Assembly (NCBI RefSeq): GCF_021018745.1
Contig: NZ_CP063845.1
Coordinates: 868,001-932,000 of the forward strand
DNA: 64,000 nt
DNA from: Gloeobacter morelensis MG652769
GTDB lineage: Bacteria; Cyanobacteriota; Cyanobacteriia; Gloeobacterales; Gloeobacteraceae
Direction of reading: 5' to 3'
Shown: positions 1-64,000 of the stretch, in pieces
How the letters are laid out: the number at the start of each line of letters is the position of its first letter
Numbering within the stretch: the first letter of the stretch is position 1
The notes under the pieces: model-generated
The model's input: only the letters and a program-made list of their open reading frames with translations
Told to the model about the DNA's origin: nothing
Database searches by the model: none
Translations under genes and position numbers: made by a program

Positions 1-1
1 C

Positions 2-79
2 GCGCTCAAGTTTGTCAAATCGCCACTGGTGAGCCGTCTGGGCCGGGGTTTTATTGAATACCTCACAAGCCAGGTCTGA
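2..79 (+). CDS. 3' end of an unidentified gene (partial)
   Basis: Frame 2 is open from the left edge to a TGA at 77-79 and encodes about 25 C-terminal residues (ALKFVKSPLVSRLGRG, then FIEYLTSQV). The mix of basic and hydrophobic residues looks like a real protein tail, and the other two forward frames do not read as well. The N-terminal part lies outside the window, so the family cannot be named. This is a weak call resting on amino-acid composition only. Confidence 0.3.
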   Translation, partial: ALKFVKSPLVSRLGRGFIEYLTSQV

Positions 80-256
80 TGGCTGCTTTTTGTACAAACA
101 CGGTACGCTAAAGAATCTGGCAGTTGGATTGGCGTCCGGTCTGCACAACATTGTTATCCTCCGGTTGCTGCGTCTGAGCCCAGTCGATAAAATTCCAATG
201 CAAAGTCGCCAATTTGCTCAGAAGACCAAACAAGATCCTCGATGATTTGGCGGAGT

Positions 257-487
257 TTAGTAGGAGCCATCGTCAAGCTGGGCATCAGTGAAGACCATGA
301 TTCCAAGGCGGGGATCTCCCGGATGATACGATAGAAATTCAATACCAATCGGCTCTCCCGTCTCCTCGTCTTTAATTTGGATAATTCCGTCTCCAAGTTC
401 GGAACTAATCTGATTTTGAGTGGGCTCCTTCCAGAAAACCGTTAGAAGTTTTGTGCTCGGCTCGTAAAACACTTTCATGGAGGACAT
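257..487 (-). CDS. DUF2283 family protein
   Basis: A 76-residue protein starting MSSMKVFYEPSTKLLTVFW, with the family pattern of a first strand with a 'Y...LTV' core, a central acidic 'IIQIKDEETGEPIGIEFL' turn and strand, and a short tail. DUF2283 proteins are small beta-rich proteins often encoded just downstream of a DUF4258-like or RelE-like partner, as in toxin-antitoxin pairs. Here the upstream partner (475-787) ends inside this gene's first codons if its frame is restored, an overlap of 13 nt that is typical of translational coupling. The ATG at 485-487 is the natural start. By analogy this would be the antitoxin-like member; that role is inference. Confidence 0.7.
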   Translation of the reverse strand: MSSMKVFYEPSTKLLTVFWKEPTQNQISSELGDGIIQIKDEETGEPIGIEFLSYHPGDPRLGIMVFTDAQLDDGSY

Positions 488-787
488 AGGCGCTCTCCTG
501 CTTTGATGGCATCAGTTTGGTATGCGGCAATCAAAAAACCTTCTCCATTTAACCGTTTTGCAACAGCCACCATCCATCTTTCTACTTTGATTAGGAATGT
601 AAAAAAGAAGCACATTGGAATTTCTGCTGCTGCGCCTAATTTCTAACGGAGTGGTAAGGGCTTGTTTCACCAAATATTCTTTATCGAATAAATTGGGATG
701 CTTCTCCAAAAGCCTTTGCCAGTAGTTCTCGGTTGTTCTCACAGTGAACCCCGGCGGTGTTGCCACCTGAAACTTCCATGATGTCAT
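475..787 (-). pseudogene. Frameshifted DUF2283-partner protein (DUF4258/toxin-like)
   Basis: From the ATG at 787 the frame reads 91 residues, but after IPNQSR the sequence becomes Cys/Lys/Trp/Arg-rich (KMDGGCCKTVKWRR). The +1 frame from the same point reads RWMVAVAKRLNGEGFLIAAY and then ends ...DAIKAGERLCPP, which is the usual C-terminus of such DUF2283 partners. Removing one A from the GAAAG run (plus-strand T run about 579-581) joins both parts into about 103 residues, whose stop (475-477) overlaps the DUF2283 start. The gene is therefore either recently inactivated by a 1-nt insertion or carries a sequencing error. Toxin identity is inferred from context. Confidence 0.6.
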
Positions 788-893
788 CAGGCTTGAGCGC
801 TCACATTGCTTCGGGCTTCCCCATGCAATTACTATAAATTATGCTTGAGTACAGCAGGAAAGAGTCCTGGAGGCTAGATTCCATCTCCCCCGA

Positions 894-899
894 TATAAT
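894..899 (+). promoter_or_regulatory. Putative -10 box upstream of the phycobiliprotein lyase gene
   Basis: A perfect TATAAT lies in an AT-rich patch (gatataataaaaaa) that stands out in the GC-rich background, about 34-40 bp before the lyase start codon. No good -35 hexamer is seen at 16-18 bp spacing, so this could be an extended or activator-dependent promoter. Supported by position and consensus only. Confidence 0.4.
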
Positions 900-932
900 A
901 AAAAACGGCGTCAATGGACAGGTCTTGGGCTG

Positions 933-1571
933 ATGGCCATGGATGTGACCGATTTTTTTCGCGCCAGCGCCGGACGCTGGTTCTCGCAGCGCAATCGCCT
1001 CGATCTGACCGGCCGCCGCGCTGAGGGGGGCCGCAGCGAAGTCGAAATTGCCTGTCTGGCAGCCGACGATCCGCGCGCGGTCGGACTGTGCCGTCTCGGC
1101 GGTATCGATCCTGAGCGCGCCGCTGGAGCTTTACTTATCGAGTGGAAGGGTGCGCTCGATTTCGACACCAAGACCTACGCCGGCCGCTCTTTGCTGGTGA
1201 GTGTTCCCGACGCACCCGGCTCGGAGCAAGGAGATCTGGTGGCCCAGAATGGCGCGGGCGGTGAGCCGATGGTCGGGCGCTTTCGGATGGGCGAGGACGA
1301 CGCTCTGACTTTGTTGACCTGCCAGGGCGCTGTCGAGATCAAGGAGCGGTTGCTGTTTGCCAGCCCGAACCTGCGCCTGCGCGCGAGCGTGGTCACCGGC
1401 CCGGACGGCCTGAGTGTGACGACCTTCTGCTCGGAGGTGCGCAGGGCAGAAGCCCCCCCCGCTCAGCAGTCGCCGCAGACCCAGGCGCGCACCTGGCCCA
1501 GCCAGACGAACGAACTGCCAGATTGGATCACCGAGGAGATGGCCAACAAGGGCGATAACCCGGAGGTTTAG
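933..1571 (+). CDS. cpcS: CpcS/CpeS-type phycobiliprotein lyase
   Basis: A 212-residue protein of the CpcS/CpeS (T-type lipocalin-like) chromophore lyase family, which attaches phycocyanobilin or related bilins to cysteines of phycobiliprotein subunits. The family blocks are visible in order: DVTDFFRASAGRWFSQR at the N-terminus, the SEVEIACLAADDP block, WKGALDFD, VGRFRMGEDDALTLLT, ERLLFASPNLRLRASV and VTTFCSEVRR. The 35-40 residue C-terminal tail (Pro/Gln-rich, ending NKGDNPEV) is longer than in most homologues. There are two in-frame ATGs (933 and 939); MDVTDFF from 939 would match the family start better. The gene stands alone and is convergent with the MscS gene, overlapping it by 4 nt. 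Confidence 0.9.
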   Translation: MAMDVTDFFRASAGRWFSQRNRLDLTGRRAEGGRSEVEIACLAADDPRAVGLCRLGGIDPERAAGALLIEWKGALDFDTKTYAGRSLLVSVPDAPGSEQGDLVAQNGAGGEPMVGRFRMGEDDALTLLTCQGAVEIKERLLFASPNLRLRASVVTGPDGLSVTTFCSEVRRAEAPPAQQSPQTQARTWPSQTNELPDWITEEMANKGDNPEV

Positions 1572-2467
1572 CGGGAAGTCTCCTCCGGGCGGCGGCTGCC
1601 TGTCGGGGGAATGCTGCCGTTGGTGGTGCCGTCGATGACGACGCGCACCTCGCGCTGGGGAAAGGGAATCGCAATCCGGTGGGTGCGCAGGGCCGCCTCA
1701 ACGGCGAAGTTGAGCTGGGATTTGAGCCTTGGGATCAAATTGGGCGCACTTACCCAGACGAGAAGTTCGAGATTGAGCGACGAATCGCCGAAGCCAGCCA
1801 GCCACACCTCCGGCGCCGGCTCGGCCAGCACGCCTGTTTGTCGGGCTGCCACACCTAGCAATATCTGCCGGGTTCGGTCGAGATCGCTGCCGTAGGCGAC
1901 GCCGATGGGCAAACGTACCCGCGTCTGGGGCTTTCCGCGCGTCCAGTTGATGACACGGTTGCTCACAAATTCGGTGTTGGGGACGATGATCATGATGTTG
2001 TCGGGGGTGATGATCTCCGTCGAGCGCAGGCCGATGTGGCTGACATCGCCGATCGTGTCTCCGACGGTCACCCGGTCGCCCACCGAAATCGGCCGCTCCA
2101 GCAAAATGATCACCCCCGAAATTAAGTTGGAAGCGATATTTTGCAGTCCAAAACCGATGCCCACGCCCAGGGCGCTTGCCAGCACCACCAGACCGCTCAC
2201 GTCGATCCCTACGAAGCGCAGGGCGATGTAGAGTCCGGCGACGATAACCAGCACGTTGACTATCTGATCGAGGGCGTTGGCGAGGGTGGCTTCCAATCGG
2301 CCCGCCACCAGCTGCCGCACCAGCCGCCGCCCCTGGCGCCCGAGCCAGATGGACATCACGGTAAGCACCGCGAAGACCAGCACCGAGGTGGTTGAGACGG
2401 CCGTGCCGCTGATCGTAAACAGCGGCTGGGTAAAAAAACGGCCAAGATATTGCAGTACCTGCTCCAT
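1568..2467 (-). CDS. MscS-family small-conductance mechanosensitive channel
   Basis: A 299-residue inner-membrane protein with three N-terminal hydrophobic segments (about residues 15-38, 65-85 and 90-115) and the MscS core. Residues about 95-120 (VVLASALGVGIGFGLQNI, then ASNLISG) form the pore-lining TM3 with its Gly/Ala packing pattern. They are followed by the beta-domain (ISVGDRVTVGDTIGDVSHIGLRST) and the 'PNTEFVSNRVINWTR' motif. These channels open on membrane tension and release solutes on hypo-osmotic shock. The length matches the minimal E. coli MscS. The gene lies 36 bp downstream of the RNase II gene on the same strand and may be cotranscribed with it. Confidence 0.9.
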   Translation of the reverse strand: MEQVLQYLGRFFTQPLFTISGTAVSTTSVLVFAVLTVMSIWLGRQGRRLVRQLVAGRLEATLANALDQIVNVLVIVAGLYIALRFVGIDVSGLVVLASALGVGIGFGLQNIASNLISGVIILLERPISVGDRVTVGDTIGDVSHIGLRSTEIITPDNIMIIVPNTEFVSNRVINWTRGKPQTRVRLPIGVAYGSDLDRTRQILLGVAARQTGVLAEPAPEVWLAGFGDSSLNLELLVWVSAPNLIPRLKSQLNFAVEAALRTHRIAIPFPQREVRVVIDGTTNGSIPPTGSRRPEETSR

Positions 2468-2503
2468 GGGCCCCAGGTGTCGCTATCTTTTCTAGGGTAA
2501 CCG

Positions 2504-4501
2504 TCAGTGGGCCTGGCGCACTTCTTTGAGTACCAGCAGATCCTGGCGCGGGTCCACCTGCACGATCTGTAAATCGACCATCTCACCTTTGGAGACGGGC
2601 CGGTCGAGGCGGACCGGCAGCCTGAGGGCGACGTTCTCGAGCAGCACCAGCGCCCGCTGCGGGTCGCCGCCTAGATAGTCGAGCACCAGACCGGGCTGGA
2701 CCTGGTGGCGGCGGTGGCGCAGGTACTCGTAGATCCAATAGCGCTCCGAGAGCCGCTCGATCTGGGTGACCTCGTGGCCGGCGGCGTCGATCATGGCGAG
2801 CAACTCTTTGAGGTGCTCCAGGGTCAGCGGTGGCGGCTCGTGGCGCAGGTGGGCCTTGATTTGAAAGTGCACCAGCAGGTCGCTGTAGCGGCGGATGGGC
2901 GAGGTGGCCTGGGTGTAGGCGTCGAGACCCAACCCGGCGTGGCGGGCCGGGTAGACGCTCACCTCGCCGCGCTGCATGCAGCGGCAGACGGCAAATTCGC
3001 GCACCGGCCCGGCGGGCAGGCGCAGCAACTCGTCGGCAGGGGGCAGTTCGGGCGCCGGTTGGGTGCGAAAAGGCACCGGGATGCCCGCCTCGATGGCCAG
3101 CCGCGCCGCCAATTCCCCCGCCAGGATCATCATCTCGGAGACCAACAGCCGGGAAGCCGAATCCCCCAGAATCTCCAGGCGGATTTCGTCGTCTTTGACT
3201 TTGACCTGCGCTTCGGGCAAATCGATGCTGACCGCTCCGCGTTGGTGGCGGTGGCGGCGGCGGGCCAGGGCGATTTCGTGCAGGCGCGCAAGCACCGGCT
3301 CCTCGCCGCTGGCGATAAGCGGGTCAGCTTCTTCGTAGGTGACCGGGTAGACCGTGCGCACGAAAGCCGGGGTGACCTCGAAGTTCTCGACGGCACCGTC
3401 GGGACCGACGATGGCGCCGAAGCTCAAAGCACAGTTGAGTTGCCCCGGCAGCAGGCTCATCGGACCGGTGGCCAGTTCCGGCGGAAACATCGGGATGGCG
3501 CCGGTGGGCAGGTAGACGCTGGTGGCCCGCCGCCGGGCTTCCGCTTCGAGCGGGTCGCCCGGCTGCACCCAGCGGGTCGGATCCGCGATGTGGACCCACA
3601 ATTTTTCGCGGCCGTCCTCGAGCATTTCAAGGCTCAGGCCGTCGTCGATTTCGCGGGTCGATTCGTCGTCGATCGTGTAGATGGCAAGCCGGCCAAAATC
3701 GCGGCGCGAGGCCGGATCGACCGGCGGATTCTCCAGCAACTTGCGGGCGTATTCGATTACCGGAGTGCCGAAGTGCACCGGAATGCCCGAGCGGCGCAGG
3801 TGAATATTTTCGTGGGGCGACCAGAGCCTGAGGGCGACCAAAAGGGCAATCGCGTCCTCGCTGCGGGTGGTGTGGCCCAACTGGCTGAGCACGTCCTGGG
3901 CGCTTGCGCGGTCGGAAGCTTCGTCTCCCCACAGCGCGTAGCGTTCGAGGGCATCGAGGCGCAACCGGTCGCTGGGCTCCCATTCGTCTGTGGCCCCACC
4001 CAACACCGATTGCACTCTAGCTAGAAAGCGCGCCTGTTCCTGGGCTTTGCGCTGCTCGACCGCCTGCTGGTGGCGCAACTCCTCGACCTGGGCGTTCGGG
4101 CGCGGCTCGTAACCATCGCCCTTTTGCTTGAAGTAGAGCCGGTCTTCGCTCAGTAGACAGTGGGCCGCGTAGCAAGCGGCGGGAGCGGCGGTGTCAAACA
4201 GCAGCTGGGCGAGATCCTCGGGGCTTACCAGCGCGTGGCTCTCGCGAAAAAGCTCCCAGGCCACCTCCAGATCCGCCTGGTCCAGGTAATTTTGCACCTG
4301 CGCCTCAAAAGCCGGCAGTTCGCTGGTCCGGTAAGGGCCACCGGCCACCTGATAAGTGATCTGCCGGGGATGCACGGTCTGGGTGTTGCCCGTCTGGGTC
4401 TGGAGGTTGAGATTTTTCTTGCCGTCCGGGCCGCTGATCACTCCCAAGCGGCGGCCTCCTTGCAGGCGAAATTCCACCAGAGTCCCTCTTTCCACAAACA
4501 T
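2504..4501 (-). CDS. RNase II/R family exoribonuclease (Zam-like)
   Basis: A 665-residue 3'-5' exoribonuclease of the RNB family. The catalytic block 'IYTIDDESTREIDDGLSLE' (about residues 258-276) carries the clustered Asp residues that coordinate Mg2+. It is followed by HIADPTRWVQPGD, YLPTGAIPMFPPEL and, near residue 525, the RNB signature 'YTQATSPIRRYSDLLVH'. The C-terminus (from about 590) is a short S1-like OB fold. The N-terminal approximately 150 residues are the cyanobacterial/chloroplast-type extension rather than CSD domains. Synechocystis Zam (acetazolamide resistance) is the closest well-known relative by architecture. It probably acts in mRNA and rRNA turnover. Confidence 0.88.
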   Translation of the reverse strand: MFVERGTLVEFRLQGGRRLGVISGPDGKKNLNLQTQTGNTQTVHPRQITYQVAGGPYRTSELPAFEAQVQNYLDQADLEVAWELFRESHALVSPEDLAQLLFDTAAPAACYAAHCLLSEDRLYFKQKGDGYEPRPNAQVEELRHQQAVEQRKAQEQARFLARVQSVLGGATDEWEPSDRLRLDALERYALWGDEASDRASAQDVLSQLGHTTRSEDAIALLVALRLWSPHENIHLRRSGIPVHFGTPVIEYARKLLENPPVDPASRRDFGRLAIYTIDDESTREIDDGLSLEMLEDGREKLWVHIADPTRWVQPGDPLEAEARRRATSVYLPTGAIPMFPPELATGPMSLLPGQLNCALSFGAIVGPDGAVENFEVTPAFVRTVYPVTYEEADPLIASGEEPVLARLHEIALARRRHRHQRGAVSIDLPEAQVKVKDDEIRLEILGDSASRLLVSEMMILAGELAARLAIEAGIPVPFRTQPAPELPPADELLRLPAGPVREFAVCRCMQRGEVSVYPARHAGLGLDAYTQATSPIRRYSDLLVHFQIKAHLRHEPPPLTLEHLKELLAMIDAAGHEVTQIERLSERYWIYEYLRHRRHQVQPGLVLDYLGGDPQRALVLLENVALRLPVRLDRPVSKGEMVDLQIVQVDPRQDLLVLKEVRQAH

Positions 4502-4667
4502 CCAGCCAGTGCGCAGTACCTGCCTACTTTATCCGCAGGCCCGCGCCGCTCGGAAGCGATTGACGCAATTCTCTGCAATGGCGCAAGTCCGCAGGTAGAA
4601 GTTTTTATCGGTACCGACAGGCCGTCGAGCCCAAAGCGAACGTATCTATCAAAAGCCAACGCCGCCT

Positions 4668-4955
4668 TCAGCACCCGCTTTCGGAGACCTGGGCCCCCGG
4701 ACAGGCAAGCCGCATCAGCCAGTCGATGTAGCGCATGGCGTGGGCTTGGGCCAGTTCGGGGGTTGCAAAACAGAGCAGCGGCTCGCCGAAGGGTTGGCCC
4801 TGCGGATCGAGCAGGTCGGCCACATAGCCGCGCATCAGCCAGCGCGTCGAGATGCGCCAGCTGCGGTAGGTCCGCTGCGTGCAAAGATGGGCGTCGCTTT
4901 TTTGAAAGCGGTGCTCGCGCCTGTGGGCTTCGCGCTGAAAAAGGCGGCAGCGCAA
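4668..4955 (-). CDS. Small conserved-looking hypothetical protein
   Basis: The frame 4668-5087 is open on the minus strand. The part from about residue 45 to the end (RTYRSWRISTRWLMRGY, VADLLDPQGQPFGEPLL, then CFATPELAQAHAMRYIDWL) looks like a real domain, with Trp/Arg-rich strands, an 'LDPQGQPFGEP' turn and a C-terminal amphipathic helix. The far N-terminal section from 5087 is Arg/Ser-rich and looks non-coding. No ATG fits the domain edge; a TTG at 4953-4955 would give 95 residues, and the internal ATG at 4835 only 55. Function is unknown, and the start is uncertain. Confidence 0.4.
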   Translation of the reverse strand: MRCRLFQREAHRREHRFQKSDAHLCTQRTYRSWRISTRWLMRGYVADLLDPQGQPFGEPLLCFATPELAQAHAMRYIDWLMRLACPGAQVSESGC

Positions 4956-5314
4956 CGCTGCAAGCCGGGTTGAATGTTTGCGGAGCGAAGAGCGCGGATC
5001 TTCGCATTTTGCGCGCCTAGACAGGGTGATCGTACTGGAGGGGTGGCTGTTGGGCATCGTGCAACCGCGGAATGACGGCAACAACACATGGGAGCGAATA
5101 CTCGGGGGAAAGGCGGATAGGCTATGGGTCGGTTATAGCAAGTTCCCCGAAAAACGCAGGTAATCCAGTGTACAAAATTTACATTGCCGACTGGTGCAAC
5201 CCCGGTTGAAGTTCACCTTTTTGTGGGTAAAAAGTCGGTATGACTGCAAATCTCCAGACAGTGCTTTACCGTCCAGCCTTGGAATATATAGAGACTTTTC
5301 TGTGGCGATGCCGC
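4956..5314. other. Intergenic region, no gene supported
   Basis: About 360 bp between the small hypothetical gene and the histone-deacetylase-like gene, both on the minus strand. It contains an AT-richer stretch (about 5150-5310) that could hold the terminator of the deacetylase gene and a promoter, but no convincing hairpin-plus-U-tract or -35/-10 pair is visible. The open frames crossing it are continuations of shadow frames of the neighbours. Confidence 0.4.
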
Positions 5315-6238
5315 TCAGGCGCGGTGATAAACCTCGGCGGCGGCTCGGTGCAGTAGGGCGTGCCGCGCCACCAGCGCGTCGAGATCGTTGTCGTAGCCGC
5401 CGCCGATGACGGCTGCCACCGGTATGCCCCGCTTCAGACAGAGGCCCAGCACCGCGCGGTCGCGCTCGAACAATCCCCGGTCGGTGAGGGCGAGCTTGCC
5501 CAGTTTGTCGCTGCGGTGAGGATCGACCCCGGCGTCGTAGAGCACCAGGTCGGGGCGGACGGTCTCGATGAGCCCCGGCAGATGCTCGTTCAGGACGCGC
5601 AGGTAGGCATCGTCGTCCAACCCTACGGGCAGCGGGACGTCCAGATCGCTGCGCTGCTTGCGGCCGGGGAAATTTTGTTCGCAGTGCATCGAGAAGGTGA
5701 ACACCCCGGGTTCGTCCGCGAAAATCCAGGCGGTGCCGTCGCCCTGGTGCACATCGAGATCGACGACGAGCACGCGGCGCACCTGTCCCTCGGCCAACAG
5801 CACCCGGGCGCTCACCGCCAGATCGTTGAAGATGCAAAAGCCGGAACCAAAGTCCGCAAAGGCGTGGTGGGTGCCGCCGCAGGTGTTGCAGGCGAGACCG
5901 TGGCTGAGGGCGAGCCGGGCCGTCAGGATCGTGCCGCCCACGGCGGTGCAGGTGCGCTCGACTAGAGCCGGACTCCAGGGCAGGCCGATGCGCCGAAATT
6001 CTTGAGCACTTAAGATCCCTGCGCAAAAATCGGCGACGTAGCGCGGCGCGTGCACCAGCGTCAGCCACTCCCAACCGGCCCGCTCCGGCTCCCAGAATTG
6101 CTGCGGCCGGGCGACACCGTGGTTGAGCAGATAGTGATAGAGGCGGCTGAATTTGCCCATCGGAAAGCGATGGGCCGGGGGTAAGCTCGCTTCGTAGCGG
6201 GGGCTGTAGACGAAGGGCAATTCCATAAAAGGTGCCAA
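5315..6238 (-). CDS. Histone deacetylase-fold amidohydrolase
   Basis: A 307-residue arginase/deacetylase-fold Zn enzyme. The active-site motifs appear in order: THHAFADFGSGFCIFND (tandem catalytic His, then the FCxFND loop), DLDVHQGDGTA (Zn-binding Asp and His), LYDAGVDPHRSDKLG (third Zn ligand Asp) and IGGGYD near the end. Bacterial members are AcuC-like or acetylpolyamine/N-acetyl amide hydrolases; the natural substrate cannot be read from sequence. An ATG at 6226 (MELPF) is an alternative to the one at 6238. It follows rpoZ by 28 bp on the same strand, so gmk, rpoZ and this gene may form a transcription unit. Confidence 0.9.
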   Translation of the reverse strand: MAPFMELPFVYSPRYEASLPPAHRFPMGKFSRLYHYLLNHGVARPQQFWEPERAGWEWLTLVHAPRYVADFCAGILSAQEFRRIGLPWSPALVERTCTAVGGTILTARLALSHGLACNTCGGTHHAFADFGSGFCIFNDLAVSARVLLAEGQVRRVLVVDLDVHQGDGTAWIFADEPGVFTFSMHCEQNFPGRKQRSDLDVPLPVGLDDDAYLRVLNEHLPGLIETVRPDLVLYDAGVDPHRSDKLGKLALTDRGLFERDRAVLGLCLKRGIPVAAVIGGGYDNDLDALVARHALLHRAAAEVYHRA

Positions 6239-6266
6239 ATGTCAGCAGGCGCACCCTGACATCTGG

Positions 6267-6503
6267 CTAATCGCCGATGATTTCAGGTTCGTTCATTTCG
6301 TCGGACATCTCGAAGATGGCCCGCAGCACCGGCTTGAAGTTGCCGTCGTCGTCGTTGAGATCTTCGTAGCGGCGGCGCTTGGCACGGTTGGCCACCTGGA
6401 CGGTGATGCGATAGCGGTTGGCGGCGGCGTCGACCAGTTGCTCGACGCGGCGCATCAACTCTGCGGTTTCAACCACCGGCTGGTTCATCGGGTATTTCCT
6501 CAA
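6267..6503 (-). CDS. rpoZ: RNA polymerase omega subunit
   Basis: A 78-residue omega subunit with the cyanobacterial pattern '[19 protein letters not shown]', then '[15 protein letters not shown]' and the acidic tail ending EPEIIGD. Omega helps fold and assemble the beta' subunit of RNA polymerase. The ATG at 6488 (MNQPVVE) is an equally good start and would reduce the overlap with gmk from 35 to 20 nt. The gmk-rpoZ pairing is widespread in bacteria and supports both calls. Confidence 0.93.
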
Positions 6504-7041
6504 ACAACAGACGTTCTACTGCTTCGACGGCCGCCGCCAGTTTGTCGTTGACCACCTGGTAATCGAAGCGGTCGGCCAGGGCCAGTTCTTCACAGGCGCG
6601 CGCCAGACGGCGCTCGATGGCCTCCGGAGCCTCGGTGCCGCGGGAGCGCAGGCGCTCCGCCAGCACCGCCAGCGAAGGCGGGCGAATGAATACCAGCATA
6701 GCCGCCGGGAAGTTGTTTTTGACCTGCAGCGCCCCTTGCACTTCGATTTCGAGGACCACCGGCTCGCCCACTGCGAGCCGTTCGAGCACCGGAGTCTTGG
6801 GAGTGCCGTAGTAGTTGCCGACATAGCAGGCCCACTCCAGCAGATTATCGGTGGCGATCCATTCTTCGAATTCGGCAATGCTCAAAAAGCGATAGTCCGT
6901 GCCGTCGACCTCGCCGGGGCGCGGAGCGCGGGTGGTGGCCGACACCGAGACATAGAGCCCCGGGTGGCGCTCGCGCACCTCCTGCAAAATCGTGTCTTTG
7001 CCCACGCCGCTCGGGCCGGTGAGCACCATCAGCCTACTCAA
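6469..7041 (-). CDS. gmk: Guanylate kinase
   Basis: Phosphorylates GMP to GDP in purine nucleotide synthesis. The P-loop '[13 protein letters not shown]' lies at the N-terminus, followed by the GMP-binding '[20 protein letters not shown]' block and 'EIEVQGA'. The open frame continues upstream to 7212 without family similarity. A TTG at 7039-7041 (LSRLMVL) or the ATG at 7027-7029 are the likely starts, giving 186-190 residues as usual for Gmk. The gene overlaps rpoZ at its 3' end. It is transcribed divergently from the RqcH gene at 7211. Confidence 0.92.
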
Positions 7042-7210
7042 GGGCCGCCCCGCAGGCGATCCGCCGGATCGCCGATAAAATGGCAGGGCCTGAAGCGCAG
7101 TGTTCCAATCCAATGGGCCGGACGTCCATACAAGCAGGTACAGCATTTCCCGCATCCCATCGTAACGCGCCCGCCTCCAGGGGGCGGGGCACGCAGGAGC
7201 AGGGCTGAGC

Positions 7211-8926
7211 ATGCAAGCCGTCGATTTTACGGCCCTCAGCGCAGCACGCGCCGAAATCCAATCGGCATGGATTCCGGCGCGCGTTGAGCAGATTCGCCAG
7301 GACGACTATCAGACTATCAAGCTGCAACTGAAAACCTTTGCCGCCCAGCGCTGGCTGGTGGCCAGCTGCCACCCCCAGGCGGCCCGGCTGCACATGGGCG
7401 AAGCGAGCCGGGGCAAGGGGGCGCGCTTTTCCTTTGCTTCGACCCTGCATCAGTACCTGGGGGGCCGGGTGCTGGTGCGCTGTGTGCAGCCGCAGTGGGA
7501 GCGGATCGTGCGGCTGGGTTTCGCCCGTCGCCCCGAGCAGGAGCCGGAGGTGGAACTGCATGTCGAGGTGATGGGCAAGTACAGCAACATCGTCCTCACC
7601 GATCCGGGCGGCCAGATCCTGGCTCTGGCCCACTCGGTGTCGGCCGCCCAGTCGCGGGTGCGGCCTTTGCTGTTGGGAGAAATCTACCAGTCGCCGCCGC
7701 CCTTGAGTGGTCCCATCCCCAACCCCGACGAACCCTTTGCAAGCTGGTGCGCCCGGCTTTCGGTGGTGCCCGGTCCTTTTGCCCCCGCTTTGTTTAAGGC
7801 TTACCGCGGGGTCAGCCAGACCCTTGCCCAGCAGATGCTCGCCGAGGCGCATCTACCCACAAAAGTGGATGTTGTCGAACTTACAGAAATCGACTGGCGG
7901 AGGCTCTGGGAACTCTGGCGGCAGTGGCTCGCCTGCCTCGTGCAGGGCAGCTACCGCCCCGGCTGGACCACCGGCGGCTACACGGTGCTCGGTTGGGATC
8001 TGCGCGCCCCCGAGCGCAGCGTGCACACCCTGCTAGATCGCTACTACACCGCCCAGTTGCAGGTGGACCTGCTGCGCGCCCGCCGCTCGCGGTTGCAACA
8101 GATCCTCAAAGCGGCCCTTGCCAAGGCCGTCAAGCGGCGCGTGGCCCTTGAGCAGATGCTCGCCGGTGCCGCCGAGGGTGAGCGCCACAAGCAGATGGCC
8201 GATTTATTGATGGCCCACCTGCACCAGGGGGCCGAGCCGGGGGCCCAGCGCGTCGTGCTGGAGGACTTCGAAAGCGGCGAACCTGTCAATATTCCCCTCG
8301 ATCCGACCAAAGACCTGGTGGCCAACGCCCAGGCTTACTACCGCCTGCACCGCAAGGCGAAGCGCGCCCAGCAGGCAGTGGCGCCGCTGTTGGAGCAAGC
8401 CCGCGAGGAGGTGGCTTATCTGGAGCAAGTCGGTGCCACCGTCGAACTATTGGGCGAGAGCACCGACCTCGAAGCGCTGCTGGAAGTGGAAGAAGAACTG
8501 GTCCAGCAGAAGTATGTCGAGGCCAAAGAGAAGCCGGCCACATCCGCTGAGACTGTGCCCTTTCACCGCTTTCTTCTAGAAGGCGAGCGTCTCGTGCTGG
8601 TGGGACGCAACAACCGCCAGAACGACCGGCTCACTTTCGAAGTGGCCTCGCCCGCGGACTTGTGGTTTCATGCCCAGGAGATTCCCGGCTCCCACGTGGT
8701 GCTCAAATTGCCCCCCGGCCAGCAGGCCGACCCCGAGCAGATTCAACTGGCGGCCAACGTCGCCGCTTACTTCAGCCAGGCCCGCCAGAGCGCCTTTGTG
8801 CCGGTGATTTATACCGAGCGGCGCTTCGTGCGCAAACTCAAAGGCGGACGACCCGGCCTGGTCACCTTCCGCGACGAAAAAGTGATCTGGGGCAATCCCA
8901 ACGCGCTTCCCGACAGAGGAACATAG
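7211..8926 (+). CDS. rqcH: NFACT family protein (RqcH/Rqc2 homologue)
   Basis: A 571-residue NFACT-N / coiled-coil / NFACT-R protein. The N-terminus (MQAVDFTALSAARAEI) and the VEVMGKYSNIVLTD block are the NFACT-N domain (about 1-210), residues about 270-430 form the coiled-coil region, and 'RFLLEGERLVLVGRNNRQND..TFEVASPADLWFHAQEIPGSHVVL' is the NFACT-R domain. The family binds stalled 50S subunits and recruits tRNA-Ala to add C-terminal alanine tails that mark nascent chains for degradation; older annotation calls it fibronectin-binding protein. The length is close to Bacillus RqcH. Confidence 0.88.
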   Translation: MQAVDFTALSAARAEIQSAWIPARVEQIRQDDYQTIKLQLKTFAAQRWLVASCHPQAARLHMGEASRGKGARFSFASTLHQYLGGRVLVRCVQPQWERIVRLGFARRPEQEPEVELHVEVMGKYSNIVLTDPGGQILALAHSVSAAQSRVRPLLLGEIYQSPPPLSGPIPNPDEPFASWCARLSVVPGPFAPALFKAYRGVSQTLAQQMLAEAHLPTKVDVVELTEIDWRRLWELWRQWLACLVQGSYRPGWTTGGYTVLGWDLRAPERSVHTLLDRYYTAQLQVDLLRARRSRLQQILKAALAKAVKRRVALEQMLAGAAEGERHKQMADLLMAHLHQGAEPGAQRVVLEDFESGEPVNIPLDPTKDLVANAQAYYRLHRKAKRAQQAVAPLLEQAREEVAYLEQVGATVELLGESTDLEALLEVEEELVQQKYVEAKEKPATSAETVPFHRFLLEGERLVLVGRNNRQNDRLTFEVASPADLWFHAQEIPGSHVVLKLPPGQQADPEQIQLAANVAAYFSQARQSAFVPVIYTERRFVRKLKGGRPGLVTFRDEKVIWGNPNALPDRGT

Positions 8927-8951
8927 AATCGCCCCAGCGCCTAACTTTTCT

Positions 8952-9173
8952 ATGCCGGAGCCGCAACTCGACATTCCCCAGGCACTGCCTTTGTTGCAGG
9001 CGCTCTGCTGGCAGACGGTGGGTCCATCCGGCCTGTCGCCGCGCGAAATGTTGCAGATCTACAGAACGCGGCTGCGGTTTCGGGGCGTGCTTGCCGACCT
9101 CGGCGAGCAGGAGCGCGCATTCCTCCAGAAATTGATTCACCGCTTTGGCTCGGATCTCGAGGTATCCCGCTAA
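8952..9173 (+). CDS. Small helical hypothetical protein
   Basis: A 73-residue protein 25 bp downstream of rqcH on the same strand, predominantly helical with 'LSPREMLQIYRTRLRFRGVLADLGEQE' and a C-terminal 'LIHRFGSDLEVSR'. There is no cysteine cluster, signal or transmembrane segment. Codon usage matches the neighbours, and the antisense frame lacks any family signature, so it is probably real. No function can be assigned; cotranscription with rqcH is plausible. Confidence 0.55.
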   Translation: MPEPQLDIPQALPLLQALCWQTVGPSGLSPREMLQIYRTRLRFRGVLADLGEQERAFLQKLIHRFGSDLEVSR

Positions 9174-9212
9174 ACGAGAGCGACACCGCCGCATCATCTG
9201 GCAGGGGGCGCT

Positions 9213-10037
9213 CTAGGGTTTGAGGCCCGCCGGCACGCCGTTCGGGTACTGCTGCTTGATCGCCTCGGCGATGCGCTCCAGGCGCCGATCTGGGTCGGGG
9301 TGGGTGCTGAAAAATTCGGGCGGGCGGGCACCCCCCCCGGCCGCCTTCAGCGTGCGCATCACCGCCAGCAGCGAGCGCGGGTCGTAGCCCGCCTCGGCCA
9401 TGTAGGTAATGGCGAGCCGGTCCGACTCCAGTTCGTCCTCGCGGCCGAAGCGCATGTTGACCAGTTGCCCGAGGGCGGCGGCCACCGCGGCGCTGTTGCG
9501 GCTGGACGGGTCGTAGGGGTCGTAGGTGGCGATCACCGCCGCCCCGGTGAGGCCCTGGGTCAACTGCTGCTTGGCCAGTTGCTCGGCGCCGTGGCGGCCC
9601 ACCACGTGGCCGATTTCGTGGGCGAGGACGCCCGCCAGTTCGCCTTCGCTTTTAAGGCGGCCCAGCAGCGCGCTGGTAATAAAGATCTGGCCCCCGGGCA
9701 GGGCAAAGGCGTTCACCGTGCGCGGGTCGTCGAGCAGATGAAATTTGAAGCGGTAGGGGCTGCGGCTTGCCGCAGTCCCGCGCACGAGCCGTTCGCCGAC
9801 GCGATCGACCAGTTGCTGACCCTGGATGTCGCGCGAGGTGCCGCCGTACTGCCGCTGCAGTTGCGGCAGCGCCTGCAACCCGAGGGCAATCTCCTGCTCG
9901 GGGGTGATTGTGATGTTTTGCTTTTCACCGGTGACCGGGTTGAGCTGGGTGGAACTGAAGTAAGTAAACAAAGCGCCACCGGCCAAAACCAGTGCGATGA
10001 GAACGCGAAAAATACCGCCGCCGGAAGAACTGCCCAT
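9213..10037 (-). CDS. M48 family metalloprotease, membrane-anchored or secreted
   Basis: A 274-residue protein from the ATG at 10035-10037 (MGSSSGGGIFRVLIALVLAGG), whose N-terminal hydrophobic segment (residues about 9-25) is a signal anchor. The open frame reaches 10163 but the extra 42 residues lack family features. The active site 'VLAHEIGHVVGRHGAEQLA' contains HEXXH, with the third Zn ligand Glu in 'ELESDRLAITYMAEAGYDP'. The C-terminus 'FFSTHPDPDRRLERI' is typical of M48C/BepA-like enzymes. It most likely performs quality control of envelope proteins. It is convergent with the small gene ending at 9173. Confidence 0.9.
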   Translation of the reverse strand: MGSSSGGGIFRVLIALVLAGGALFTYFSSTQLNPVTGEKQNITITPEQEIALGLQALPQLQRQYGGTSRDIQGQQLVDRVGERLVRGTAASRSPYRFKFHLLDDPRTVNAFALPGGQIFITSALLGRLKSEGELAGVLAHEIGHVVGRHGAEQLAKQQLTQGLTGAAVIATYDPYDPSSRNSAAVAAALGQLVNMRFGREDELESDRLAITYMAEAGYDPRSLLAVMRTLKAAGGGARPPEFFSTHPDPDRRLERIAEAIKQQYPNGVPAGLKP

Positions 10038-10240
10038 GGATGTAACGAATTGGATGGTGTGAAAAGCAGGTGCGTCGATTCGATTGAAAATGCGGTCGAT
10101 CGTACCTGTGCGCAATCGGCAGCGACGAAGAACGAAGTACCCCTGCGAAGCCGCCGATGTCACGATACAATTTCACCCGCTCCAGTGCCATCATCCTGAG
10201 GACGCACCCGGCGTGCAGTGCACACCGAGAGCGGCGATAT

Positions 10241-11314
10241 CTAGGGTCCGGCCAGCCATGCTGCTGCGGCGAGATCCTGGGCAATCAACCGGCCCTGGCG
10301 ATCCAGCAGCACCGTGGCGACGGCCACCGTCCGTTCGGTGTACTTGCGCACGTACTCGACCGACCGGCCGCTCACCCGCTCCGCAAGCCCGGTATAGATC
10401 CTCTGCGCCCATCCCGCCGCCGCCAACAGGGCGCAGGCGGCATCGGCGGTGGGCGCTGCGAGCACGGTGCGCACCGTCTCAATGTCCGCTCCGGCGGCGG
10501 CGGCCCCGGCGGCGATCGCCTCCAGCCGCCCGTCGGCGATGTGGCTGCTGGTGTTGAAGATGCCTGCGGCGAGCTTGACGAGCTTGCCCTGGTAACCCAG
10601 AAGCAGCACCGACTCGACTCCCAGCATCCCCGCCTCCACCAGCAGCGCTCCAATCCAGTTGCCCGTCTGCACCGTGGCGCCCTGATCGAGGCCCAACCGC
10701 CCGGCCGCCTGCAGACCGCTTGCACCGATACAAAAAACCAGACGGCGCTCGCGTTCGGCCCGCTCCCGCAGCGCCGCGCGAAAGCTCTCCAGGTGGTCGG
10801 CGGCGGACAGCGGCTGCGACAGACCGCTGGTGCCCAGCAGCGCCAGCCCTTCGAGGATGCCGAAGGCGGCGTTGGAGGTGCGCAAGGCGAGGGCCCGCCC
10901 CTCCGGCAAAATAAAGCGCACCGTGGCGGTCCGGCCCGCCGGCACCAGCGGAGCGACGTTTGCCTCCATCAGCTGCCGGGCGTAGCGGTAGATGGCCGCC
11001 TCGCCCGCTGCGGTGCGGCCCAGCCCCTCCCCGGCCTCCAGCCGCAGCACTGCACCGGTGCCCTCCTCCAGGTGCACCCAGGCCCAGACCGGCGTGTGGC
11101 GGGTCAGATCCAGGTTGTCGCCCGGATCGCTGCGGGTTATCCCGAGGGCCGTTTTAGCGTCCAGCCGTGCCACCTGATCGATGGGAATGGCGGCTTGTTC
11201 ACCCAGCAAATCGAGCTGTACCAATACGCAGGGCGCTTTTTCAAGCAAATGGAGCAGCGCCGCCCGGGCGGCGGCGGCGGCAAAAACAGGCAAAGTGTAA
11301 CCGGTGCGGGACAT
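10241..11314 (-). CDS. cbiD: Cobalt-precorrin-5B C1-methyltransferase
   Basis: A CbiD-type enzyme that methylates C1 of cobalt-precorrin-5B in the anaerobic (early cobalt insertion) route to cobalamin. The hallmark N-terminus RTGYTLPVFAAAAARAAL is followed by GITRSDPGDNLDLT, the FGILEGLALLGTSGL block and 'VLLLGYQGKLVKLAAGIFNTSSHIADGR'. The ATG at 11314 (MSRTGYTL) gives 357 residues and the family start; the upstream ATG at 11350 would add 12. A second gene of the same route (cobK, 20099-20854) lies 9 kb away. Confidence 0.9.
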   Translation of the reverse strand: MSRTGYTLPVFAAAAARAALLHLLEKAPCVLVQLDLLGEQAAIPIDQVARLDAKTALGITRSDPGDNLDLTRHTPVWAWVHLEEGTGAVLRLEAGEGLGRTAAGEAAIYRYARQLMEANVAPLVPAGRTATVRFILPEGRALALRTSNAAFGILEGLALLGTSGLSQPLSAADHLESFRAALRERAERERRLVFCIGASGLQAAGRLGLDQGATVQTGNWIGALLVEAGMLGVESVLLLGYQGKLVKLAAGIFNTSSHIADGRLEAIAAGAAAAGADIETVRTVLAAPTADAACALLAAAGWAQRIYTGLAERVSGRSVEYVRKYTERTVAVATVLLDRQGRLIAQDLAAAAWLAGP

Positions 11315-11437
11315 CAGAATCGGCACGCGCCAGATAGCGGCGTCGCCCATCTTATGTCACGATCCCATAACAATCAAATCTCCTGCCGCTCGAATCTATA
11401 GAATTCCCTCTGTAAAGGGACTACATTTGTGATCGCT

Positions 11438-11499
11438 TGAAAAGCAGCTATCGACGTATCGAAAAGCTTGCCGTGACGTCAAGCCCAGCCTGCTTTTCA
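11438..11499. promoter_or_regulatory. Long-armed inverted repeat upstream of the caspase-STAND gene
   Basis: TGAAAAGCAG (11438-11447) and CTGCTTTTCA (11490-11499) form a perfect 10-bp inverted repeat with a 42-nt spacer, ending 37 bp before the start of the 1730-residue protein. A further GAAAAGCTT lies between the arms. It could be a regulator-binding site pair or a 5' UTR hairpin. No partner regulator is identifiable from this sequence. Confidence 0.3.
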
Positions 11500-11536
11500 T
11501 CGGTTTTTACACCCGCACCTGTACGAGACGCTCTGC

Positions 11537-14500
11537 ATGTCTCCAGTCGGTATTCGCTCCCCCCAAACCGGGCGTCGTTCGCTTGCCAAGCAGGGCAAGT
11601 TGTGGATGCTTTTGGTGGGGATCAACGATTACCAGGACGCAACATTTGCCGGATTGCGCTACTGCGTGGCCGATTGCCAGGGCATTCACGCCGCCCTGCT
11701 CGATGCGACTCCCAACTTCAGCGGCCGTGAGTGTTTTATCTTTCACGACCGGGGGGTGAGCGCTCCGCTGGCGGCCGGTGTCCTCGCCGCCCTCGAGCAG
11801 ATTGCCGAGCGGGCGCAGCCGGAGGACACGCTGCTGTTTTATTTTTGCGGCCACGGGGTGATCGACCCGGTCACCCGGCAGGCGGTGCTGTGCCTGGCGG
11901 ACACCCGCGCCGAGGCACCCGCCGGGACGGGGCTGGAGTTGCAGCGGTTGCTCGCCCGGCTCGGCCGCTGCAGCGCCCAGCAGCAACTGGTCTGGATCGA
12001 CGCCTGCCACAGCGGCGGCATGAGCATCGGAGATCTGGCCACCGGGGCCGATCCCGGCGGTCCGATGGTGACGGTGCTGCGCGAGCGGGCCGCCAGAAGC
12101 CAGGGCTTCTACGCGATTCTTTCGTGCGACCGCTTCCAGCGCTCCTGGGAATTCAGCGAGCTGGGGCACGGTTTGTTTACTTACTTTTTGATGCGCGGCC
12201 TGCGGGGAGAGGCCGCCAACACCAAAGGCGAAATCGAAGTCGACCATCTCTACCGCTATGTCTGCCAGCAGGCGCGACTGTACATCGACAACCGCAACCG
12301 GCAACTCCGGCTTCTGAACCGCCAGAAGCAGCGCGACGGAGCAACGGATTTTTTTCCGGAGTACCCGCCGCAAACCCCCAAGCGCATCGTCGAAGGAGTG
12401 GGCACCCAGGTGATTGGCCTCAAGGTGCCCCAGGAAGAGGCCCGTCCCCTCAGGCGGGCCCTGGTGGTCGATGGGTTTGCAGGCGAGCGGGCCGCCTTTG
12501 CCCTCGGCCCGCTCCTGCAGGAATCCGGCGGCTTCGAGGTCGCCTACTGGCCCCAACCGGGCCGCCCCTGGAGCGAAGTGCGCCAGGCGATCAAAACCTG
12601 CCTCACCCCCCAGGGAAGCGCCCAGGAGCACGAGACGGTGCTCATCTATTTGCGCGCGCCCATCGAGCGCACTGCCGAGGGCGAGACGCTCCACCTGGGG
12701 GGCACCGTGCGCCTCAGCCCTTTCTGGCTGCGCCGCGAGTTGCACTCTAGTGGTGTGGCCCAGCAGATTGTGGTCCTCGACTGCCCCGGGGGTGGCCCCA
12801 GCCTCGCCGATTGGACCGACTGCCTGATGGTCAGTTCTGAGCGCAGCCAGTGCCTGGTGGCCGCTGCCTCGCCGCAGAGCGATTCTGAGCGCTTCTTGCG
12901 GGTGCTGCTCGCCACGCTCGAGACCGCCGATTTCCAGACGGGCCTGAGTGCGGCAAGCTGGATCGACCGGTTGCAAAATGGTCTGCATCCGGCGCGGGTG
13001 GGCGTGCACGTCGGGCTCACCGGCGAGACGGGGATCATCGAAATTTTGCCCGCCGCCCGCCAGAATTTCTCGGCCTTTGCCGCCGCAGACCTCAAGCTGT
13101 GTCCTTACATGGGCCTGAGAGCGTTTGCAGAGGAGGACGCGCCCTACTACTTTGGCCGCGCAGTCCTCGCGCGCGACTTGCTATCCCGTCTGGAGCGCCA
13201 GGTGTTTGTGGCGGTGGTGGGGGCAAGCGGCAGCGGCAAATCGTCGCTGGTCCAGGCGGGTCTGCTCGCCCAGCTGCGCACCGGCCGCCACATCCCGGGC
13301 TCGCAGCACTGGTGGATAGGCAGCTTCCGTCCGGGAGCACAGCCGATCGCCACCCTCAGCCGCCGCCTCGCCGAGGGCCGCAGCCCCGGGGAGCACCTCG
13401 ACCCGGGGGCACAGATCGAAGGGTTGTTGCACCTGGGTGCCCAGGGCTTGTTGCAGTGGCTGGCCGCTCGCCAGGAGCCGGTGGTGCTGCTGGTGATCGA
13501 CCAGTTCGAGGAGCTGTTTACCCTCGCCTCACCCCAGGAGCGCCGCGACTTTCTGGCGGTACTGCTCGGGGCCCTGGCCGGGGCGGCGGGGCGCTTGAAG
13601 CTGGTCGTCACCCTGCGCGCCGATTTTATCGGTCCTTGTTTGGAGGAGAGCGAGCTTGCCCCGCTGTTGCAGCAGGGCAGCTTTCTGGTGCCACCGGTGC
13701 TGGTGAGCGCCGATTACCGCCAGATCATCTGCAAACCGGCCCAGCAGGTGCATCTGCAGGTGGAGCCCGAACTGGTGGAGGTGCTGCTTCAGGAATTAAG
13801 TGGCTCGGCGGGGGGGCTGCCTTTGCTCGAATTTGCCCTGGAGCAACTCTGGCAGGTGCGCTCGGAGGGCCGGCTGACGTTGCAGGCTTACCGCCAGGAG
13901 GTGGGAGGGTTGCAGGGGGCGCTCGAGGCACGCGCCGAGCGGGTCTATGCGGGTCTCACGACCGAGGAGCGCGAGTGCGCGCAGTGGATTTTTTTGTCGC
14001 TGACGCAGTTGGGCGAAGGCACCGAGGACACCCGCCGCCGGGTGCACAAGTCGGAACTGGTGGTCGAGCGCTATTCACAAGATCTGGTGGAGCGCACGCT
14101 GCAGGCGCTCACGGCGGCGAAGCTGGTGGTGGTCGACCTCGAAGAGGGACAACCGGCGGGCACCCGCAGCACGTTCGGCACGGACATCGCCACGGCGGCG
14201 GCGCAACTGCGCCGCGAGGTGACAGTCGAGGTGGCCCACGAGGTGCTCATCCGTCACTGGTCGACTTTGCGCTGGTGGCTCGAAGAAAACCGCGCCCGAT
14301 TGCGGGTGCTGCGCCAGATCGAACAGGCCGCTTTTCTGTGGAACCAAAAGCAGCGCCAGAAGGACTTTTTGCTCCAGGGGGTGCGCCTGTCGGAGGCGGA
14401 GGAGCTGATTGGCAAATCCGCCGACCAACTCACAGCAACTGCCCAGCAGTTCGTGGTCGCCTGCCTCGCGGAGCGTGGCACCCAACGCGCGCAGGAGCGC

Positions 14501-16729
14501 CGCCGCCTGCGCGTTGCCCAGATGGCCGCTGTGGCGATGGCAATCCTGGCTGCCTTTGCCGCCGTGGCCGGACTATTTGCCTACAAACAGGTTGAGGAGG
14601 TGCAGCACAGCCGCATCGACACACTGATTTCAGAATCAAAATTGTTGTTTGCCGACCACAGACAACTGGACGCACTGATCAGTAGTGTGCGTGCAGCGCA
14701 GCTGGCCCGTCAGTTTTTCTCGGGAGACAAACAACTCCACGAACAGACCGCCAGAACACTGCAAAAAGTGATCTTTAATATTGAGGAAGCCAATCGCCTA
14801 GAGGGCTACATCGGTACTCCGTTAAGTTGTGACTTCAGCCCGGATGGAAAATTCATCCTCTGCGGAGACTCGCAAGGAAATATCAATCTTCAAAATCGAA
14901 GTGGTCAGACCATTAAATCATGGAAAGGGCATGAATCTGTCATTTACAAAGTTGACTTTAGTCCCGACAGTCTTCAATTTGCAACTGCAGGTGAAGATAA
15001 GATTATTCGGCTATGGAGCGTGAATGGCGAATTGCTTAAAACACTGAGAGGCCATACCGAGCGAGTGCACAGTGTGCGCTACAGCTCAAGTGGCAGACTC
15101 CTTGCCTCGATGAGTTCAAACTCAATAAAGCTTTGGGATAAAACCGGTAAATATGTACGATCCATCAACCGCAACATTGGCGAAGCCATTGCCTTTGGAT
15201 GGAGCCCGGATGAAGAGCTGCTCGCCATTCCGATAATGGCAGCCAACTCTGTTGAAATCATCAATCTTCGCGGGCAATTGCTCAGAGTTCTTAAGGGCCA
15301 TACACAGCCGGTCAATGGCGCCAATTTCAGCCCTGATGGCAAGCAAATAGTCTCTTTTAGTTCAGACAAGACTGTACGACTTTGGAATGCAAAGAGCGGC
15401 AAAATTCAGCACGTTTATTCCGGCCATACGGATGCGATTTGGCAAGTCGAATTTAGCCCCGACAGCTCAATATTCGCATCAGCCGGCGAAGACAGGACAG
15501 TGCGCTTATGGAGCAAGGACGGCCACAGTTTAAAAATTTTGTCAGGTCATACAGACAGAGTCATGGATGTGCGCTTCAGCCCAGAAGGCACCCATCTCCT
15601 CTCAGCCAGCTTTGATAAATCAATTCGCTTATGGCAAGTAAATAATCGCTATAAATTAGCTTTTAAAGGTAATGGCTCCGAGGTGCTGTCTATGCGCTTC
15701 AGTCCGGTTAATAATCGCGTTCTAGCTGCCGCCACCCACAAAGATATCTACCTTTGGGGCCACGATGGAAAATTGATAGCCAGACTTATCGGGCATGAAG
15801 ATCTGGTTCAGAATTTTGACATAAGCCCCGATGGAAAGCAGATTGTCTCCGTAAGCTCCGACCGCAGCATTCGTCTTTGGAGTAGCCAAGGAAAGCTGCT
15901 TAAAATTTTTCCCAGGCAAACCAACTGGCCTTTCTTTGTTCGTTATATCTCCAGCGATATGATTGCTTCGGCAGGCCATGATAATCAGGTACATTTATGG
16001 AGCCTGGATGGCTCTTTACTACAAACTTTTAAGGGGCACACCGATTCAACGACAGGTGCCCTGCTCCTGCAGGACAAGGTGGCTAGCTTCAGCTGGGATG
16101 GTACTATTCGGCTGTGGCAACTGAATGGCAAACTGATAAAAGTTTTGACAGGACACAAAGGCCAAATTTATAGCTTTGACTTTCAGCCTGCCGATAATGT
16201 GCTGGCTTCCGCCGATTCAGAAGGTGAAATTCGACTCTGGCGCGGCGATGGCAGTCTGCTCGCTGTACTTTCAGGGCATCGGGGCTCTATTTACAATCTC
16301 AAGTTCAGCCCGGATGGCCGGATGCTAGCCTCCGGGAGCATGGACGGCACGGTGCGTTTGTGGACAGCTAGGGGAAAGTTATTGGCTGTATTGGCACACC
16401 ATTCCGATTCGATCCGGGATGTTCGCTTCAGCCCGGATGGCCAATACTTTGCAACGGCAAGTGAAGATGGTACGGTGCGCGTTTGGAGCCTGAAGGGTGA
16501 CTTGTTATCAACCCTCGATGTGGGTAACAGTGTGACAGCCCTTGCTTTTAGCCCTGACGGCCACACTCTGGCTTCCGGGAGTGCCGACGGCACCCTCGGG
16601 CTCTGGAAGCAATGGCGATACAGACCGCATGATGTGCTTGAGTCTGGCTGCCAATGGTTGCAGAACTACACAAGCCTTGCAACAGATGAGAAGGCTGGAG
16701 AAGTTGCCCGCGCCTGTAGAAAAAGGTAA
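11537..16729 (+). CDS. Caspase-like / nSTAND NTPase / TM / WD40 protein
   Basis: A 1730-residue multidomain protein. Residues about 20-265 form a caspase-fold (C14/metacaspase-type) peptidase with His106 in YFCGHGV and Cys157 in DACHSGG. Residues about 285-500 look like a second caspase-like domain with Cys416 in VLDCPGGG but no catalytic His (YLRAP replaces FCGHG). Residues about 520-980 are an nSTAND1-type NTPase module, starting CPYMGLRAF, with Walker A GASGSGKSS near 562 and Walker B VLLVIDQFEELF near 650. One transmembrane segment lies at about 995-1017 (VAMAILAAFAAVAGLFAY). About fifteen WD40 repeats with repeated FSPDG and RLW motifs follow to residue 1690, enough for two propellers, then a Cys/Trp tail (GCQWLQNY). 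The layout is a protease effector, NTPase switch and propeller sensor, as in bacterial death/conflict systems. DNA after about 14600 is markedly AT-richer than the first half. The gene is monocistronic. Confidence 0.9.
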   Translation: MSPVGIRSPQTGRRSLAKQGKLWMLLVGINDYQDATFAGLRYCVADCQGIHAALLDATPNFSGRECFIFHDRGVSAPLAAGVLAALEQIAERAQPEDTLLFYFCGHGVIDPVTRQAVLCLADTRAEAPAGTGLELQRLLARLGRCSAQQQLVWIDACHSGGMSIGDLATGADPGGPMVTVLRERAARSQGFYAILSCDRFQRSWEFSELGHGLFTYFLMRGLRGEAANTKGEIEVDHLYRYVCQQARLYIDNRNRQLRLLNRQKQRDGATDFFPEYPPQTPKRIVEGVGTQVIGLKVPQEEARPLRRALVVDGFAGERAAFALGPLLQESGGFEVAYWPQPGRPWSEVRQAIKTCLTPQGSAQEHETVLIYLRAPIERTAEGETLHLGGTVRLSPFWLRRELHSSGVAQQIVVLDCPGGGPSLADWTDCLMVSSERSQCLVAAASPQSDSERFLRVLLATLETADFQTGLSAASWIDRLQNGLHPARVGVHVGLTGETGIIEILPAARQNFSAFAAADLKLCPYMGLRAFAEEDAPYYFGRAVLARDLLSRLERQVFVAVVGASGSGKSSLVQAGLLAQLRTGRHIPGSQHWWIGSFRPGAQPIATLSRRLAEGRSPGEHLDPGAQIEGLLHLGAQGLLQWLAARQEPVVLLVIDQFEELFTLASPQERRDFLAVLLGALAGAAGRLKLVVTLRADFIGPCLEESELAPLLQQGSFLVPPVLVSADYRQIICKPAQQVHLQVEPELVEVLLQELSGSAGGLPLLEFALEQLWQVRSEGRLTLQAYRQEVGGLQGALEARAERVYAGLTTEERECAQWIFLSLTQLGEGTEDTRRRVHKSELVVERYSQDLVERTLQALTAAKLVVVDLEEGQPAGTRSTFGTDIATAAAQLRREVTVEVAHEVLIRHWSTLRWWLEENRARLRVLRQIEQAAFLWNQKQRQKDFLLQGVRLSEAEELIGKSADQLTATAQQFVVACLAERGTQRAQERRRLRVAQMAAVAMAILAAFAAVAGLFAYKQVEEVQHSRIDTLISESKLLFADHRQLDALISSVRAAQLARQFFSGDKQLHEQTARTLQKVIFNIEEANRLEGYIGTPLSCDFSPDGKFILCGDSQGNINLQNRSGQTIKSWKGHESVIYKVDFSPDSLQFATAGEDKIIRLWSVNGELLKTLRGHTERVHSVRYSSSGRLLASMSSNSIKLWDKTGKYVRSINRNIGEAIAFGWSPDEELLAIPIMAANSVEIINLRGQLLRVLKGHTQPVNGANFSPDGKQIVSFSSDKTVRLWNAKSGKIQHVYSGHTDAIWQVEFSPDSSIFASAGEDRTVRLWSKDGHSLKILSGHTDRVMDVRFSPEGTHLLSASFDKSIRLWQVNNRYKLAFKGNGSEVLSMRFSPVNNRVLAAATHKDIYLWGHDGKLIARLIGHEDLVQNFDISPDGKQIVSVSSDRSIRLWSSQGKLLKIFPRQTNWPFFVRYISSDMIASAGHDNQVHLWSLDGSLLQTFKGHTDSTTGALLLQDKVASFSWDGTIRLWQLNGKLIKVLTGHKGQIYSFDFQPADNVLASADSEGEIRLWRGDGSLLAVLSGHRGSIYNLKFSPDGRMLASGSMDGTVRLWTARGKLLAVLAHHSDSIRDVRFSPDGQYFATASEDGTVRVWSLKGDLLSTLDVGNSVTALAFSPDGHTLASGSADGTLGLWKQWRYRPHDVLESGCQWLQNYTSLATDEKAGEVARACRKR

Positions 16730-16815
16730 GCCCAAGACCAGCTTTCAAGTGCATAAGAACAGGCGGGGCAATAGTTTTCCTTTGGACACCCCGCACCTGG
16801 CACCTGAAGCCTGCT

Positions 16816-17424
16816 CTAGAAGGGAATAGTCGGCCACCGACTGTCGTCGGTTAGCCTGTTTATATTCGCGAGTACACTGTCGGTAGTCCTGGCGAGTATC
16901 CTCTCAAAATTTTCCGGATCGCTCAGATCTGGCTCCGTCGTAAATCTGGCCATCAGACCTTCAGGAACAGTACCGGCCAAAAAATACTGGCCTGCCGGAT
17001 CGTGGGCATAAACATCTGTATTCCCACTGACGCTGCTCAAGGCGTAATTGTAGTTTTGCCCGTCGGCTTCAAGATAGACCTGCTCTTGCTGAGGAATGCA
17101 CCTGGTATCAAAGCTTAAATGTCCCCTCCGACGAAGCGGCGGATCGGAGGACTTAGCGACAAGCTTTCCAGCGTTTAACCGCAGCATAATGGCTGGACCA
17201 TCATCAGCAATAGTTACTTCAGTATTCGAATCTAATCTCATCAGGGTGATCAGTAGTTGAGCACTACTCTCCACTTCCTGAAGCTCGACTAAAGAGGATC
17301 GTGTAAGCAGGATATCGTTCAATTCGAGCACCTGATCGACACCTTCTTCACAGAATGTTTCTTGATCTGCTTTTATGATTACAGGAAGCTCTGGACCGGC
17401 AATGATATGGGTAACTCTCCACAT
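16816..17424 (-). CDS. FecR-like domain hypothetical protein
   Basis: A 202-residue protein convergent with the caspase-STAND gene. Residues about 30-95 follow the FecR pattern: LNDILLTRSSLVELQEV, then a strand with RLDSNTEVTI, then MLRLNAGKLVAKS. The stretch after residue 110 is beta-rich with 'GQNYNYALSSVSGNTDVYAHDPAG'. No signal peptide is evident. FecR-like domains in cyanobacteria are often near caspase, CHAT or other conflict-type genes, so a partnership is conceivable but unproved. GC content is lower than the surrounding genome and similar to the WD40 half of the neighbour. Confidence 0.6.
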   Translation of the reverse strand: MWRVTHIIAGPELPVIIKADQETFCEEGVDQVLELNDILLTRSSLVELQEVESSAQLLITLMRLDSNTEVTIADDGPAIMLRLNAGKLVAKSSDPPLRRRGHLSFDTRCIPQQEQVYLEADGQNYNYALSSVSGNTDVYAHDPAGQYFLAGTVPEGLMARFTTEPDLSDPENFERILARTTDSVLANINRLTDDSRWPTIPF

Positions 17425-17531
17425 ACATCTATTCTCCAGCGGCGGCGATACAACTATATAGTCGCATTCTGCGTGGAGTATGCAGCTTGAATAAACTTTC
17501 TACTTGTACCCTCAACTATTAGAGGTCGATT

Positions 17532-17999
17532 TCATTTCGCGCTCGACTTGCCTTGAATTGTCACTACTTTGACGTCAACTTTGTTGCACGAATTATCGAG
17601 GCAAATTCCATTAATCCAGGCTTCTCCTTGCCCAAGCATAACTCCTTGGTAGCTGACCATAAGATCTTCATATTTCTGGTTTTTAATTACCTTTGCAATG
17701 GCTGGGGTGATTATTTTGTCGTAGTTGGCAACGAATGACTTTTTGGTTTTTACTATCGTATCTTTTCCATCGATTTTGACTTTAATTGGGTAGCCGACCA
17801 GAGCCGCGACACCGGCGGCATCGTGATTGTTAATCGCTTTTTGAAAAGCGAGAATCACTTGTTTGTATTTGGTATGGTCCCCAAGAGTTGCATTGATGGC
17901 GGCATCGGTCGATTTGTCCTGCGCATAGGCAGGCGTGGCAACACCGATGAGTGTGATGAGCATGCAGGTGGCTGTGCGGCGAAAGTAAGCTCTCATCAT
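17532..17999 (-). CDS. Secreted NTF2-like small protein
   Basis: From the ATG at 17997-17999 the protein is 155 residues, with a classic signal peptide (MMRAYFRR, a hydrophobic core, then TPAYAQ cleavage). The open frame reaches 18098 without a signal, so the internal start is preferred. The mature part begins DKSTDAAINATLGDHTKYK and contains 'AFQKAINNHDAAGVAALVGYPI', which is the first helix and strand pattern of NTF2/SnoaL-like proteins. Two cysteines near the C-terminus (GICLDNSCNK) may form a disulphide. It probably acts in the periplasm. AT-richer than average; function unknown. Confidence 0.65.
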   Translation of the reverse strand: MMRAYFRRTATCMLITLIGVATPAYAQDKSTDAAINATLGDHTKYKQVILAFQKAINNHDAAGVAALVGYPIKVKIDGKDTIVKTKKSFVANYDKIITPAIAKVIKNQKYEDLMVSYQGVMLGQGEAWINGICLDNSCNKVDVKVVTIQGKSSAK

Positions 18000-18157
18000 G
18001 CGTAGGAACTCGTCTGCATCCGGCAGCATCGCTGCTGTCAGGACAAAAGCGGAGGGCGGATTGGGGGCTATGGCGCCCTTCGCAAACGACCGCCCCAATT
18101 CTAACGGCGGACCGGGACGCTACAATGAAAGGGACGTTTGTCCACGGGCGCACAGCG

Positions 18158-18409
18158 ATGAAATTTGCAGACCGGCAGAACCACGAGCGCAGGGTACTTA
18201 AGGCGATCTACCACCTCACCCTTGAAGACCTCGATCGCGCCACATTCTTAGGTGAAGTGCAGGCGGCGACGGGTTTGCCCTTCAAAGAAGTGCAAGACGT
18301 GTGCAAAGCCCTGCAAAAATCCGGCTACATCGAGCGGACCAATCTGCGCATTGCCATCACCGACGAGGGAATTGCCCACAGCGAGAAGCTTATCGAACAG
18401 AACCGCTGA
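18158..18409 (+). CDS. Winged-helix small protein
   Basis: An 83-residue protein (from MKFADRQNHERRVL) with a winged-helix pattern: helix 'VLKAIYHLTLEDL', helix 'FLGEVQAATGLPFKEVQDVCKALQKSGYIERT', then a wing 'LRIAITDEGIAHSEKLI'. An upstream ATG at 18125 overlaps a TACAAT that could itself be the -10 box (TTCTAA lies 16 bp before it), which would put the transcript start near 18132 and favour the later start. It may be a DNA-binding regulator or an adaptor; its target is unknown. Confidence 0.6.
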   Translation: MKFADRQNHERRVLKAIYHLTLEDLDRATFLGEVQAATGLPFKEVQDVCKALQKSGYIERTNLRIAITDEGIAHSEKLIEQNR

Positions 18410-18533
18410 GGCGAACCGCTTGGTGAGTTGTGTAGATTCCTCATAAAGGCTTTACCACCCGGATGGCGTTGGTACACTGTCGCCGTAACCCTCCCGATCC
18501 CCGCCCGGGAATCGGTACCAGCGCCAAAATTTT

Positions 18534-19517
18534 ATGGATAAGCTACTTTTCTGCCTGCTCCTGCTCGGGACGTTCGCCCCCCAGGTGTGGGCGCAAACCT
18601 CGCCTCCTATCGAGCTGAACGTCACGACTACCAATGCCCGCCACGGCGAAGCGGTGCGCCAGTCGGTAATCGAGAACTGGCAGCTGCCCCGCCTGATGGG
18701 CGATGCCACCGTCCGGGTGCGGGCGACGGTGCTCCTCAGCGGCGCGGTGGTCGAACCGGAACTGGTGAGCGAACTGCCGCCGGGACCGGAACTGGAGGAA
18801 GTCCGCCGCAGCCTCAATGAAGCGATCGGCCGCACGGTGGCCGCGGTGCCGCCCGGTCCCATCGAGTTCACGATCACCGCCCGCTCGGGCGGAGCGTATC
18901 TGGAGGGCTGCTTTCCGCTCAAGGTGTACGTCGATCCGCGCCTGCAAGATAGCCCCGAACCGGTCCCGTCGGTATTGCTCGAAGCAATCGCCAAGGGGAC
19001 GGAACGCTGGAACCGGCTGATGGCGGGCTTCACGCGCCACGCGGCGAGCGAGCCTTTTGTGATGGTCGGCGATCCCGAAGCCGCCGATGTGCGCGTCGAG
19101 ACCTACGAACAGTACCCGGATTTCAGCAGTTATCTGGTAAGTGACGATTCGCGACTGGCGGTCGTGCGGCTGCCCCTCAAGCAGCGGCGCGAGGGCTTGT
19201 TTGCGGCGGGCTACCGCTGGCGGCACCCGGAGGTGATCACCCAGCAGGCGATGTTCCAGTTGGGCCGCTTGCTCGGTCTCGACCCGACCGCCGTCCCCAA
19301 CAACGTGCTGTTTCCGGGTGCTTCCTACGCCCTGGATGCCCGCTCGATCAACGGCTCGACGGAGTTGCTGCACAGCGTCGTGGTACTCGGCAACGGTCCG
19401 GATCTCTCGGAGGAAGGCCGCACCGCGCGGACGATCGTCCCCCAGCAATTGCGCTCGGCGGAGGTAATGATGCGCATGCACAGCTGCGGCCAGACAGCCG
19501 GTCTACCAACCCGCTGA
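18534..19517 (+). CDS. Secreted degenerate metzincin-like protein (pseudo-peptidase)
   Basis: A 327-residue protein with a signal peptide (MDKLLFCLLLLGTFAPQVWAQ). Residues about 20-110 form a TonB-C-like or secretin-like region (SVIENWQLPRLMGDATVRVRATVLLSGAVVEPELV). The C-terminal half follows the layout of cyanobacterial matrixin-like peptidases: YVDPRL, a 'GTERWNRLMAGF' helix, 'PEAADVRVE', and then QQAMFQLGRLLGLDP where active enzymes have HExxHxxGxxH. All three Zn-binding His are absent, so it is unlikely to be a metalloprotease. It probably works as a periplasmic binding or scaffold protein. Confidence 0.65.
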   Translation: MDKLLFCLLLLGTFAPQVWAQTSPPIELNVTTTNARHGEAVRQSVIENWQLPRLMGDATVRVRATVLLSGAVVEPELVSELPPGPELEEVRRSLNEAIGRTVAAVPPGPIEFTITARSGGAYLEGCFPLKVYVDPRLQDSPEPVPSVLLEAIAKGTERWNRLMAGFTRHAASEPFVMVGDPEAADVRVETYEQYPDFSSYLVSDDSRLAVVRLPLKQRREGLFAAGYRWRHPEVITQQAMFQLGRLLGLDPTAVPNNVLFPGASYALDARSINGSTELLHSVVVLGNGPDLSEEGRTARTIVPQQLRSAEVMMRMHSCGQTAGLPTR

Positions 19518-19532
19518 AGAACGGGTCTTCAG
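19509..19532. terminator. Possible bidirectional terminator hairpin
   Basis: Between two convergent genes, CTGAAGA (19514-19520) pairs with TCTTCAG (19526-19532). An alternative pairing, ACCCG with CGGGT (19509-19513 with 19522-19526), overlaps it. There is no T-tract on either side, so the call rests on position and symmetry only. Confidence 0.25.
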
Positions 19533-20071
19533 TCGCGGCGGTCGCGCAACTCTTCTAGGACTTCGCGGATCGTGTCGAGCCCATTGCGTGCCCAGTACGC
19601 GGATTCTTTGGCGGCCTGGGCAGACTCGCGGGCCGCCTCCGCCGCCGCTCGGGCGGCAGCCAGGTTCTCAGAACTCGCCCGCACCATCTGGGAGACCATC
19701 CCGGCCAAGCGGTCGAGGTTGCGGTCGAGCCGGTCGATGCTTTCAGACTGCCTATCGAGCACCTGGGACTGACGTTCGAAACCTGCCTGAGCCATTTCGG
19801 ACTGTTGACGAAACCCCTCGCGCATCAGTTCGGACTGTCGACGAAAATCTTCGCGCATCAGTTCGCTCTGTTGGCGAAAATCCTCGCGAACGCTCTCGGA
19901 GTGTTGGCGGAAGTCCTCGCGAATGCTCTCGGAGTGTTGGCGAAAATCCTCGCGAACGCTCTCGGAGTGTTGGCGGAACCCTTCGCGGATACTGAGGTTG
20001 GTCTGCTCGACCACCGTAACCAACCGCTCCAATCGAGCATCAATGTTGTCCAGGCGTTGCTCAGTGCTCAT
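19529..20071 (-). CDS. Hendecad-repeat coiled-coil protein
   Basis: A 180-residue, highly charged protein. After MSTEQRLDNIDARLERLVTVVEQTN it contains about seven tandem 11-residue units of the type REDFRQHSESV (residues about 29-105), which mirror 33-bp DNA repeats. A Gln/Ser/Arg coiled coil follows (QSESIDRLDRNLDRL), then an Ala-rich helix (about 133-160) and the tail LEELRDRRD. Eleven-residue periodicity is that of right-handed or hendecad coiled coils. No signal peptide or transmembrane segment is present. Similar short repeat proteins occur as phage-tail-fibre-like or structural coiled coils; the function is unknown. Confidence 0.7.
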   Translation of the reverse strand: MSTEQRLDNIDARLERLVTVVEQTNLSIREGFRQHSESVREDFRQHSESIREDFRQHSESVREDFRQQSELMREDFRRQSELMREGFRQQSEMAQAGFERQSQVLDRQSESIDRLDRNLDRLAGMVSQMVRASSENLAAARAAAEAARESAQAAKESAYWARNGLDTIREVLEELRDRRD

Positions 20072-20098
20072 CGAAAAAAGCGGGACGATACGTCGATT

Positions 20099-20854
20099 CT
20101 ACTGATCTGAGGCCGGGTGTAAAAATTTCTGGGCAAAGGCCAGAACTTCGGACAAATCGGCTGTCTGGCGGGGATAGGCGAGGGTGGGCCTGGCAATTAC
20201 CACCAGACGCACACCCAACTGCCGGGCCACGGCTTGCTTGACGGCGACCCCGCCCGCCTCGCCGCCTTCTTTGGTGACTACCGTATCGACAGCGAGCCGT
20301 TGCCACAACTCCCGCTCCGCCCCGGCATCTACTGGTGGGCGGGTGAGGATGAGCCGGTTCAGGGCAAAGCCGGCCGAGTGCGCCTGTTCGGCCGATTCGG
20401 GCAATACCCGCGCCCAGAGCGCGGCCCGCCCCTGCAAAGAAGCCAGAAGCGGTAGCGCTTTGACGCCTATGGTGAGCAGCACCCGCCGCCTATCAAGTAC
20501 CTGCGAATGGAGGAGGGCTGCGAAATCGGGAAATTGCTCCGTTTCGGGCGCCAGGGACACACTCGGCCGCTCGTAGCGCAAATACGGCAACCCTGCGGCC
20601 ATGGCCAGCCGCGAAATCTGCGCAGCAAAAGGATGGGAAGCATCGACCACCGCCCGGGGCCGGTGGGCGGCCAAAAACGCCCCCAGGGTTTCGGCGTTGA
20701 GGGGACCGACCCCCACCTGCCCCGGCAGACCCGTGTAGAGTCCGGCAGCCCGCGCCGTGGTCACCGTCGCCACCCAGGGGACTCTGGCCCCGGTGAGTGC
20801 CTGGGCGATACTGCGACTCTCACCGGTGCCGCCAATCAGCCAGATCATGGACAC
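20099..20854 (-). CDS. cobK: Precorrin-6A reductase
   Basis: A 251-residue CobK/CbiJ enzyme that reduces the macrocycle of (cobalt-)precorrin-6A with NADPH in cobalamin synthesis. The N-terminus 'MIWLIGGTGESRSIAQAL' is the dinucleotide-binding motif, followed by AVVDASHPFAAQISRLA (the family signature), 'LPYLRYERP' and VVTKEGGEAGGVAVKQAVA near the C-terminus. It stands as a single gene; cbiD at 10.2-11.3 kb belongs to the same pathway. Confidence 0.92.
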   Translation of the reverse strand: MSMIWLIGGTGESRSIAQALTGARVPWVATVTTARAAGLYTGLPGQVGVGPLNAETLGAFLAAHRPRAVVDASHPFAAQISRLAMAAGLPYLRYERPSVSLAPETEQFPDFAALLHSQVLDRRRVLLTIGVKALPLLASLQGRAALWARVLPESAEQAHSAGFALNRLILTRPPVDAGAERELWQRLAVDTVVTKEGGEAGGVAVKQAVARQLGVRLVVIARPTLAYPRQTADLSEVLAFAQKFLHPASDQ

Positions 20855-20998
20855 GAGTGTACCGTGGTGCCAACTCCCGGCGTGACTCCGTGAGATGGGT
20901 CACGACCGGCCGGTTATCTGTGATACCGATCATGGGGACCCCTGGCCCCCAGTGGTAGGATTCTGAAGTTTGGGATCGCCGTCGCCTCGGAGTCGAGC

Positions 20999-22216
20999 GT
21001 GGTTCAAGAACCGGTCCAAATTGCCGCCAAGAGCGCCCGTTTTCTGCCGCAGCGGTTATTTGCGACCCGCGAAGCCACCCTCTTCCTGCTTGCGGGCGTC
21101 GAGCGGGAGCAGCTTTGTTGCCAGGTCCACCCCGACTACAGCCCGGTGGGCTGGCATCTGGGCCATATCGCCTTCACCGAAGGGCTCTGGATTCTCGAAC
21201 GTTGTGCCGGGCTGCCGCGCCCGGCGCCGGAGTTTGGCCGCATCTTTGCCGTCGATGCGCTGCCCAAGGCAGAGCGCACATCGCTGCCTGCGACCGCCGA
21301 AATCTACGGCTACGTGCGGCAAGTGCGCGAACAGGTCCTTGCCTGCCTCGAGCGCGATCCGGGATTGGCCGCAGAAGCGCGGCTGTGGCATTTTCTGGTG
21401 CAGCACGAAAGCCAGCACGCCGAGACGATGTGCTGGCTATTGCAACTATTGGCCCCGCCTGCGGCCGGGGAGGCCGTCTTTTCAGGGGCCGACACCGACG
21501 AGATGATCCGCGTCGAGCCGGGAGAAGCGTTAAGCGGCAGCGACGCGGACGAAGCCCTCGACAACGAGCGGCCCTCCCGGCGGGTCCATCTCGAAGGCTA
21601 CTGGATCGACCGCTACCCGGTCACCCAACGACAATTCCAGGCGTTTATCGACGCAGGCGGCTACGGCGAGCCGCACTTCTGGTCAGCAAGCGGCTGGCGT
21701 TGGCTTTCTGAGTATGCTGTCCACAGGCCCCTCTACTGGAGCGCTCCTGACGACCGGCCGGTGATGGGTGTGAGTTACTTCGAGGCGGAAGCTTACGCCC
21801 GTTTCGCCCGCAAGCGATTGCCCACCGAGGCCGAGTGGGAAAAAGCCGCCCGCTACGATCCGACGCGGGGTACTTTTCGTACCTATCCCTGGGGGGAGGT
21901 GCCGCCGGAGGCGGGCCGGCCCACCGACCGCCGCGCGGCGGTCGGCACCCATCCGGCCGGGCGCAGCGCCCTGGGGCTGGACGATCTGCTGGGCAACGTC
22001 TGGGAGTGGACCGCCACCTGGTTTTACCCCTATCCGGGCTTTGTGAGTTATCCCTACCCCGGTTACTCCGCCGCCTACTTCGACGACGGCCACCGGGTGC
22101 TCAAAGGCGGCAGCTGGGTGAGTGGTCCGGCGGTACTGCGCCCGAGCTTTCGCAACTGGTACGAACCCGATCAGCGGGTGCCCTTCGCCGGTTTTCGCTG
22201 CGCCCGTTCGCTGTAA
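20999..22216 (+). CDS. egtB: Ergothioneine biosynthesis sulfoxide synthase EgtB
   Basis: A 405-residue non-haem iron enzyme joining trimethylhistidine (hercynine) to a thiol donor. The DinB-like N-terminal domain carries the iron ligands: GWHLGHIAFTE and the 'QHESQHAETM' (HxxxHxE) motif. The C-terminal SUMF1/FGE-type domain contains RRVHLEGYWIDRYPVTQ, VSYFEAEAYARFARKRLPTEAEWEKAA, GNVWEWT, KGGSWVS and 'RPSFRNWYEP'. Start is GTG at 20999. It lies 23 bp before egtD and forms the two-gene cyanobacterial route, with no egtA/egtC visible, so cysteine rather than gamma-glutamylcysteine is the likely donor (inference). Confidence 0.9.
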   Translation: MVQEPVQIAAKSARFLPQRLFATREATLFLLAGVEREQLCCQVHPDYSPVGWHLGHIAFTEGLWILERCAGLPRPAPEFGRIFAVDALPKAERTSLPATAEIYGYVRQVREQVLACLERDPGLAAEARLWHFLVQHESQHAETMCWLLQLLAPPAAGEAVFSGADTDEMIRVEPGEALSGSDADEALDNERPSRRVHLEGYWIDRYPVTQRQFQAFIDAGGYGEPHFWSASGWRWLSEYAVHRPLYWSAPDDRPVMGVSYFEAEAYARFARKRLPTEAEWEKAARYDPTRGTFRTYPWGEVPPEAGRPTDRRAAVGTHPAGRSALGLDDLLGNVWEWTATWFYPYPGFVSYPYPGYSAAYFDDGHRVLKGGSWVSGPAVLRPSFRNWYEPDQRVPFAGFRCARSL

Positions 22217-22239
22217 GTCCCTATTTTCCAGGAGAAGCC

Positions 22240-23244
22240 ATGTCCCTTTCCCAATCGATGACCCAGCGAGAGGCGCTCCTGCGCCTGCACGTCGAGCACC
22301 TGGCTACCGTAGCGGTGGTGGCCGGTGAGGGGGCCGATGTGGTGGCGGGATTGAGCGCTTCTGCGAAGACCCTGCCGCCGCGCTACTTTTATGACGACGC
22401 CGGTTCGGCGCTCTTCGAGCGGATCTGCGGCCTGGAGGAGTACTATCTGACCCGCACCGAGACCGCCATTTTGCAGGAGCGCTCAGCCGAGATAGCCCGA
22501 ATCACCGGCGAGTGCGAACTGGTGGAACTCGGCAGCGGCAGCGCCACCAAGGTGCGTCTGCTGCTTGACGCCTACAAAAAAGTGCGGCGGCGGTACTTGC
22601 CCATCGACGTGAGCGCCGGCATTCTCGAAAGCAGCGCCCGCCAACTGCTGATCGATTACCCAGATCTGACGGTGCACGGACTGGTGGGCACCTTCGAGCA
22701 GGGGCTGGCCGGTTTGCCCGCGACTTTGCTGGCCAGCCGGATGATCGCTTTTTTGGGCAGCACCCTGGGCAATCTCACCCCGGCGGAGTGCGACGCGTTT
22801 TTTGGCCGGGTGGGGGCGGCCCTCGCTCCGGGCGAGTATTTTTTGCTGGGGGTAGATTTGCACAAGGACACCGCTACCCTCGAAGCTGCCTATAACGATC
22901 GCGAGGGCATCACCGCCCAGTTCAACCTCAACATGCTGCGCCATCTGAACTGGCGCTACGGCGGCAATTTCAATCTGGATCGCTTTCGGCACGTCGCTTT
23001 TTATCACGAGCAGGCCCGGCAGATCGAGATTTATCTCGAGAGCCTCGAAGCCCAGAGCGTCCGGCTCGAGCGGTTGGATTTGACTGTCCAGCTTGCGGCA
23101 GGCGAGGCGATTATGACCGAAATCTCGCGCAAATTCGATCTCGATGGCCTCGCGGCCGAGTTACAAAGTCACGGACTCGCGGCCATCCAGCGCTACAGCG
23201 ATCCGGTGCGGCGCTTCGGTTTGTTGTTGTGTCGCCGGTTTTGA
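22240..23244 (+). CDS. egtD: L-histidine N-alpha-methyltransferase EgtD
   Basis: A 334-residue SAM-dependent enzyme that trimethylates histidine to hercynine. The motifs are visible: LPPRYFYDDAGSALFERIC, 'YYLTRTETAIL', the SAM-binding ELGSGSATKVRLLLDA, 'FLGSTLGNLTP' and 'LGVDLHKD'. The C-terminus has 'ISRKFD' as in characterised EgtD. The frame is open further upstream inside egtB, but the ATG at 22240, preceded by the ribosome-binding site CAGGAG (about 22229-22234), is clearly the start. It is cotranscribed with egtB. Confidence 0.93.
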   Translation: MSLSQSMTQREALLRLHVEHLATVAVVAGEGADVVAGLSASAKTLPPRYFYDDAGSALFERICGLEEYYLTRTETAILQERSAEIARITGECELVELGSGSATKVRLLLDAYKKVRRRYLPIDVSAGILESSARQLLIDYPDLTVHGLVGTFEQGLAGLPATLLASRMIAFLGSTLGNLTPAECDAFFGRVGAALAPGEYFLLGVDLHKDTATLEAAYNDREGITAQFNLNMLRHLNWRYGGNFNLDRFRHVAFYHEQARQIEIYLESLEAQSVRLERLDLTVQLAAGEAIMTEISRKFDLDGLAAELQSHGLAAIQRYSDPVRRFGLLLCRRF

Positions 23245-23297
23245 ATCCCGGAGGCCGATTAAAATAGCCCCAGGCGAATCCTCCACCTTGTACGCTC

Positions 23298-23768
23298 GTG
23301 CAGATTCTCTGGTATCCGGCGGCGGGACTATTCAGAGGCGATTGGCGCGGCCTGCTACCGGGCTGGCCTGAGCCCCCCAACTCGCTGGCGCTCTTTTTCC
23401 AGGACACCGGCGTGGATCTGTGCGATTTTAGCGACGCAGCGGAGCAGGCCAAGGACGCAGCGCGCGAGCGCTTTGTCGCCGGTGCCCTGGGTCTGGCCCG
23501 CACCCTGCACCGGCGCGGCTACCGCGCCACAGTCTTCGACCCGGTCGACGGCCTGCCTGTGGCAACCCGGGAGAGTGACCGGCCCTGCTTCTGGAGTACG
23601 GCCAACTGGAGCGACATTCGGGCAGTGCGGACGGTCACCGGGTTTCCAATCGAGGCGGCGGGCGGCTGTCACGTCGTCGTCCACCCCCAGTACGGCCGCC
23701 GGGTCTACATCGGCAGCCTGGTCTGCTCGGCACTCTATATCGAGCTGATGGGTATGATCAGTGCTTGA
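23298..23768 (+). CDS. MMADHC/CblD-like protein
   Basis: A 156-residue protein resembling the C-terminal domain of MMADHC (methylmalonic aciduria and homocystinuria type D protein), which in animals directs processed cobalamin to its enzymes. Visible blocks are 'LPGWPEPPNSLALFFQDTGVDLCDF', RERFVAGALGLARTLHRRGY and CHVVVHPQYGRRVYIGSLVC. Cyanobacteria have stand-alone versions whose role is uncharacterised. It follows egtD by 53 bp on the same strand and is convergent with rseP, with an 8-bp gap. Involvement in B12 use is inference from the family name. Confidence 0.75.
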   Translation: MQILWYPAAGLFRGDWRGLLPGWPEPPNSLALFFQDTGVDLCDFSDAAEQAKDAARERFVAGALGLARTLHRRGYRATVFDPVDGLPVATRESDRPCFWSTANWSDIRAVRTVTGFPIEAAGGCHVVVHPQYGRRVYIGSLVCSALYIELMGMISA

Positions 23769-23775
23769 AGGCCGC

Positions 23776-24858
23776 CTACGGCAGCATCGAGCCGCCGTTG
23801 CGCAGCAAGGTGAGCGAGTCTTTGAAAATCAGCAGCAGCGCCAAACCAAGCAACACCACCAGCCCCGTCTGCATCACTTTTTCCTGGATGTTGTTGGGGA
23901 GCGGTTTGCCGCCGCGAATCGCCTCGATGAGCAAAAAAGCGAGGTGGCCGCCGTCGAGGGCGGGCAGGGGCAGGATGTTGATCACGGCCAGGTTGACCGA
24001 GATGAGCGCCGCCAGGAAGAACAGATTGTTGATGTCGCTCTCGGCCAGGTTGGCGGTCATGGCGACGATGCCCACGGGACCGGCTACCTCGTTGAGGCCC
24101 GCCCGCCCGGTAAAGAGCATCTTGAAGTTCTCGACCGTAAGACCGATGATCCGTCCGAATCCTTCTGAGCCCTGCTGAAAGACTTCGCCCAGGTCGCGGG
24201 CGGGGCGGCGCTCGACGGTCTGGTTGGGCACCAGGCTCACGCCGATCTTGCCCTTGGCGTCAGGAACGACCTGCACGTCGCGCCGCGTTTTGTCGCGCCC
24301 GACGGTGAAAGTCAGGGATCGGCCGGCGTGGGATTCGATGGCCCGGCGCAACTGGTCGACGCCCGCGGTGTTGCCGGCAAGGGCCTTGCCGTCGACGGCA
24401 AGCACGACGTCGCCGGCTTTAATCCCGGCCTGGGCGGCGGCGGAACTGACTTCTTTGGCCACCTGCTGCACGAGGATGCCGGGCTGCTCCTTGGCCTCGG
24501 GCACCCCGGCGAAGAAGATTACACCGACCATGATCATGTAGGCGAAGACGATGTTGGCGATCACCCCGGCGCTGATCACGATCGCCCGATCGAGGATGGG
24601 GCGATTCTTGAGCAGGTCCGGGTCGTCGGCGGGGATTTTGCTGTCCGGGTCGTCGTCGGGAAAGCCGACGTAGCCGCCCAGGGGTAGAGCGCGCAGGGCG
24701 TACTCGGTCTGGGGCCCCTGATAGCGCAGCAGCACCGGGCCAAAGCCGATCGAGAAGCGGTTGACGTGGATGCCCTGCAGCCGGGCGGCCAGAAAATGTC
24801 CGAGTTCGTGGACCACAATTAAGACGCCCAGGACCAGAATCGCCGCCAGGACAAACAT
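23776..24858 (-). CDS. rseP: Site-2 protease, RseP family (M50)
   Basis: A 360-residue intramembrane metalloprotease that cleaves anti-sigma factors or other membrane substrates. TM1 holds VVHELGHFLAARLQG (HExxH). A PDZ domain around residues 125-205 contains 'GIKAGDVVLAVDGKAL', and the last part has the LDG motif in NILPLPALDGGHLAFLLIEA with the third Zn ligand. Four hydrophobic segments are visible. The start ATG at 24856-24858 gives the usual MFVLAAILVLGVLIVVHELGH beginning. Confidence 0.93.
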   Translation of the reverse strand: MFVLAAILVLGVLIVVHELGHFLAARLQGIHVNRFSIGFGPVLLRYQGPQTEYALRALPLGGYVGFPDDDPDSKIPADDPDLLKNRPILDRAIVISAGVIANIVFAYMIMVGVIFFAGVPEAKEQPGILVQQVAKEVSSAAAQAGIKAGDVVLAVDGKALAGNTAGVDQLRRAIESHAGRSLTFTVGRDKTRRDVQVVPDAKGKIGVSLVPNQTVERRPARDLGEVFQQGSEGFGRIIGLTVENFKMLFTGRAGLNEVAGPVGIVAMTANLAESDINNLFFLAALISVNLAVINILPLPALDGGHLAFLLIEAIRGGKPLPNNIQEKVMQTGLVVLLGLALLLIFKDSLTLLRNGGSMLP

Positions 24859-24941
24859 GCACGCTCCTTCGAATTTAAAGGACGGTATTTAGCCCATTGT
24901 GACTTAAAAACCCAGGGGCCGGGGATCGCCGCCGTCCGCGT

Positions 24942-25220
24942 CTAGAGGGCCGCCGCCATCTCGAGGTCTTTGGAGGTCACTCCGCCTGCATCGTGGGTGC
25001 TCAGCACCAGCCGCACGCGGTTGTAGTGAATATGAATATCCGGGTGGTGTCCGGCGGTCTCGGCCCGTTCGGCAACTTTGTTCACGAAGGCGATCGCCTG
25101 CACAAAATCGTCGAAGCGAAAGACCCGCTCGATAGCGGTTGCCCCGTCTGCTTCGCTCAATTGCCAGTCTGCAATCGGCTTGAGGGCCGTCTCGATTTCT
25201 TCGATAGTCATCTTGTTCAT
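24942..25220 (-). CDS. phhB: Pterin-4a-carbinolamine dehydratase
   Basis: A 92-residue PCD/DCoH protein. The catalytic 'AGHHPDIHIHYNRVRLVLSTHDAGGVTSKD' block carries the His-His-Pro-Asp and the second His of the active site, and the start shows 'LKPIADWQLSE..AIERVFRFDDFVQAIAFVNKVA'. It dehydrates 4a-hydroxytetrahydropterins; in cyanobacteria a pterin- or RuBisCO-assembly-related role has been suggested for related proteins. The gene is transcribed divergently from glyS. The ATG at 25211 (MTIEE) is an alternative start. Confidence 0.92.
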   Translation of the reverse strand: MNKMTIEEIETALKPIADWQLSEADGATAIERVFRFDDFVQAIAFVNKVAERAETAGHHPDIHIHYNRVRLVLSTHDAGGVTSKDLEMAAAL

Positions 25221-25251
25221 CGCCGCGCTCTCCTTGCCTGGATTTCATCAT

Positions 25252-25282
25252 AGGCCCGCTTGCCGGTGCGGCAAGCGGGCCT
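25252..25282 (+). promoter_or_regulatory. Perfect 13-bp hairpin in the glyS leader region
   Basis: AGGCCCGCTTGCC (25252-25264) and GGCAAGCGGGCCT (25270-25282) form a perfect 13-bp stem with a 5-nt GGTGC loop. It lies 44 bp before the glyS start and 32 bp before the divergent PCD start. No T-run follows it, so it is not a classical terminator. It may act in the 5' UTR or as a protein-binding palindrome. Confidence 0.4.
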
Positions 25283-25325
25283 GCAAACCCCCTAAGGTAC
25301 ACTGGGGAGGCTTTCGAGAACCTGC

Positions 25326-27500
25326 ATGGCCACGTTTCTACTGGAAATCGGCACCGAGGAATTGCCCGCGAGCTTTGTGCCCGGCGCCCTGGCCCAACTG
25401 GAGGCGCGGGTGCGTTCCACTTTGGCGCAAGCGCAGATCACAGCGGAAAAATTGAAGTTATTCGGAACCCCCCGGCGGCTGGCGGTGCTCGCCGAGGGAT
25501 TGCCCGACCGCCAGCCCGACCGCGAAGAAGAACTCAAAGGCCCCCCCGCCCGGGTGGCCTTCGACGCCGGGGGCCGCCCCACTGCGCAGGCGGAAGGTTT
25601 CGCGCGCAAAGCCGGCGTGGCGGTGGGCGATCTGAGCGTGCGCGCCACCGAGAAGGGTGCAGTCGTCTTTGCCGTGCGCCGCCTCGAGGGCCGACCGGTG
25701 ACCAAGTTGCTCGCCGAGCAGATCCCCGAGTGGATAACCGGCCTCGAAGGGCCGCGGCTGATGCGGTGGGCTGACGGCGACTTGCGCTTCAGCCGCCCGA
25801 TTCGCTGGCTGGTGGCCCTGGTAGATAGTGACGTGCTGCCGGTGGCAATAGCCGGGGTGAGCGCGGGGCGCACCAGCCGCGGCCACCGGGTGCTCCACCC
25901 CGAACCGCTCGAACTGGCCACCGCCGCCGACTACCCGGCGGCCCTCGCAGCGGCCTTTGTGCTCGCCGACCCCGAGGTGCGGCGCGAGCGCATCCGCACC
26001 GGCATCGCGGCGGTGGCGGAGCAACTGGGGGCGGAGGCGGAAGTACCGGCGGCCCTGCTGGAGGAAGTCAATTTTCTGGTGGAGTGGCCGACGGCGGTGG
26101 CGGGGCAGTTCGAGAGCGAATTTTTGAGCTTGCCCACTGCGGTGATCAAAACCGAGATGATCGCCCACCAGCGCTACTTTCCCCTGCACCGACCGGGCGA
26201 CCCCGAAGCCCTGATTCCCCGCTTCATCACCGTGAGCAACGGCGACCCGCGCTACAGCGAACTGATCGCCCGGGGCAACGGCCGGGTGATCCGCGCCCGC
26301 CTCGCCGACGGCCGCTTCTTCTTTGAAGAGGACCGCAAACAGCCTTTGGAGAAGTTCCTGGGCAAACTGCAATCGGTCACCTTTCAGGAGAGCCTCGGTT
26401 CGGTGGCCGAGCGCGTCGAGCGCCTCGAAGCGATCGCCCTCTGGCTGTGCGGGCATCTGGGCCTGGGCGGCGAGCAGACCCGGCTGGTGGCGCGCACCGC
26501 CCACCTGTGCAAAGCGGACCTGGCCACCCAGATGGTCTACGAATTTCCCGAACTGCAGGGACTGGTGGGGCGCGACTACGCCCGCCTCGACGGCGAAGAT
26601 CCGACTGTCTGCGCCGGGATTGCCGAGCACTACCAGCCGCGCAACGTCGAGGACGACCTGCCTGCGAGCCTGACCGGACAGGTAGTCGGGATCGCCGATC
26701 GCCTGGAGACGCTCGTGGGTATCTTCGGCCTGGGGATGCTCCCGAGCGGCTCCTCCGACCCGTTCGCCCTGCGCCGCGCCGCCCTCACGGTGGTGCGCAT
26801 CGGCTGGGACACCGACTTTGAGCTGGATCTGGTGGAAGCCCTCGGCTTCACCGTCGAACTATTCGCCTGCCGGCAACTGCTCAAGCAACCCGCCGATACC
26901 CTCCTTGACCAGCTGTGCGACTGGTTCGCCCAGAGGCTCTACGGCCTGCTCGTCGAGCGCGACGGCCTCGATTACGATCTGGTGCTCGCCGTGCTGGGGG
27001 CCGCGGATACCGGCTACACCCGCCGCGCCCTGGCCAACCTGCGCGCCCTGAAGTTGCGGCTCGACACGCTGGTGGCCGCCCGCAAAAGCGGGTTACTCGC
27101 GCAGATTTATGAGACTGCCGTGCGCGTCGCCCGGCTGGCGGGTAAGGCCGGGATTGGCGATCTCAGCCTCGAAAACTTCGATGCGCAGCTGGTGGCCGAC
27201 CCGGCAGAAGCAGCGCTGTGCGAAGCGGTCCAAAAGTTTGCCGCCACCGCCGAAGCCGCCGAGGCCCAAGAGGATTATTCTGCCCTGCTGGGCGCCCTCG
27301 GTGAACTCGCCCCCCAGCTCGGTCGCTTCTTTGATGCTGTGATGGTGATGGTGCCCGACGAAACCTTGCGCACCAACCGCCTGCGGCTGCTCGCGGTCAT
27401 CGACAACAACGCTCGCCGCTGCTTCGATGTCACCCAGGTCGTCATGGCCGGCGGCCAGAGCGATAATGATCCCATTCACCCCAAGGTGCGCCATGGCTGA
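25326..27500 (+). CDS. glyS: Glycyl-tRNA synthetase beta subunit
   Basis: A 724-residue beta subunit of the bacterial alpha2beta2 glycyl-tRNA synthetase. It begins MATFLLEIGTEELPASFVP, the family signature, followed by 'FGTPRRLAVLAEGLPDRQPDREEELKGPP', 'EWPTAVAGQFESEFLSLP', 'MIAHQRYFPLH', 'FISVSNGD'-like 'FITVSNGDPRYS', and the HD-domain region AHLCKADLATQMVYEFPELQG. The alpha subunit (glyQ) is not in the window. The 3' end overlaps the ferredoxin-like gene by 8 nt, which suggests coupling. Confidence 0.95.
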   Translation: MATFLLEIGTEELPASFVPGALAQLEARVRSTLAQAQITAEKLKLFGTPRRLAVLAEGLPDRQPDREEELKGPPARVAFDAGGRPTAQAEGFARKAGVAVGDLSVRATEKGAVVFAVRRLEGRPVTKLLAEQIPEWITGLEGPRLMRWADGDLRFSRPIRWLVALVDSDVLPVAIAGVSAGRTSRGHRVLHPEPLELATAADYPAALAAAFVLADPEVRRERIRTGIAAVAEQLGAEAEVPAALLEEVNFLVEWPTAVAGQFESEFLSLPTAVIKTEMIAHQRYFPLHRPGDPEALIPRFITVSNGDPRYSELIARGNGRVIRARLADGRFFFEEDRKQPLEKFLGKLQSVTFQESLGSVAERVERLEAIALWLCGHLGLGGEQTRLVARTAHLCKADLATQMVYEFPELQGLVGRDYARLDGEDPTVCAGIAEHYQPRNVEDDLPASLTGQVVGIADRLETLVGIFGLGMLPSGSSDPFALRRAALTVVRIGWDTDFELDLVEALGFTVELFACRQLLKQPADTLLDQLCDWFAQRLYGLLVERDGLDYDLVLAVLGAADTGYTRRALANLRALKLRLDTLVAARKSGLLAQIYETAVRVARLAGKAGIGDLSLENFDAQLVADPAEAALCEAVQKFAATAEAAEAQEDYSALLGALGELAPQLGRFFDAVMVMVPDETLRTNRLRLLAVIDNNARRCFDVTQVVMAGGQSDNDPIHPKVRHG

Positions 27501-27741
27501 GCAATCCCCGATCCGGGTGCACTTTCTGCCCGATAACCTGAGTGTGACCGCCCAGAGCGGCGAACTGTTGCTCGAATGCGCCGAGCGCGCCGGTGTGCGC
27601 ATCCCGACCGGTTGCCTGATGGGATCGTGCCATGCTTGCGAAGTCGAAATCGACGGCCAAGGTCCAGTATGCTCCTGCATCACCCCCGTGCGGGGCAGCG
27701 GCGAAATCACTGTACAACTCTATAGCGATCCGCTCTGGTAA
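27493..27741 (+). CDS. Small 2Fe-2S ferredoxin-like protein
   Basis: An 82-residue plant-type [2Fe-2S] domain with the cluster motif in IPTGCLMGSCHACEVEI (C-x4-C-x2-C) and the fourth cysteine in 'GPVCSCITPV'. The region before it, FLPDNLSVTAQSGELLLECAERAGV, has the usual beta-grasp start. The ATG at 27493 lies inside the glyS 3' end (overlap 8 nt). Some plant-type positions around the cluster differ, as is typical of minor ferredoxins. Its redox partner is unknown. Confidence 0.85.
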   Translation: MAEQSPIRVHFLPDNLSVTAQSGELLLECAERAGVRIPTGCLMGSCHACEVEIDGQGPVCSCITPVRGSGEITVQLYSDPLW

Positions 27742-27905
27742 ATTTGATCCGGGCGCACCCGCACCGGGTACGAGCTTGAGAAAAGGCCAGGCGGTCACGA
27801 CCATTTTTTCGTAAAACAGTAGCGATTTATACCAGAGCTGAAGGACTTTCCTCTATCCTAAAGAGCAGGCTGGACCGCCGACCTGTTCCCTAATTGTGAG
27901 GATGC

Positions 27906-28316
27906 ATGGCTCGCAAGCGCAACCGCTCGTTGAACCGCGTTGAAGTCGATTGCCCTTCCTGTGGAGAGCGCCTTTGGCGCGGCTGTGGTCAGAAGCATCA
28001 CCTCTTTTCGAGCAGCGCCGAGCAGACCCGCGAACTGACGGGTATCACCCGCAAGAAGGCCGTTCTGTTGCACACCGACACCACCACCTGGGTCGACCGC
28101 AGCCGCTGGATCGAAGCGTTTTTCTGCCCCGATCATGGGCAGGTGTGGATCATCTGCACCCGCGGCGACGACGGTCAGGTCACCGGCGAGGTGGCGCCGA
28201 GCCGGTTGTGGTTGCAGACGACCGGTACGATCGACCCGAGCAAGCCCAATCCGTCGGTGAGCGAGTTTACCTACCGCATGAGCCGCAGAAGCAGCGTGCA
28301 GACCCGCTGCGAATAG
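27906..28316 (+). CDS. Cyanobacterial hypothetical protein with Zn-ribbon-like cysteines
   Basis: A 136-residue protein with a basic start (MARKRNRSLNRVEVDC), a CPSCGERLWRGCG cluster at residues about 16-28 and a second FFCPDHGQVW pair around residue 73, together fit for one zinc site. The rest includes 'RELTGITRKKAVLLHTDTTTWVDRSRWIEAF' and a conserved-looking 'PSVSEFTYRMSRR' near the C-terminus. It has no signal peptide or transmembrane segment. Placed between the glyS-ferredoxin pair and the Ycf46-like gene, all on the plus strand. Function unknown. Confidence 0.7.
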   Translation: MARKRNRSLNRVEVDCPSCGERLWRGCGQKHHLFSSSAEQTRELTGITRKKAVLLHTDTTTWVDRSRWIEAFFCPDHGQVWIICTRGDDGQVTGEVAPSRLWLQTTGTIDPSKPNPSVSEFTYRMSRRSSVQTRCE

Positions 28317-28375
28317 CTTGCCCCCGGCAATAAGCGGGCCAACAATAGAAAAGCGTATCCCACCTTGCCCGTGCC

Positions 28376-29884
28376 ATGGACTTTGCCGCCGAACTGGACT
28401 TGCTGATTCGCGCCCGCTACCCGCTGCTGTATATCGTCTCGGCCGAAGAAGAGCGCGCCGAGCAGGCGATTGCCCGGGCGAGCGGCCGGACCATCTACTG
28501 CTGGGACTTTGTGGAAGGCTACCAGCACGAGGGGGTCGATGCCGGTTTTGCCCGTTCCAACCCGCTGGCGGCCCTCGAATTTGTCGAAAGAATCCGGCCC
28601 GACGCCCAGGCGGTCTTCGTGCTGCGCGATTTTCACCGCTTTCTCGAAGACATCGCCATCGGCCGCAAATTGCGCAATCTGGCCCGCCGCCTGCGCGCCC
28701 AGCCTAAGACGGTGATCTTTTTGGCGCCGCGCCTTGTGGTCCCTGCGGATCTGGCCGAGGAGGTGACGGTGCTCGAATTTCCGCTGCCCACCGGCAAAGA
28801 AATCGACCGTGAGATCGAGCAGCTGCTGGGTAGTCGAGCGCCGGTCCAGGGTTTTCAGCGCGAGGAGCTGGTCAAAGCCTGCCAGGGGCTCTCCCTCAAC
28901 CGGGTGCGCCAGGTGGTGGGCAAAGCGATTGCCCGCTCGGGTTCGCTCGACAGTTCGGACCTCGAACTGATTCTCGAAGAGAAAAAACAAAAAATTCGCC
29001 AGACCCAGATTCTGGAGTTTTACCCGGCCACCGAGTCGATCACCGACATCGGCGGCCTCGACCAGCTCAAAGAATGGCTGATGCGGCGGGGGGCGGCCTT
29101 CAGCGACCAGGCCCGCCGCTACGGGCTGCCGCACCCGCGCGGGTTGCTGTTGGTGGGCGTGCAGGGCACCGGCAAATCGCTCACCGCCAGGGCGATCGCC
29201 CACCACTGGCATCTGCCCCTGCTCAGGCTCGATGTCGGGCGCCTTTTCGCGGGCCTGGTGGGCGAGTCGGAGGCGCGCACCCGCCAGATGATCCAGCTGG
29301 CCGAGGCGCTTGCGCCGTGCGTGCTCTTTGCCGATGAAATCGACAAAACCTTCGGGAGTCTCACCGGCGGCGATGCCGGGACGGCCAGCCGCGTGTTTGC
29401 GACGTTTCTCACCTGGATGGCCGAGAAGACCTCGCCGGTGTTCGTGGTGGCCACCGCCAACGACGTGCATCGCCTGCCGCCGGAACTGCTGCGCAAGGGC
29501 CGCTTCGACGAGGTGTTCTTCGTCAACCTGCCTTCGCAGGCTGAGCGCCAGGAAATCTTTCAGGTGCACCTGGGCAAGCTGCGGCCCCACAATCTGCGCG
29601 CCTACGACATCGACCGCCTCGCCTACGAGACGCCGGATTTTAGCGGGGCTGAAATCGAGCAGATCATCGTCGAGGCGATGCACACGGGTTTTTCGCAAAG
29701 CCGCGACTTTACCACCGACGATATTCTGCAGGCGGTCACCCAGATCGTCCCCCTGGCGCGCACGGCCCAGGAGCAGATCGAAGCGCTCCAGCAGTGGGCC
29801 GCCGCCGGCAAGGCGCGTATGGCTTCCCGCCAACCGGGGATTCTCAGTTCGCTGCAGCGTCGGTTAGAGTCATCTGAGGAGTAG
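28376..29884 (+). CDS. ycf46: Ycf46-like AAA+ ATPase
   Basis: A 502-residue AAA+ protein with the Ycf46 arrangement. The N-terminal approximately 200 residues (starting [20 protein letters not shown]) look like a degenerate ATPase domain. A linker has '[16 protein letters not shown]', then comes a full AAA module with Walker A '[15 protein letters not shown]', Walker [12 protein letters not shown], sensor '[26 protein letters not shown]' (second region of homology with arginine fingers), and a helical lid ending [14 protein letters not shown]. Ycf46 in cyanobacteria and algal plastids is linked to inorganic carbon use and photosynthesis regulation; exact substrate unknown. It sits 11 bp before the TPR gene and is probably cotranscribed with it. 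Confidence 0.9.
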
Positions 29885-29895
29885 TCACACTACCC

Positions 29896-30699
29896 ATGGG
29901 GCTCAGAGCGCTCATCGACGCCGAATACCACCTCGATCGCGCCAGTGCCCGGGCGCGTCGGGGCGACTGGCGCGCGGCGGCGGCCGAGTACGAGTCCGCC
30001 CACCGCTGTGACCCCGAGAGTATCGAAGCGCTGGTCAACCTGGGGATCGCCTGTTTGCACCTGGGTGAACTGGAGCGGGCGGTCACCAGTTTTAGCGGGG
30101 CCCTCAGTCTCGAACCGACCCACCCGCTGGCCCTCTACAACCGCAGCCTGGCGCGGGTGCGCAGCGGCGATCGCGAAGGGGCCATCGCCGACCTGGATGC
30201 CGCCATTGCCGCCAGACCCGATTTTGCCGCCGCCTACGGCAATCGTGGGGCACTGCACGTTGAAACGGGCCGCCTTGAGGCGGCGCTCGCCGACTACGAC
30301 CAGGCCATTCGTCTAACTCCCAAGCGCGCCGAATTCTGGAGCAACCGCGCTGCGGCCCACCTGGCCTGCGCCCGCCCGCAGCAGGCGGTGGCCGACGCCA
30401 GTTTCGCCGTGCGCTGCAATCCACGCTTTGCTCCGGCCCACCACAACCGCGGCGAAGCCCGCTCAGCTTTGGGCGACCCGGCCGGGGCCGCCGCCGATTT
30501 TACCGCCGCGCTTGCCCTCGACCCCTCCTACGCAAGCGCCTATCTGGGCCGGGCGCGCTGCCGCCTGGTGCTGGGCGAGGCGGCGGGCCGCACCGACGCG
30601 GCGACGGCAGCCAAGCTGTTTGCCGCAGGTGGCGAGGAGGCGCTTGCCCGGCAGGCCCTGGCCTTGATTGAAGAACTGCCGCCCGCTTCGATGGCCTAG
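29896..30699 (+). CDS. TPR-repeat protein
   Basis: A 267-residue protein made of about six to seven tetratricopeptide repeats. Repeated pairs such as 'EALVNLGIACLHLGELERAVTSFSGALSLEPTHPLALYNRSLARVRSGDREGAIADLDAAI' follow the 34-residue TPR spacing. There is no signal peptide, so it is likely a cytosolic scaffold. The gene follows the Ycf46-like ATPase directly. Its last 175 bp are duplicated at 34266-34440 at about 95% identity, on the far side of the IS cluster. Confidence 0.85.
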   Translation: MGLRALIDAEYHLDRASARARRGDWRAAAAEYESAHRCDPESIEALVNLGIACLHLGELERAVTSFSGALSLEPTHPLALYNRSLARVRSGDREGAIADLDAAIAARPDFAAAYGNRGALHVETGRLEAALADYDQAIRLTPKRAEFWSNRAAAHLACARPQQAVADASFAVRCNPRFAPAHHNRGEARSALGDPAGAAADFTAALALDPSYASAYLGRARCRLVLGEAAGRTDAATAAKLFAAGGEEALARQALALIEELPPASMA

Positions 30700-30767
30700 A
30701 AGCTAAAGCATTATCTTGGTCTTAAGTTAGATTTGCAAACAGCCTCAATAAACGGGTTGAGAGGAAT

Positions 30768-31796
30768 GGCTCTCCTGAGTCCATGGTGTATGCTGTATAG
30801 CACCATACATTCTGCCAATGAGTATCGAACTGACGCAACTGCTCGGGCTACCCAACGTTTATGTCGAACGGCAGTCCATCGATGAACGGGGCATTATCTT
30901 CTATCTCAAGCCGCTTGCTCCAGGTATACTCTGCGGCGGTTGCGGCCAGTTTACCGACCGCGAACATCAAGCACGTCCCCTGCACATCCGAGACTTGAAA
31001 ATACGTAAAATGCCCGTATTTTTGCACATTCCTCGAAGACAATTTTACTGCCAAACCTGCGAACGCTACTGTACCGAACAACTGGATTTCGTCGATTGGC
31101 GACGGCGACACACCCGCCGTTTCGAGCAGGATATCTACGAGCGGGTACCCGCCTCAAGTCTCGAACAGATTGCGCGCGAAGAAGGCATCAGTCCAGACGA
31201 AGTACGAGGCATGTTCGAGCATGTGGCCAGGCAGTTAAAAAAAAGACTGGGGCCCCGTCAAGCGCATCAGCATCGATGAGTTTAGTGGGCGGCGCGGCCA
31301 CGATTTTAAAACGGTACTTTGCGATATCGAGACTGGCGAATTGCTGGAGGTCATCGATAGTCACAAACAAAAAGAGATCATTGAAAGCCTTTGCCTGCAA
31401 GCGCTTGAGGTGCGCGAAGCTATTGAAGAAGTGAGCATCGACATGTGGGGAGGTTTTCGAAAGGTTGTCCAGGAAGCCTTTCCCAATGCTGTGATTGTCT
31501 ACGACCGGTTTCACGTGATGCGGATGGTGAACGAAGAGGTCAAGAAGATTGCTCGCCAATGTGGCTTGGGCAAGCGCAAGGAGCAATTTTTGCTCCTAAA
31601 GAATGGAGTGGACTTGAATGCCGGGCAGAAAGTTCAGCTAGAAACCTATCTGCAGATCGACAAACGTTTACGCAAAGCGTATGAATACAAAGAGGAATTT
31701 CGGTGGATTTATGAGAGGAGTCAGAGTGTAGATGAAGGTCAGCAGAAGTTGGAAGACTGGCTTTTGAAAGCCCGCAAGGTATATGGGAAGGTGGTG
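30768..31796 (+). mobile_element. ISL3-family element, copy 1, 3' end lost
   Basis: The left terminal repeat GGCTCTCCTGAGTCCATGG starts at 30768 and matches the ends of the complete copy at 62355-63585. The element is then apparently identical to that copy until 31796, where it is cut by the IS3 element that begins TGAC at 31797. About 200 bp including the right terminal repeat are missing, and no target-site duplication can be checked. The transposase frame is broken twice (A8 tract and 3' truncation), so this copy cannot move by itself. Confidence 0.85.
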
Positions 31797-31799
31797 TGA
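30818..31799 (+). pseudogene. ISL3-family transposase, truncated copy
   Basis: The first frame (30818-31279, 153 residues) holds the Zn-finger of ISL3 transposases (ILCGGCGQFTDREHQ and FYCQTCERYCTE) and the helix-turn-helix. It stops shortly after an A8 run (31237-31244). The +1 frame carries on with DWGPVKRISIDEFSGRRGHDF (start of the DDE catalytic domain) and reads to 31799, ending GKVV where the IS3 element is joined. The full-length copy continues for about 50 residues more. The A8 break is shared by both copies, whereas the 3' loss is specific to this one. Confidence 0.85.
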
Positions 31800-31852
31800 C
31801 TTGACCCCGAATAATGAGCCGCTGAAAAAGTGAGCTTCCAGTCTGGCTGTCA

Positions 31853-32758
31853 TCATCGTACAGGTTGATGCCCGAGGGGCGACAACGGAGCCCCGACGGC
31901 AGCGAGCTGTTGCAGGAACTCCATCGGGCTTGCCCCTCCCAAAGCACTGTGCGGCCGGTAGGTGTTGTAATCTAGCCGCCATGCCTCAATGGTCCGCCGT
32001 GCGTCCGGTACGTTCAGGAAATAGTGCGCGTTGAGGCATTCATCCCGGAATTTGCCGTTGAAACTTTCGATGTGCGGCTTGTCGGTCGGCTTGCCCGGAC
32101 GGGTGAAGGCGATGCGCACGCCACGTCGGGCGGCCCACTCGGCCAGCGTTCGGCAGACGAACTCCGGTCCGTTGTCCACCAGCAATTGCTCGGGCAACTG
32201 CCGCCGGGTGGCCAGACTCTCCAGCACCCGCACGACCCGCGCTGAAGGCAAAGAGGTATCCACTTCTATCTGTGGGCACTCCCGGCTGTAGATATCCACG
32301 ATTGTCAGGGTCCGCAGTTTGCGTCCGTCCGCTAAGGCATCCTCGACAAAGTCCAGGCTCCATACCTGATTGGGACGTTCCAAGCCAGGCACCTCCGGCC
32401 GCTCGCACGGCCGGGTGCGGGGCTTACGCTTTTTTGGGCGCACCAGGGTCGTTGGGGCAACGACCCACCAGCAGTCCCTCCCTGGTGCACAGCCGGTAGA
32501 TTTTTTTGGCGTTGACGAGCGTGCCTTCGCGCCTCAGCAGCAGCGTCAGCCGTCGATAGCCGTAACGTGGGCGCTCGGCGGCCAACTGCTTCAATCGCTC
32601 GACAAGCACCGGGTCGTCCTTACGGCGCAGGAGAAGACGGGCGGTGGAACGATGCAAGCCCAGCAGCCGACAGGCCCGCCTCTGGGAGAACTGCAGGTCG
32701 GTCTGCAGGAAGGCGACGGCCTGACGTTTGGCCGCTGGGCTCAGAATTTTTTTGACAG
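31853..32758 (-). pseudogene. IS3-family OrfB (DDE integrase) interrupted by a 21-bp palindrome
   Basis: The 5' part (minus strand from about 32758) reads ILSPAAKRQAVAFLQTDLQF..LLVGRCPNDPG and then stops near 32424. The 3' part (from 32443) reads RPKKRKPRTRPCERPEVP and holds the rve integrase core, with WSLDFVEDAL (first Asp), LLVDNGPEF (second Asp) and HIESFNGKFRDECLN (Glu). The break is caused by 25 inserted bases: a 21-bp palindrome (32446-32466) plus a 4-bp duplication ACCA. Without it the frame is continuous. Confidence 0.85.
32446..32466. repeat. 21-bp palindromic insertion in IS3 copy A
   Basis: On the plus strand it is GGGTCGTTG, a GGG centre, then CAACGACCC, flanked by ACCA on both sides (32442-32445 and 32467-32470). 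Comparison with the uninterrupted reading frame of the related copy at 33.5 kb shows that this palindrome plus one ACCA are extra. The same palindrome is present at 33409-33429 at a different site in the second IS3 copy. Confidence 0.8.
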
Positions 32759-33043
32759 CACCGCCTTGAGGGCATGGATGTCGAGGGCCTGGTCGGCAAC
32801 GATTTGTTTGAGCTTGCGGTTTTCTTCCTCCAGGTCTTTGAGGCGTTGGGCTTCGGAGATTTCCATGCCGCCGTACTTGGCTTTCCAGCGGTAGTAGGTC
32901 TGCTCGCTGATACCATGCCTGCGGCAAAGTTCTGCCACGTTCGCTCCAGCCAGCCCCTCGTTGAGGATGGCAATCATCTGCTCGGTGGTGAACCGACTTT
33001 TCTTCATGGTCGTCCTCGCGGTGTGGTTCGCCGGAAGACTCAC
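32741..33043 (-). CDS. IS3-family OrfA transposase subunit (element A)
   Basis: A 100-residue protein with the OrfA helix-turn-helix: MKKSRFTTEQMIAILNEG, 'VAELCRRHGISEQTYYRWKAKYGG' and the C-terminal leucine-zipper-like helix EAQRLKDLEEENRKLKQIV. The likely start is MKKSRF at about 33007. It ends TCA AAA AAA TTC TGA; the A_AAA_AAA heptamer (plus-strand T7 at 32747-32753) is the canonical IS3 slippery site, from which a -1 shift enters the orfB frame (ILSPAAKRQ). Confidence 0.88.
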   Translation of the reverse strand: MSLPANHTARTTMKKSRFTTEQMIAILNEGLAGANVAELCRRHGISEQTYYRWKAKYGGMEISEAQRLKDLEEENRKLKQIVADQALDIHALKAVLSKKF

Positions 33044-33084
33044 ATTCTAAGCGGTTCACTTTTGCGGTCGCACGTCATCAGCAC

Positions 33085-33780
33085 TCCCAAGCGAAACCGG
33101 CCGTTGAAGCTCTCGATGTGCGGTTTGTCGGTCGGCTTGCCAGGACGACTAAACACGATATGCACCCCGCGCTGGGCAGCCCATGCGGCCAAGGCGGTAC
33201 AGATAAACTCTGGACCATTATCGACCAGCACTTTCTGCGGCAGGCGGCGCTTGGCTGCCAGGGCTTCCAAGACCCGCACCACCCGTTGCCCAGGCAAAGA
33301 AGCATCCACCTCGATATGCGGGCACTCCCGGCTGTACACATCCACAATCGTCAAAGTGCGCAGCTTGCGACCGTTAGCCAGGGCATCTTCCACAAAATCC
33401 AGGCTCCAGGGTCGTTGCCCCAACGACCCCCACAATCGATTGGGGCGCTCCGGAGCAGGGGTGGCTGGTGGCTCAGACGAGCGCATCCGAGCTTTGCGCT
33501 TTTTTGGGCGCACCAGCAAGCCTTCCTGGGTGCACAGGCGATAGGCTTTCTTGGCATTGAGAGTGTGCCTTCCCGACGCAGCAGATGGGTTAACCTGCGA
33601 TAGCCAAAGCGCGGCCGCTCGGTCGCCAATTGCCGCAGGCGGGCAATCAGGACCGGGTCGGGGCGCGACGGCTGACCAAGCGAGCGGTGGAACGGTGCAA
33701 CCCCTTTACTCCGACAAGCCCGTCTCTGAGACGTTTGCAGGGCGACCTGCAGATAGACGGCGGCCCGACGCCTGGCCGCT
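33085..33780 (-). pseudogene. IS3-family OrfB, mutated and truncated (element B)
   Basis: Pieces of the integrase are spread over two frames. The 5' part reads ATERPRFGYRRLTHLLRREGTL, then a 1-bp deletion (CTC-TC-AAT where copy A has CTC-GTC-AAC) shifts the frame. The rest (LVRPKKRKARMRSS..ERPNRLW, WSLDFVEDALANG, VDNGPEF, KPTDKPHIESFNGRF) continues in the other frame and is cut off at the boundary with element A. An in-frame 8-residue insertion (GSLGQRPW) corresponds to the palindrome at 33409-33429. Confidence 0.8.
33409..33429. repeat. 21-bp palindromic insertion in IS3 copy B
   Basis: On the plus strand it is GGGTCGTTG, a CCC centre, then CAACGACCC, flanked by CCA on both sides (33406-33408 and 33430-33432). 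It adds exactly 24 bp (8 codons) to orfB and so leaves the frame open. Its centre is the reverse of the copy at 32446, so the two copies sit in opposite orientation at different sites of related genes. Confidence 0.8.
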
Positions 33781-33784
33781 GGGG

Positions 33785-34087
33785 TCAGAATTTTTTTGAG
33801 ACGACCGCCTTGAGTGCCTGATTATCCAGGCTGAGGTCGGCTACCAAGCGTTTGAGTCGGGCATTCTCGTCTTTGAGGTCCTTGAGACGCCTGGCCTCGG
33901 AGATTTCCATTCCGCCGTACTTCGCTTTCCAGCGATAGTAGGTCTGTTCGCTGATGCCGTGCCTGCGGCACAGTTCCGTCACCGTGGCTCCGGCCTGTCC
34001 TTCGCCCAGGATAGCGATCATCTGCTCGGTGGTGAACCGACTTTTCTTCATGGTCTTCCTCTCGGTGTGGTCGGCCGGAAGACTCAC
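33785..34087 (-). CDS. IS3-family OrfA transposase subunit (element B)
   Basis: A 100-residue OrfA, intact, closely similar to the one in element A (MKKSRFTTEQMIAILGEG; VTELCRRHGISEQTYYRWK), with differences spread along the gene, so the two elements are relatives and not recent copies. The 3' end again holds the A_AAA_AAA slippery heptamer (plus-strand T7 at 33791-33797) before TTC TGA. Its orfB partner is broken, so only OrfA can be made. Confidence 0.85.
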   Translation of the reverse strand: MSLPADHTERKTMKKSRFTTEQMIAILGEGQAGATVTELCRRHGISEQTYYRWKAKYGGMEISEARRLKDLKDENARLKRLVADLSLDNQALKAVVSKKF

Positions 34088-34235
34088 ATTCTAGGCGGTT
34101 CACTTTCACGGTTGCATGTCACGCGAGCTCTGAGCTTGATGCACTTTTCTGTACTGTGCACTGGTTACCATGGCAGCTTTGCAAAAGGACTTCCCGCATT
34201 GGCTAAGTGTCATCATTAACAGTCAGGCGGCTTCA

Positions 34236-34440
34236 GCCAAGCCACTCGGCCCTAGGCAACCCGGTCTCCTACGCAAGTGCCTATCTGGGCCGGTCGCGCT
34301 GCCGCCTGATGTTGGGCGAAGTGGCGGGCCGCACCGACGCGGCGACGGCAGCCAAGCTGTTTGCCGCAGGTGGTGAGGAGGCGCTTGCCCGGCAGGCCCT
34401 GGCCTTGATCGAAGAACTGCCGCCCGCTTCGATGGCTTAG
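34236..34440 (+). pseudogene. Duplicated 3' fragment of the TPR gene
   Basis: The 175 bp at 34266-34440 match 30525-30699 with no gap and nine differences (about 95% identity by hand), encoding SYASAYLGRSRCRLMLGEV and the same end ELPPASMA plus stop. A further 30 bp upstream (34236-34265) align weakly with about 30450-30480, with some 40 bp missing in between. It has no start codon or TPR N-terminus, so it is a non-functional remnant. Confidence 0.85.
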
Positions 34441-34469
34441 ATCAGGTGTCCTATCGAATCCACGAAATG

Positions 34470-34686
34470 GACAGAGGATAGCATGGCATTGCCAACCACC
34501 CTCCTCGCCGCAGTCGTCACGCAAAGCGTGCCAGCCTTGAAAATACAGGCCAATCCCACCCACTGAGTCTCCGGCCTGACTCGCCTCTCAGTCCGGGGGG
34601 TGTCGGGGGGTGGCACCCCTCGACGCGGGGAGGGGGAGAGCGCGAGAGGGGCACCCGAAGGGGGTGCCGCCTCTCGCACACCCGCT
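34470..34686 (+). repeat. Dispersed GC-rich repeat, copy 1
   Basis: About 215 bp, 30 bp after the TPR fragment's stop codon. It aligns with 43870-43995 plus 44967-45064: an 'ACACGCAAAGCGTGC'-type block (here GTCACGCAAAGCGTGC), 'CCCACCCAC', then a highly conserved 3' part starting GTCCGGGGGGTGTCGGGG and ending CACCCGCT. The end can fold into a strong hairpin pairing CGAGAGG with CCTCTCG and GGCACCC with GGGGTGCC. No open frame. The rest of 34441-34780 holds nothing else recognisable. Confidence 0.75.
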
Positions 34687-34780
34687 GTCGGGCCAAGCCG
34701 AAAGCAAGAGTCAGGAGAGAAACCGTTGCTTACCGAGGTTTGCAGCCGGCCTGCCGCCCTCTGGACAACTGAAAACCACG

Positions 34781-35401
34781 CTAGCGAAGGTTATCCGGGA
34801 TTTTCTCAGGAATTACCCAGTAATAGACGGTCGAATCTTTGACCTTGAGCACACGGTCAGGTTTCCAGGAACCCATGTCGAAGGCGTGGGAGACGACGCG
34901 GGTGCCGGGCTTGAGCTGGCTAAAAAGCCGCGGCCGGAGCTTGACGTTGAGATCCGGCAGCAAATAGAGCGTCACGACAGTCGCTTCGCTGAGGTCGGTC
35001 TCGAAGAGATCTTGTTCAAGGAAACGCACCCGGTTGGTGACGCCGGCTTTGCGGGCGTTCTCGTTCGCTTCGAGGATGCGCGCCGGGTTGATGTCGATGC
35101 CGATGCCGCGCGCGCCGTACTGCTTGGCGGCGGTGACCACGATCCGCCCGTCGCCGCTGCCGAGGTCGTAGATCACATCGTCCTTGCCGACTTGGGCGAC
35201 TGTGAGCATCTGGTCGACCACCTCCTGGGGGGTGGGCACGTAGACCACGTCGGGATCGCGCTTGGGGGATTTAACTTCGGTCTTGACCTGGGTGCCGGCC
35301 TCGGGGGCGGCACTCTGGGCCAGCGAGACGGTGCTCGCGGTGCCTAGGGCGGCGAGGGCCGCGGCGGCGGTGAGCAGGGCGACTTTGGATCGAAGCTGCA
35401 T
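34781..35401 (-). CDS. Exported class I SAM-dependent methyltransferase-like protein
   Basis: A 206-residue protein with a signal peptide (MQLRSKVALLTAAAALAALGT, cleavage near SLAQS) followed by a Rossmann-type methyltransferase: 'DVVYVPTPQEVVDQML', motif I VIYDLGSGDGRIVVTAA, motif II 'GIGIDINPARILEAN', then 'LEQDLFETDLSEATVVTLYLLPDLNVKLRP' and 'VVSHAFDMGSWKPD'. SAM is cytosolic, so an exported enzyme of this type is odd; it may be lipidated, anchored or work on periplasmic substrates if export is incomplete. Similar exported proteins are known in several bacteria. Substrate unknown. Confidence 0.85.
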   Translation of the reverse strand: MQLRSKVALLTAAAALAALGTASTVSLAQSAAPEAGTQVKTEVKSPKRDPDVVYVPTPQEVVDQMLTVAQVGKDDVIYDLGSGDGRIVVTAAKQYGARGIGIDINPARILEANENARKAGVTNRVRFLEQDLFETDLSEATVVTLYLLPDLNVKLRPRLFSQLKPGTRVVSHAFDMGSWKPDRVLKVKDSTVYYWVIPEKIPDNLR

Positions 35402-35422
35402 CGGTCGATTTTCTCCACTCGT

Positions 35423-36754
35423 TCAAGAATCGGTACGCGTGCGCCGGGCTATCCACAACAGCGGCAGACCGACCAGCAACACCGCCACCCCCACCAGGGC
35501 GCCGGTGCCTGTGTAGGCGAGGCTCGCCTGGAGCATATAGCCGCAGATCAGGCAAAACAACAGCGGTGTGAGCGGATAGAGGGGCACCCGGAAGGGCCGT
35601 TCGAGCTGCGGGTCGCGCGAGCGCAACATCAAAAGCGCCACGCCCGTGAGCAGGAAAAACAGCCAGAACACCGGAGCCGTGTATTCGACCATCGTCTTGA
35701 AGCCGCCCCGGGTGGCGGTGCCGAGCACCACCAGCCCGAGGGCAATCACCCCCTGCACCGCCAGGGCGTTGGCGGGCGTCTCGGTGCCCGTCCGCCAGCG
35801 GCCCAAAAAACGGAACAGTGTAAAGTCCTGCCCGAGGGCGTAGTTGGTGCGCCCCCCCGTGATGATCGAAGCGTTGGCGGAGCTGAGGGCGCAGACGACG
35901 ATGAGGGCGCTGATAAACGCCGCCCCCGGCGCCCCCGCCACCCGCCGCATCAAATCGGCGGCCACCGCCTGAGATCCGGCCATTCCCGCCGTTCCCAAAG
36001 CATGGATAAAGGCGACATTGGCCAGCAGGTAGAGTGCTGTGATGATCCCGATGCTCACAAGCAGGGCGCGCACCATGTTGCGCTTTACCGAGCGCAATTC
36101 CGCCGAGATATAGGCCGCTTCGTTCCAGCCGCCGTAGGTGAGCAGTACGAAGACCATCGCGAGGCCGAAATTTGCGGGAGCGGGGGTGGGGGCCGCCAGC
36201 GGCTGGGCCGGGGCCGGGGCGAGCAGCCCCCCGACGATAACGGCGGCGAGGCCCAGCACGGTGGCGGCGGCAAGCAGGTTCTGGGTCCGGGCGCCCTGGC
36301 GGATGCCGGCAATGTTGAGGGCGGTGAACAGGGCAATAACCAGGGCGGCGTAAATCGACGGAGAGTACTCTCCCAGGCGCCACAGCTGCGAAGCGTAATC
36401 GCCGCTCACAAAGGCCAGCAGCGCAATCGAACCGGTCTGGACAACCGCAAGCCGCGCCCAGGCGTACAAAAAGGCCAGATCCCGGCCGAAGGCGCGCAGC
36501 AAGTAATAATAATTGCCGCCCGCGTGGGGATAGGCCGTGGTCAATTCGGCGTAGCACAGCGCGCCCACCAGCGAAATGCCGCCTCCCAGCAGCCAGGCCA
36601 GCAGCGTCCAGAGGGGCCCGCCGGTGTTGGCGGCCACCAGCGCCGGAGTCTCAAAGATGCCGGCCCCGACGACGATGCCCACGATGAGCGCCACCGCGTC
36701 GGTCAGTCCCAGCGTTGGCCTCGGGGAGCCGACCCGATCCGCTACCGCCTTCAT
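35423..36754 (-). CDS. APC-superfamily amino-acid permease
   Basis: A 443-residue transporter with about twelve hydrophobic segments. The N-terminal 'LGLTDAVALIVGIVVGAGIFETPALVAANTG' is the APC substrate-binding GxG motif in TM1, followed by 'ALCYAELTTAYPHAGGNYYYLLRAFG' (TM3 region). The frame is open up to 37504, but the ATG at 36752-36754 (MKAVADRVGS) begins the family homology. The substrate is not readable from sequence. It is 21 bp upstream of the exported methyltransferase gene on the same strand. Confidence 0.88.
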   Translation of the reverse strand: MKAVADRVGSPRPTLGLTDAVALIVGIVVGAGIFETPALVAANTGGPLWTLLAWLLGGGISLVGALCYAELTTAYPHAGGNYYYLLRAFGRDLAFLYAWARLAVVQTGSIALLAFVSGDYASQLWRLGEYSPSIYAALVIALFTALNIAGIRQGARTQNLLAAATVLGLAAVIVGGLLAPAPAQPLAAPTPAPANFGLAMVFVLLTYGGWNEAAYISAELRSVKRNMVRALLVSIGIITALYLLANVAFIHALGTAGMAGSQAVAADLMRRVAGAPGAAFISALIVVCALSSANASIITGGRTNYALGQDFTLFRFLGRWRTGTETPANALAVQGVIALGLVVLGTATRGGFKTMVEYTAPVFWLFFLLTGVALLMLRSRDPQLERPFRVPLYPLTPLLFCLICGYMLQASLAYTGTGALVGVAVLLVGLPLLWIARRTRTDS

Positions 36755-36991
36755 CGTCCGTCCCCCATGCGCTGTTGCTTTTGTGACCCCACGCCCCAGG
36801 CAGACCCGCCCGACTGGCATCCTGTTCCCGGAACACCCATCGGGAGCGGCAGCCTCCCCGCCAACCGTATCGCAGCGCTTGGAGCGGCTAATCGACCTTT
36901 CGGTAGAGCCTCCCCTCTGTCGGGGAGCCCGCCTGGCAAAGCGGTCGGGCAACTGCCGGTAGGATGGAGGGGTGTCCAGGCACCGTGCGCG

Positions 36992-37762
36992 ATGACCGTT
37001 GAACCTCAGCGCTCCAAACTCGAACTGGCCGGTCTGCCCATCGGCAGCAGCGCATTGACCCGGGCGGTTTTGCAGGAAGTGTTTCAGATCCTCAAGCCTG
37101 TCGGTCCCGACGGCAGCTGGACGCGGCTGGAGGGCAACAAGGACATGCGCATCACCGAGCAGAAGCGCCGATTGGCCCTTGAGAACACCCGAGAAGAAGT
37201 GACCGTCTGGGTGGACGCCTCGGTGCTCGACCGGGGCTTGCAGCGCTGGATCGCCCTGGATTTTCAGCAACCGAACCTGGAGGAGGTGCCGACGGCGGAA
37301 GCAGGCGACTGGCGGGTTTTCCTGCGCGGCGAGAGCGGCTCCATCGTGCTGGAGGACGGCGAAGCGACGGTGAGCCTGGGGGTGGTGCTGTTGCTCAAGT
37401 ACGCCACGGCCATCGGCGAACTGGTCTCCTCGACAATTGCCGCCCAGGTGGAGGTGCGCGGCACGGCGATCCCCGACATCAACGCCGACCGGGTGCTCAT
37501 CCAACTCAACGCCGCCCGGGTGCGCTGGGAGGACCGGGTGATCGAGCCGCGCCTCACGGGTGTCATCCTGCGCGCCGTGCTGGCGCGCATCCCGTTTTTT
37601 CCGAGCTTGCCGGTGATGACCAGTTTTTTGATGCCCTGGTTCGACTTTCGCCGCCAGGTCGCCCAGTTCGTGCTCAGTTCGGTGGAAATCGTGCCGGGCA
37701 AACTGAAGCTCGGTATGAAATTTTTCGAAAGCGACTTGTCGCGCCGGCCGGAACCGGGCTGA
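36992..37762 (+). CDS. DUF2993-like (LmeA-type) lipid-binding protein
   Basis: A 256-residue protein from the ATG at 36992 (MTVEPQRSKLEL). Residues about 35-230 follow the DUF2993 pattern of alternating strands (LALENTREEVTVWVDASVLDRGLQRWIALDF, VFLRGESGSIVLEDGEATVSLG, RVRWEDRVIEPRLTGVILRAVLARIPFF). The C-terminus 'VEIVPGKLKLGMKFFESDL' is typical of cyanobacterial members. No signal peptide is visible, although the fold is associated with membranes and lipid-binding TULIP-like proteins. The frame is open far upstream, but that part is antisense to the permease. Confidence 0.6.
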   Translation: MTVEPQRSKLELAGLPIGSSALTRAVLQEVFQILKPVGPDGSWTRLEGNKDMRITEQKRRLALENTREEVTVWVDASVLDRGLQRWIALDFQQPNLEEVPTAEAGDWRVFLRGESGSIVLEDGEATVSLGVVLLLKYATAIGELVSSTIAAQVEVRGTAIPDINADRVLIQLNAARVRWEDRVIEPRLTGVILRAVLARIPFFPSLPVMTSFLMPWFDFRRQVAQFVLSSVEIVPGKLKLGMKFFESDLSRRPEPG

Positions 37763-37767
37763 TCCCG

Positions 37768-38895
37768 CTAGAGAACCGATGCTGCCGCCGTCTGCAATTG
37801 GGTGATAGTAGCCATCAGGCGCAGTAGGGGCTCGATGGGCATCTGGGATTCCCAGCTGAAAAAAACCAGCACCGCCAGCACCTGCTCTTCGACCACCAGA
37901 GGAACACCGAGCCCACTTTTGAGCCCGGCGGCGCGGGCCACTTTCTCGCGCATCTCGATAATGGGGGAGCGCAGCGGCGTCTGGGAGGGCCAGTTCTCCG
38001 GCTGCCTGCTCAGCCAGATGCGCCCCTGCAAACCCTCCCCTGGGCGGAACAATAGCCGCTCTCCCAACCCCCGGAAGCGCTCGAGTTCCATCGCGTCGAT
38101 GCCGGGAGCGCTCGTGTGGCCGCGCAACTGTTGCAGGTGCGCCAGTTGCTCTTCATCGACGTAGTAGGCGGGGCTCGCTTCCAGAACGCTCTCGTCCGGG
38201 CTGGGGGTCCAGGCGGTGGCGATAGGCCAGCCCGTCGCCTTGCAAAGAAACTGCAAAAGCCGCTGCAGGGCATCATGAAAATCGTGGGCTTCCTGGATAG
38301 CCTCGGTCAGGTTTTGCAATAAGTGGATGTCGCTATCGATTTGCCGACGGGTCGCCATATCCAGGCTGGTACGAATGGTCTGTTGCAACGCCAGCAACTT
38401 GCGGCGCAACTCGAGATACATCATCACCTGCCGGTTGAAGTGCCAGAGCCGGTCTTGCTGCTCGGGGGGAAACTCCCGCGGCTGGTAGTCCAGGACGCAC
38501 AGCGTGCCGATGGCCCGGTTGTCGGGGGTCACCAGCGGCGTACCGGCGTAAAAGCGTACCTGGGGCGAATGGATCACCAGCGGATTGGTGGAGAAGCGCT
38601 CGTCGATGCGGGCGTCGGGCACGATGAACGTCTCGCGCTGCAAGATGGCGTGGGTGCAGAAGGCCAGTTCGCGCGGTGTCTGCTGCACTTCGACGCCCAC
38701 CCGGGCTTTGAACCACTGGCGATCGCGGTCGATAAGCGAAATGAGCGAGATCGGCATCTGGCACTGGCGCGCGGCAATTTCGACGATGTCGTCGAAGACG
38801 GCCTCCGCCGGCGTATCGAGCACCCGGTAGCGCTCGAGCGCCTCCAGGCGTTGGGGCTCATCGGGAGCAAGGGGAGCAGCCATGGTCCTTGGCAC
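37768..38895 (-). CDS. Two-GAF-domain sensory protein
   Basis: A 375-residue protein with an N-terminal GAF domain (residues about 15-160: ALERYRVLDTPAEAVFDDIV, 'SLIDRDRQWFKARVGVEVQQTPRELAFCTHAIL', 'FYAGTPLVTPDNRAIGTLCVLD'). This is followed by a helical linker and a second GAF domain (about 205-375, with GLGVPLVVEEQVLAVLVFFS). There is no kinase, GGDEF or HTH module after it, so it must act through a partner. The Cys in 'AFCTHAIL' is the usual conserved residue of this GAF subtype, not evidence of a bilin. An ATG at 38883 is an alternative start. Confidence 0.85.
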   Translation of the reverse strand: MPRTMAAPLAPDEPQRLEALERYRVLDTPAEAVFDDIVEIAARQCQMPISLISLIDRDRQWFKARVGVEVQQTPRELAFCTHAILQRETFIVPDARIDERFSTNPLVIHSPQVRFYAGTPLVTPDNRAIGTLCVLDYQPREFPPEQQDRLWHFNRQVMMYLELRRKLLALQQTIRTSLDMATRRQIDSDIHLLQNLTEAIQEAHDFHDALQRLLQFLCKATGWPIATAWTPSPDESVLEASPAYYVDEEQLAHLQQLRGHTSAPGIDAMELERFRGLGERLLFRPGEGLQGRIWLSRQPENWPSQTPLRSPIIEMREKVARAAGLKSGLGVPLVVEEQVLAVLVFFSWESQMPIEPLLRLMATITQLQTAAASVL

Positions 38896-39040
38896 AAAAC
38901 TGAGACACTTTGGAGGCTATGCAATCGGCACACGCTCCGCTGTACTGTCCATGTTTGCCACAGCCGGGTGAAGAACCCGGGAATATTGCGGGCTTGCCGA
39001 AAACTGTTCCGCCCAGGATCAAGCCTGCGCAGAGTGCTTC

Positions 39041-39949
39041 TCAAGGTTGCGGCGTCACCGTTACCGAGGGCAGTGGAGTGTACAGATCCCCCGCCAGCCG
39101 CGCCTGGGCGTCGCGCTCGCGCAGGATCTGCTTGCGGGTGCCTTCGGGTAGCTGGTTGCCCTGGTAAATCGCCCGATCGAAGTGGGCGACCGCCTCGGCC
39201 GGTTTGCTGTAAAGCGCCAGGATCTGGCCTTTGAGGTAGAACAAATCCGGGTTGGTCGGGGCGGCGGCAAGGGCCTGATCGACCATCGCCAGCGCCTCCT
39301 CGTAGTTTTTCTTGTCGCGCCAGGCGAGCGCCTGACCCCGGTAAGACAGATAATTCGGAGCGGCTTTGCGAAATTGTTTGATTGCTTCGTCGTGCTTGGT
39401 CAAAAGCGTGTCAATGTAGCCCACGAACAAATTGATCTCCGGGTCGTCCGGGGCCTTTTCGCGCGCCGTCTTGAATTCGCCGAACATCCCGGGCACCTGG
39501 GTGAGCATGCGCGGCAGCGCCAGAATGCCGTCTTTGAGGTAAAAAGTCGAAATCTCCAAGCCCTGGGCGATCCCCAAATAGAGATGGGAGCGGGCCGGAT
39601 CTTTGCCGTTCATCGCCTGGGCCACCTCGCGGGTCTTCTGGGCGAGCGCCAACAGCCGGTCCACCTGGCCGTTCTGGTAAGCAATCGCCGCCTGCAGGCC
39701 GTAGACCAGCGGTTCGTCGGGATTCTGGCGTTGGGCCACGTCGAGCTTTTCCCCGGCGTTCAGGTAATTGCCGTTTTTAAAAAAGTCTTCGAAGGCCATC
39801 TGCAGCGCCGGGCCGATCGGCCGCGCCTCACTGCCGGTGCGAAACGGGTCGGCCGCCAGGGCCGCCGGAGCCCCGACCGCGAGGGCCAGAGCGAGGCTCC
39901 CTGCCCCAATCGCCCGTTTGCACTGCGTCCATCGGGATGTGCGGTGCAT
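39041..39949 (-). CDS. Sll0314/Alr1548-type secreted TPR protein
   Basis: A 302-residue protein with a signal peptide (KRAIGAGSLALALAVGAPAALAAD). The mature part starts ADPFRTGSEARPIG and has TPR-like repeats (LNAGEKLDVAQRQNPDEPLVYGL, INLFVGYIDTLLTKHDEAIKQFRKAAPNYLSYRG, NYEEALAMVDQALAAAPTNPDLFYLKG). A characteristic central segment 'FYLKDGILALPRML' identifies the cyanobacterial Sll0314/Alr1548 family, whose role is unknown. Probably periplasmic. It is divergent from cysH. Confidence 0.85.
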   Translation of the reverse strand: MHRTSRWTQCKRAIGAGSLALALAVGAPAALAADPFRTGSEARPIGPALQMAFEDFFKNGNYLNAGEKLDVAQRQNPDEPLVYGLQAAIAYQNGQVDRLLALAQKTREVAQAMNGKDPARSHLYLGIAQGLEISTFYLKDGILALPRMLTQVPGMFGEFKTAREKAPDDPEINLFVGYIDTLLTKHDEAIKQFRKAAPNYLSYRGQALAWRDKKNYEEALAMVDQALAAAPTNPDLFYLKGQILALYSKPAEAVAHFDRAIYQGNQLPEGTRKQILRERDAQARLAGDLYTPLPSVTVTPQP

Positions 39950-40128
39950 CGTCGCAAGTCCTCTATCTCAGAACCTACTCTACTCCCTGTCCACGACCGC
40001 CCGTCAGCCTTGGCGGTTCCTGGAGGAACCACGCCAATTCCCACAATGTGAAGCGGATAACGGGAGCAAATCTCTCTTTTTCCCCTGGGCTTACTGTACA
40101 ATCAGAGCAATCAGGTAGGGGCGCTTAC

Positions 40129-40854
40129 GTGAATTTACTGCAGGACCAACCGGCGATGGGCATCGACCAGACGACTCTGGAGCATCTGGCCCGGCAGTGG
40201 GAGGATCTGGCCCCCGAGGCCATCCTGGCGGAAGCGGTGCGCTGTTTTGGCGACAAGCTGGTGCTGGCGAGCGCCTTCGGCCCCGAGTCGATCATTTTGC
40301 TCGACATGCTGGTGAAGGTGTGGCCCCGGCCGCAGGCATTTTTCCTCGATACGGGCTTTCATTTTCCCGAGACGCTGGTGCTCAAAGACCGGGTGCTCGC
40401 GCGCTTTCCGCAGTTGCAGCTTGAAGTGGTGGGGCCGCTGATGTCCGTCGAGCAGCAAAATGCCATCTACGGCGAGCGCCTGCACGATCGCAACCCGGAT
40501 CATTGCTGTGCCATTCGCAAAGTCGAGCCGCTCAACCGCGCCCTCGCCCCTTACAAAGCCTGGATTGCCGGCATGCGCCGCGAACAGTCGCCGACCCGCG
40601 GCCAGATTGGCGTCGTGCAGTGGGATTCGCGCCGCGGCATGGTCAAGTTCAATCCGCTGGCCACCTGGACGCACAAGCAAGTCTGGGCCTACATCGTCGA
40701 GCGCGATTTGCCCTATAACCCCCTGCACGACGAGGGGTTTCCGTCGATCGGCTGCTCGCCTCTTAACTGCACCGCCCCGGTGGCCGACGGGGCGGACCCG
40801 CGCTCGGGGCGCTGGCGGGGAAAAGCCAAGACCGAGTGCGGCCTGCATGTGTAA
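40129..40854 (+). CDS. cysH: APS/PAPS reductase with unusual cysteine spacing
   Basis: A 241-residue reductase for assimilatory sulfate reduction. The motifs are ASAFGPESIILLDML (PP-loop type ATPase fold), 'FLDTGFHFPETL', 'HCCAIRKVEPLNRAL' (Cys pair of the [4Fe-4S] APS-type enzymes), MRREQSPTRGQI, 'VVQWDSRRGMVKFNPLATWT', 'NPLHDEGFPSIGC' and the catalytic C-terminal ECGLHV. Where APS reductases have CxxC (GCxPCT), this one reads GCSPLNCT, i.e. CX4C. GTG at 40129 after AGGTAGGGG is the likely start; the ATG at 40156 is the alternative. It is convergent with the secreted hypothetical gene, 2 bp apart. Confidence 0.88.
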   Translation: MNLLQDQPAMGIDQTTLEHLARQWEDLAPEAILAEAVRCFGDKLVLASAFGPESIILLDMLVKVWPRPQAFFLDTGFHFPETLVLKDRVLARFPQLQLEVVGPLMSVEQQNAIYGERLHDRNPDHCCAIRKVEPLNRALAPYKAWIAGMRREQSPTRGQIGVVQWDSRRGMVKFNPLATWTHKQVWAYIVERDLPYNPLHDEGFPSIGCSPLNCTAPVADGADPRSGRWRGKAKTECGLHV

Positions 40855-40856
40855 AT

Positions 40857-41384
40857 TTATTTACGCTCCGGAAGCTGGACGTCCCGAAGCCAGGTGGTGA
40901 CCGCCTGGGCAAAAGCACTTTCGAGGGCAATATAAGGCGGCAAACCGGCGAGGGCGGGCGGGCTGTCCTGCGCCACCGGAATGTCCTCCAGATAGGGACC
41001 GAGCTTGCCGTCGAGTTCCTCGGGGATGGACCGAAATACCGAGCGCACATCGCTCAGCCACCACTTGCCGCCGCTCGGGGCCACCACCACAGTCCGCTCG
41101 ACGAGCACCGGGAACAGTTCGCCCTTCTGCAAAAAGCGATCGAGGGTGAGAAATTGAATGGCGACGGCGTCCCCAGCTGCCGGGGTAAGCCGGGGGTTGC
41201 TGGTGAGCACCAGGTTGCCGGGGACGCGCTCGCGGGTGTAGGCACGGTTGACATAACTTGGCAGCGCCTCGGTGAGCCGTTCGGCAAGCCGCTCGACTGT
41301 GATGACCGGAGCGGCGGTAGCCGGCACAGGGGCGAGGGCCAGCCAGGTAGCCAGAGCAAGGGTTGGCCACGGAGTACGCATCAT
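40857..41384 (-). CDS. Secreted hypothetical protein downstream of pyrF
   Basis: A 175-residue protein with a signal peptide ([24 protein letters not shown]). The mature part begins APVITVERLAERLTEALPSYVNRA and contains 'PGNLVLTSNPRLTPAAGDAVAIQFLTLDRF', 'WWLSDVRSVFRSIPEELDGKLGPYLED' and ends 'TTWLRDVQLPERK'. It is likely periplasmic with an alpha/beta fold; no cysteines. The ATG at 41382-41384 overlaps the pyrF stop (TGATGATG), which argues for coupled translation. Function unknown. Confidence 0.65.
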   Translation of the reverse strand: MMRTPWPTLALATWLALAPVPATAAPVITVERLAERLTEALPSYVNRAYTRERVPGNLVLTSNPRLTPAAGDAVAIQFLTLDRFLQKGELFPVLVERTVVVAPSGGKWWLSDVRSVFRSIPEELDGKLGPYLEDIPVAQDSPPALAGLPPYIALESAFAQAVTTWLRDVQLPERK

Positions 41385-42096
41385 CAGCCATCGACCTCCG
41401 CGACGATAGCAAGAAAGGCAGCCTGGGGATCGGGGGCGGTGGTCACCGGACGGCCCACCACCAGATAGTCGGCGCCCCGAGCCAACGCCTCGCCGGGGGT
41501 GAGGGTGCGGCGCTGGTCGCCTTCGCCGCTCCCACCCGGACGAATGCCCGGGGTGACGATCAAAAAATCGTTCCCGCAGCGCTCGCGCAGCAGGGCCGTC
41601 TCCAGAGGCGAGCAGACCGCCCCCTGCACGCCGCTTGCCGCGGCCAGGGCCGCAAGGTGCTCGACGTAGCCGCTCACTCCGACCCTTACCAATAGCTGCT
41701 GTTCGAGCAGCTGCGCGTCCAGGCTGGTGAGCAGGGTCACCGCCAGCACCGCCGGGGCGGGGATGCCGAGGCGAGCCGCTTCGCCTGTGCAGGCGGCGGC
41801 CGCCGCCATCAGCATCGGCTGGCCCCCTGTCGCGTGCACGGTGATCAGGTCCACCCCCAGGCGGGTGGCCGAGCGGCAGGCCCCGGCCACCGTGTTGGGG
41901 ATGTCGTGAAATTTGAGATCGAGAAACACCCGGCACCCGCGCGCTTTGAGCCATTCGATTAGGGCGGGACCGGTAGCGGTAAATAGTTCCAACCCGACTT
42001 TCCAGAAGCGCACAGCCGGGGCGCGCTCCACCAGGGCGTGGGCCGCCTGCGCGTCCGCCAGATCGAGCGCCACGATCACCCGTTCGGCACTACCCA

Positions 42097-42100
<4 letters not shown>
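41384..42100 (-). CDS. pyrF: Orotidine 5'-phosphate decarboxylase
   Basis: A 238-residue TIM-barrel enzyme giving UMP, the last step of pyrimidine synthesis. The N-terminus [18 protein letters not shown] holds the first conserved Asp, '[17 protein letters not shown]' is the catalytic DxKxxD signature, and 'TPGIRPGG...DQRRTLTP' and '[12 protein letters not shown]' bind phosphate. It overlaps the upstream hypothetical gene (42097-42687) by 4 nt and the downstream secreted gene, so the three form an operon. Confidence 0.95.
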
Positions 42101-43840
<1,740 letters not shown>

Positions 43841-44007
43841 TACCAAATCCGTGCAGATAGACAGCAGATAGACATGGGATAGTCCAGCCAGATTTGCCGA
43901 CCACCCATCTCGGCGCAGTCGACACGCAAAGCGTGCATGTACTGGAACCCTCTGCCCAGCCCACCCACAAAATCTCCCGCTTACCGCGCCATTAACGTCA
44001 GTTCGGG

Positions 44008-44883
44008 TTAAGCATTGAGCTGGTCGGCATCAGACGCCACCGACGGCTTGTTCGGTTTGTGGCAGTAGGCAATCAACCCACACACCAGGTTCACCAAAAA
44101 ATTCACTTCGCTGCGATGGCGGGTGTGCTCTATCTGCGAAATGTTCTTCAACTGGTCATTGATTGCTTCGATGATCCCGCGCTTGCGCAACAGCAGTTTG
44201 TCCGTCATCACCATCAGCCGATTGGTCATCTTGCGCCGCAACTTGGTGATCAGCGCCATGCCCAGCTCCTCGCGCAATTGCCTGCCAAGCTTGCTGCTGA
44301 TGTAGCCGCGGTCGCCAAACACTTTGCCGTGCAAGTCTTTGAGCAGTTCAGGCACAGGCTTGCGATCGTCAGTGTTCCCAGCCGTCACGCTCATCGCCAG
44401 CAATTCGCCGCGCTCATTGACCACCAAGTGCAGCTTGAAGCCGTAAAACCAGCCCACCGAGCTTTTGCCCCAGGCGGCCAGACCGACAAAGACTTTGTGG
44501 GCGTGGACGCGGCGCACATGGCAGACGGCAAGTGGAGTCGAATCGATAAAACTGATGCCGGTGCAGGGGCCAAAACAGTGGCGCAGGTAGGCACTGAGCG
44601 GCATAAGGGTAGAGGGCATCCACTCGACGAAGCGCGCGTAGCTGACCAGTCCAGGAAAAGCGCTTCGCCAGTAAGCGCAGACCATTTCGGTGTAGAAGGC
44701 CTTGAAGTGGCGGTAGGCGGATTGGTGAAAAGCAATCAGAATCGTCAGGATTTCGCTGAGGCAGAGTCGGCGTGGCCGTCGCCTGTGTCGCAGGCCATCG
44801 TCGAGCAATTGTTGCTGCCAGAGCGGTTCGAAGCGTTGGCAGAAGTCATCGACATGGCAAAAGAGCGCTTCTAGACTGGGCAT
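44008..44883 (-). CDS. IS982-family transposase
   Basis: A 291-residue DDE transposase. It starts [20 protein letters not shown] and carries '[23 protein letters not shown]', the first catalytic region [15 protein letters not shown], '[34 protein letters not shown]', [10 protein letters not shown] (second Asp) and '[28 protein letters not shown]' with the catalytic Glu. This is the classic IS982 layout. The gene looks intact, so the element could still be active. Confidence 0.93.
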
Positions 44884-44888
44884 AGCGA

Positions 44889-44934
44889 GCGGTCCGTGGC
44901 TTGTGATGTGCTAATCCCAGCCTAGGCGGACCGC
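44889..44934. promoter_or_regulatory. Inverted repeat before the IS982 transposase start
   Basis: GCGGTCCG (44889-44896) pairs with CGGACCGC (44927-44934) across a 30-nt loop, just upstream of the transposase start on the minus strand. IS elements often place such hairpins to block translation from external transcripts. Only symmetry and position support the call. Confidence 0.3.
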
Positions 44935-45173
44935 CTTTCCTTATCCCGAACTGACGTCGCCATTAAGTCCGGGGGGTGTCGGGGGGGTGGCACCCCCTCG
45001 ACGCGGGGAGGGGGAGAGCGCGAGAGGGGAACCCGAAGGGGGTGCCGCCTCTCGCCCACCCGCTATCGTGCGAAGCCATAAAATCGAATACGGCGTAGTC
45101 AGCCCCAGAAAGCCCAGGCAAAGACCGTCATTTGAACCCTACCGCTTCACCCGGATTCGATATGAGGCTGAAA

Positions 45174-46574
45174 TCAGCCGATACGGATAGGCAAGCGCAC
45201 CTGGAAGCGGGTGTCTCCCGGTTCGCAGAGTAAGCGGACATCGCCGTGGTGCTGCACAACCACGACCTGATAGACAATGTGTAACCCGAGGCCGGTGCCT
45301 TCGCCCACGGCCTTGGTGGTAAAAAACGGGTCGAAGATATGGGATTGGGCTGCAGCCGGAATACCGGGGCCGTCGTCGGCAATTTCGACCAGCACCACCT
45401 CGTGCTCATGCCGGGTGCGGATGCGGATGCAACCGCTCCCACCCGCTTCGAGCGCGTCGATGGCGTTATCGATGAGGTTCGTCCAGACCTGGTTGAGTTC
45501 GCTGCCGTAGGCGGTAATCGCAGGCAGGGTGTAGTCGTAGTCGCGCTCGATGGCGATCACACCGTTGAGCCGGTGGCCGAGCATGGTCAGGGTGCTCTCC
45601 AGACCCTGGTGGATATCGACCTCCTGCAGCGGGGCTTGATCGAGGTAGGAGTAGTCTTTGATCGACTTGACGAGCCTTGAGATCCGCTCGGTGCTCTGGC
45701 CCAATTCCGTCAACAGCCCAACTCCGCTGAGATTTGCTTCCAGCCAGACGAGCACCCTCTCCAGGGCTGGGGTGGGCATCCGCTCGACAATCCGGGCCAG
45801 CCAGTCGATGCCGAGGCCCGCCCCCACCAGCGTCGGTGCCAGTTGCCAGCACTGCGCCACCCCGTGCGCTTCGAGCCAGGCAGCGACCTCCTCTTCGCGG
45901 TCGCTGCGCGTGAGCGGGTCGAGCCTGGGTGGACTCGCGGCCCTGGCGAGCGCTTCGCGCTGCAACCCCACCAAAAACGCCTGCTGTTCGCAGTCGACCA
46001 CCAGGCGGCCCAACTGCAGAGCGACGGGCTGGAGCACCTGAAAGGTTTCGTGCAGCCGCCGGACAGCCCGTTGAGCAGCGGCGGCGGGGTTGTTCAGTTC
46101 GTGGGCGAGTCCAGCCGCGAGATTGCCGAGGGCGACCAGCTTTTCGCGGTGCTGCGAGAGCGTCTGCACCGCCTGCATCCGCAGGGCCATCGTGCGCAGG
46201 ATGCTCGTCATGACACAGCTGCAGGAGGAGAGCATCTCCCAAAACGCCTCCTTGCCAAATTCAAAGATCCGGCAGCGCACCTGGGCCCGGCCGCTCGCCC
46301 AGTAGTGGGGATCTCCCGTCAGGATGGGCAGTTCGCCGTAGAGGGTGTAGGGGACGTGGGTGACCAGCAAAATCTCCTGCTGACCCTCGTGTTTGACGAT
46401 CTGGATCTCGCCTTCGAGGATCACAAAGACATAATCGGCGGGCTCCCCGGCGGCGCGATGAATCTGTCCCGGCTCCAGCCACAGCTCCCGGCCCTGGCCC
46501 AGAAGCCAGTGCAGCCGCTCCTGCGGCAGGTTGGCAAACAGGGGCACCCGCTGCAAAGTCTCGATGTCGAGCAT
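45174..46574 (-). CDS. cNMP-binding-domain sensor histidine kinase (second of a pair)
   Basis: A 466-residue kinase. The N-terminal cNMP-binding (Crp-like) domain (about 1-130) has [17 protein letters not shown] and [15 protein letters not shown]. The dimerisation motif is [25 protein letters not shown] (His near 162), then an extra helical block ([22 protein letters not shown]), '[22 protein letters not shown]', N-box [16 protein letters not shown]1 '[22 protein letters not shown]' and G2 'GEGTGLGL'. It lies 2 bp after its paralogue at 46577 and is cotranscribed with it. No response regulator is nearby. Confidence 0.92.
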
Positions 46575-46576
46575 CG

Positions 46577-47983
46577 CTATTTCTCCCCTGGTTGTTGCTT
46601 GGGCTGCCGGACGGGCAGGCAGATGCTAAAGCGCGTCTCGCCGGGTTTGGAGGTGACGCGGATCGCGCCGTGGTGGTGCTTGACGACGATGCGGCGGGCG
46701 ATATCGAGGCCGAGGCCCGAGCCCTCGCCGACCCCTTTGGTGGTAAAAAACGGCTCGAAGATGCGCGTCTGGATTTCCGCCGGGATGCCGGGGCCGTTGT
46801 CGGTAATTTCGATATGGACCGTGTCCGGCCCGGGGGCGGTGCGGATGGTCAGTTCACCCTTGCCCCGCATGGCGAAGGCGGCGTTGTCGATCAGATTCGT
46901 CCAGACTTGGTTGAGTTCGCTGCCGTGGGCAAAGATGCGCGGCAGATCCGGGGCGTACTGGCGGTGGACGGTGATGCCGTACTTGAGCTTGTGGTGAAGG
47001 ATGGTGAGCGTGTTGTCGAGTCCTTCGTGCACGTCGATTTCTTGCAAAGGCGCCTGATCCATATAGGAGTAGGACTTGATCGCCTTGACCAGTTGCGAGA
47101 TGCGGCCGGTGCTCTGGTCCACCTGGTTGACCAGCTCGGTCAGGGTGAGCGTCTCGACCAGCCAGTGGAGCGCTTCGCCAAACGCCTCCGGGGTGCAACC
47201 TTCGGCCAGGGGAGCGAGCTTGTCGGGGTCGAGACCCGCTGCCACCAGTGTCGGAGCAGCCTCCCAGGCGTTTGCGATGCCCCGCGCCTCCAGCCATTCG
47301 CCCAAAGATTCCTCGCGGTCGCTTTGATCGAGCGGGTCGAGGCGGGGAGCGCAGGCGGCATGGCCGATCGCTGCTTTTTGCAACGCCACCAGCAAGTCGC
47401 GCTCCTGGGGAGCGAACAGCCCTTCGCACAGCCCGAGCAGGCGGGTCTGAACACTTGCCAGCGCCTCGCGCAACTGTTGGGCCGCCCGGCGACCGGCGGC
47501 GGCGGGATTGTTCAGTTCGTGGGCGAGCCCGGCGGCGAGTTTACCGAGGGCGGCCAGCTTTTCTTGCTGGCGCATCTGCCCTTCGAGCTCCGTGGCCCGT
47601 CCCGCCATCGCCGCCAGGATCACCGCCGCCCCCTGGGAGCATTCGGCGAGGATCTGCTTGAACGCTTCGGGTTCAATTGCGAGCACCCGGCTCACACCCA
47701 GGGAGCGGCCGGTGGCCCGCGAGGGGCCGCCGGTGACCATCGAAATTTCGCCCGTAAATTCGCCCGGCTGGTGGACGGTCAGCAGTTGATCCTGACCGTC
47801 CACCCGTTTGGTGACCTGCACCTGTCCTTGGAGGACGACGAAGAAGCGGGAGACCAGCTCCCCTTCTTGAAAGATCACCTGCCCCGGTGCCAGATCCACC
47901 TCATGGCCGTGTTCACCCAGCCGCTTGAGTTCTTCGGCGGAGAGCTTCGGAAACAGTTGCAGTTGTTGGGGATCGTGGAGCAT
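46577..47983 (-). CDS. cNMP-binding-domain sensor histidine kinase (first of a pair)
   Basis: A 468-residue kinase from the ATG at 47981-47983 (MLHDPQQLQLFPKLSAEEL; the frame is open up to 48094). It has the same layout as the next gene: cNMP domain (FQEGELVSRFFVVLQGQVQV), [25 protein letters not shown], the RLDPLDQSDREESLGEWLEA insert, YSYMDQAPLQEIDVHEGLDNTL, N-box [16 protein letters not shown] and 'TDNGPGIPAEIQTRIFEPFFTTKGVGEGSGLGLDI'. Overall similarity across the whole length shows a tandem gene duplication. The cNMP domains retain the glycine-rich turn but ligand binding is unproved. Confidence 0.92.
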   Translation of the reverse strand: MLHDPQQLQLFPKLSAEELKRLGEHGHEVDLAPGQVIFQEGELVSRFFVVLQGQVQVTKRVDGQDQLLTVHQPGEFTGEISMVTGGPSRATGRSLGVSRVLAIEPEAFKQILAECSQGAAVILAAMAGRATELEGQMRQQEKLAALGKLAAGLAHELNNPAAAGRRAAQQLREALASVQTRLLGLCEGLFAPQERDLLVALQKAAIGHAACAPRLDPLDQSDREESLGEWLEARGIANAWEAAPTLVAAGLDPDKLAPLAEGCTPEAFGEALHWLVETLTLTELVNQVDQSTGRISQLVKAIKSYSYMDQAPLQEIDVHEGLDNTLTILHHKLKYGITVHRQYAPDLPRIFAHGSELNQVWTNLIDNAAFAMRGKGELTIRTAPGPDTVHIEITDNGPGIPAEIQTRIFEPFFTTKGVGEGSGLGLDIARRIVVKHHHGAIRVTSKPGETRFSICLPVRQPKQQPGEK

Positions 47984-48065
47984 AGCGAATCCTGCCTGGC
48001 TGTCGGGGCGCCCGTCCCTTATTTTATGGAGGCAGCCCGCCTTTGGGGGGGTGGCGGGCCGGGGA

Positions 48066-48971
48066 TCACAACGCGGGGCGGTAGGTAGCCACACTCGACT
48101 GCATGCGGGTAGCCTGGCCGCCGGTGAATTCGACCATGCAGGCGTCGTCGGTGTAGTCCATGAAGTTGGTGATCGGATCGAGGCCCGACTGCCTACGGCA
48201 ACTGTCGCGGCCGGTGGGACAGCCGTAGGCTGCCGACTTCTCCGAGGGTGTGTCGCTTACTGAGTCACCGCTGCTGGAGCAACCGCCCTGGAAGGTGTGA
48301 TAAAGACCCAGCCAGTGGCCGACCTCGTGGGTGCCGGTGTCGCCCTCGTCGTACGGAAAGGCACTGCCGCCCGGCAGCGACGAGTAAAGCACCACCACCC
48401 CGTCGTTGTCGGGGTCGTTGTCGAGGTACCAGGGGAAAGTCGCCCAACCGAGCAAGCCGCCGCTCGGGTTGGCGGAGTAGAAGTTGAGGGTCGTCTGGGG
48501 CGAGACGCTCAGGGCGGATTTGGCGGAGCGCTCTGCACTCGAACCGGGGGTCATACCGAACCAGCCGGCGTTGTTGGTCCGGTCGGTCGAGGCGAGTTGA
48601 AATTGGAAGCCGGAAGGGGCAAAGGCGTCGTTGAGCACGCGAATTTGATCGGCGATGGCCGTATCTGAGATGTTGCCGGTGCTGCCACTGTAGATGACGT
48701 GAAAAGCGACCGGAATGGTCTTGGTGGTGACGGCTTCGAGGGTACCGTCGGGACGGCGGCGCGCCGCCGTCCAGCGATCGAGCTTCTGTTGCACTTCTTT
48801 AATCACCGCCGGGTTTGGGGGCGCTACTGCGCACCGCGCACCGCTATCGATAAACGCTTCTTGCGATTCGAACTCGAATCCGCCGACCGTAAACCCTTGC
48901 TTCGGCTCCGCGAGCGCAGGGGCGCCCCAGCCCACCACCAGGGCAGCCATCAGCAGCATTTTTTGTTTCAT
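48066..48971 (-). CDS. Secreted M43 (pappalysin-like) metalloprotease
   Basis: A 301-residue protein with a signal peptide (MKQKMLLMAALVVGWGAPALA). The active site TGTHEVGHWLGLYHTFQGG has the metzincin HExxHxxGxxH motif. The Met-turn lies in 'NFMDYTDDACMVEFTGGQATRM'. Before it are 'VAFHVIYSGSTGNISDTAIADQIRVLNDAF' and 'LDNDPDNDGVVVLYSSLPGG', typical of M43B ulilysin-like enzymes. Six cysteines suggest disulphides in an extracellular or periplasmic enzyme. Unlike the degenerate protein at 18.5 kb, all catalytic residues are present. Confidence 0.92.
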   Translation of the reverse strand: MKQKMLLMAALVVGWGAPALAEPKQGFTVGGFEFESQEAFIDSGARCAVAPPNPAVIKEVQQKLDRWTAARRRPDGTLEAVTTKTIPVAFHVIYSGSTGNISDTAIADQIRVLNDAFAPSGFQFQLASTDRTNNAGWFGMTPGSSAERSAKSALSVSPQTTLNFYSANPSGGLLGWATFPWYLDNDPDNDGVVVLYSSLPGGSAFPYDEGDTGTHEVGHWLGLYHTFQGGCSSSGDSVSDTPSEKSAAYGCPTGRDSCRRQSGLDPITNFMDYTDDACMVEFTGGQATRMQSSVATYRPAL

Positions 48972-49100
48972 AGATAGTCATCCCACAGAGGACAGAATAT
49001 CTATACCACAATCGTTGCTTTGTACAGGTCGTGCCCGCAGATGCGTTCGATCGATTCGCGGAAGCTAGAATATGGACCGAAGACCAATAGAGGGGGATCC

Positions 49101-49469
49101 ATGCAACTTTGTGTGCTGATCTTCAATTCGGGGTCCGAGAACGAAGGTATCTACACGTTGAATGTCGATAGCGAGAACACCGTGGTCGCCTTCGAAAGTC
49201 GGGAGGATGCCGAGCGCTACGCCAACCTGCTCGAAGCCCAGGACTTCATAGTGCCGGAGGTCGAACTGATCGAAGCTGCGGAGATCAAGCAATTTTGTGA
49301 GGATTCGTCCCTTGGGCTGATCGTCGTCGAGGCGGGCCAGTTGGTGATACCGCCGGAGAAGTCCAAGGAGACCCTCGATTGGAGCCCTGAGCCGGCAGCC
49401 CTGGAGCCCAACAGCGAACTGGAGCGCATGCGGTCGATGCTTGAGCAGATGTACCGCAAGTCCTCCTAG
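49101..49469 (+). CDS. DUF3110 protein
   Basis: A 122-residue cyanobacterial protein of the DUF3110 family. The N-terminus MQLCVLIFNSGSENEGIYTL and the block NTVVAFESREDAERYANLLEAQDF followed by 'PEVELIEAAEIKQFCEDSSL' match its short alpha/beta fold. The C-terminal tail 'ELERMRSMLEQMYRKSS' is helical. Function is unknown. The ATG at 49101 follows AGAGGGGGAT, a good ribosome-binding site, and is preferred over the upstream ATG at 49020. It lies 3 bp before the EVE-domain gene. Confidence 0.85.
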   Translation: MQLCVLIFNSGSENEGIYTLNVDSENTVVAFESREDAERYANLLEAQDFIVPEVELIEAAEIKQFCEDSSLGLIVVEAGQLVIPPEKSKETLDWSPEPAALEPNSELERMRSMLEQMYRKSS

Positions 49470-49472
49470 CCG

Positions 49473-50000
49473 ATGGCCCACTGGTTGTTCAAAAGCGAGC
49501 CGGGCACCTACGCGATAGCCGATCTGAAGGCGGACGGCACCACCGACTGGAGCGGTGTGCGCAACTACCAGGCCCGCAATTTCATGCTCGCCATGCGGGT
49601 GGGGGATCTGGGCTTTTTTTATCACAGCAACGCCAACCCCACCGGGGTGGCGGGCATTGTCGAAGTCGTGCGCGAAGCCTACCCTGACCACACCGCCCTC
49701 GATCCGGCCAGTCCCTACTTCGATGCGAAGGCAACGGCCGCAAAGCCCATCTGGCAGATGGTCGACGTTGCCTTTGGCGCGCAGTTTGCCGAGGTTGTCA
49801 CCCTGGAGCGCCTGCGCGCCACGGCGGGTCTTGAACAGATGCCGTTGCTCCAGCGCGGCAGCCGCCTCTCGGTGCTGCCGGTGAGTCCCCGGGAGTGGGA
49901 GATTATCCTCAAGGTCGCCCGGCTTCCGAGCAACGATCAATCAAGCTCTTCTCGATTGCAACTTGCTGTGCACGCGCCCGTAGACGAAGTAAACCAGTAA
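49473..50000 (+). CDS. EVE domain protein (THYN1-like)
   Basis: A 175-residue protein of the EVE/PUA-like superfamily, which reads modified bases. Signature blocks are MAHWLFKSEPGTYAIADL, 'TDWSGVRNYQARNFMLAMRVGDLGFFYHSN', GVAGIVEVVREAYPD and 'MPLLQRGSRLSVLPVSPREWEIIL'. It follows the DUF3110 gene and the two are likely cotranscribed. Its last 60 nt overlap the convergent permease gene, and the tail (SSSSRLQLAVHAPVDEVNQ) beyond the family end may be a by-product of that overlap. Confidence 0.9.
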   Translation: MAHWLFKSEPGTYAIADLKADGTTDWSGVRNYQARNFMLAMRVGDLGFFYHSNANPTGVAGIVEVVREAYPDHTALDPASPYFDAKATAAKPIWQMVDVAFGAQFAEVVTLERLRATAGLEQMPLLQRGSRLSVLPVSPREWEIILKVARLPSNDQSSSSRLQLAVHAPVDEVNQ

Positions 50001-51389
50001 TCCCAGCCCGAGCCAGGCAAACAGCCGCAGCCAGGTGTCGGCGGGTAGCCCGGACATCAACGCCAGGCAGGCGGCGATGCTGGCAAGCGGCACCCAGGGC
50101 ACCAGCGGACAGCGAAAAGGCCGGGGCAGATCCGGCTGGCGGTAGCGCAAAAAGAGCACTCCGGCGCTCACGACGATAAAGGCGAACAGCGTGCCGATGC
50201 TCACCAGTTCTCCCAGGATGCCCAGGGGGACCAAGCCTGCGACGACGCTCACAAAAAGACCCAGCAGCATCGTCGAGAGATAAGGGGTCTTGAAGCGCGG
50301 GTGGATGGCGCTAAATAGCGGCGGCAGCAGGCCGTCGCGGCTCATCGTGTAGAAGATGCGCGTCTGGCCGTACAGGGTCACGAGCATCACCGAGGTGAGC
50401 CCGGCGATGGCGCCGATTTTGACGATGAACGTGAGCCAACCCAGGCCGATGGCGTCGACACCCACGGCGATCGGGTCGGGCACGCCCAGTTGCCTGTAAT
50501 CGACGATCCCGGTGAGCACGAGGGCCACCAGGATGTAGAGCACCGTGCAGACGACCAGTGAACCCAGAATGCCGATGGGCATGTCGCGCTGGGGATTTTT
50601 GGCTTCCTGGGCGGCGGTGGAGACCGCATCGAAGCCGATGTAGGCAAAAAAGATCACCCCCGCCGCCCGCAGGATACCAAAGTACCCGTATCGGCCCGGT
50701 TCGACCGGTTCGGGAATAAACGGCGTCCAGTTGGCCGTGTCGATGTAACTGGCGCCGAAAACCAAAAAGGCGACGATCACGGCCACTTTGACGACGACAA
50801 TGATGCCGTTGACGGAAGCCGATTCGCTCACGCCCACCACCAACAGCAGCGAGAGCGCCAGGATAATCAGCACCGCCGGGATGTTGAGTAATCCGGCCGC
50901 CGTCGTACCGTCGGCGAGGGTCACCGGTTGGCCAAGGGAGGCGGTGAATTGTGGCGGCATGACAATGCCGAAATCTTTGAGAAAGCTCACCACATAGCCC
51001 GACCAGCCGACAGCCACCGTCGCGGCGGATAGCGCGTACTCGATAATCAAATCCCAGCCGATGATCCAGGCCACCAGTTCGCCCAGAGTGGCGTAGGCGT
51101 AGGTGTAGGCGCTGCCGGAGATGGGAAGCAAAGCGGCGAATTCGGCGTAGCACAACCCCGCAAAGGCACAGGCGAAGGCGGCGAGGATGAACGAAATGGT
51201 GATGGCCGGCCCGGCGTACTGGGCAGCGGCCTGCCCCGTGATCACAAAAATCCCGGCGCCGATGATGGCACCCACCCCGAGGCTGATCAAGTTGATGGGA
51301 CCGAGGGTGCGCTTTAACCCTCCGTCGAGGCCTCCTTCTTTTTGCAGGTCGGCCACGGTTTTTTTGAGAAGATATCGACTCAGGGTCAA
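49941..51389 (-). CDS. APC-superfamily cationic amino-acid transporter
   Basis: A 482-residue permease with 12-14 hydrophobic segments. It begins MTLSRYLLKKTVADLQKEGG, then LISLGVGAIIGAGIFVITGQAAAQYAGPAI (TM1) and 'CYAEFAALLPISGSAYTYAYATLGELVAWIIGWDLIIEY' (TM3), the CAT-family pattern. The end is 'AWLGLGLLVYFVYGRVHSKLQSRRA'. The last part of the gene overlaps the EVE gene by 60 nt tail to tail. Substrate probably lysine or arginine, by family only. Confidence 0.9.
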   Translation of the reverse strand: MTLSRYLLKKTVADLQKEGGLDGGLKRTLGPINLISLGVGAIIGAGIFVITGQAAAQYAGPAITISFILAAFACAFAGLCYAEFAALLPISGSAYTYAYATLGELVAWIIGWDLIIEYALSAATVAVGWSGYVVSFLKDFGIVMPPQFTASLGQPVTLADGTTAAGLLNIPAVLIILALSLLLVVGVSESASVNGIIVVVKVAVIVAFLVFGASYIDTANWTPFIPEPVEPGRYGYFGILRAAGVIFFAYIGFDAVSTAAQEAKNPQRDMPIGILGSLVVCTVLYILVALVLTGIVDYRQLGVPDPIAVGVDAIGLGWLTFIVKIGAIAGLTSVMLVTLYGQTRIFYTMSRDGLLPPLFSAIHPRFKTPYLSTMLLGLFVSVVAGLVPLGILGELVSIGTLFAFIVVSAGVLFLRYRQPDLPRPFRCPLVPWVPLASIAACLALMSGLPADTWLRLFAWLGLGLLVYFVYGRVHSKLQSRRA

Positions 51390-51535
51390 CGCTTTTCTCC
51401 CGGCAGAACGTTGAAACTATTTAAACACCGCCGCTTGAACGTTGTCGGGCCTGCGCCCACTCGAATTCGGCGCCGTAACAACGAATACGTTTGAACAATT
51501 TGTTACGGTTCATCGCAAACCAAAGTGCCTGCGAT

Positions 51536-51835
51536 TCACGGTGTGCTTGACGGCGCAGCCTGCCCTGGGGATGCAGGTTTCGGGAGCCGTGGGACATCAA
51601 CGCCGCCCGGTCGCTTTTGCGGTCGGAAGCTTTTGGGTTGTGTACCTGCGGGCGGTTGGGCCTGGGGAGCACAGAGCATCACGTCGCTCGCCACTAGGCC
51701 TGCCGGTGGGCGCGCCACGCAGCGCTCGGGCCGGTCGTCCGCCGGCTGGGCTGACCCCGGCCCACCCGAGCTGGCGGCGATCACCAACAAAAGCACAACG
51801 AGAGGCATCAGCGGCACGTCGCAGTCAGAATCCAT
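51536..51835 (-). CDS. Small secreted Pro-rich hypothetical protein
   Basis: The minus-strand frame from MDSDCDVPLMPLVVLLLVIAA has an N-terminal hydrophobic stretch (PLVVLLLVIAASSGGPGSA) resembling a signal peptide with cleavage before QPADDRPERC. A Pro/Gln-rich tail of about 70 residues (FRPQKRPGGVDVPRLPKPASPGQ) follows. Alternatives are the upstream ATG at 51847 and the internal one at 51808. The opposite strand is also open over this stretch, so the choice is not firm. It fills an otherwise empty gap of nearly 500 bp (51390-51883). Confidence 0.35.
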   Translation of the reverse strand: MDSDCDVPLMPLVVLLLVIAASSGGPGSAQPADDRPERCVARPPAGLVASDVMLCAPQAQPPAGTQPKSFRPQKRPGGVDVPRLPKPASPGQAAPSSTP

Positions 51836-51883
51836 TCGACCACCCATAGCGCACTGACGTTCCCGGCGAAGTCGTCCAGGTTT

Positions 51884-53143
51884 TCACAAGGTGCTTTTGA
51901 TCGCTGCGGCGGGAGCGCCTTCTTTCCAGGGAGCAAATAGCGGCAGCAGCAGCAACCCCGGCAGGGCGGCAACGGCGGTGAGCACAAAGAACAGCGGCCA
52001 GCCCGTGGCCTCGGCCACAAGCCCGGTGGTGGACCCGAGCACGATCCCGCCCACGGCCATCAGGCTGGATAACAGTGCGTATTGGGTAGCCGAGTAGCGC
52101 GCGTCGCACAGGCTCATCAAAAAGGCGACGAACGCGGCGGTTCCCAGGCCCGCGCAACCGTACTCGACGGTGACCACCGCAGCGAACAACAGCGGACTTT
52201 TCCCAGCCAGGGCCAGTAGAAAATACCCGAGGTTGCTCGCCGCCTGTAGCGCACCGAAGACCCATAAAGAGCGGTTGATTCCAAAACGGTTGAGCAGCAG
52301 ACCGCCCGCCAACACGCCAATCGTGGTCGCCATAAAGCCGACCCCGCCGCGAATATCGCCGATGGTGCCCTCGCTGAAGAGGGTCTTCAAAAAAGGAACG
52401 GTCATCGCGGCGGCCAGCGTGTCGCTCAGCTTGTAGAGCACGATAAATGCCAGGATCGCCAGACCCCGGCCCATTCCCGAACGGCCGAAAAATTCCACAA
52501 GCGGCAGGCGGACCGCTTCAGCCAGACTGGGGGGCGGTTGAAGATTGCGAGGTTCTGGCGACCAGAGGGTAATCAAGACGCCCCCTGCCATCAAGGCGGC
52601 CATCCCCAGATACACCTCCGGCCAGGAGCGCCATTCGGCCAGCCGGAAGGCCAGGGCACTCGTCACAAGTAACGCGAACCGGTAGCCCAGGACTCCCAGT
52701 GCGGCTCCGGTGCCGAGTTCTTGAGAATCGAGGATGTCGGTGCGGTAGGCGTCGAAGGCAATATCCTGCGTGGCGCTCAATAAAGCGAGCAGTACCGCCA
52801 GCAACGCCAATACCTGCAACTGGCCCTCGGGATCGACCGAGGCCATCGCCGCCAGCACCAGGGCGACGGCGAGCTGCATCAAAGCAATCCAACCCCGGCG
52901 CCGCCCAAAAATGGGAGGAGTAAAGCGATCCACTGCAGGGGACCAGAGAAACTTCAGCGAGTAGGGCAGTCTTGCCAGGCTAAAAAGCCCGATGGTGGTG
53001 AGGGTCACCCCCGCTCCCGCCATCCAGGCTTGCAGCGTATCGAAAGTCAGGTTGTACGGCAACCCCGACGAGAAGCCCAAAAACAGCAGGGCGGCCAGTT
53101 TGCGGCTGGTAAAAACACGAGCAATCCGGCGGGGCGTATCCAA
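51884..53143 (-). CDS. AmpG-like MFS transporter
   Basis: A 419-residue major-facilitator protein with twelve transmembrane segments. The start 'SRKLAALLFLGFSSGLPYNLTFDTLQAWMAGAGVTLTTIGLFSLARLPYSLKFLWSPAVDRF' is the typical AmpG family signature (GFSSGLP...LKFLWAP). AmpG imports anhydromuropeptides for cell-wall recycling; in cyanobacteria the actual cargo has not been shown. The loop GRRRGWIALMQ is the MFS motif A. The end is Lys/Pro-rich and cytoplasmic. Confidence 0.88.
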   Translation of the reverse strand: MDTPRRIARVFTSRKLAALLFLGFSSGLPYNLTFDTLQAWMAGAGVTLTTIGLFSLARLPYSLKFLWSPAVDRFTPPIFGRRRGWIALMQLAVALVLAAMASVDPEGQLQVLALLAVLLALLSATQDIAFDAYRTDILDSQELGTGAALGVLGYRFALLVTSALAFRLAEWRSWPEVYLGMAALMAGGVLITLWSPEPRNLQPPPSLAEAVRLPLVEFFGRSGMGRGLAILAFIVLYKLSDTLAAAMTVPFLKTLFSEGTIGDIRGGVGFMATTIGVLAGGLLLNRFGINRSLWVFGALQAASNLGYFLLALAGKSPLLFAAVVTVEYGCAGLGTAAFVAFLMSLCDARYSATQYALLSSLMAVGGIVLGSTTGLVAEATGWPLFFVLTAVAALPGLLLLPLFAPWKEGAPAAAIKSTL

Positions 53144-53221
53144 AGGTGCTTGGCGGAGGGCGCAACTGCCAGAGACTGTAGCACAGCGCCGGATCCGAGC
53201 ATTGAAGCGATACCTCCCTTG

Positions 53222-53656
53222 CTATGGCGATTTCGGAGGATGCCATCCGGCAATCACCCAGTTCCTACGCACCGTCAATGCCAGTGGCCTGTTCATGTTT
53301 AAAGCCGATACGGTTGTTTGACCAATATCGGTTTTGCCTTCCAGGGTCACCTTATCGGTTGCCCATCGAAAATGGTCCAACCAGTTGTCGCTTCTCGGAT
53401 TGAACAAACGCACGATCTGGTCCGTAGCCGGATGGGTGCCGTTGATTTTCGTTCCTTTAGACAGATTGCACCACTTGCACGAGAGAGCCAGGTTTTCCTC
53501 CACGTCTAAACCGCCTTTTTGAACCGGCAAGATATGTTCGATTTCCAAAGTAAAACCTCCTGCATATTTCTGCTCAAGCAGACAGTAGCTACACCGATGC
53601 TTTGCCCAATTTCTAACCTTCGATTCGAGGGTTGCATCAATGGACTTGCGAGTCAC
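53222..53656 (-). CDS. HNH endonuclease
   Basis: A 144-residue HNH nuclease. It has HRCSYCLLEQKYAGGFTLEIEHILPVQKGG with the first zinc-binding Cys pair and the catalytic EIEH, then 'NLALSCKWCNLSKGTK' with the His/Asn and the second Cys pair. The C-terminus has 'RNWVIAGWHPPKSP'. It overlaps the upstream cyAbrB-like gene by 4 nt (ATGA), so the two genes form a pair. Its role could be restriction, defence or mobile-element homing. Confidence 0.92.
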   Translation of the reverse strand: MTRKSIDATLESKVRNWAKHRCSYCLLEQKYAGGFTLEIEHILPVQKGGLDVEENLALSCKWCNLSKGTKINGTHPATDQIVRLFNPRSDNWLDHFRWATDKVTLEGKTDIGQTTVSALNMNRPLALTVRRNWVIAGWHPPKSP

Positions 53657-54114
53657 GCTTTCGCTGCCCGGAAACCCTTACGGCGTGCCAGCTCGGCTCC
53701 AGCTTGCGATTGCCTCAAAATGTTCTTCTCAAACAAAGCCATCAACCTTTCAAGTTCCGCTTGCTCGGCAGGCTCCAGAGCGCCGTCGCGACTCATTTCG
53801 AGCAACCGCTGCAACCGCTCGTCCTGCTCCGGTGCAACGGAGATTGAAATCAGGGTTTTTAATCTTTGGGTGCTGAGGAGTGCTACATCTTTTTGACCAT
53901 CGATCAGCTCGCCACGTTGCCGCACTTCAATAGGGTAATGTGCCTCGCGGCCACCTTTTGCCTCAAAAACAGCGCTTTGAAAAGCGGACATATTGACGCG
54001 TTTTTGGCCCGTCCTGGTCACCGTCGCGTAGCCGGCCATCTCGGCAAGTTGCCTGGCGGATTTGCCGGGGTTTTCCTGGATAAGCTTCAGTAAATTCTTG
54101 CCCTGCAGAGGCAT
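53653..54114 (-). CDS. cyAbrB-N-like protein paired with HNH nuclease
   Basis: A 153-residue protein. The N-terminal approximately 55 residues, PLQGKNLLKLIQENPGKSAR, 'QLAEMAGYATVTRTGQKRVNMSAFQSAVFEAKG', match the first domain of cyanobacterial AbrB regulators. Instead of the SpoVT-AbrB beta fold it continues into a helical C-terminal domain (LLEMSRDGALEPAEQAELERLMALFEKNILRQSQAGAELARRKGF). The 4-nt overlap with the HNH gene means coupled expression, so it may guide, restrain or regulate the nuclease. Confidence 0.75.
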   Translation of the reverse strand: MPLQGKNLLKLIQENPGKSARQLAEMAGYATVTRTGQKRVNMSAFQSAVFEAKGGREAHYPIEVRQRGELIDGQKDVALLSTQRLKTLISISVAPEQDERLQRLLEMSRDGALEPAEQAELERLMALFEKNILRQSQAGAELARRKGFRAAKA

Positions 54115-54172
54115 GGTTTTCCGCTGGAATCTTGTAGAGCCATACTATCGCAGCCAGGCTGTCCGCCGCATG

Positions 54173-55246
54173 CTACGCGCGAAGACACTCGCGCACCAGA
54201 TCGGCTGTGCGGCGGGCGGCGTCGGGGACTGCGAGCCTGCGGGCGCTTGCGGCCATGCGGGTGAGGGTTTCGGGGCTATCCAACAGGGCCTGGACGGTGC
54301 GGTCCAACAGAGGGGCATCGAGGGCGGATTGAGAAAACTGCAGGGCCGTGCCGGCGCGCACGAGGGCTTCGGCGTTGATGGTCTGGTGATCTTCAGCGGC
54401 AAACGGATAGGGGATCAATATCGATGGGGTGCCGGTGACGAGCAGTTCGCTGAGGGTCGCCGCCCCGGCCCGGCTGATGGCGAGATCCGCGCGGGCCATC
54501 AGCGGAGCCATCTTTTCCCAGAAGGCGTAGATGCGGTAGGCGGGGTGGTCGGGGGCGCCCTCGCGCACGGCGTCGTATTCACCAGCCCCGGTGAGATGCA
54601 CGATCCACCAGCCGCGCTCGAGCCAGCCGGGGGCGCATTCACCCACCATCTGATTGATCGCCCTGGCTCCCTGGGAGCCCCCCATCACCACGATCAAGGG
54701 CGCTGCAGGCGGCACCGGAATATCGAGCAGCGGATTGGGGGAAATCAAAAACTCGGGGCGCACCGGCGTGCCTACCCAGCGGGTGGTGGCTCCATTCACG
54801 TAAGTGGCCGATTCGGCGAAGCCGAGACCCAAAAACCGCATCCAGCGCGCCAGATAGCGAATCACCTTGCCCGGCAGCACGTTCGACTCGTGGCCGATGG
54901 CAGGCAGGTTCAGGCTGCGGGCGGCGAGCACCGCCGGGGCGGCGATGTAGCCGCCGGTGGTGAATACTCCCGCGAAGCGTTCTTTACCTAAGAGATTGCG
55001 GGCGTAGCGGTAGGCCGCAAGGGTCTGGTTGGCGGCAGAGAGCCACTGGGGGCCGGGTGTGCGGTTGAGCCCCTGTAGAGGAACGGTGTGCAGCGGGTAG
55101 CGGCCGGGAACCAGTTTGTGCTCCAGCCGGTCGGGAACCCCAAGCCAGGCGATCTCAAATTCGCTCAATTCGGCAGCCACCGCCAGGGCCGGAAAGATAT
55201 GGCCGCCGGTGCCGCTCGCGGCGATCAGCAACCGCGGCTTGCGCAT
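54173..55246 (-). CDS. murG: UDP-N-acetylglucosamine--lipid II transferase
   Basis: A 357-residue GT-B glycosyltransferase that adds GlcNAc to lipid I in peptidoglycan synthesis at the inner face of the membrane. It begins MRKPRLLIAASGTGGHIFPA with the Gly loop, followed by 'GVFTTGGYIAAPAVLAARSLNLPAIGHESNVLPGKVIRYLARW', 'VGTPVRPEF', VVMGGSQGARAINQMV and 'RAGAATLSELLVTGTPSILIPYPFAAEDHQTINAEAL'. The ATG at 55244-55246 gives the family start; the frame is open further to 55546. It is divergent from the PP2C gene. Confidence 0.94.
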   Translation of the reverse strand: MRKPRLLIAASGTGGHIFPALAVAAELSEFEIAWLGVPDRLEHKLVPGRYPLHTVPLQGLNRTPGPQWLSAANQTLAAYRYARNLLGKERFAGVFTTGGYIAAPAVLAARSLNLPAIGHESNVLPGKVIRYLARWMRFLGLGFAESATYVNGATTRWVGTPVRPEFLISPNPLLDIPVPPAAPLIVVMGGSQGARAINQMVGECAPGWLERGWWIVHLTGAGEYDAVREGAPDHPAYRIYAFWEKMAPLMARADLAISRAGAATLSELLVTGTPSILIPYPFAAEDHQTINAEALVRAGTALQFSQSALDAPLLDRTVQALLDSPETLTRMAASARRLAVPDAARRTADLVRECLRA

Positions 55247-55367
55247 AGAGGAAACCGTATGAACCATCTCCCAGGATCTAAAAACAACTACCATCCCGTG
55301 TGTAAAGAATCCGATCGCGTGGAGCAGACTCCTGGGATACTCTAGTGGGTACCTTTGATCCCGACCG

Positions 55368-56669
55368 ATGTCAACCTCACCTTTGCCCAAGTTCCCCGCC
55401 GAATCCGGCCAGTCTCCCCCGGCGCTGACGCTGATGGATCTGGCCAGCCAACTCAACCGGGAACAGCGCAAAATCCAGGATCTGCTCAGCTCGCTGGGTT
55501 TTGCCCTGCGCAGTCTGAGCAACCTCAACCAGCTTCTCGAACTCATTCCGCTGATGGCGGCGCGGGTAACGGACGCGGAGGCCGGGGCGGTCGTGCTCTT
55601 TGCCGAAGACAGCCAGCCGGGCCTGGTGAAGCTTTACTGCCCGGATACCAAGTGGCAGCCGGCTCTAGAAACGATCCTCGACGGGTTGCGCCACCTGAGT
55701 GCCGAGCAGGCGGCGGCTGAGGAGCGCCTCGGCAACGATCCGTGGGTGGTAAGCCACAGCACTTCGATCCTGGTCAAAAGTGCCCTGCGCGGCCGTTTGT
55801 ACGTCTTTTCGCGCGCCGCCAATTATCAGTGGACCGAGGGACGCCAGAAGCTGTTGCGCCTGGTGGCCGACCAGACCGCCGTGGCGGTCGAAAACGACTC
55901 GCTCAACAAAGAACTGCAGCGCAAGGAAAAGCTCGATCGCGAATTGGAGATTGGCTCTGAGATTCAGGCGCAGCTGCTGCCCAGAAGCTGCCCGCGCATC
56001 AACGGGATTACCCTCGCAGCCCGCTGCCAATCCGCCGATAAGGTGGGCGGCGACTACTACGACTTTATTCCGATCACCAACACCAACCGCTGGGGCATCG
56101 TGATTGGCGATGTGATGGGCAAAGGCGTGCCCGCCGGGCTGCTGATGACGATGACCCGCGGCATGCTCAGAGCCGAGGTGCTCCGGCAAGATCCGCCCGC
56201 GCTCATCCTGCAGCACCTCAACCACGTCATGTTCACGGATCTGGAAAATTCCAACCGGTTTGTGACGCTCTTTTATTCGGAGTACGACCCGAATACCCGC
56301 ACACTGCACTACAGCAACGCCGCCCACATTCCGCCCATTTACTGGAACGCCAGTGCGGGCGAGACCTACCTGCTCGACAACCCCGGCATGCTCATCGGCC
56401 TCGACCCGGAGAGTCACTACCAGCAGTCGAGCCTGCAACTGCACCCCGGCGACGCGGTGATCTACTATACCGACGGCTTCACCGAGGCCGCCGACCGCAA
56501 CAACAACCGCTTCGGGGAGCAGGGGCTCAACCAGGCGGTGCGTTGGGCGGTTACCCACTACGAATCGCCCGAGCAAATTCTTGAATACCTCTACGAACAA
56601 CTGCGCCAGTTCTGCCCGAGCGGTCGCTGCGGCGACGACATGACGCTGATCGTGCTCAAAGCCCAGTAG
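55368..56669 (+). CDS. GAF-PP2C (SpoIIE/RsbU-type) protein phosphatase
   Basis: A 433-residue protein with a coiled N-terminus (LMDLASQLNREQRKIQDLL), a GAF-like domain (about 50-185), a coiled linker and a PPM/SpoIIE phosphatase domain (about 200-433). The metal-binding motifs are 'KVGGDYYDFIPI' and GIVIGDVMGKGVPAGLLM, then 'YSNAAHIPPIY' and YYTDGFTEAADRNNN, and the last Asp in 'GRCGDDMTLIVLKA'. Such phosphatases regulate partner-switching anti-sigma circuits, comparable to cyanobacterial IcfG or RsbU. Its kinase partner is not in this window. Confidence 0.9.
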   Translation: MSTSPLPKFPAESGQSPPALTLMDLASQLNREQRKIQDLLSSLGFALRSLSNLNQLLELIPLMAARVTDAEAGAVVLFAEDSQPGLVKLYCPDTKWQPALETILDGLRHLSAEQAAAEERLGNDPWVVSHSTSILVKSALRGRLYVFSRAANYQWTEGRQKLLRLVADQTAVAVENDSLNKELQRKEKLDRELEIGSEIQAQLLPRSCPRINGITLAARCQSADKVGGDYYDFIPITNTNRWGIVIGDVMGKGVPAGLLMTMTRGMLRAEVLRQDPPALILQHLNHVMFTDLENSNRFVTLFYSEYDPNTRTLHYSNAAHIPPIYWNASAGETYLLDNPGMLIGLDPESHYQQSSLQLHPGDAVIYYTDGFTEAADRNNNRFGEQGLNQAVRWAVTHYESPEQILEYLYEQLRQFCPSGRCGDDMTLIVLKAQ

Positions 56670-56740
56670 CGCCTGCGGCCCTTCCTTTGCCGGTCGGATC
56701 GAGCTACGCTATCCAAGATCCACGCCCGCTTGGAAAACCC

Positions 56741-58312
56741 ATGCAACTGAACGCGCTGGACTGGGCCGTCGTCGGCATCTATCTTGCCATGCTGCTGTCG
56801 ATCGGCTGGTCGTTGCGCAAATTCGCCCAGCAGGGCCTTGAGAACTATTTTCTGGGCGGCCGCAACCTGCCGGGCTGGCTCAACGGCATTTCCTATGCGA
56901 GCACCTGCCTGAACGCCGATGTGGCCCCATTTTATTGCGGACTGGCCGTCGCCACGGGCCTGTACATGGGCTGGTTTTACATCGCCCGCTTCGGTTGGGC
57001 GCTTTTGATTGGTGGGGTGCTTTTTGCCGTATTCTGGCGGCGGCTGAAGATTTTTACCTCGCCGGAATTTTACGAACTGCGCTTTGCGGGCCGGGGAGCG
57101 AGCTGGATGCGCGGCTGGATCGCCTTTCGCTCGGCATTTATCGCGATTGTCGCCTGGACGGGGGCGGGGCTTCTGGGCATGACCAAGGTCGTGATCCCGA
57201 TATTCGGCCTGGGCAAAGTCGAGACGATGCTGCTGGTCGTCCCGGTTATCCTGGTGTACCTCTACTTCAGCGGCTACCTGGGGGTGGTGATCACCGACGC
57301 ACTCCAGTCGCTGTTTATTTTTCTGGGCAGCCTGGTGCTGCTGGTGGCCGTACTTGTCGATTTTGGCGGGCCGGTCGGTCTGGGGGAGGCCCTGGCGCAA
57401 CTGCCCGACGGTGCCAAAGTCCTAAGCAGTGTGCCGCCACTAGAAGACAAGTACGTCTCGCTCTTTGCGGTGATCGCCTTCACCCTCGGCACCTCGATCG
57501 GCTACGGCGGCGACGTCGCTCCCCTGGGCGGCGCCATGGAGGGCCAGCGCATCCTCTCGTGCCGCAACGGCCGGGAGGCGGCGCGCATGTACGTCTGGAC
57601 CGAGGTGGTGCTGTTTTTGTTCTTGCTGGCACTGTCGCTGCCGGCGCTGGGGGCGATGGTCGTCTGGCCGGGATTGCACACGGGGGCGATGGACCCGGAA
57701 CTGGCCTACGGCATGCTCATCGAAAAATACATCCCGAGCGGCCTGCTGGGGATGGTGCTGGTGTCGATCATCGCTTCGCTGATGTCCACGGTCAGTTCCA
57801 ATCTCAACTTCGGCGCCCAGGTGGTCGTCAACGACATCTACCGCCGCTACTGGCGCCCCGACAAACCCGACGCGCACTATCTCAAAGTCGGCAAGGCGGT
57901 GACGCTACTCATTTTGGCCATGTCCCTGGGTGTCGTCTTCGGCGTCAATTACCTGCTTGACATCGCCATATTTATGATCGGCCTGAGTGCTGCGGAACTA
58001 CCCGCCAACTGGGCGCAGTGGTGGTGGTGGCGCTTCAACACCAAAGCTCGGCTCACCGCGTCGATCGGCGGTCCGCTCATCTACGTGCTGGTGCGCTTCG
58101 TGCTGCTGCCTGAGCAGGATTTTGCCGTTTGGATTCTCGCTTCGATGGCGCTGACGACCGTGGCCTGGGTGGGTGTGGCGCTGTTGACTCCGCCCGACGA
58201 TGAAACCACCCTCGCGCGCTTCTACGAGCGCGCCCGGCCGCTGGGCTGGTGGGGACCGGTGGCCCGGCGCGCCCGGCCCGCCACCGAAGCGGTGCTCACC
58301 CAGGAGGAGTAG
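56741..58312 (+). CDS. Sodium:solute symporter family transporter
   Basis: A 523-residue SSS-family membrane protein from MQLNALDWAVVGIYLAML, with about 13 hydrophobic segments. The start (FAQQGLENYFLGGRNLPGWLNGISYASTCLN) is the SSS N-terminal motif, 'GWFYIARFGWALLIGG' and 'SIIASLMSTVSSNLNFGAQVVVNDIYRRYW' the SSS core and Na+ region. The C-terminal tail is Arg/Pro-rich and cytosolic. Substrate unknown. It overlaps the end of the convergent gluzincin-like gene by 17 nt. Confidence 0.9.
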   Translation: MQLNALDWAVVGIYLAMLLSIGWSLRKFAQQGLENYFLGGRNLPGWLNGISYASTCLNADVAPFYCGLAVATGLYMGWFYIARFGWALLIGGVLFAVFWRRLKIFTSPEFYELRFAGRGASWMRGWIAFRSAFIAIVAWTGAGLLGMTKVVIPIFGLGKVETMLLVVPVILVYLYFSGYLGVVITDALQSLFIFLGSLVLLVAVLVDFGGPVGLGEALAQLPDGAKVLSSVPPLEDKYVSLFAVIAFTLGTSIGYGGDVAPLGGAMEGQRILSCRNGREAARMYVWTEVVLFLFLLALSLPALGAMVVWPGLHTGAMDPELAYGMLIEKYIPSGLLGMVLVSIIASLMSTVSSNLNFGAQVVVNDIYRRYWRPDKPDAHYLKVGKAVTLLILAMSLGVVFGVNYLLDIAIFMIGLSAAELPANWAQWWWWRFNTKARLTASIGGPLIYVLVRFVLLPEQDFAVWILASMALTTVAWVGVALLTPPDDETTLARFYERARPLGWWGPVARRARPATEAVLTQEE

Positions 58313-59369
58313 GCGACGGGGTTTTCTGGCCGTCTTTGAAGGTAATCAAAACGTTCTCGATTTCTCTGCGCAGCAGGGGGCCTCCGAGGCGGGCCATCTC
58401 CGCAAGGGTAAAGGTTTTGCTCAGCTCCTCCGCCACCCGCATCCCCGCGTAGTAGCCGCTGCGCGCGGGTAGATCCTTGCTCTTGGCGCCGCCGTCAAAA
58501 AAGCGGCTCGCGTCCGCTTTTGCCGTCGAATCGAGTTTGGGCAGCAATTGCTCTGCGATGCGCGGCAACAGCGCCGGTCCTTTTTGAGCCAAGGGGGCGC
58601 TCAGAAGCACTTCATTGGTACTCGCCCCGGGATTGAGCTTGGCACTAGCGTAGGTGGCCAGCCCCTCCGTCCACAGCTGCAGATAGACGGGCGCTTGATC
58701 CGGTGAACCGTTCGCTTCTTTGAATTCCTTGGCATTGACCTGCTCGTGGTAGAGATGGAATAGTTCGTGCTGAATGAGCACGCCGAGCTTTGCGTACTTG
58801 TAGCGGGCCATGGTATCGGGTCCGAATAGCAGCGCCTGCCGCCCTTCGACCTGGTTGGTCTGCCCGTCGAAGCGGTAGAGCGATGGCATCAGGTAAACTG
58901 TGCCGCTCCAGGCCATATCGGGAAAGATTTTTTTGAAACCGGTATAGTTGGTGGACACTTCCCGGACAAGCTGCCCGCTCAATCTGCGCAGGGCAGGAAC
59001 GTACTTGTCGATGCTGCCCAAATATTCACTCAACCGCTGGTCGTCCACGGTGCCCACGGTCGCGTCGTAGAGCGCTTGATGGGGCTGGATCACCATCTGC
59101 CGAAACAAGGCCACCCTCTCCGGCAAAGGCTTGCCGGGAGCCTGCTCCCAAAAGCGCCAGAAATCCGGCATCACATCGACTGTCTTGTAGGCACTGGCCG
59201 CATCGCTGCCCTTGACGGCGGCAGGTTTGCTCGCTTCGGGGGCGGCATCAACCACTGGGGCCGTTGCCATCGCTCCCAGCAGTCCGGCGAGCGTGGTCCA
59301 GATGGCTTGTTTCACCCAGTGCGGCCGTTTATTGAGGATTGCCATACACACCGCCGTCAACTCCTGCAA
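58296..59369 (-). CDS. Exported gluzincin-like zinc peptidase (DUF2268-type)
   Basis: A 357-residue protein with an N-terminal hydrophobic segment (VKQAIWTTLAGLLGAMATAPVVDAA) acting as signal peptide or anchor; the start may be MAILNKRPHW at about 59345. The site GVLIQHELFHLYHEQV contains HExxH, and 'LQLWTEGLATYASAKLNPG' supplies the downstream Glu (EGLA), matching the gluzincin layout of DUF2268-like peptidases. The rest is helical with 'YYAGMRVAEELSKTFTLAEMARLGG'. Probably a periplasmic peptidase of unknown target. Confidence 0.75.
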   Translation of the reverse strand: MQELTAVCMAILNKRPHWVKQAIWTTLAGLLGAMATAPVVDAAPEASKPAAVKGSDAASAYKTVDVMPDFWRFWEQAPGKPLPERVALFRQMVIQPHQALYDATVGTVDDQRLSEYLGSIDKYVPALRRLSGQLVREVSTNYTGFKKIFPDMAWSGTVYLMPSLYRFDGQTNQVEGRQALLFGPDTMARYKYAKLGVLIQHELFHLYHEQVNAKEFKEANGSPDQAPVYLQLWTEGLATYASAKLNPGASTNEVLLSAPLAQKGPALLPRIAEQLLPKLDSTAKADASRFFDGGAKSKDLPARSGYYAGMRVAEELSKTFTLAEMARLGGPLLRREIENVLITFKDGQKTPSPTPPG

Positions 59370-59534
59370 GACTCGAACAGTTTAATCCAATTGAGCCGCT
59401 TTCGTTGTCAGGCAGCTTATTCTCAGGGAGCCGCGCGCCCTAGTTTAAGTAATTGTAAATATTTATTCTTCGGGGTCAGATCCAGCGAACTATAGTTGTG
59501 GTGAACGGTTGATAGCCATCGGGAACGGCTTTCC

Positions 59535-60086
59535 ATGCGCACGCGATTGACCCTTCAGGAATTTTTGGACCTGCCGGATGATGACACGGCGCTGGAATTG
59601 ATTGACGGTCAGGCGGTGCCCAAGGTGTCTCCCAAGTTCTTGCATGCGACTATTCAAGATGCCCTGCTGCAGCTGATCCGCGCCAGATGTAGAGGGAGAG
59701 GCCGCGTTCGGGCCGAATGGGGCGTGATTCTCAAGCGTGGAGGCGTGGACTGGGTTCCCGTGCCCGACCTCACCTACATCTCCTACGAGCGTCTGCCCAG
59801 AGAATGGCGGCGCAACGAAGCCTGCCCGGTGGCCCCCGAATTTGTGGTCGAGGTCGTCTCCCCCGGACAGAGCCTGGAGACGTTCACCACCAAAGCCCGC
59901 GATTATTTTGCTGCCGGGATCTTGCACGTCTGGGTCGTAGACCCGCAACCGGAGGAGACGATCACGGTTTACTCTGCAGACGGCACCGCCCAAACTTACA
60001 GCACCGAGGTGACGATTCCTGAACCACCTGAATTGAATCTGAGCGCCGAGCAGGTTTTCCTGGCGGCTCAACAGCTGGATCAATGA
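59535..60086 (+). CDS. Uma2 family (DUF820) putative endonuclease
   Basis: A 183-residue PD-(D/E)XK-fold protein common in cyanobacteria. Blocks in order: 'LTLQEFLDLPDDDTALELIDGQAVPKVSP', 'RVRAEWGVILKRGGVDWVPVPDLTYISYERLPR', CPVAPEFVVEVVSPGQSLE (catalytic Glu/Lys region), KARDYFAAGILHVWVVDPQPE and 'FLAAQQLDQ'. Copies of this family are numerous in cyanobacterial genomes and their role is unknown; some are linked to mobile DNA. Start is the ATG at 59535. Confidence 0.9.
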   Translation: MRTRLTLQEFLDLPDDDTALELIDGQAVPKVSPKFLHATIQDALLQLIRARCRGRGRVRAEWGVILKRGGVDWVPVPDLTYISYERLPREWRRNEACPVAPEFVVEVVSPGQSLETFTTKARDYFAAGILHVWVVDPQPEETITVYSADGTAQTYSTEVTIPEPPELNLSAEQVFLAAQQLDQ

Positions 60087-60191
60087 GAATGTAAGCTTTT
60101 CCATGCCCTAAACCAGGCCTCCGGCCTATATTTGAGTCTTTGGAGATCTTTTATCTGCACAATAGCGCCAAAGCGGTGCCCCGGGAGGATC

Positions 60192-61769
60192 CTAGCGCAA
60201 CTCGATAACTGCCTGATCTTGCAGGAGCATCTGCTGGGTCTGCAAGTCCTCCACCGTGATGCGCAACTGGCGGCGGGCGTCGACGCGCAGCTGCACCTTC
60301 ACCCGGTCGCGCCCCGGAAAGCCGGGCGGTTCGAGCCGGGCCACCACCCGGCCTTCGTCCGTGTCATTGAGGGACCGAACGGTCTGCTCGGACGCGCTCG
60401 TGCGGATGGTGAGCCGACCGTCCTCGAAGAAGACCTCGGTGTCCTCGCCGTCGCCCATTTCGCCCACCACCAGTTCGATGACCGGCTGGTTGGAGACCGA
60501 GGCCCCCAGCACCAGTTCGACCGGGTTGGTGGTGGGGTAGGCCTGTCCGGCTTTGAACAGGGCGTGCCAGCCGTGGCGCGATTTGCGGTGATCCCAGTAG
60601 CGCACTCCGTAGGCGTGGTAGAGAAAATCTTCGACCTGCAACCCCTGCCCCAGGCGCAGCGCCCCGTGGGCCACCGCCTCGAACACTTTGTCCTTGCGCA
60701 CCTTGGCAGGCCCAAAGCGATCGACCACCCAGTTTTGCACCGCCGGGATCTGACAGGTACCCCCCACCAGAATCACCGCGTCGATCGCCTCCGGATCGAG
60801 GTTGCGCTGGCGGGCCTGCTGCAAAAGTTTGCCCAGGCTCTCGTCGAGTTGGGCGATAAAGCCGCGGGCGGCCAGGAGCGCTTCGAACTGTTCGCGCTCC
60901 AGGGTCAGCTTGCAGGTGCGCAGCGAGTCTTCGTCAAAAAAAACTTCCGTGGCCGCCGTTTCGCTCGAAAGCCGGATCTTGAGCCGCTCGGCGACCCGCT
61001 GCAACAGCGCCCCTTTGGGAAGTTTCTGTTGGCGGGCGAGACTGTCGGCAAGCCAGGTGTCGATGTCCATGCCTCCCAGGTTGCGCCCAACCTTGGCGAG
61101 CACCCGGGCGGTGGGGGTGCGCGGCGCGCTGTCTTTGCCGGCGAAAAGCTTGCGGCCCCACTTGAGCAAAAAGCCGTCCGGACTCTGCTCGGGTACCGCC
61201 GGTTGCACCAGCGACAGATCCAGCGTACCGCCGCCGAAGTCGATGACCAGCACCGTCTGCCCATTTTCTAAACCATAACCAAGAGCGGCGGCGGTCGATT
61301 CGTCGAGCAACTGGATGCGCGCCGCCTCCAGTTCACTGCATCCGGCCAAAAGCCACTGGCGGTAAAGCTCGAAGCTGTTGACCGGGACGGTAAAGACCAC
61401 GTCGTCGGGCGATTCGCCTTGATCTCTGAGCGCTGCAATGAGGCGCCGGATAAACCACAGCCCCACCCGCTCGAAACCGACTTCGACGCCGTCGAGGGCA
61501 GGGGTGAATCCCTGCACCGCCGAACCGATCCCCCGTTTAAAGTTGCTGAAAAAACGCGGATCGCCGCTGTTATCCAGGCCGCGGGCGAGCACCTCCTGGC
61601 CCGCCAGCACCCGGTCCGCTCCCGCATCCTGCACATAGAGCACGCTCGGCACGAGCGGCGGCGATTCCACCTGGCTCAGGCTCCTGACGGCAAGGGTCTC
61701 CGGCTGGGCGAGGGCGCGATTCCAGCGGGCGACGACGGTGTTGCTGGTCCCAAAGTCGAAACTGTACAC
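60192..61769 (-). CDS. Hsp70-family (DnaK-like) protein
   Basis: A 525-residue actin-like ATPase when started at the GTG (61767-61769), which begins VYSFDFGTSNTVVARWN, the phosphate-1 motif. The frame is open to 61850. Phosphate-2 is VLVIDFGGGTLDLSLV, the adenosine motif 'VILVGGTCQIPAVQNWV', followed by 'AVAHGALRLGQG'. The C-terminal portion is short and beta-rich, not a full DnaK lid. Cyanobacteria have several such non-canonical Hsp70s; they may act as specialised chaperones, with no GrpE or DnaJ partner in this window. Confidence 0.85.
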   Translation of the reverse strand: MYSFDFGTSNTVVARWNRALAQPETLAVRSLSQVESPPLVPSVLYVQDAGADRVLAGQEVLARGLDNSGDPRFFSNFKRGIGSAVQGFTPALDGVEVGFERVGLWFIRRLIAALRDQGESPDDVVFTVPVNSFELYRQWLLAGCSELEAARIQLLDESTAAALGYGLENGQTVLVIDFGGGTLDLSLVQPAVPEQSPDGFLLKWGRKLFAGKDSAPRTPTARVLAKVGRNLGGMDIDTWLADSLARQQKLPKGALLQRVAERLKIRLSSETAATEVFFDEDSLRTCKLTLEREQFEALLAARGFIAQLDESLGKLLQQARQRNLDPEAIDAVILVGGTCQIPAVQNWVVDRFGPAKVRKDKVFEAVAHGALRLGQGLQVEDFLYHAYGVRYWDHRKSRHGWHALFKAGQAYPTTNPVELVLGASVSNQPVIELVVGEMGDGEDTEVFFEDGRLTIRTSASEQTVRSLNDTDEGRVVARLEPPGFPGRDRVKVQLRVDARRQLRITVEDLQTQQMLLQDQAVIELR

Positions 61770-61970
61770 TGCTTCTTGAAAATCGATTCCAACAACGAAT
61801 TGTAACTTCGATTTAAACCATTGCACCATGTGCAATGGTTGTCTAGACAAGTTAGAATTTCATGTGTTGCTGCCTAGGCGACACAATCCTTTTAATGCCT
61901 TCTTCAAGGGGTGACAGAGTAGCTCACAAACCGGACTGGACAAGCATTCCAGGCATCGCTACATAGGAAA

Positions 61971-61998
61971 ATGGACTTGGGATGTCGCCCAAGTCCAT
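61971..61998 (+). promoter_or_regulatory. Hairpin directly upstream of the IS4-family transposase
   Basis: ATGGACTTGGG (61971-61981) and CCCAAGTCCAT (61988-61998) are a perfect 11-bp inverted repeat around a 6-nt loop, 11 bp before the likely transposase start at 62010. In IS elements such a stem can sequester the ribosome-binding site in read-through transcripts and so limit transposition. The flanking Hsp70 gene starts in the other direction, so it is not its terminator. Confidence 0.45.
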
Positions 61999-62354
61999 CC
62001 AAAAAAACAATGATGCCTGCATTCTACCAGACCTTCTTCGCACACCTGCTCACTGCGCGACAGTCTCTGTTTTTGCATTTGCTTGTCGCCACTTTGCAAA
62101 CCCACAAACAGCTCGCCTTGGGCAAACTCTCCCAGGCACTGCCGCTGCCGATCACTGCCGACAGTCGCAAGCGCGCTCTCCAACGCTTTCTCACCCTCGA
62201 CAAACTCAATATTTTCGAGGCTTGGTTCCCATTGGTTTTGTACCTGGTACTGACCCACTTTTCCAAGACAACCACACTCAAACTGGCGATCGACCGCACC
62301 GACTGGTGGCACTACAACGTGCTGACAGTGGCCCTGGTGTGGCATAGACATGCC

Positions 62355-63585
62355 GGCTCTCCTGAGTTCAAGGTGAGCAGCATCCCTTCTTGGCAAAGCC
62401 AGCGAGCAGCCGCAAGCGCAGGTTCTCAAAGTTTGTAAAGCCGTAGCCCTGGCGTTTGATTAACTTGATGCGGTTGTTGATGCCCTCCATCACTCCACTA
62501 CTCGACCGACGGATAAAATAGTTGCAGACCCCCTCGAAATGTTCTGTAATGGTCTGCACCACCTTCCCATATACCTTGCGGGCTTTCAAAAGCCAGTCTT
62601 CCAACTTCTGCTGACCTTCATCTACACTCTGACTCCTCTCATAAATCCACCGAAATTCCTCTTTGTATTCATACGCTTTGCGTAAACGTTTGTCGATCTG
62701 CAGATAGGTTTCTAGCTGAACTTTCTGCCCGGCATTCAAGTCCACTCCATTCTTTAGGAGCAAAAATTGCTCCTTGCGCTTGCCCAAGCCACATTGGCGA
62801 GCAATCTTCTTGACCTCTTCGTTCACCATCCGCATCACGTGAAACCGGTCGTAGACAATCACAGCATTGGGAAAGGCTTCCTGGACAACCTTTCGAAAAC
62901 CTCCCCACATGTCGATGCTCACTTCTTCAATAGCTTCGCGCACCTCAAGCGCTTGCAGGCAAAGGCTTTCAATGATCTCTTTTTGTTTGTGACTATCGAT
63001 GACCTCCAGCAATTCGCCAGTCTCGATATCGCAAAGTACCGTTTTAAAATCGTGGCCGCGCCGCCCACTAAACTCATCGATGCTGATGCGCTTGACGGGG
63101 CCCCAGTCTTTTTTTTAACTGCCTGGCCACATGCTCGAACATGCCTCGTACTTCGTCTGGACTGATGCCTTCTTCGCGCGCAATCTGTTCGAGACTTGAG
63201 GCGGGTACCCGCTCGTAGATATCCTGCTCGAAACGGCGGGTGTGTCGCCGTCGCCAATCGACGAAATCCAGTTGTTCGGTACAGTAGCGTTCGCAGGTTT
63301 GGCAGTAAAATTGTCTTCGAGGAATGTGCAAAAATACGGGCATTTTACGTATTTTCAAGTCTCGGATGTGCAGGGGACGTGCTTGATGTTCGCGGTCGGT
63401 AAACTGGCCGCAACCGCCGCAGAGTATACCTGGAGCAAGCGGCTTGAGATAGAAGATAATGCCCCGTTCATCGATGGACTGCCGTTCGACATAAACGTTG
63501 GGTAGCCCGAGCAGTTGCGTCAGTTCGATACTCATTGGCAGAATGTATGGTGCTATACAGCATACACCATGGACTCAGGAGAGCC
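62355..63585 (-). mobile_element. ISL3-family element, copy 2, complete with 8-bp TSD
   Basis: A 1231-bp element bounded by GGCTCTCCTGAGTTCA (from 62355) and its inverse TGGACTCAGGAGAGCC (ending 63585). The 8-bp duplication GACATGCC sits at both flanks (62347-62354 and 63586-63593), which is the ISL3 hallmark. It is inserted in an IS4-type transposase gene. The left part looks identical to copy 1 at 30768-31796, implying recent transposition. Confidence 0.93.
62368..63535 (-). CDS. ISL3-family transposase, two frames across an A8 tract
   Basis: The first frame (63074-63535, 153 residues) has the Zn-binding cysteines (CGGCGQFTD; FYCQTCERYC) and ends just after an A8 run (plus-strand T8 at 63109-63116). 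The second frame carries WGPVKRISIDEFSGRRGHDF, 'SIDMWGGFRKVVQEAFPNAVIVYDRFHVMR' (second Asp region) and, near the end, RRSSSGVMEGINNRIKLIKRQGYGF with the catalytic Glu. One A fewer would fuse both parts (about 390 residues, usual for ISL3). Expression of the whole protein would need slippage or a frameshift. Confidence 0.85.
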
Positions 63586-64000
63586 GACATGCCTTGCCAC
63601 TCAATTGGACCTTGCTCGACCATCCTGGCAACAGTAACCTCGAAGACCAACAACTGTTACTCTCACCGGTTCTGTCTCTACTTTCTGCCTATCGCGTCGT
63701 GGTGTTGGGGGACAGAGAGTTTTGCAGTGTCAAGCTGGCCAATTGGTTGCGCAGTCGAAAGGCCGGCTTTTGCTTGAGATTAAAAATCAGTGAATATATT
63801 CGACAACAAGGTGCAGACTTTCGCTCGCTAAAGTCTTTGGAACTACAACCTGGAATGTCGATGTTTCTTGGCGGAGTGCGCGTCACCAAAAATCGTAAAA
63901 ACAAGGGATTCGAGCCGTTCAATATTGCTTGTATCTGGAAACGAAAAATCCGGAATATGCAACCGGGTGAAGGCTGGTATATTTTGACAGACCGGCCAAA

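Follow-up and report, generated by a model that had tools for sequence, protein, structure and literature searches.

A noncoding repeat present twice in the window (the whole stretch of 64,000 nucleotides that was analysed, positions 868001-932000 of a 4,921,229-bp Gloeobacter chromosome) was assigned to a MITE-like family specific to Gloeobacter, with a core that is homogenised between copies. These two statements, taken jointly, are the best explanation of the data, and we consider them quite probable. A MITE-like nonautonomous element is an ordinary kind of thing. What is unusual is that shared stop codons are targeted without harm and that the folded core undergoes concerted evolution within two different MITE backbones.

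The first-pass annotation had described a dispersed repeat of about 215 bp and proposed a genome-wide search for its conserved 95 bp. The search was run, and the position of the copies relative to gene ends was determined. With a covariance model, 51 core copies were found in the window's genome (G000), all on the chromosome contig, where BLAST had earlier given 40 scored places and a pattern search 49. The same model found 45 cores in G. violaceus (G001), 32 in the MAG "Aphanocapsa lilacina" HA4352-LM1 (G002), and none in a fourth Gloeobacter member (G003) or five other Gloeobacterales (G004 to G008). The repeat is therefore due neither to chance nor to local duplication, and the reservation that it might be confined to two sites by one larger duplication proved false. 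Among the 39 genomes of the relatives search, it was confined to Gloeobacter. No match was found in the plasmid collection or in Rfam, at either gathering or relaxed thresholds, and no reading frame was consistently open across the copies, which identifies the family as noncoding. No earlier account of a Gloeobacter repeat of this kind turned up in the part of the literature that was searched.

The features assigned within the window are as follows.

34438..34784, + strand: whole element, copy 1, about 346 bp, between duplicated YTAG targets; the G. violaceus site L145 is empty
34438..34440, + strand: stop codon TAG of a truncated TPR gene, belonging to the left target copy
34506..34699, + strand: core of copy 1, with a class C 5' half containing CACGCAAAGCGTGC, hairpins and tail (column conservation, alignment)
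34602..34624, + strand: hairpin 1, GTCGGGGGGTGGCACCCCTCGAC (alignment, folding)
34642..34677, + strand: hairpin 2, GCGAGAGGGGCACC-CGAAGG-GGGTGCCGCCTCTCGC (alignment, folding)
34781..34784, no strand: right target copy CTAG, whose CTA (34781-34783) serves the convergent methyltransferase gene as its stop
34781-35401, - strand: convergent methyltransferase gene
43838-43840: stop codon at which copy 2 starts
43839..45163, + strand: whole element, copy 2, type C ends GATACCAAATCCG ... CGGATTCGATAT, interrupted by an IS
43912..43994, + strand: core of copy 2, 5' half, including the left IS target copy
43995..44957, - strand: IS in the core of copy 2, IS982-type as named in the first-pass annotation, with a DDE_Tnp_1_3 transposase
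44966..45078, + strand: core of copy 2, hairpin half
16733..16819, - strand: probable core-free B-type MITE (TIR match, 1 mismatch)

The two copies were confirmed by 87% identity over 105 nt (34595-34699 versus 44973-45077). Divergence of their 5' halves, as first described, is real, yet these halves still match at 88% (34489-34531 versus 43894-43936). The element is longer than the unit originally proposed, extending over 34438-34784 in copy 1 and about 43838-45163 in copy 2. Copy 2 is indeed split by an IS, flanked by an exact 8-bp duplication, CGCCATTA, at 43987-43994 and 44958-44965. The conserved end does form a strong hairpin, with RNA z scores far below shuffled sequences for copy 1 (-5.07 on the + strand and -4.82 on the - strand) and -2.73 for copy 2. 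Copy 1 is a mosaic in which B ends lie outside, while a C-type left end, TATCGAATCCACG (34452-34464), is nested inside together with a class C core. Several neighbouring features were also recorded. A block of ISL3- and rve-type ISs is flanked on both sides by the final 176 bp of the TPR gene (30525-30700 and 34266-34441, 95% identical), a duplication that leaves one complete TPR gene and, next to copy 1, a tail. Two inverted 1029-nt copies that are 100% identical (30768-31796 and 62557-63585) overlap ISL3-type transposase genes; they represent a recent transposition and are able to invert the intervening 31 kb. The probable MITE at 16733-16819 comes directly after an nSTAND1-WD40 gene, whose stop is at 16727-16729.

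The core was defined from column conservation over 91 copies and an alignment of 84. In the aligned copies it measures about 190 bp, running from (C/T)GCCGCAGTCG to GTCGTGCAAAACCAA. Its 5' half falls into two classes, B (CACGCGTCGTGCAGGCCC) and C (CACGCAAAGCGTGCACGCACTGG), while its 3' half consists of hairpins 1 and 2 and corresponds to the 95-bp segment originally noted. Arms surround the core and carry two types of ends. Type B ends (CTAGAGCRGGTKTCAG, with the inner motif CAGGTGTCAGGGAAAACCGTTG) occur at both termini as imperfect inverted repeats, in core-free as well as core-bearing copies, and target CTAG; they also bound core-free MITEs of 53-106 bp in G000 and G001. Type C ends read TATCGAATCCG (TATCGAATCCGxGT). 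The complete core-bearing units thus have the short length (245-377 bp, below about 600 bp) and the terminal inverted repeats, of type B and type C, expected of MITEs. Since the core is found with both types of ends, it would behave as a cargo module that passes from one MITE backbone to another by swapping or recombination. In one copy of the MAG (L055, C4:8258), hairpin 2 has its inner part reverse-complemented, with ACCCCCTTCGGGT in place of ACCCGAAGGGGGT, which suggests an intrastrand or cruciform event.

The assignment to MITEs was supported by empty sites. For the 15 G000 copies lacking a G001 partner and the 19 G001 copies lacking a G000 partner, the corresponding region was taken from the other genome. 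Three clean empty sites were obtained in the sister species, with insertions of 245-344 bp at YTAG-like targets. For L021/L140, 344 bp lie between GCTTTA and GCTCTA. For copy 1 of the window (L001/L145), 340 bp are inserted, and the empty site GATGGCCTAGCGCAAG becomes CTTAG...CTAG. For L125/L261, 245 bp are inserted at TTTAG, and the element begins with the TIR-like TAGGTGAGGTGCC. Target-site duplication was evident at L021/L140 and L001/L145, the 4-6-bp target copies being similar and not always identical. Four further pairs were less clean (L003/L148, L114/L271, L126/L268 and L129/L267); in the messy pairs, the element replaces unrelated sequence and its ends are not fixed by them. The earlier suggestion of a nonautonomous element was supported by the empty sites, the imperfect TIRs, the CTAG-like targets and about 50 dispersed copies. 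At L097 (G001) and L263 (G000), one of the two orthologous flanks of the element is inverted, which is consistent with recombination between inverted copies. L013/L134, considered as an in-place inversion, was rejected as such since two different sites are involved.

A transposase recognising CTAGAGCRGGTKTCAG ends would duplicate a CTAG-like target. The search for an autonomous element carrying B or C ends covered the DDE_3 (IS630-type) and Y1 transposase families and found none. An IS630-type partner was not supported, as the ends at the DDE_3 loci differ from the B and C ends. Y1 transposases (PF01797) numbered four in G000 (IS200/RAYT-type genes on contig C1 at 2052326, 3146361, 3680740 and 4798409), two in the core-less G003, and none in G. 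violaceus or G002. A RAYT partner was thus rejected since these genes do not track the repeat, being absent from G001 and G002 despite their 45 and 32 cores. The label REP-like, also proposed at first, fits the location and the hairpin and fails on the transposase, which two of the three carrier genomes lack. The partner transposase may be extinct.

The location of the copies was assessed from gene calls made with a home-made codon scorer, with 388 gene pairs from a 464-kb control set as the control for gene arrangement. Convergent genes flanked 54 of the 89 classifiable copies, compared with 80 of the 388 control pairs (p=7e-13), and the enrichment persisted after collapsing to unique loci (42/67, p=2e-11). 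Like REP/BIME sequences, the repeat is extragenic and close to gene 3' ends. The left-adjacent stop was TAG in 32 of 62 copies versus 110 of 400 (p=3e-4), while the excess on the right side was nonsignificant (27/79, p=0.28). CTAG is 3.6-fold denser at the spacers (2.46 per kb) than overall (0.68 per kb). Both window copies sit between convergent stops (34440/34781 and 43840/45174). At the empty site of copy 1, a single CTAG is present where both convergent stops fall. The target therefore overlapped the TAG stops of both convergent genes, so that duplicating it alters neither protein. This also accounts for the earlier statement that the repeat starts 30 bp after a stop codon, because the target CTAG held both stops and was duplicated; the proximity to the stop was correct, and the offset was not, as the element begins at the stop codon itself. 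Harmless insertion, together with the scarcity of CTAG in coding sequence, would explain why surviving copies lie between convergent genes. A simple route to a harmless mobile element is thereby indicated, in which a CTAG that is targeted and duplicated can, at convergent ends, carry both stops.

The strong enrichment between convergent genes could instead mean that the core is useful to the host as a 3'-end module, either a bidirectional RNA hairpin that terminates or protects converging transcripts or a supercoil or gyrase site as proposed for BIMEs, under selection for position and paired stems. We regard this as rather unlikely, and the same holds for the shared 3' processing or termination module suggested in the first-pass annotation. 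It would be favoured by the folding of the hairpins, which is strong on either strand, by a paired change at hairpin 2 and a swapped C-G/G-C pair at hairpin 1, and by a small hairpin at the place of the element in the sister genome at L129/L267. Cyanobacteria are generally held to lack Rho, and this presumed absence would favour it as well. However, a preference for convergent ends is also shown by B MITEs that lack the core (6/13, p=0.006), so position alone is no argument for a function of the core. Furthermore, no intrinsic terminator was called at copy 1 (34400-34850), and the aligned copies that were inspected showed no T-run after hairpin 2 and hence no U-tract. Ordinary terminator-like sites are present in 34 of the 48 element-bearing convergent spacers versus 22 of 53, the element-bearing ones being longer. 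A related proposal, that the core is a domesticated insulator of converging transcription (a terminator or supercoil sink) in the basal cyanobacterium Gloeobacter, spread by MITE ends and kept functional genome-wide by conversion, is judged improbable. A host benefit is not needed for the proposed explanation by MITEs and conversion.

The folding z scores would likewise suit a dispersed family of structured noncoding RNA genes. Two-sided changes were observed for only two pairs, one in each hairpin, and the covariation term of -0.03 kcal/mol is about zero and supports an RNA weakly. With no Rfam match even at the relaxed threshold and no promoter-like signal at copy 1, such a family is very improbable.

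The data for homogenisation came from about 20 copies found to be orthologous between G000 and G001 by their flanks. In the class B arms, orthologs were 80-85% (left) and 78-84% (right) identical versus 40-60% and 36-59% for paralogs. In four successive segments of the core, the values were 87, 77, 92 and 93% for orthologs and 84-89, 73-75, 89-92 and 93-96% for paralogs. Little orthology is therefore retained in the core between species, ortholog identity (77-93%) being about equal to paralog identity (73-96%), which is not the case in the flanks. The true ortholog usually ranked first by the arms, while its median rank was 4-10 of 34 by the core. These identities show that the core, and not the arms, has been homogenised between dispersed copies. 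The homogenisation is partial, as several ranks of 1 in the core represent residual ortholog signal.

Individual changes followed the same pattern. The paired change from AAC/GTT to CAC/GTG in hairpin 2 (CACCC..GGTGCC) was present at 13 G000 loci and in none of the 45 G001 copies or the sampled G002 copies. At five of the 13, the G001 ortholog is unchanged, with AA for CA and GTT for GTG. Three G000 copies are half-changed (AAC..GTG), among them copy 2 of the window (hairpin 2 at 45020-45055). An AAGCGCG variant was found in all three carrier genomes and, in G000 and G001, at nonorthologous loci.

Purifying selection was rejected as the reason for core similarity in the 5' half; orthologs diverge there as fast as the arms, so selection cannot explain the likeness of paralogs, and this also counts against a host-useful 3'-end module. 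Part of what is seen, as far as the core by itself is concerned, could also be mimicked if the element had spread in a burst shortly before the species split. A further possibility is that the core is itself mobile, as a palindrome-type or single-stranded DNA element inserting into or beside MITEs, with reinsertion making the copies alike. The same core does occur in B ends, in C ends and in nearly armless contexts, and one convergent spacer is occupied by a class C core in G000 (L091) and by an oppositely oriented class B core in G001 (L116), probably as two independent insertions. However, the clean empty sites include the TIR-like outer ends (L125/L261), ortholog arms keep their place and the core between them changes without switching orientation, and neither G001 nor G002 has a Y1 transposase. 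A mobile core is thus quite improbable. Gene conversion between copies is inferred as the simplest probable cause of the concerted evolution of the core. Homologous conversion would act on the longest shared stretch, and correction of the hairpin (cruciform) may help to keep the stems paired. The family thereby offers a clean natural setting for testing gene conversion among short bacterial repeats at dispersed sites, in which the diverging arms of about 20 ortholog pairs serve as internal clocks.

Among known cyanobacterial MITEs, Nezha has a TA/CTAG-like target preference, in which it resembles the present element. Such MITEs (Nezha is cited in PMC10969869) are likewise short, noncoding, TIR-bounded and present in many copies. 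The Gloeobacter element differs in its large folded core common to two end types, in the homogenisation of that core independently of the arms, and in that no partner IS was found. REP/BIME sequences with RAYT (TnpAREP, PMC8266576) are likewise intergenic hairpins near gene ends, and gene conversion has been proposed for REPs, judging from the title of Higgins 1988 as cited in PMC2267715. In contrast, the Gloeobacter element measures 245-377 bp with a core of about 190 bp, has TIRs and YTAG-like target duplications, and lacks a Y1 transposase in the carriers G001 and G002. The SPRITE, BOX and RUP elements of pneumococcus (PMC10969869) are also small, nested and clustered, and one of them is terminator-like, whereas the host and the position rule are unrelated and the Gloeobacter repeat has no U-tract. 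Concerted evolution of prokaryotic repeated genes (PMC6053082, PMC6002687) likewise leaves paralogs at least as alike as orthologs; those cases concern genes such as rRNA, while here it is seen in a noncoding repeat of about 190 bp at about 50 dispersed sites.
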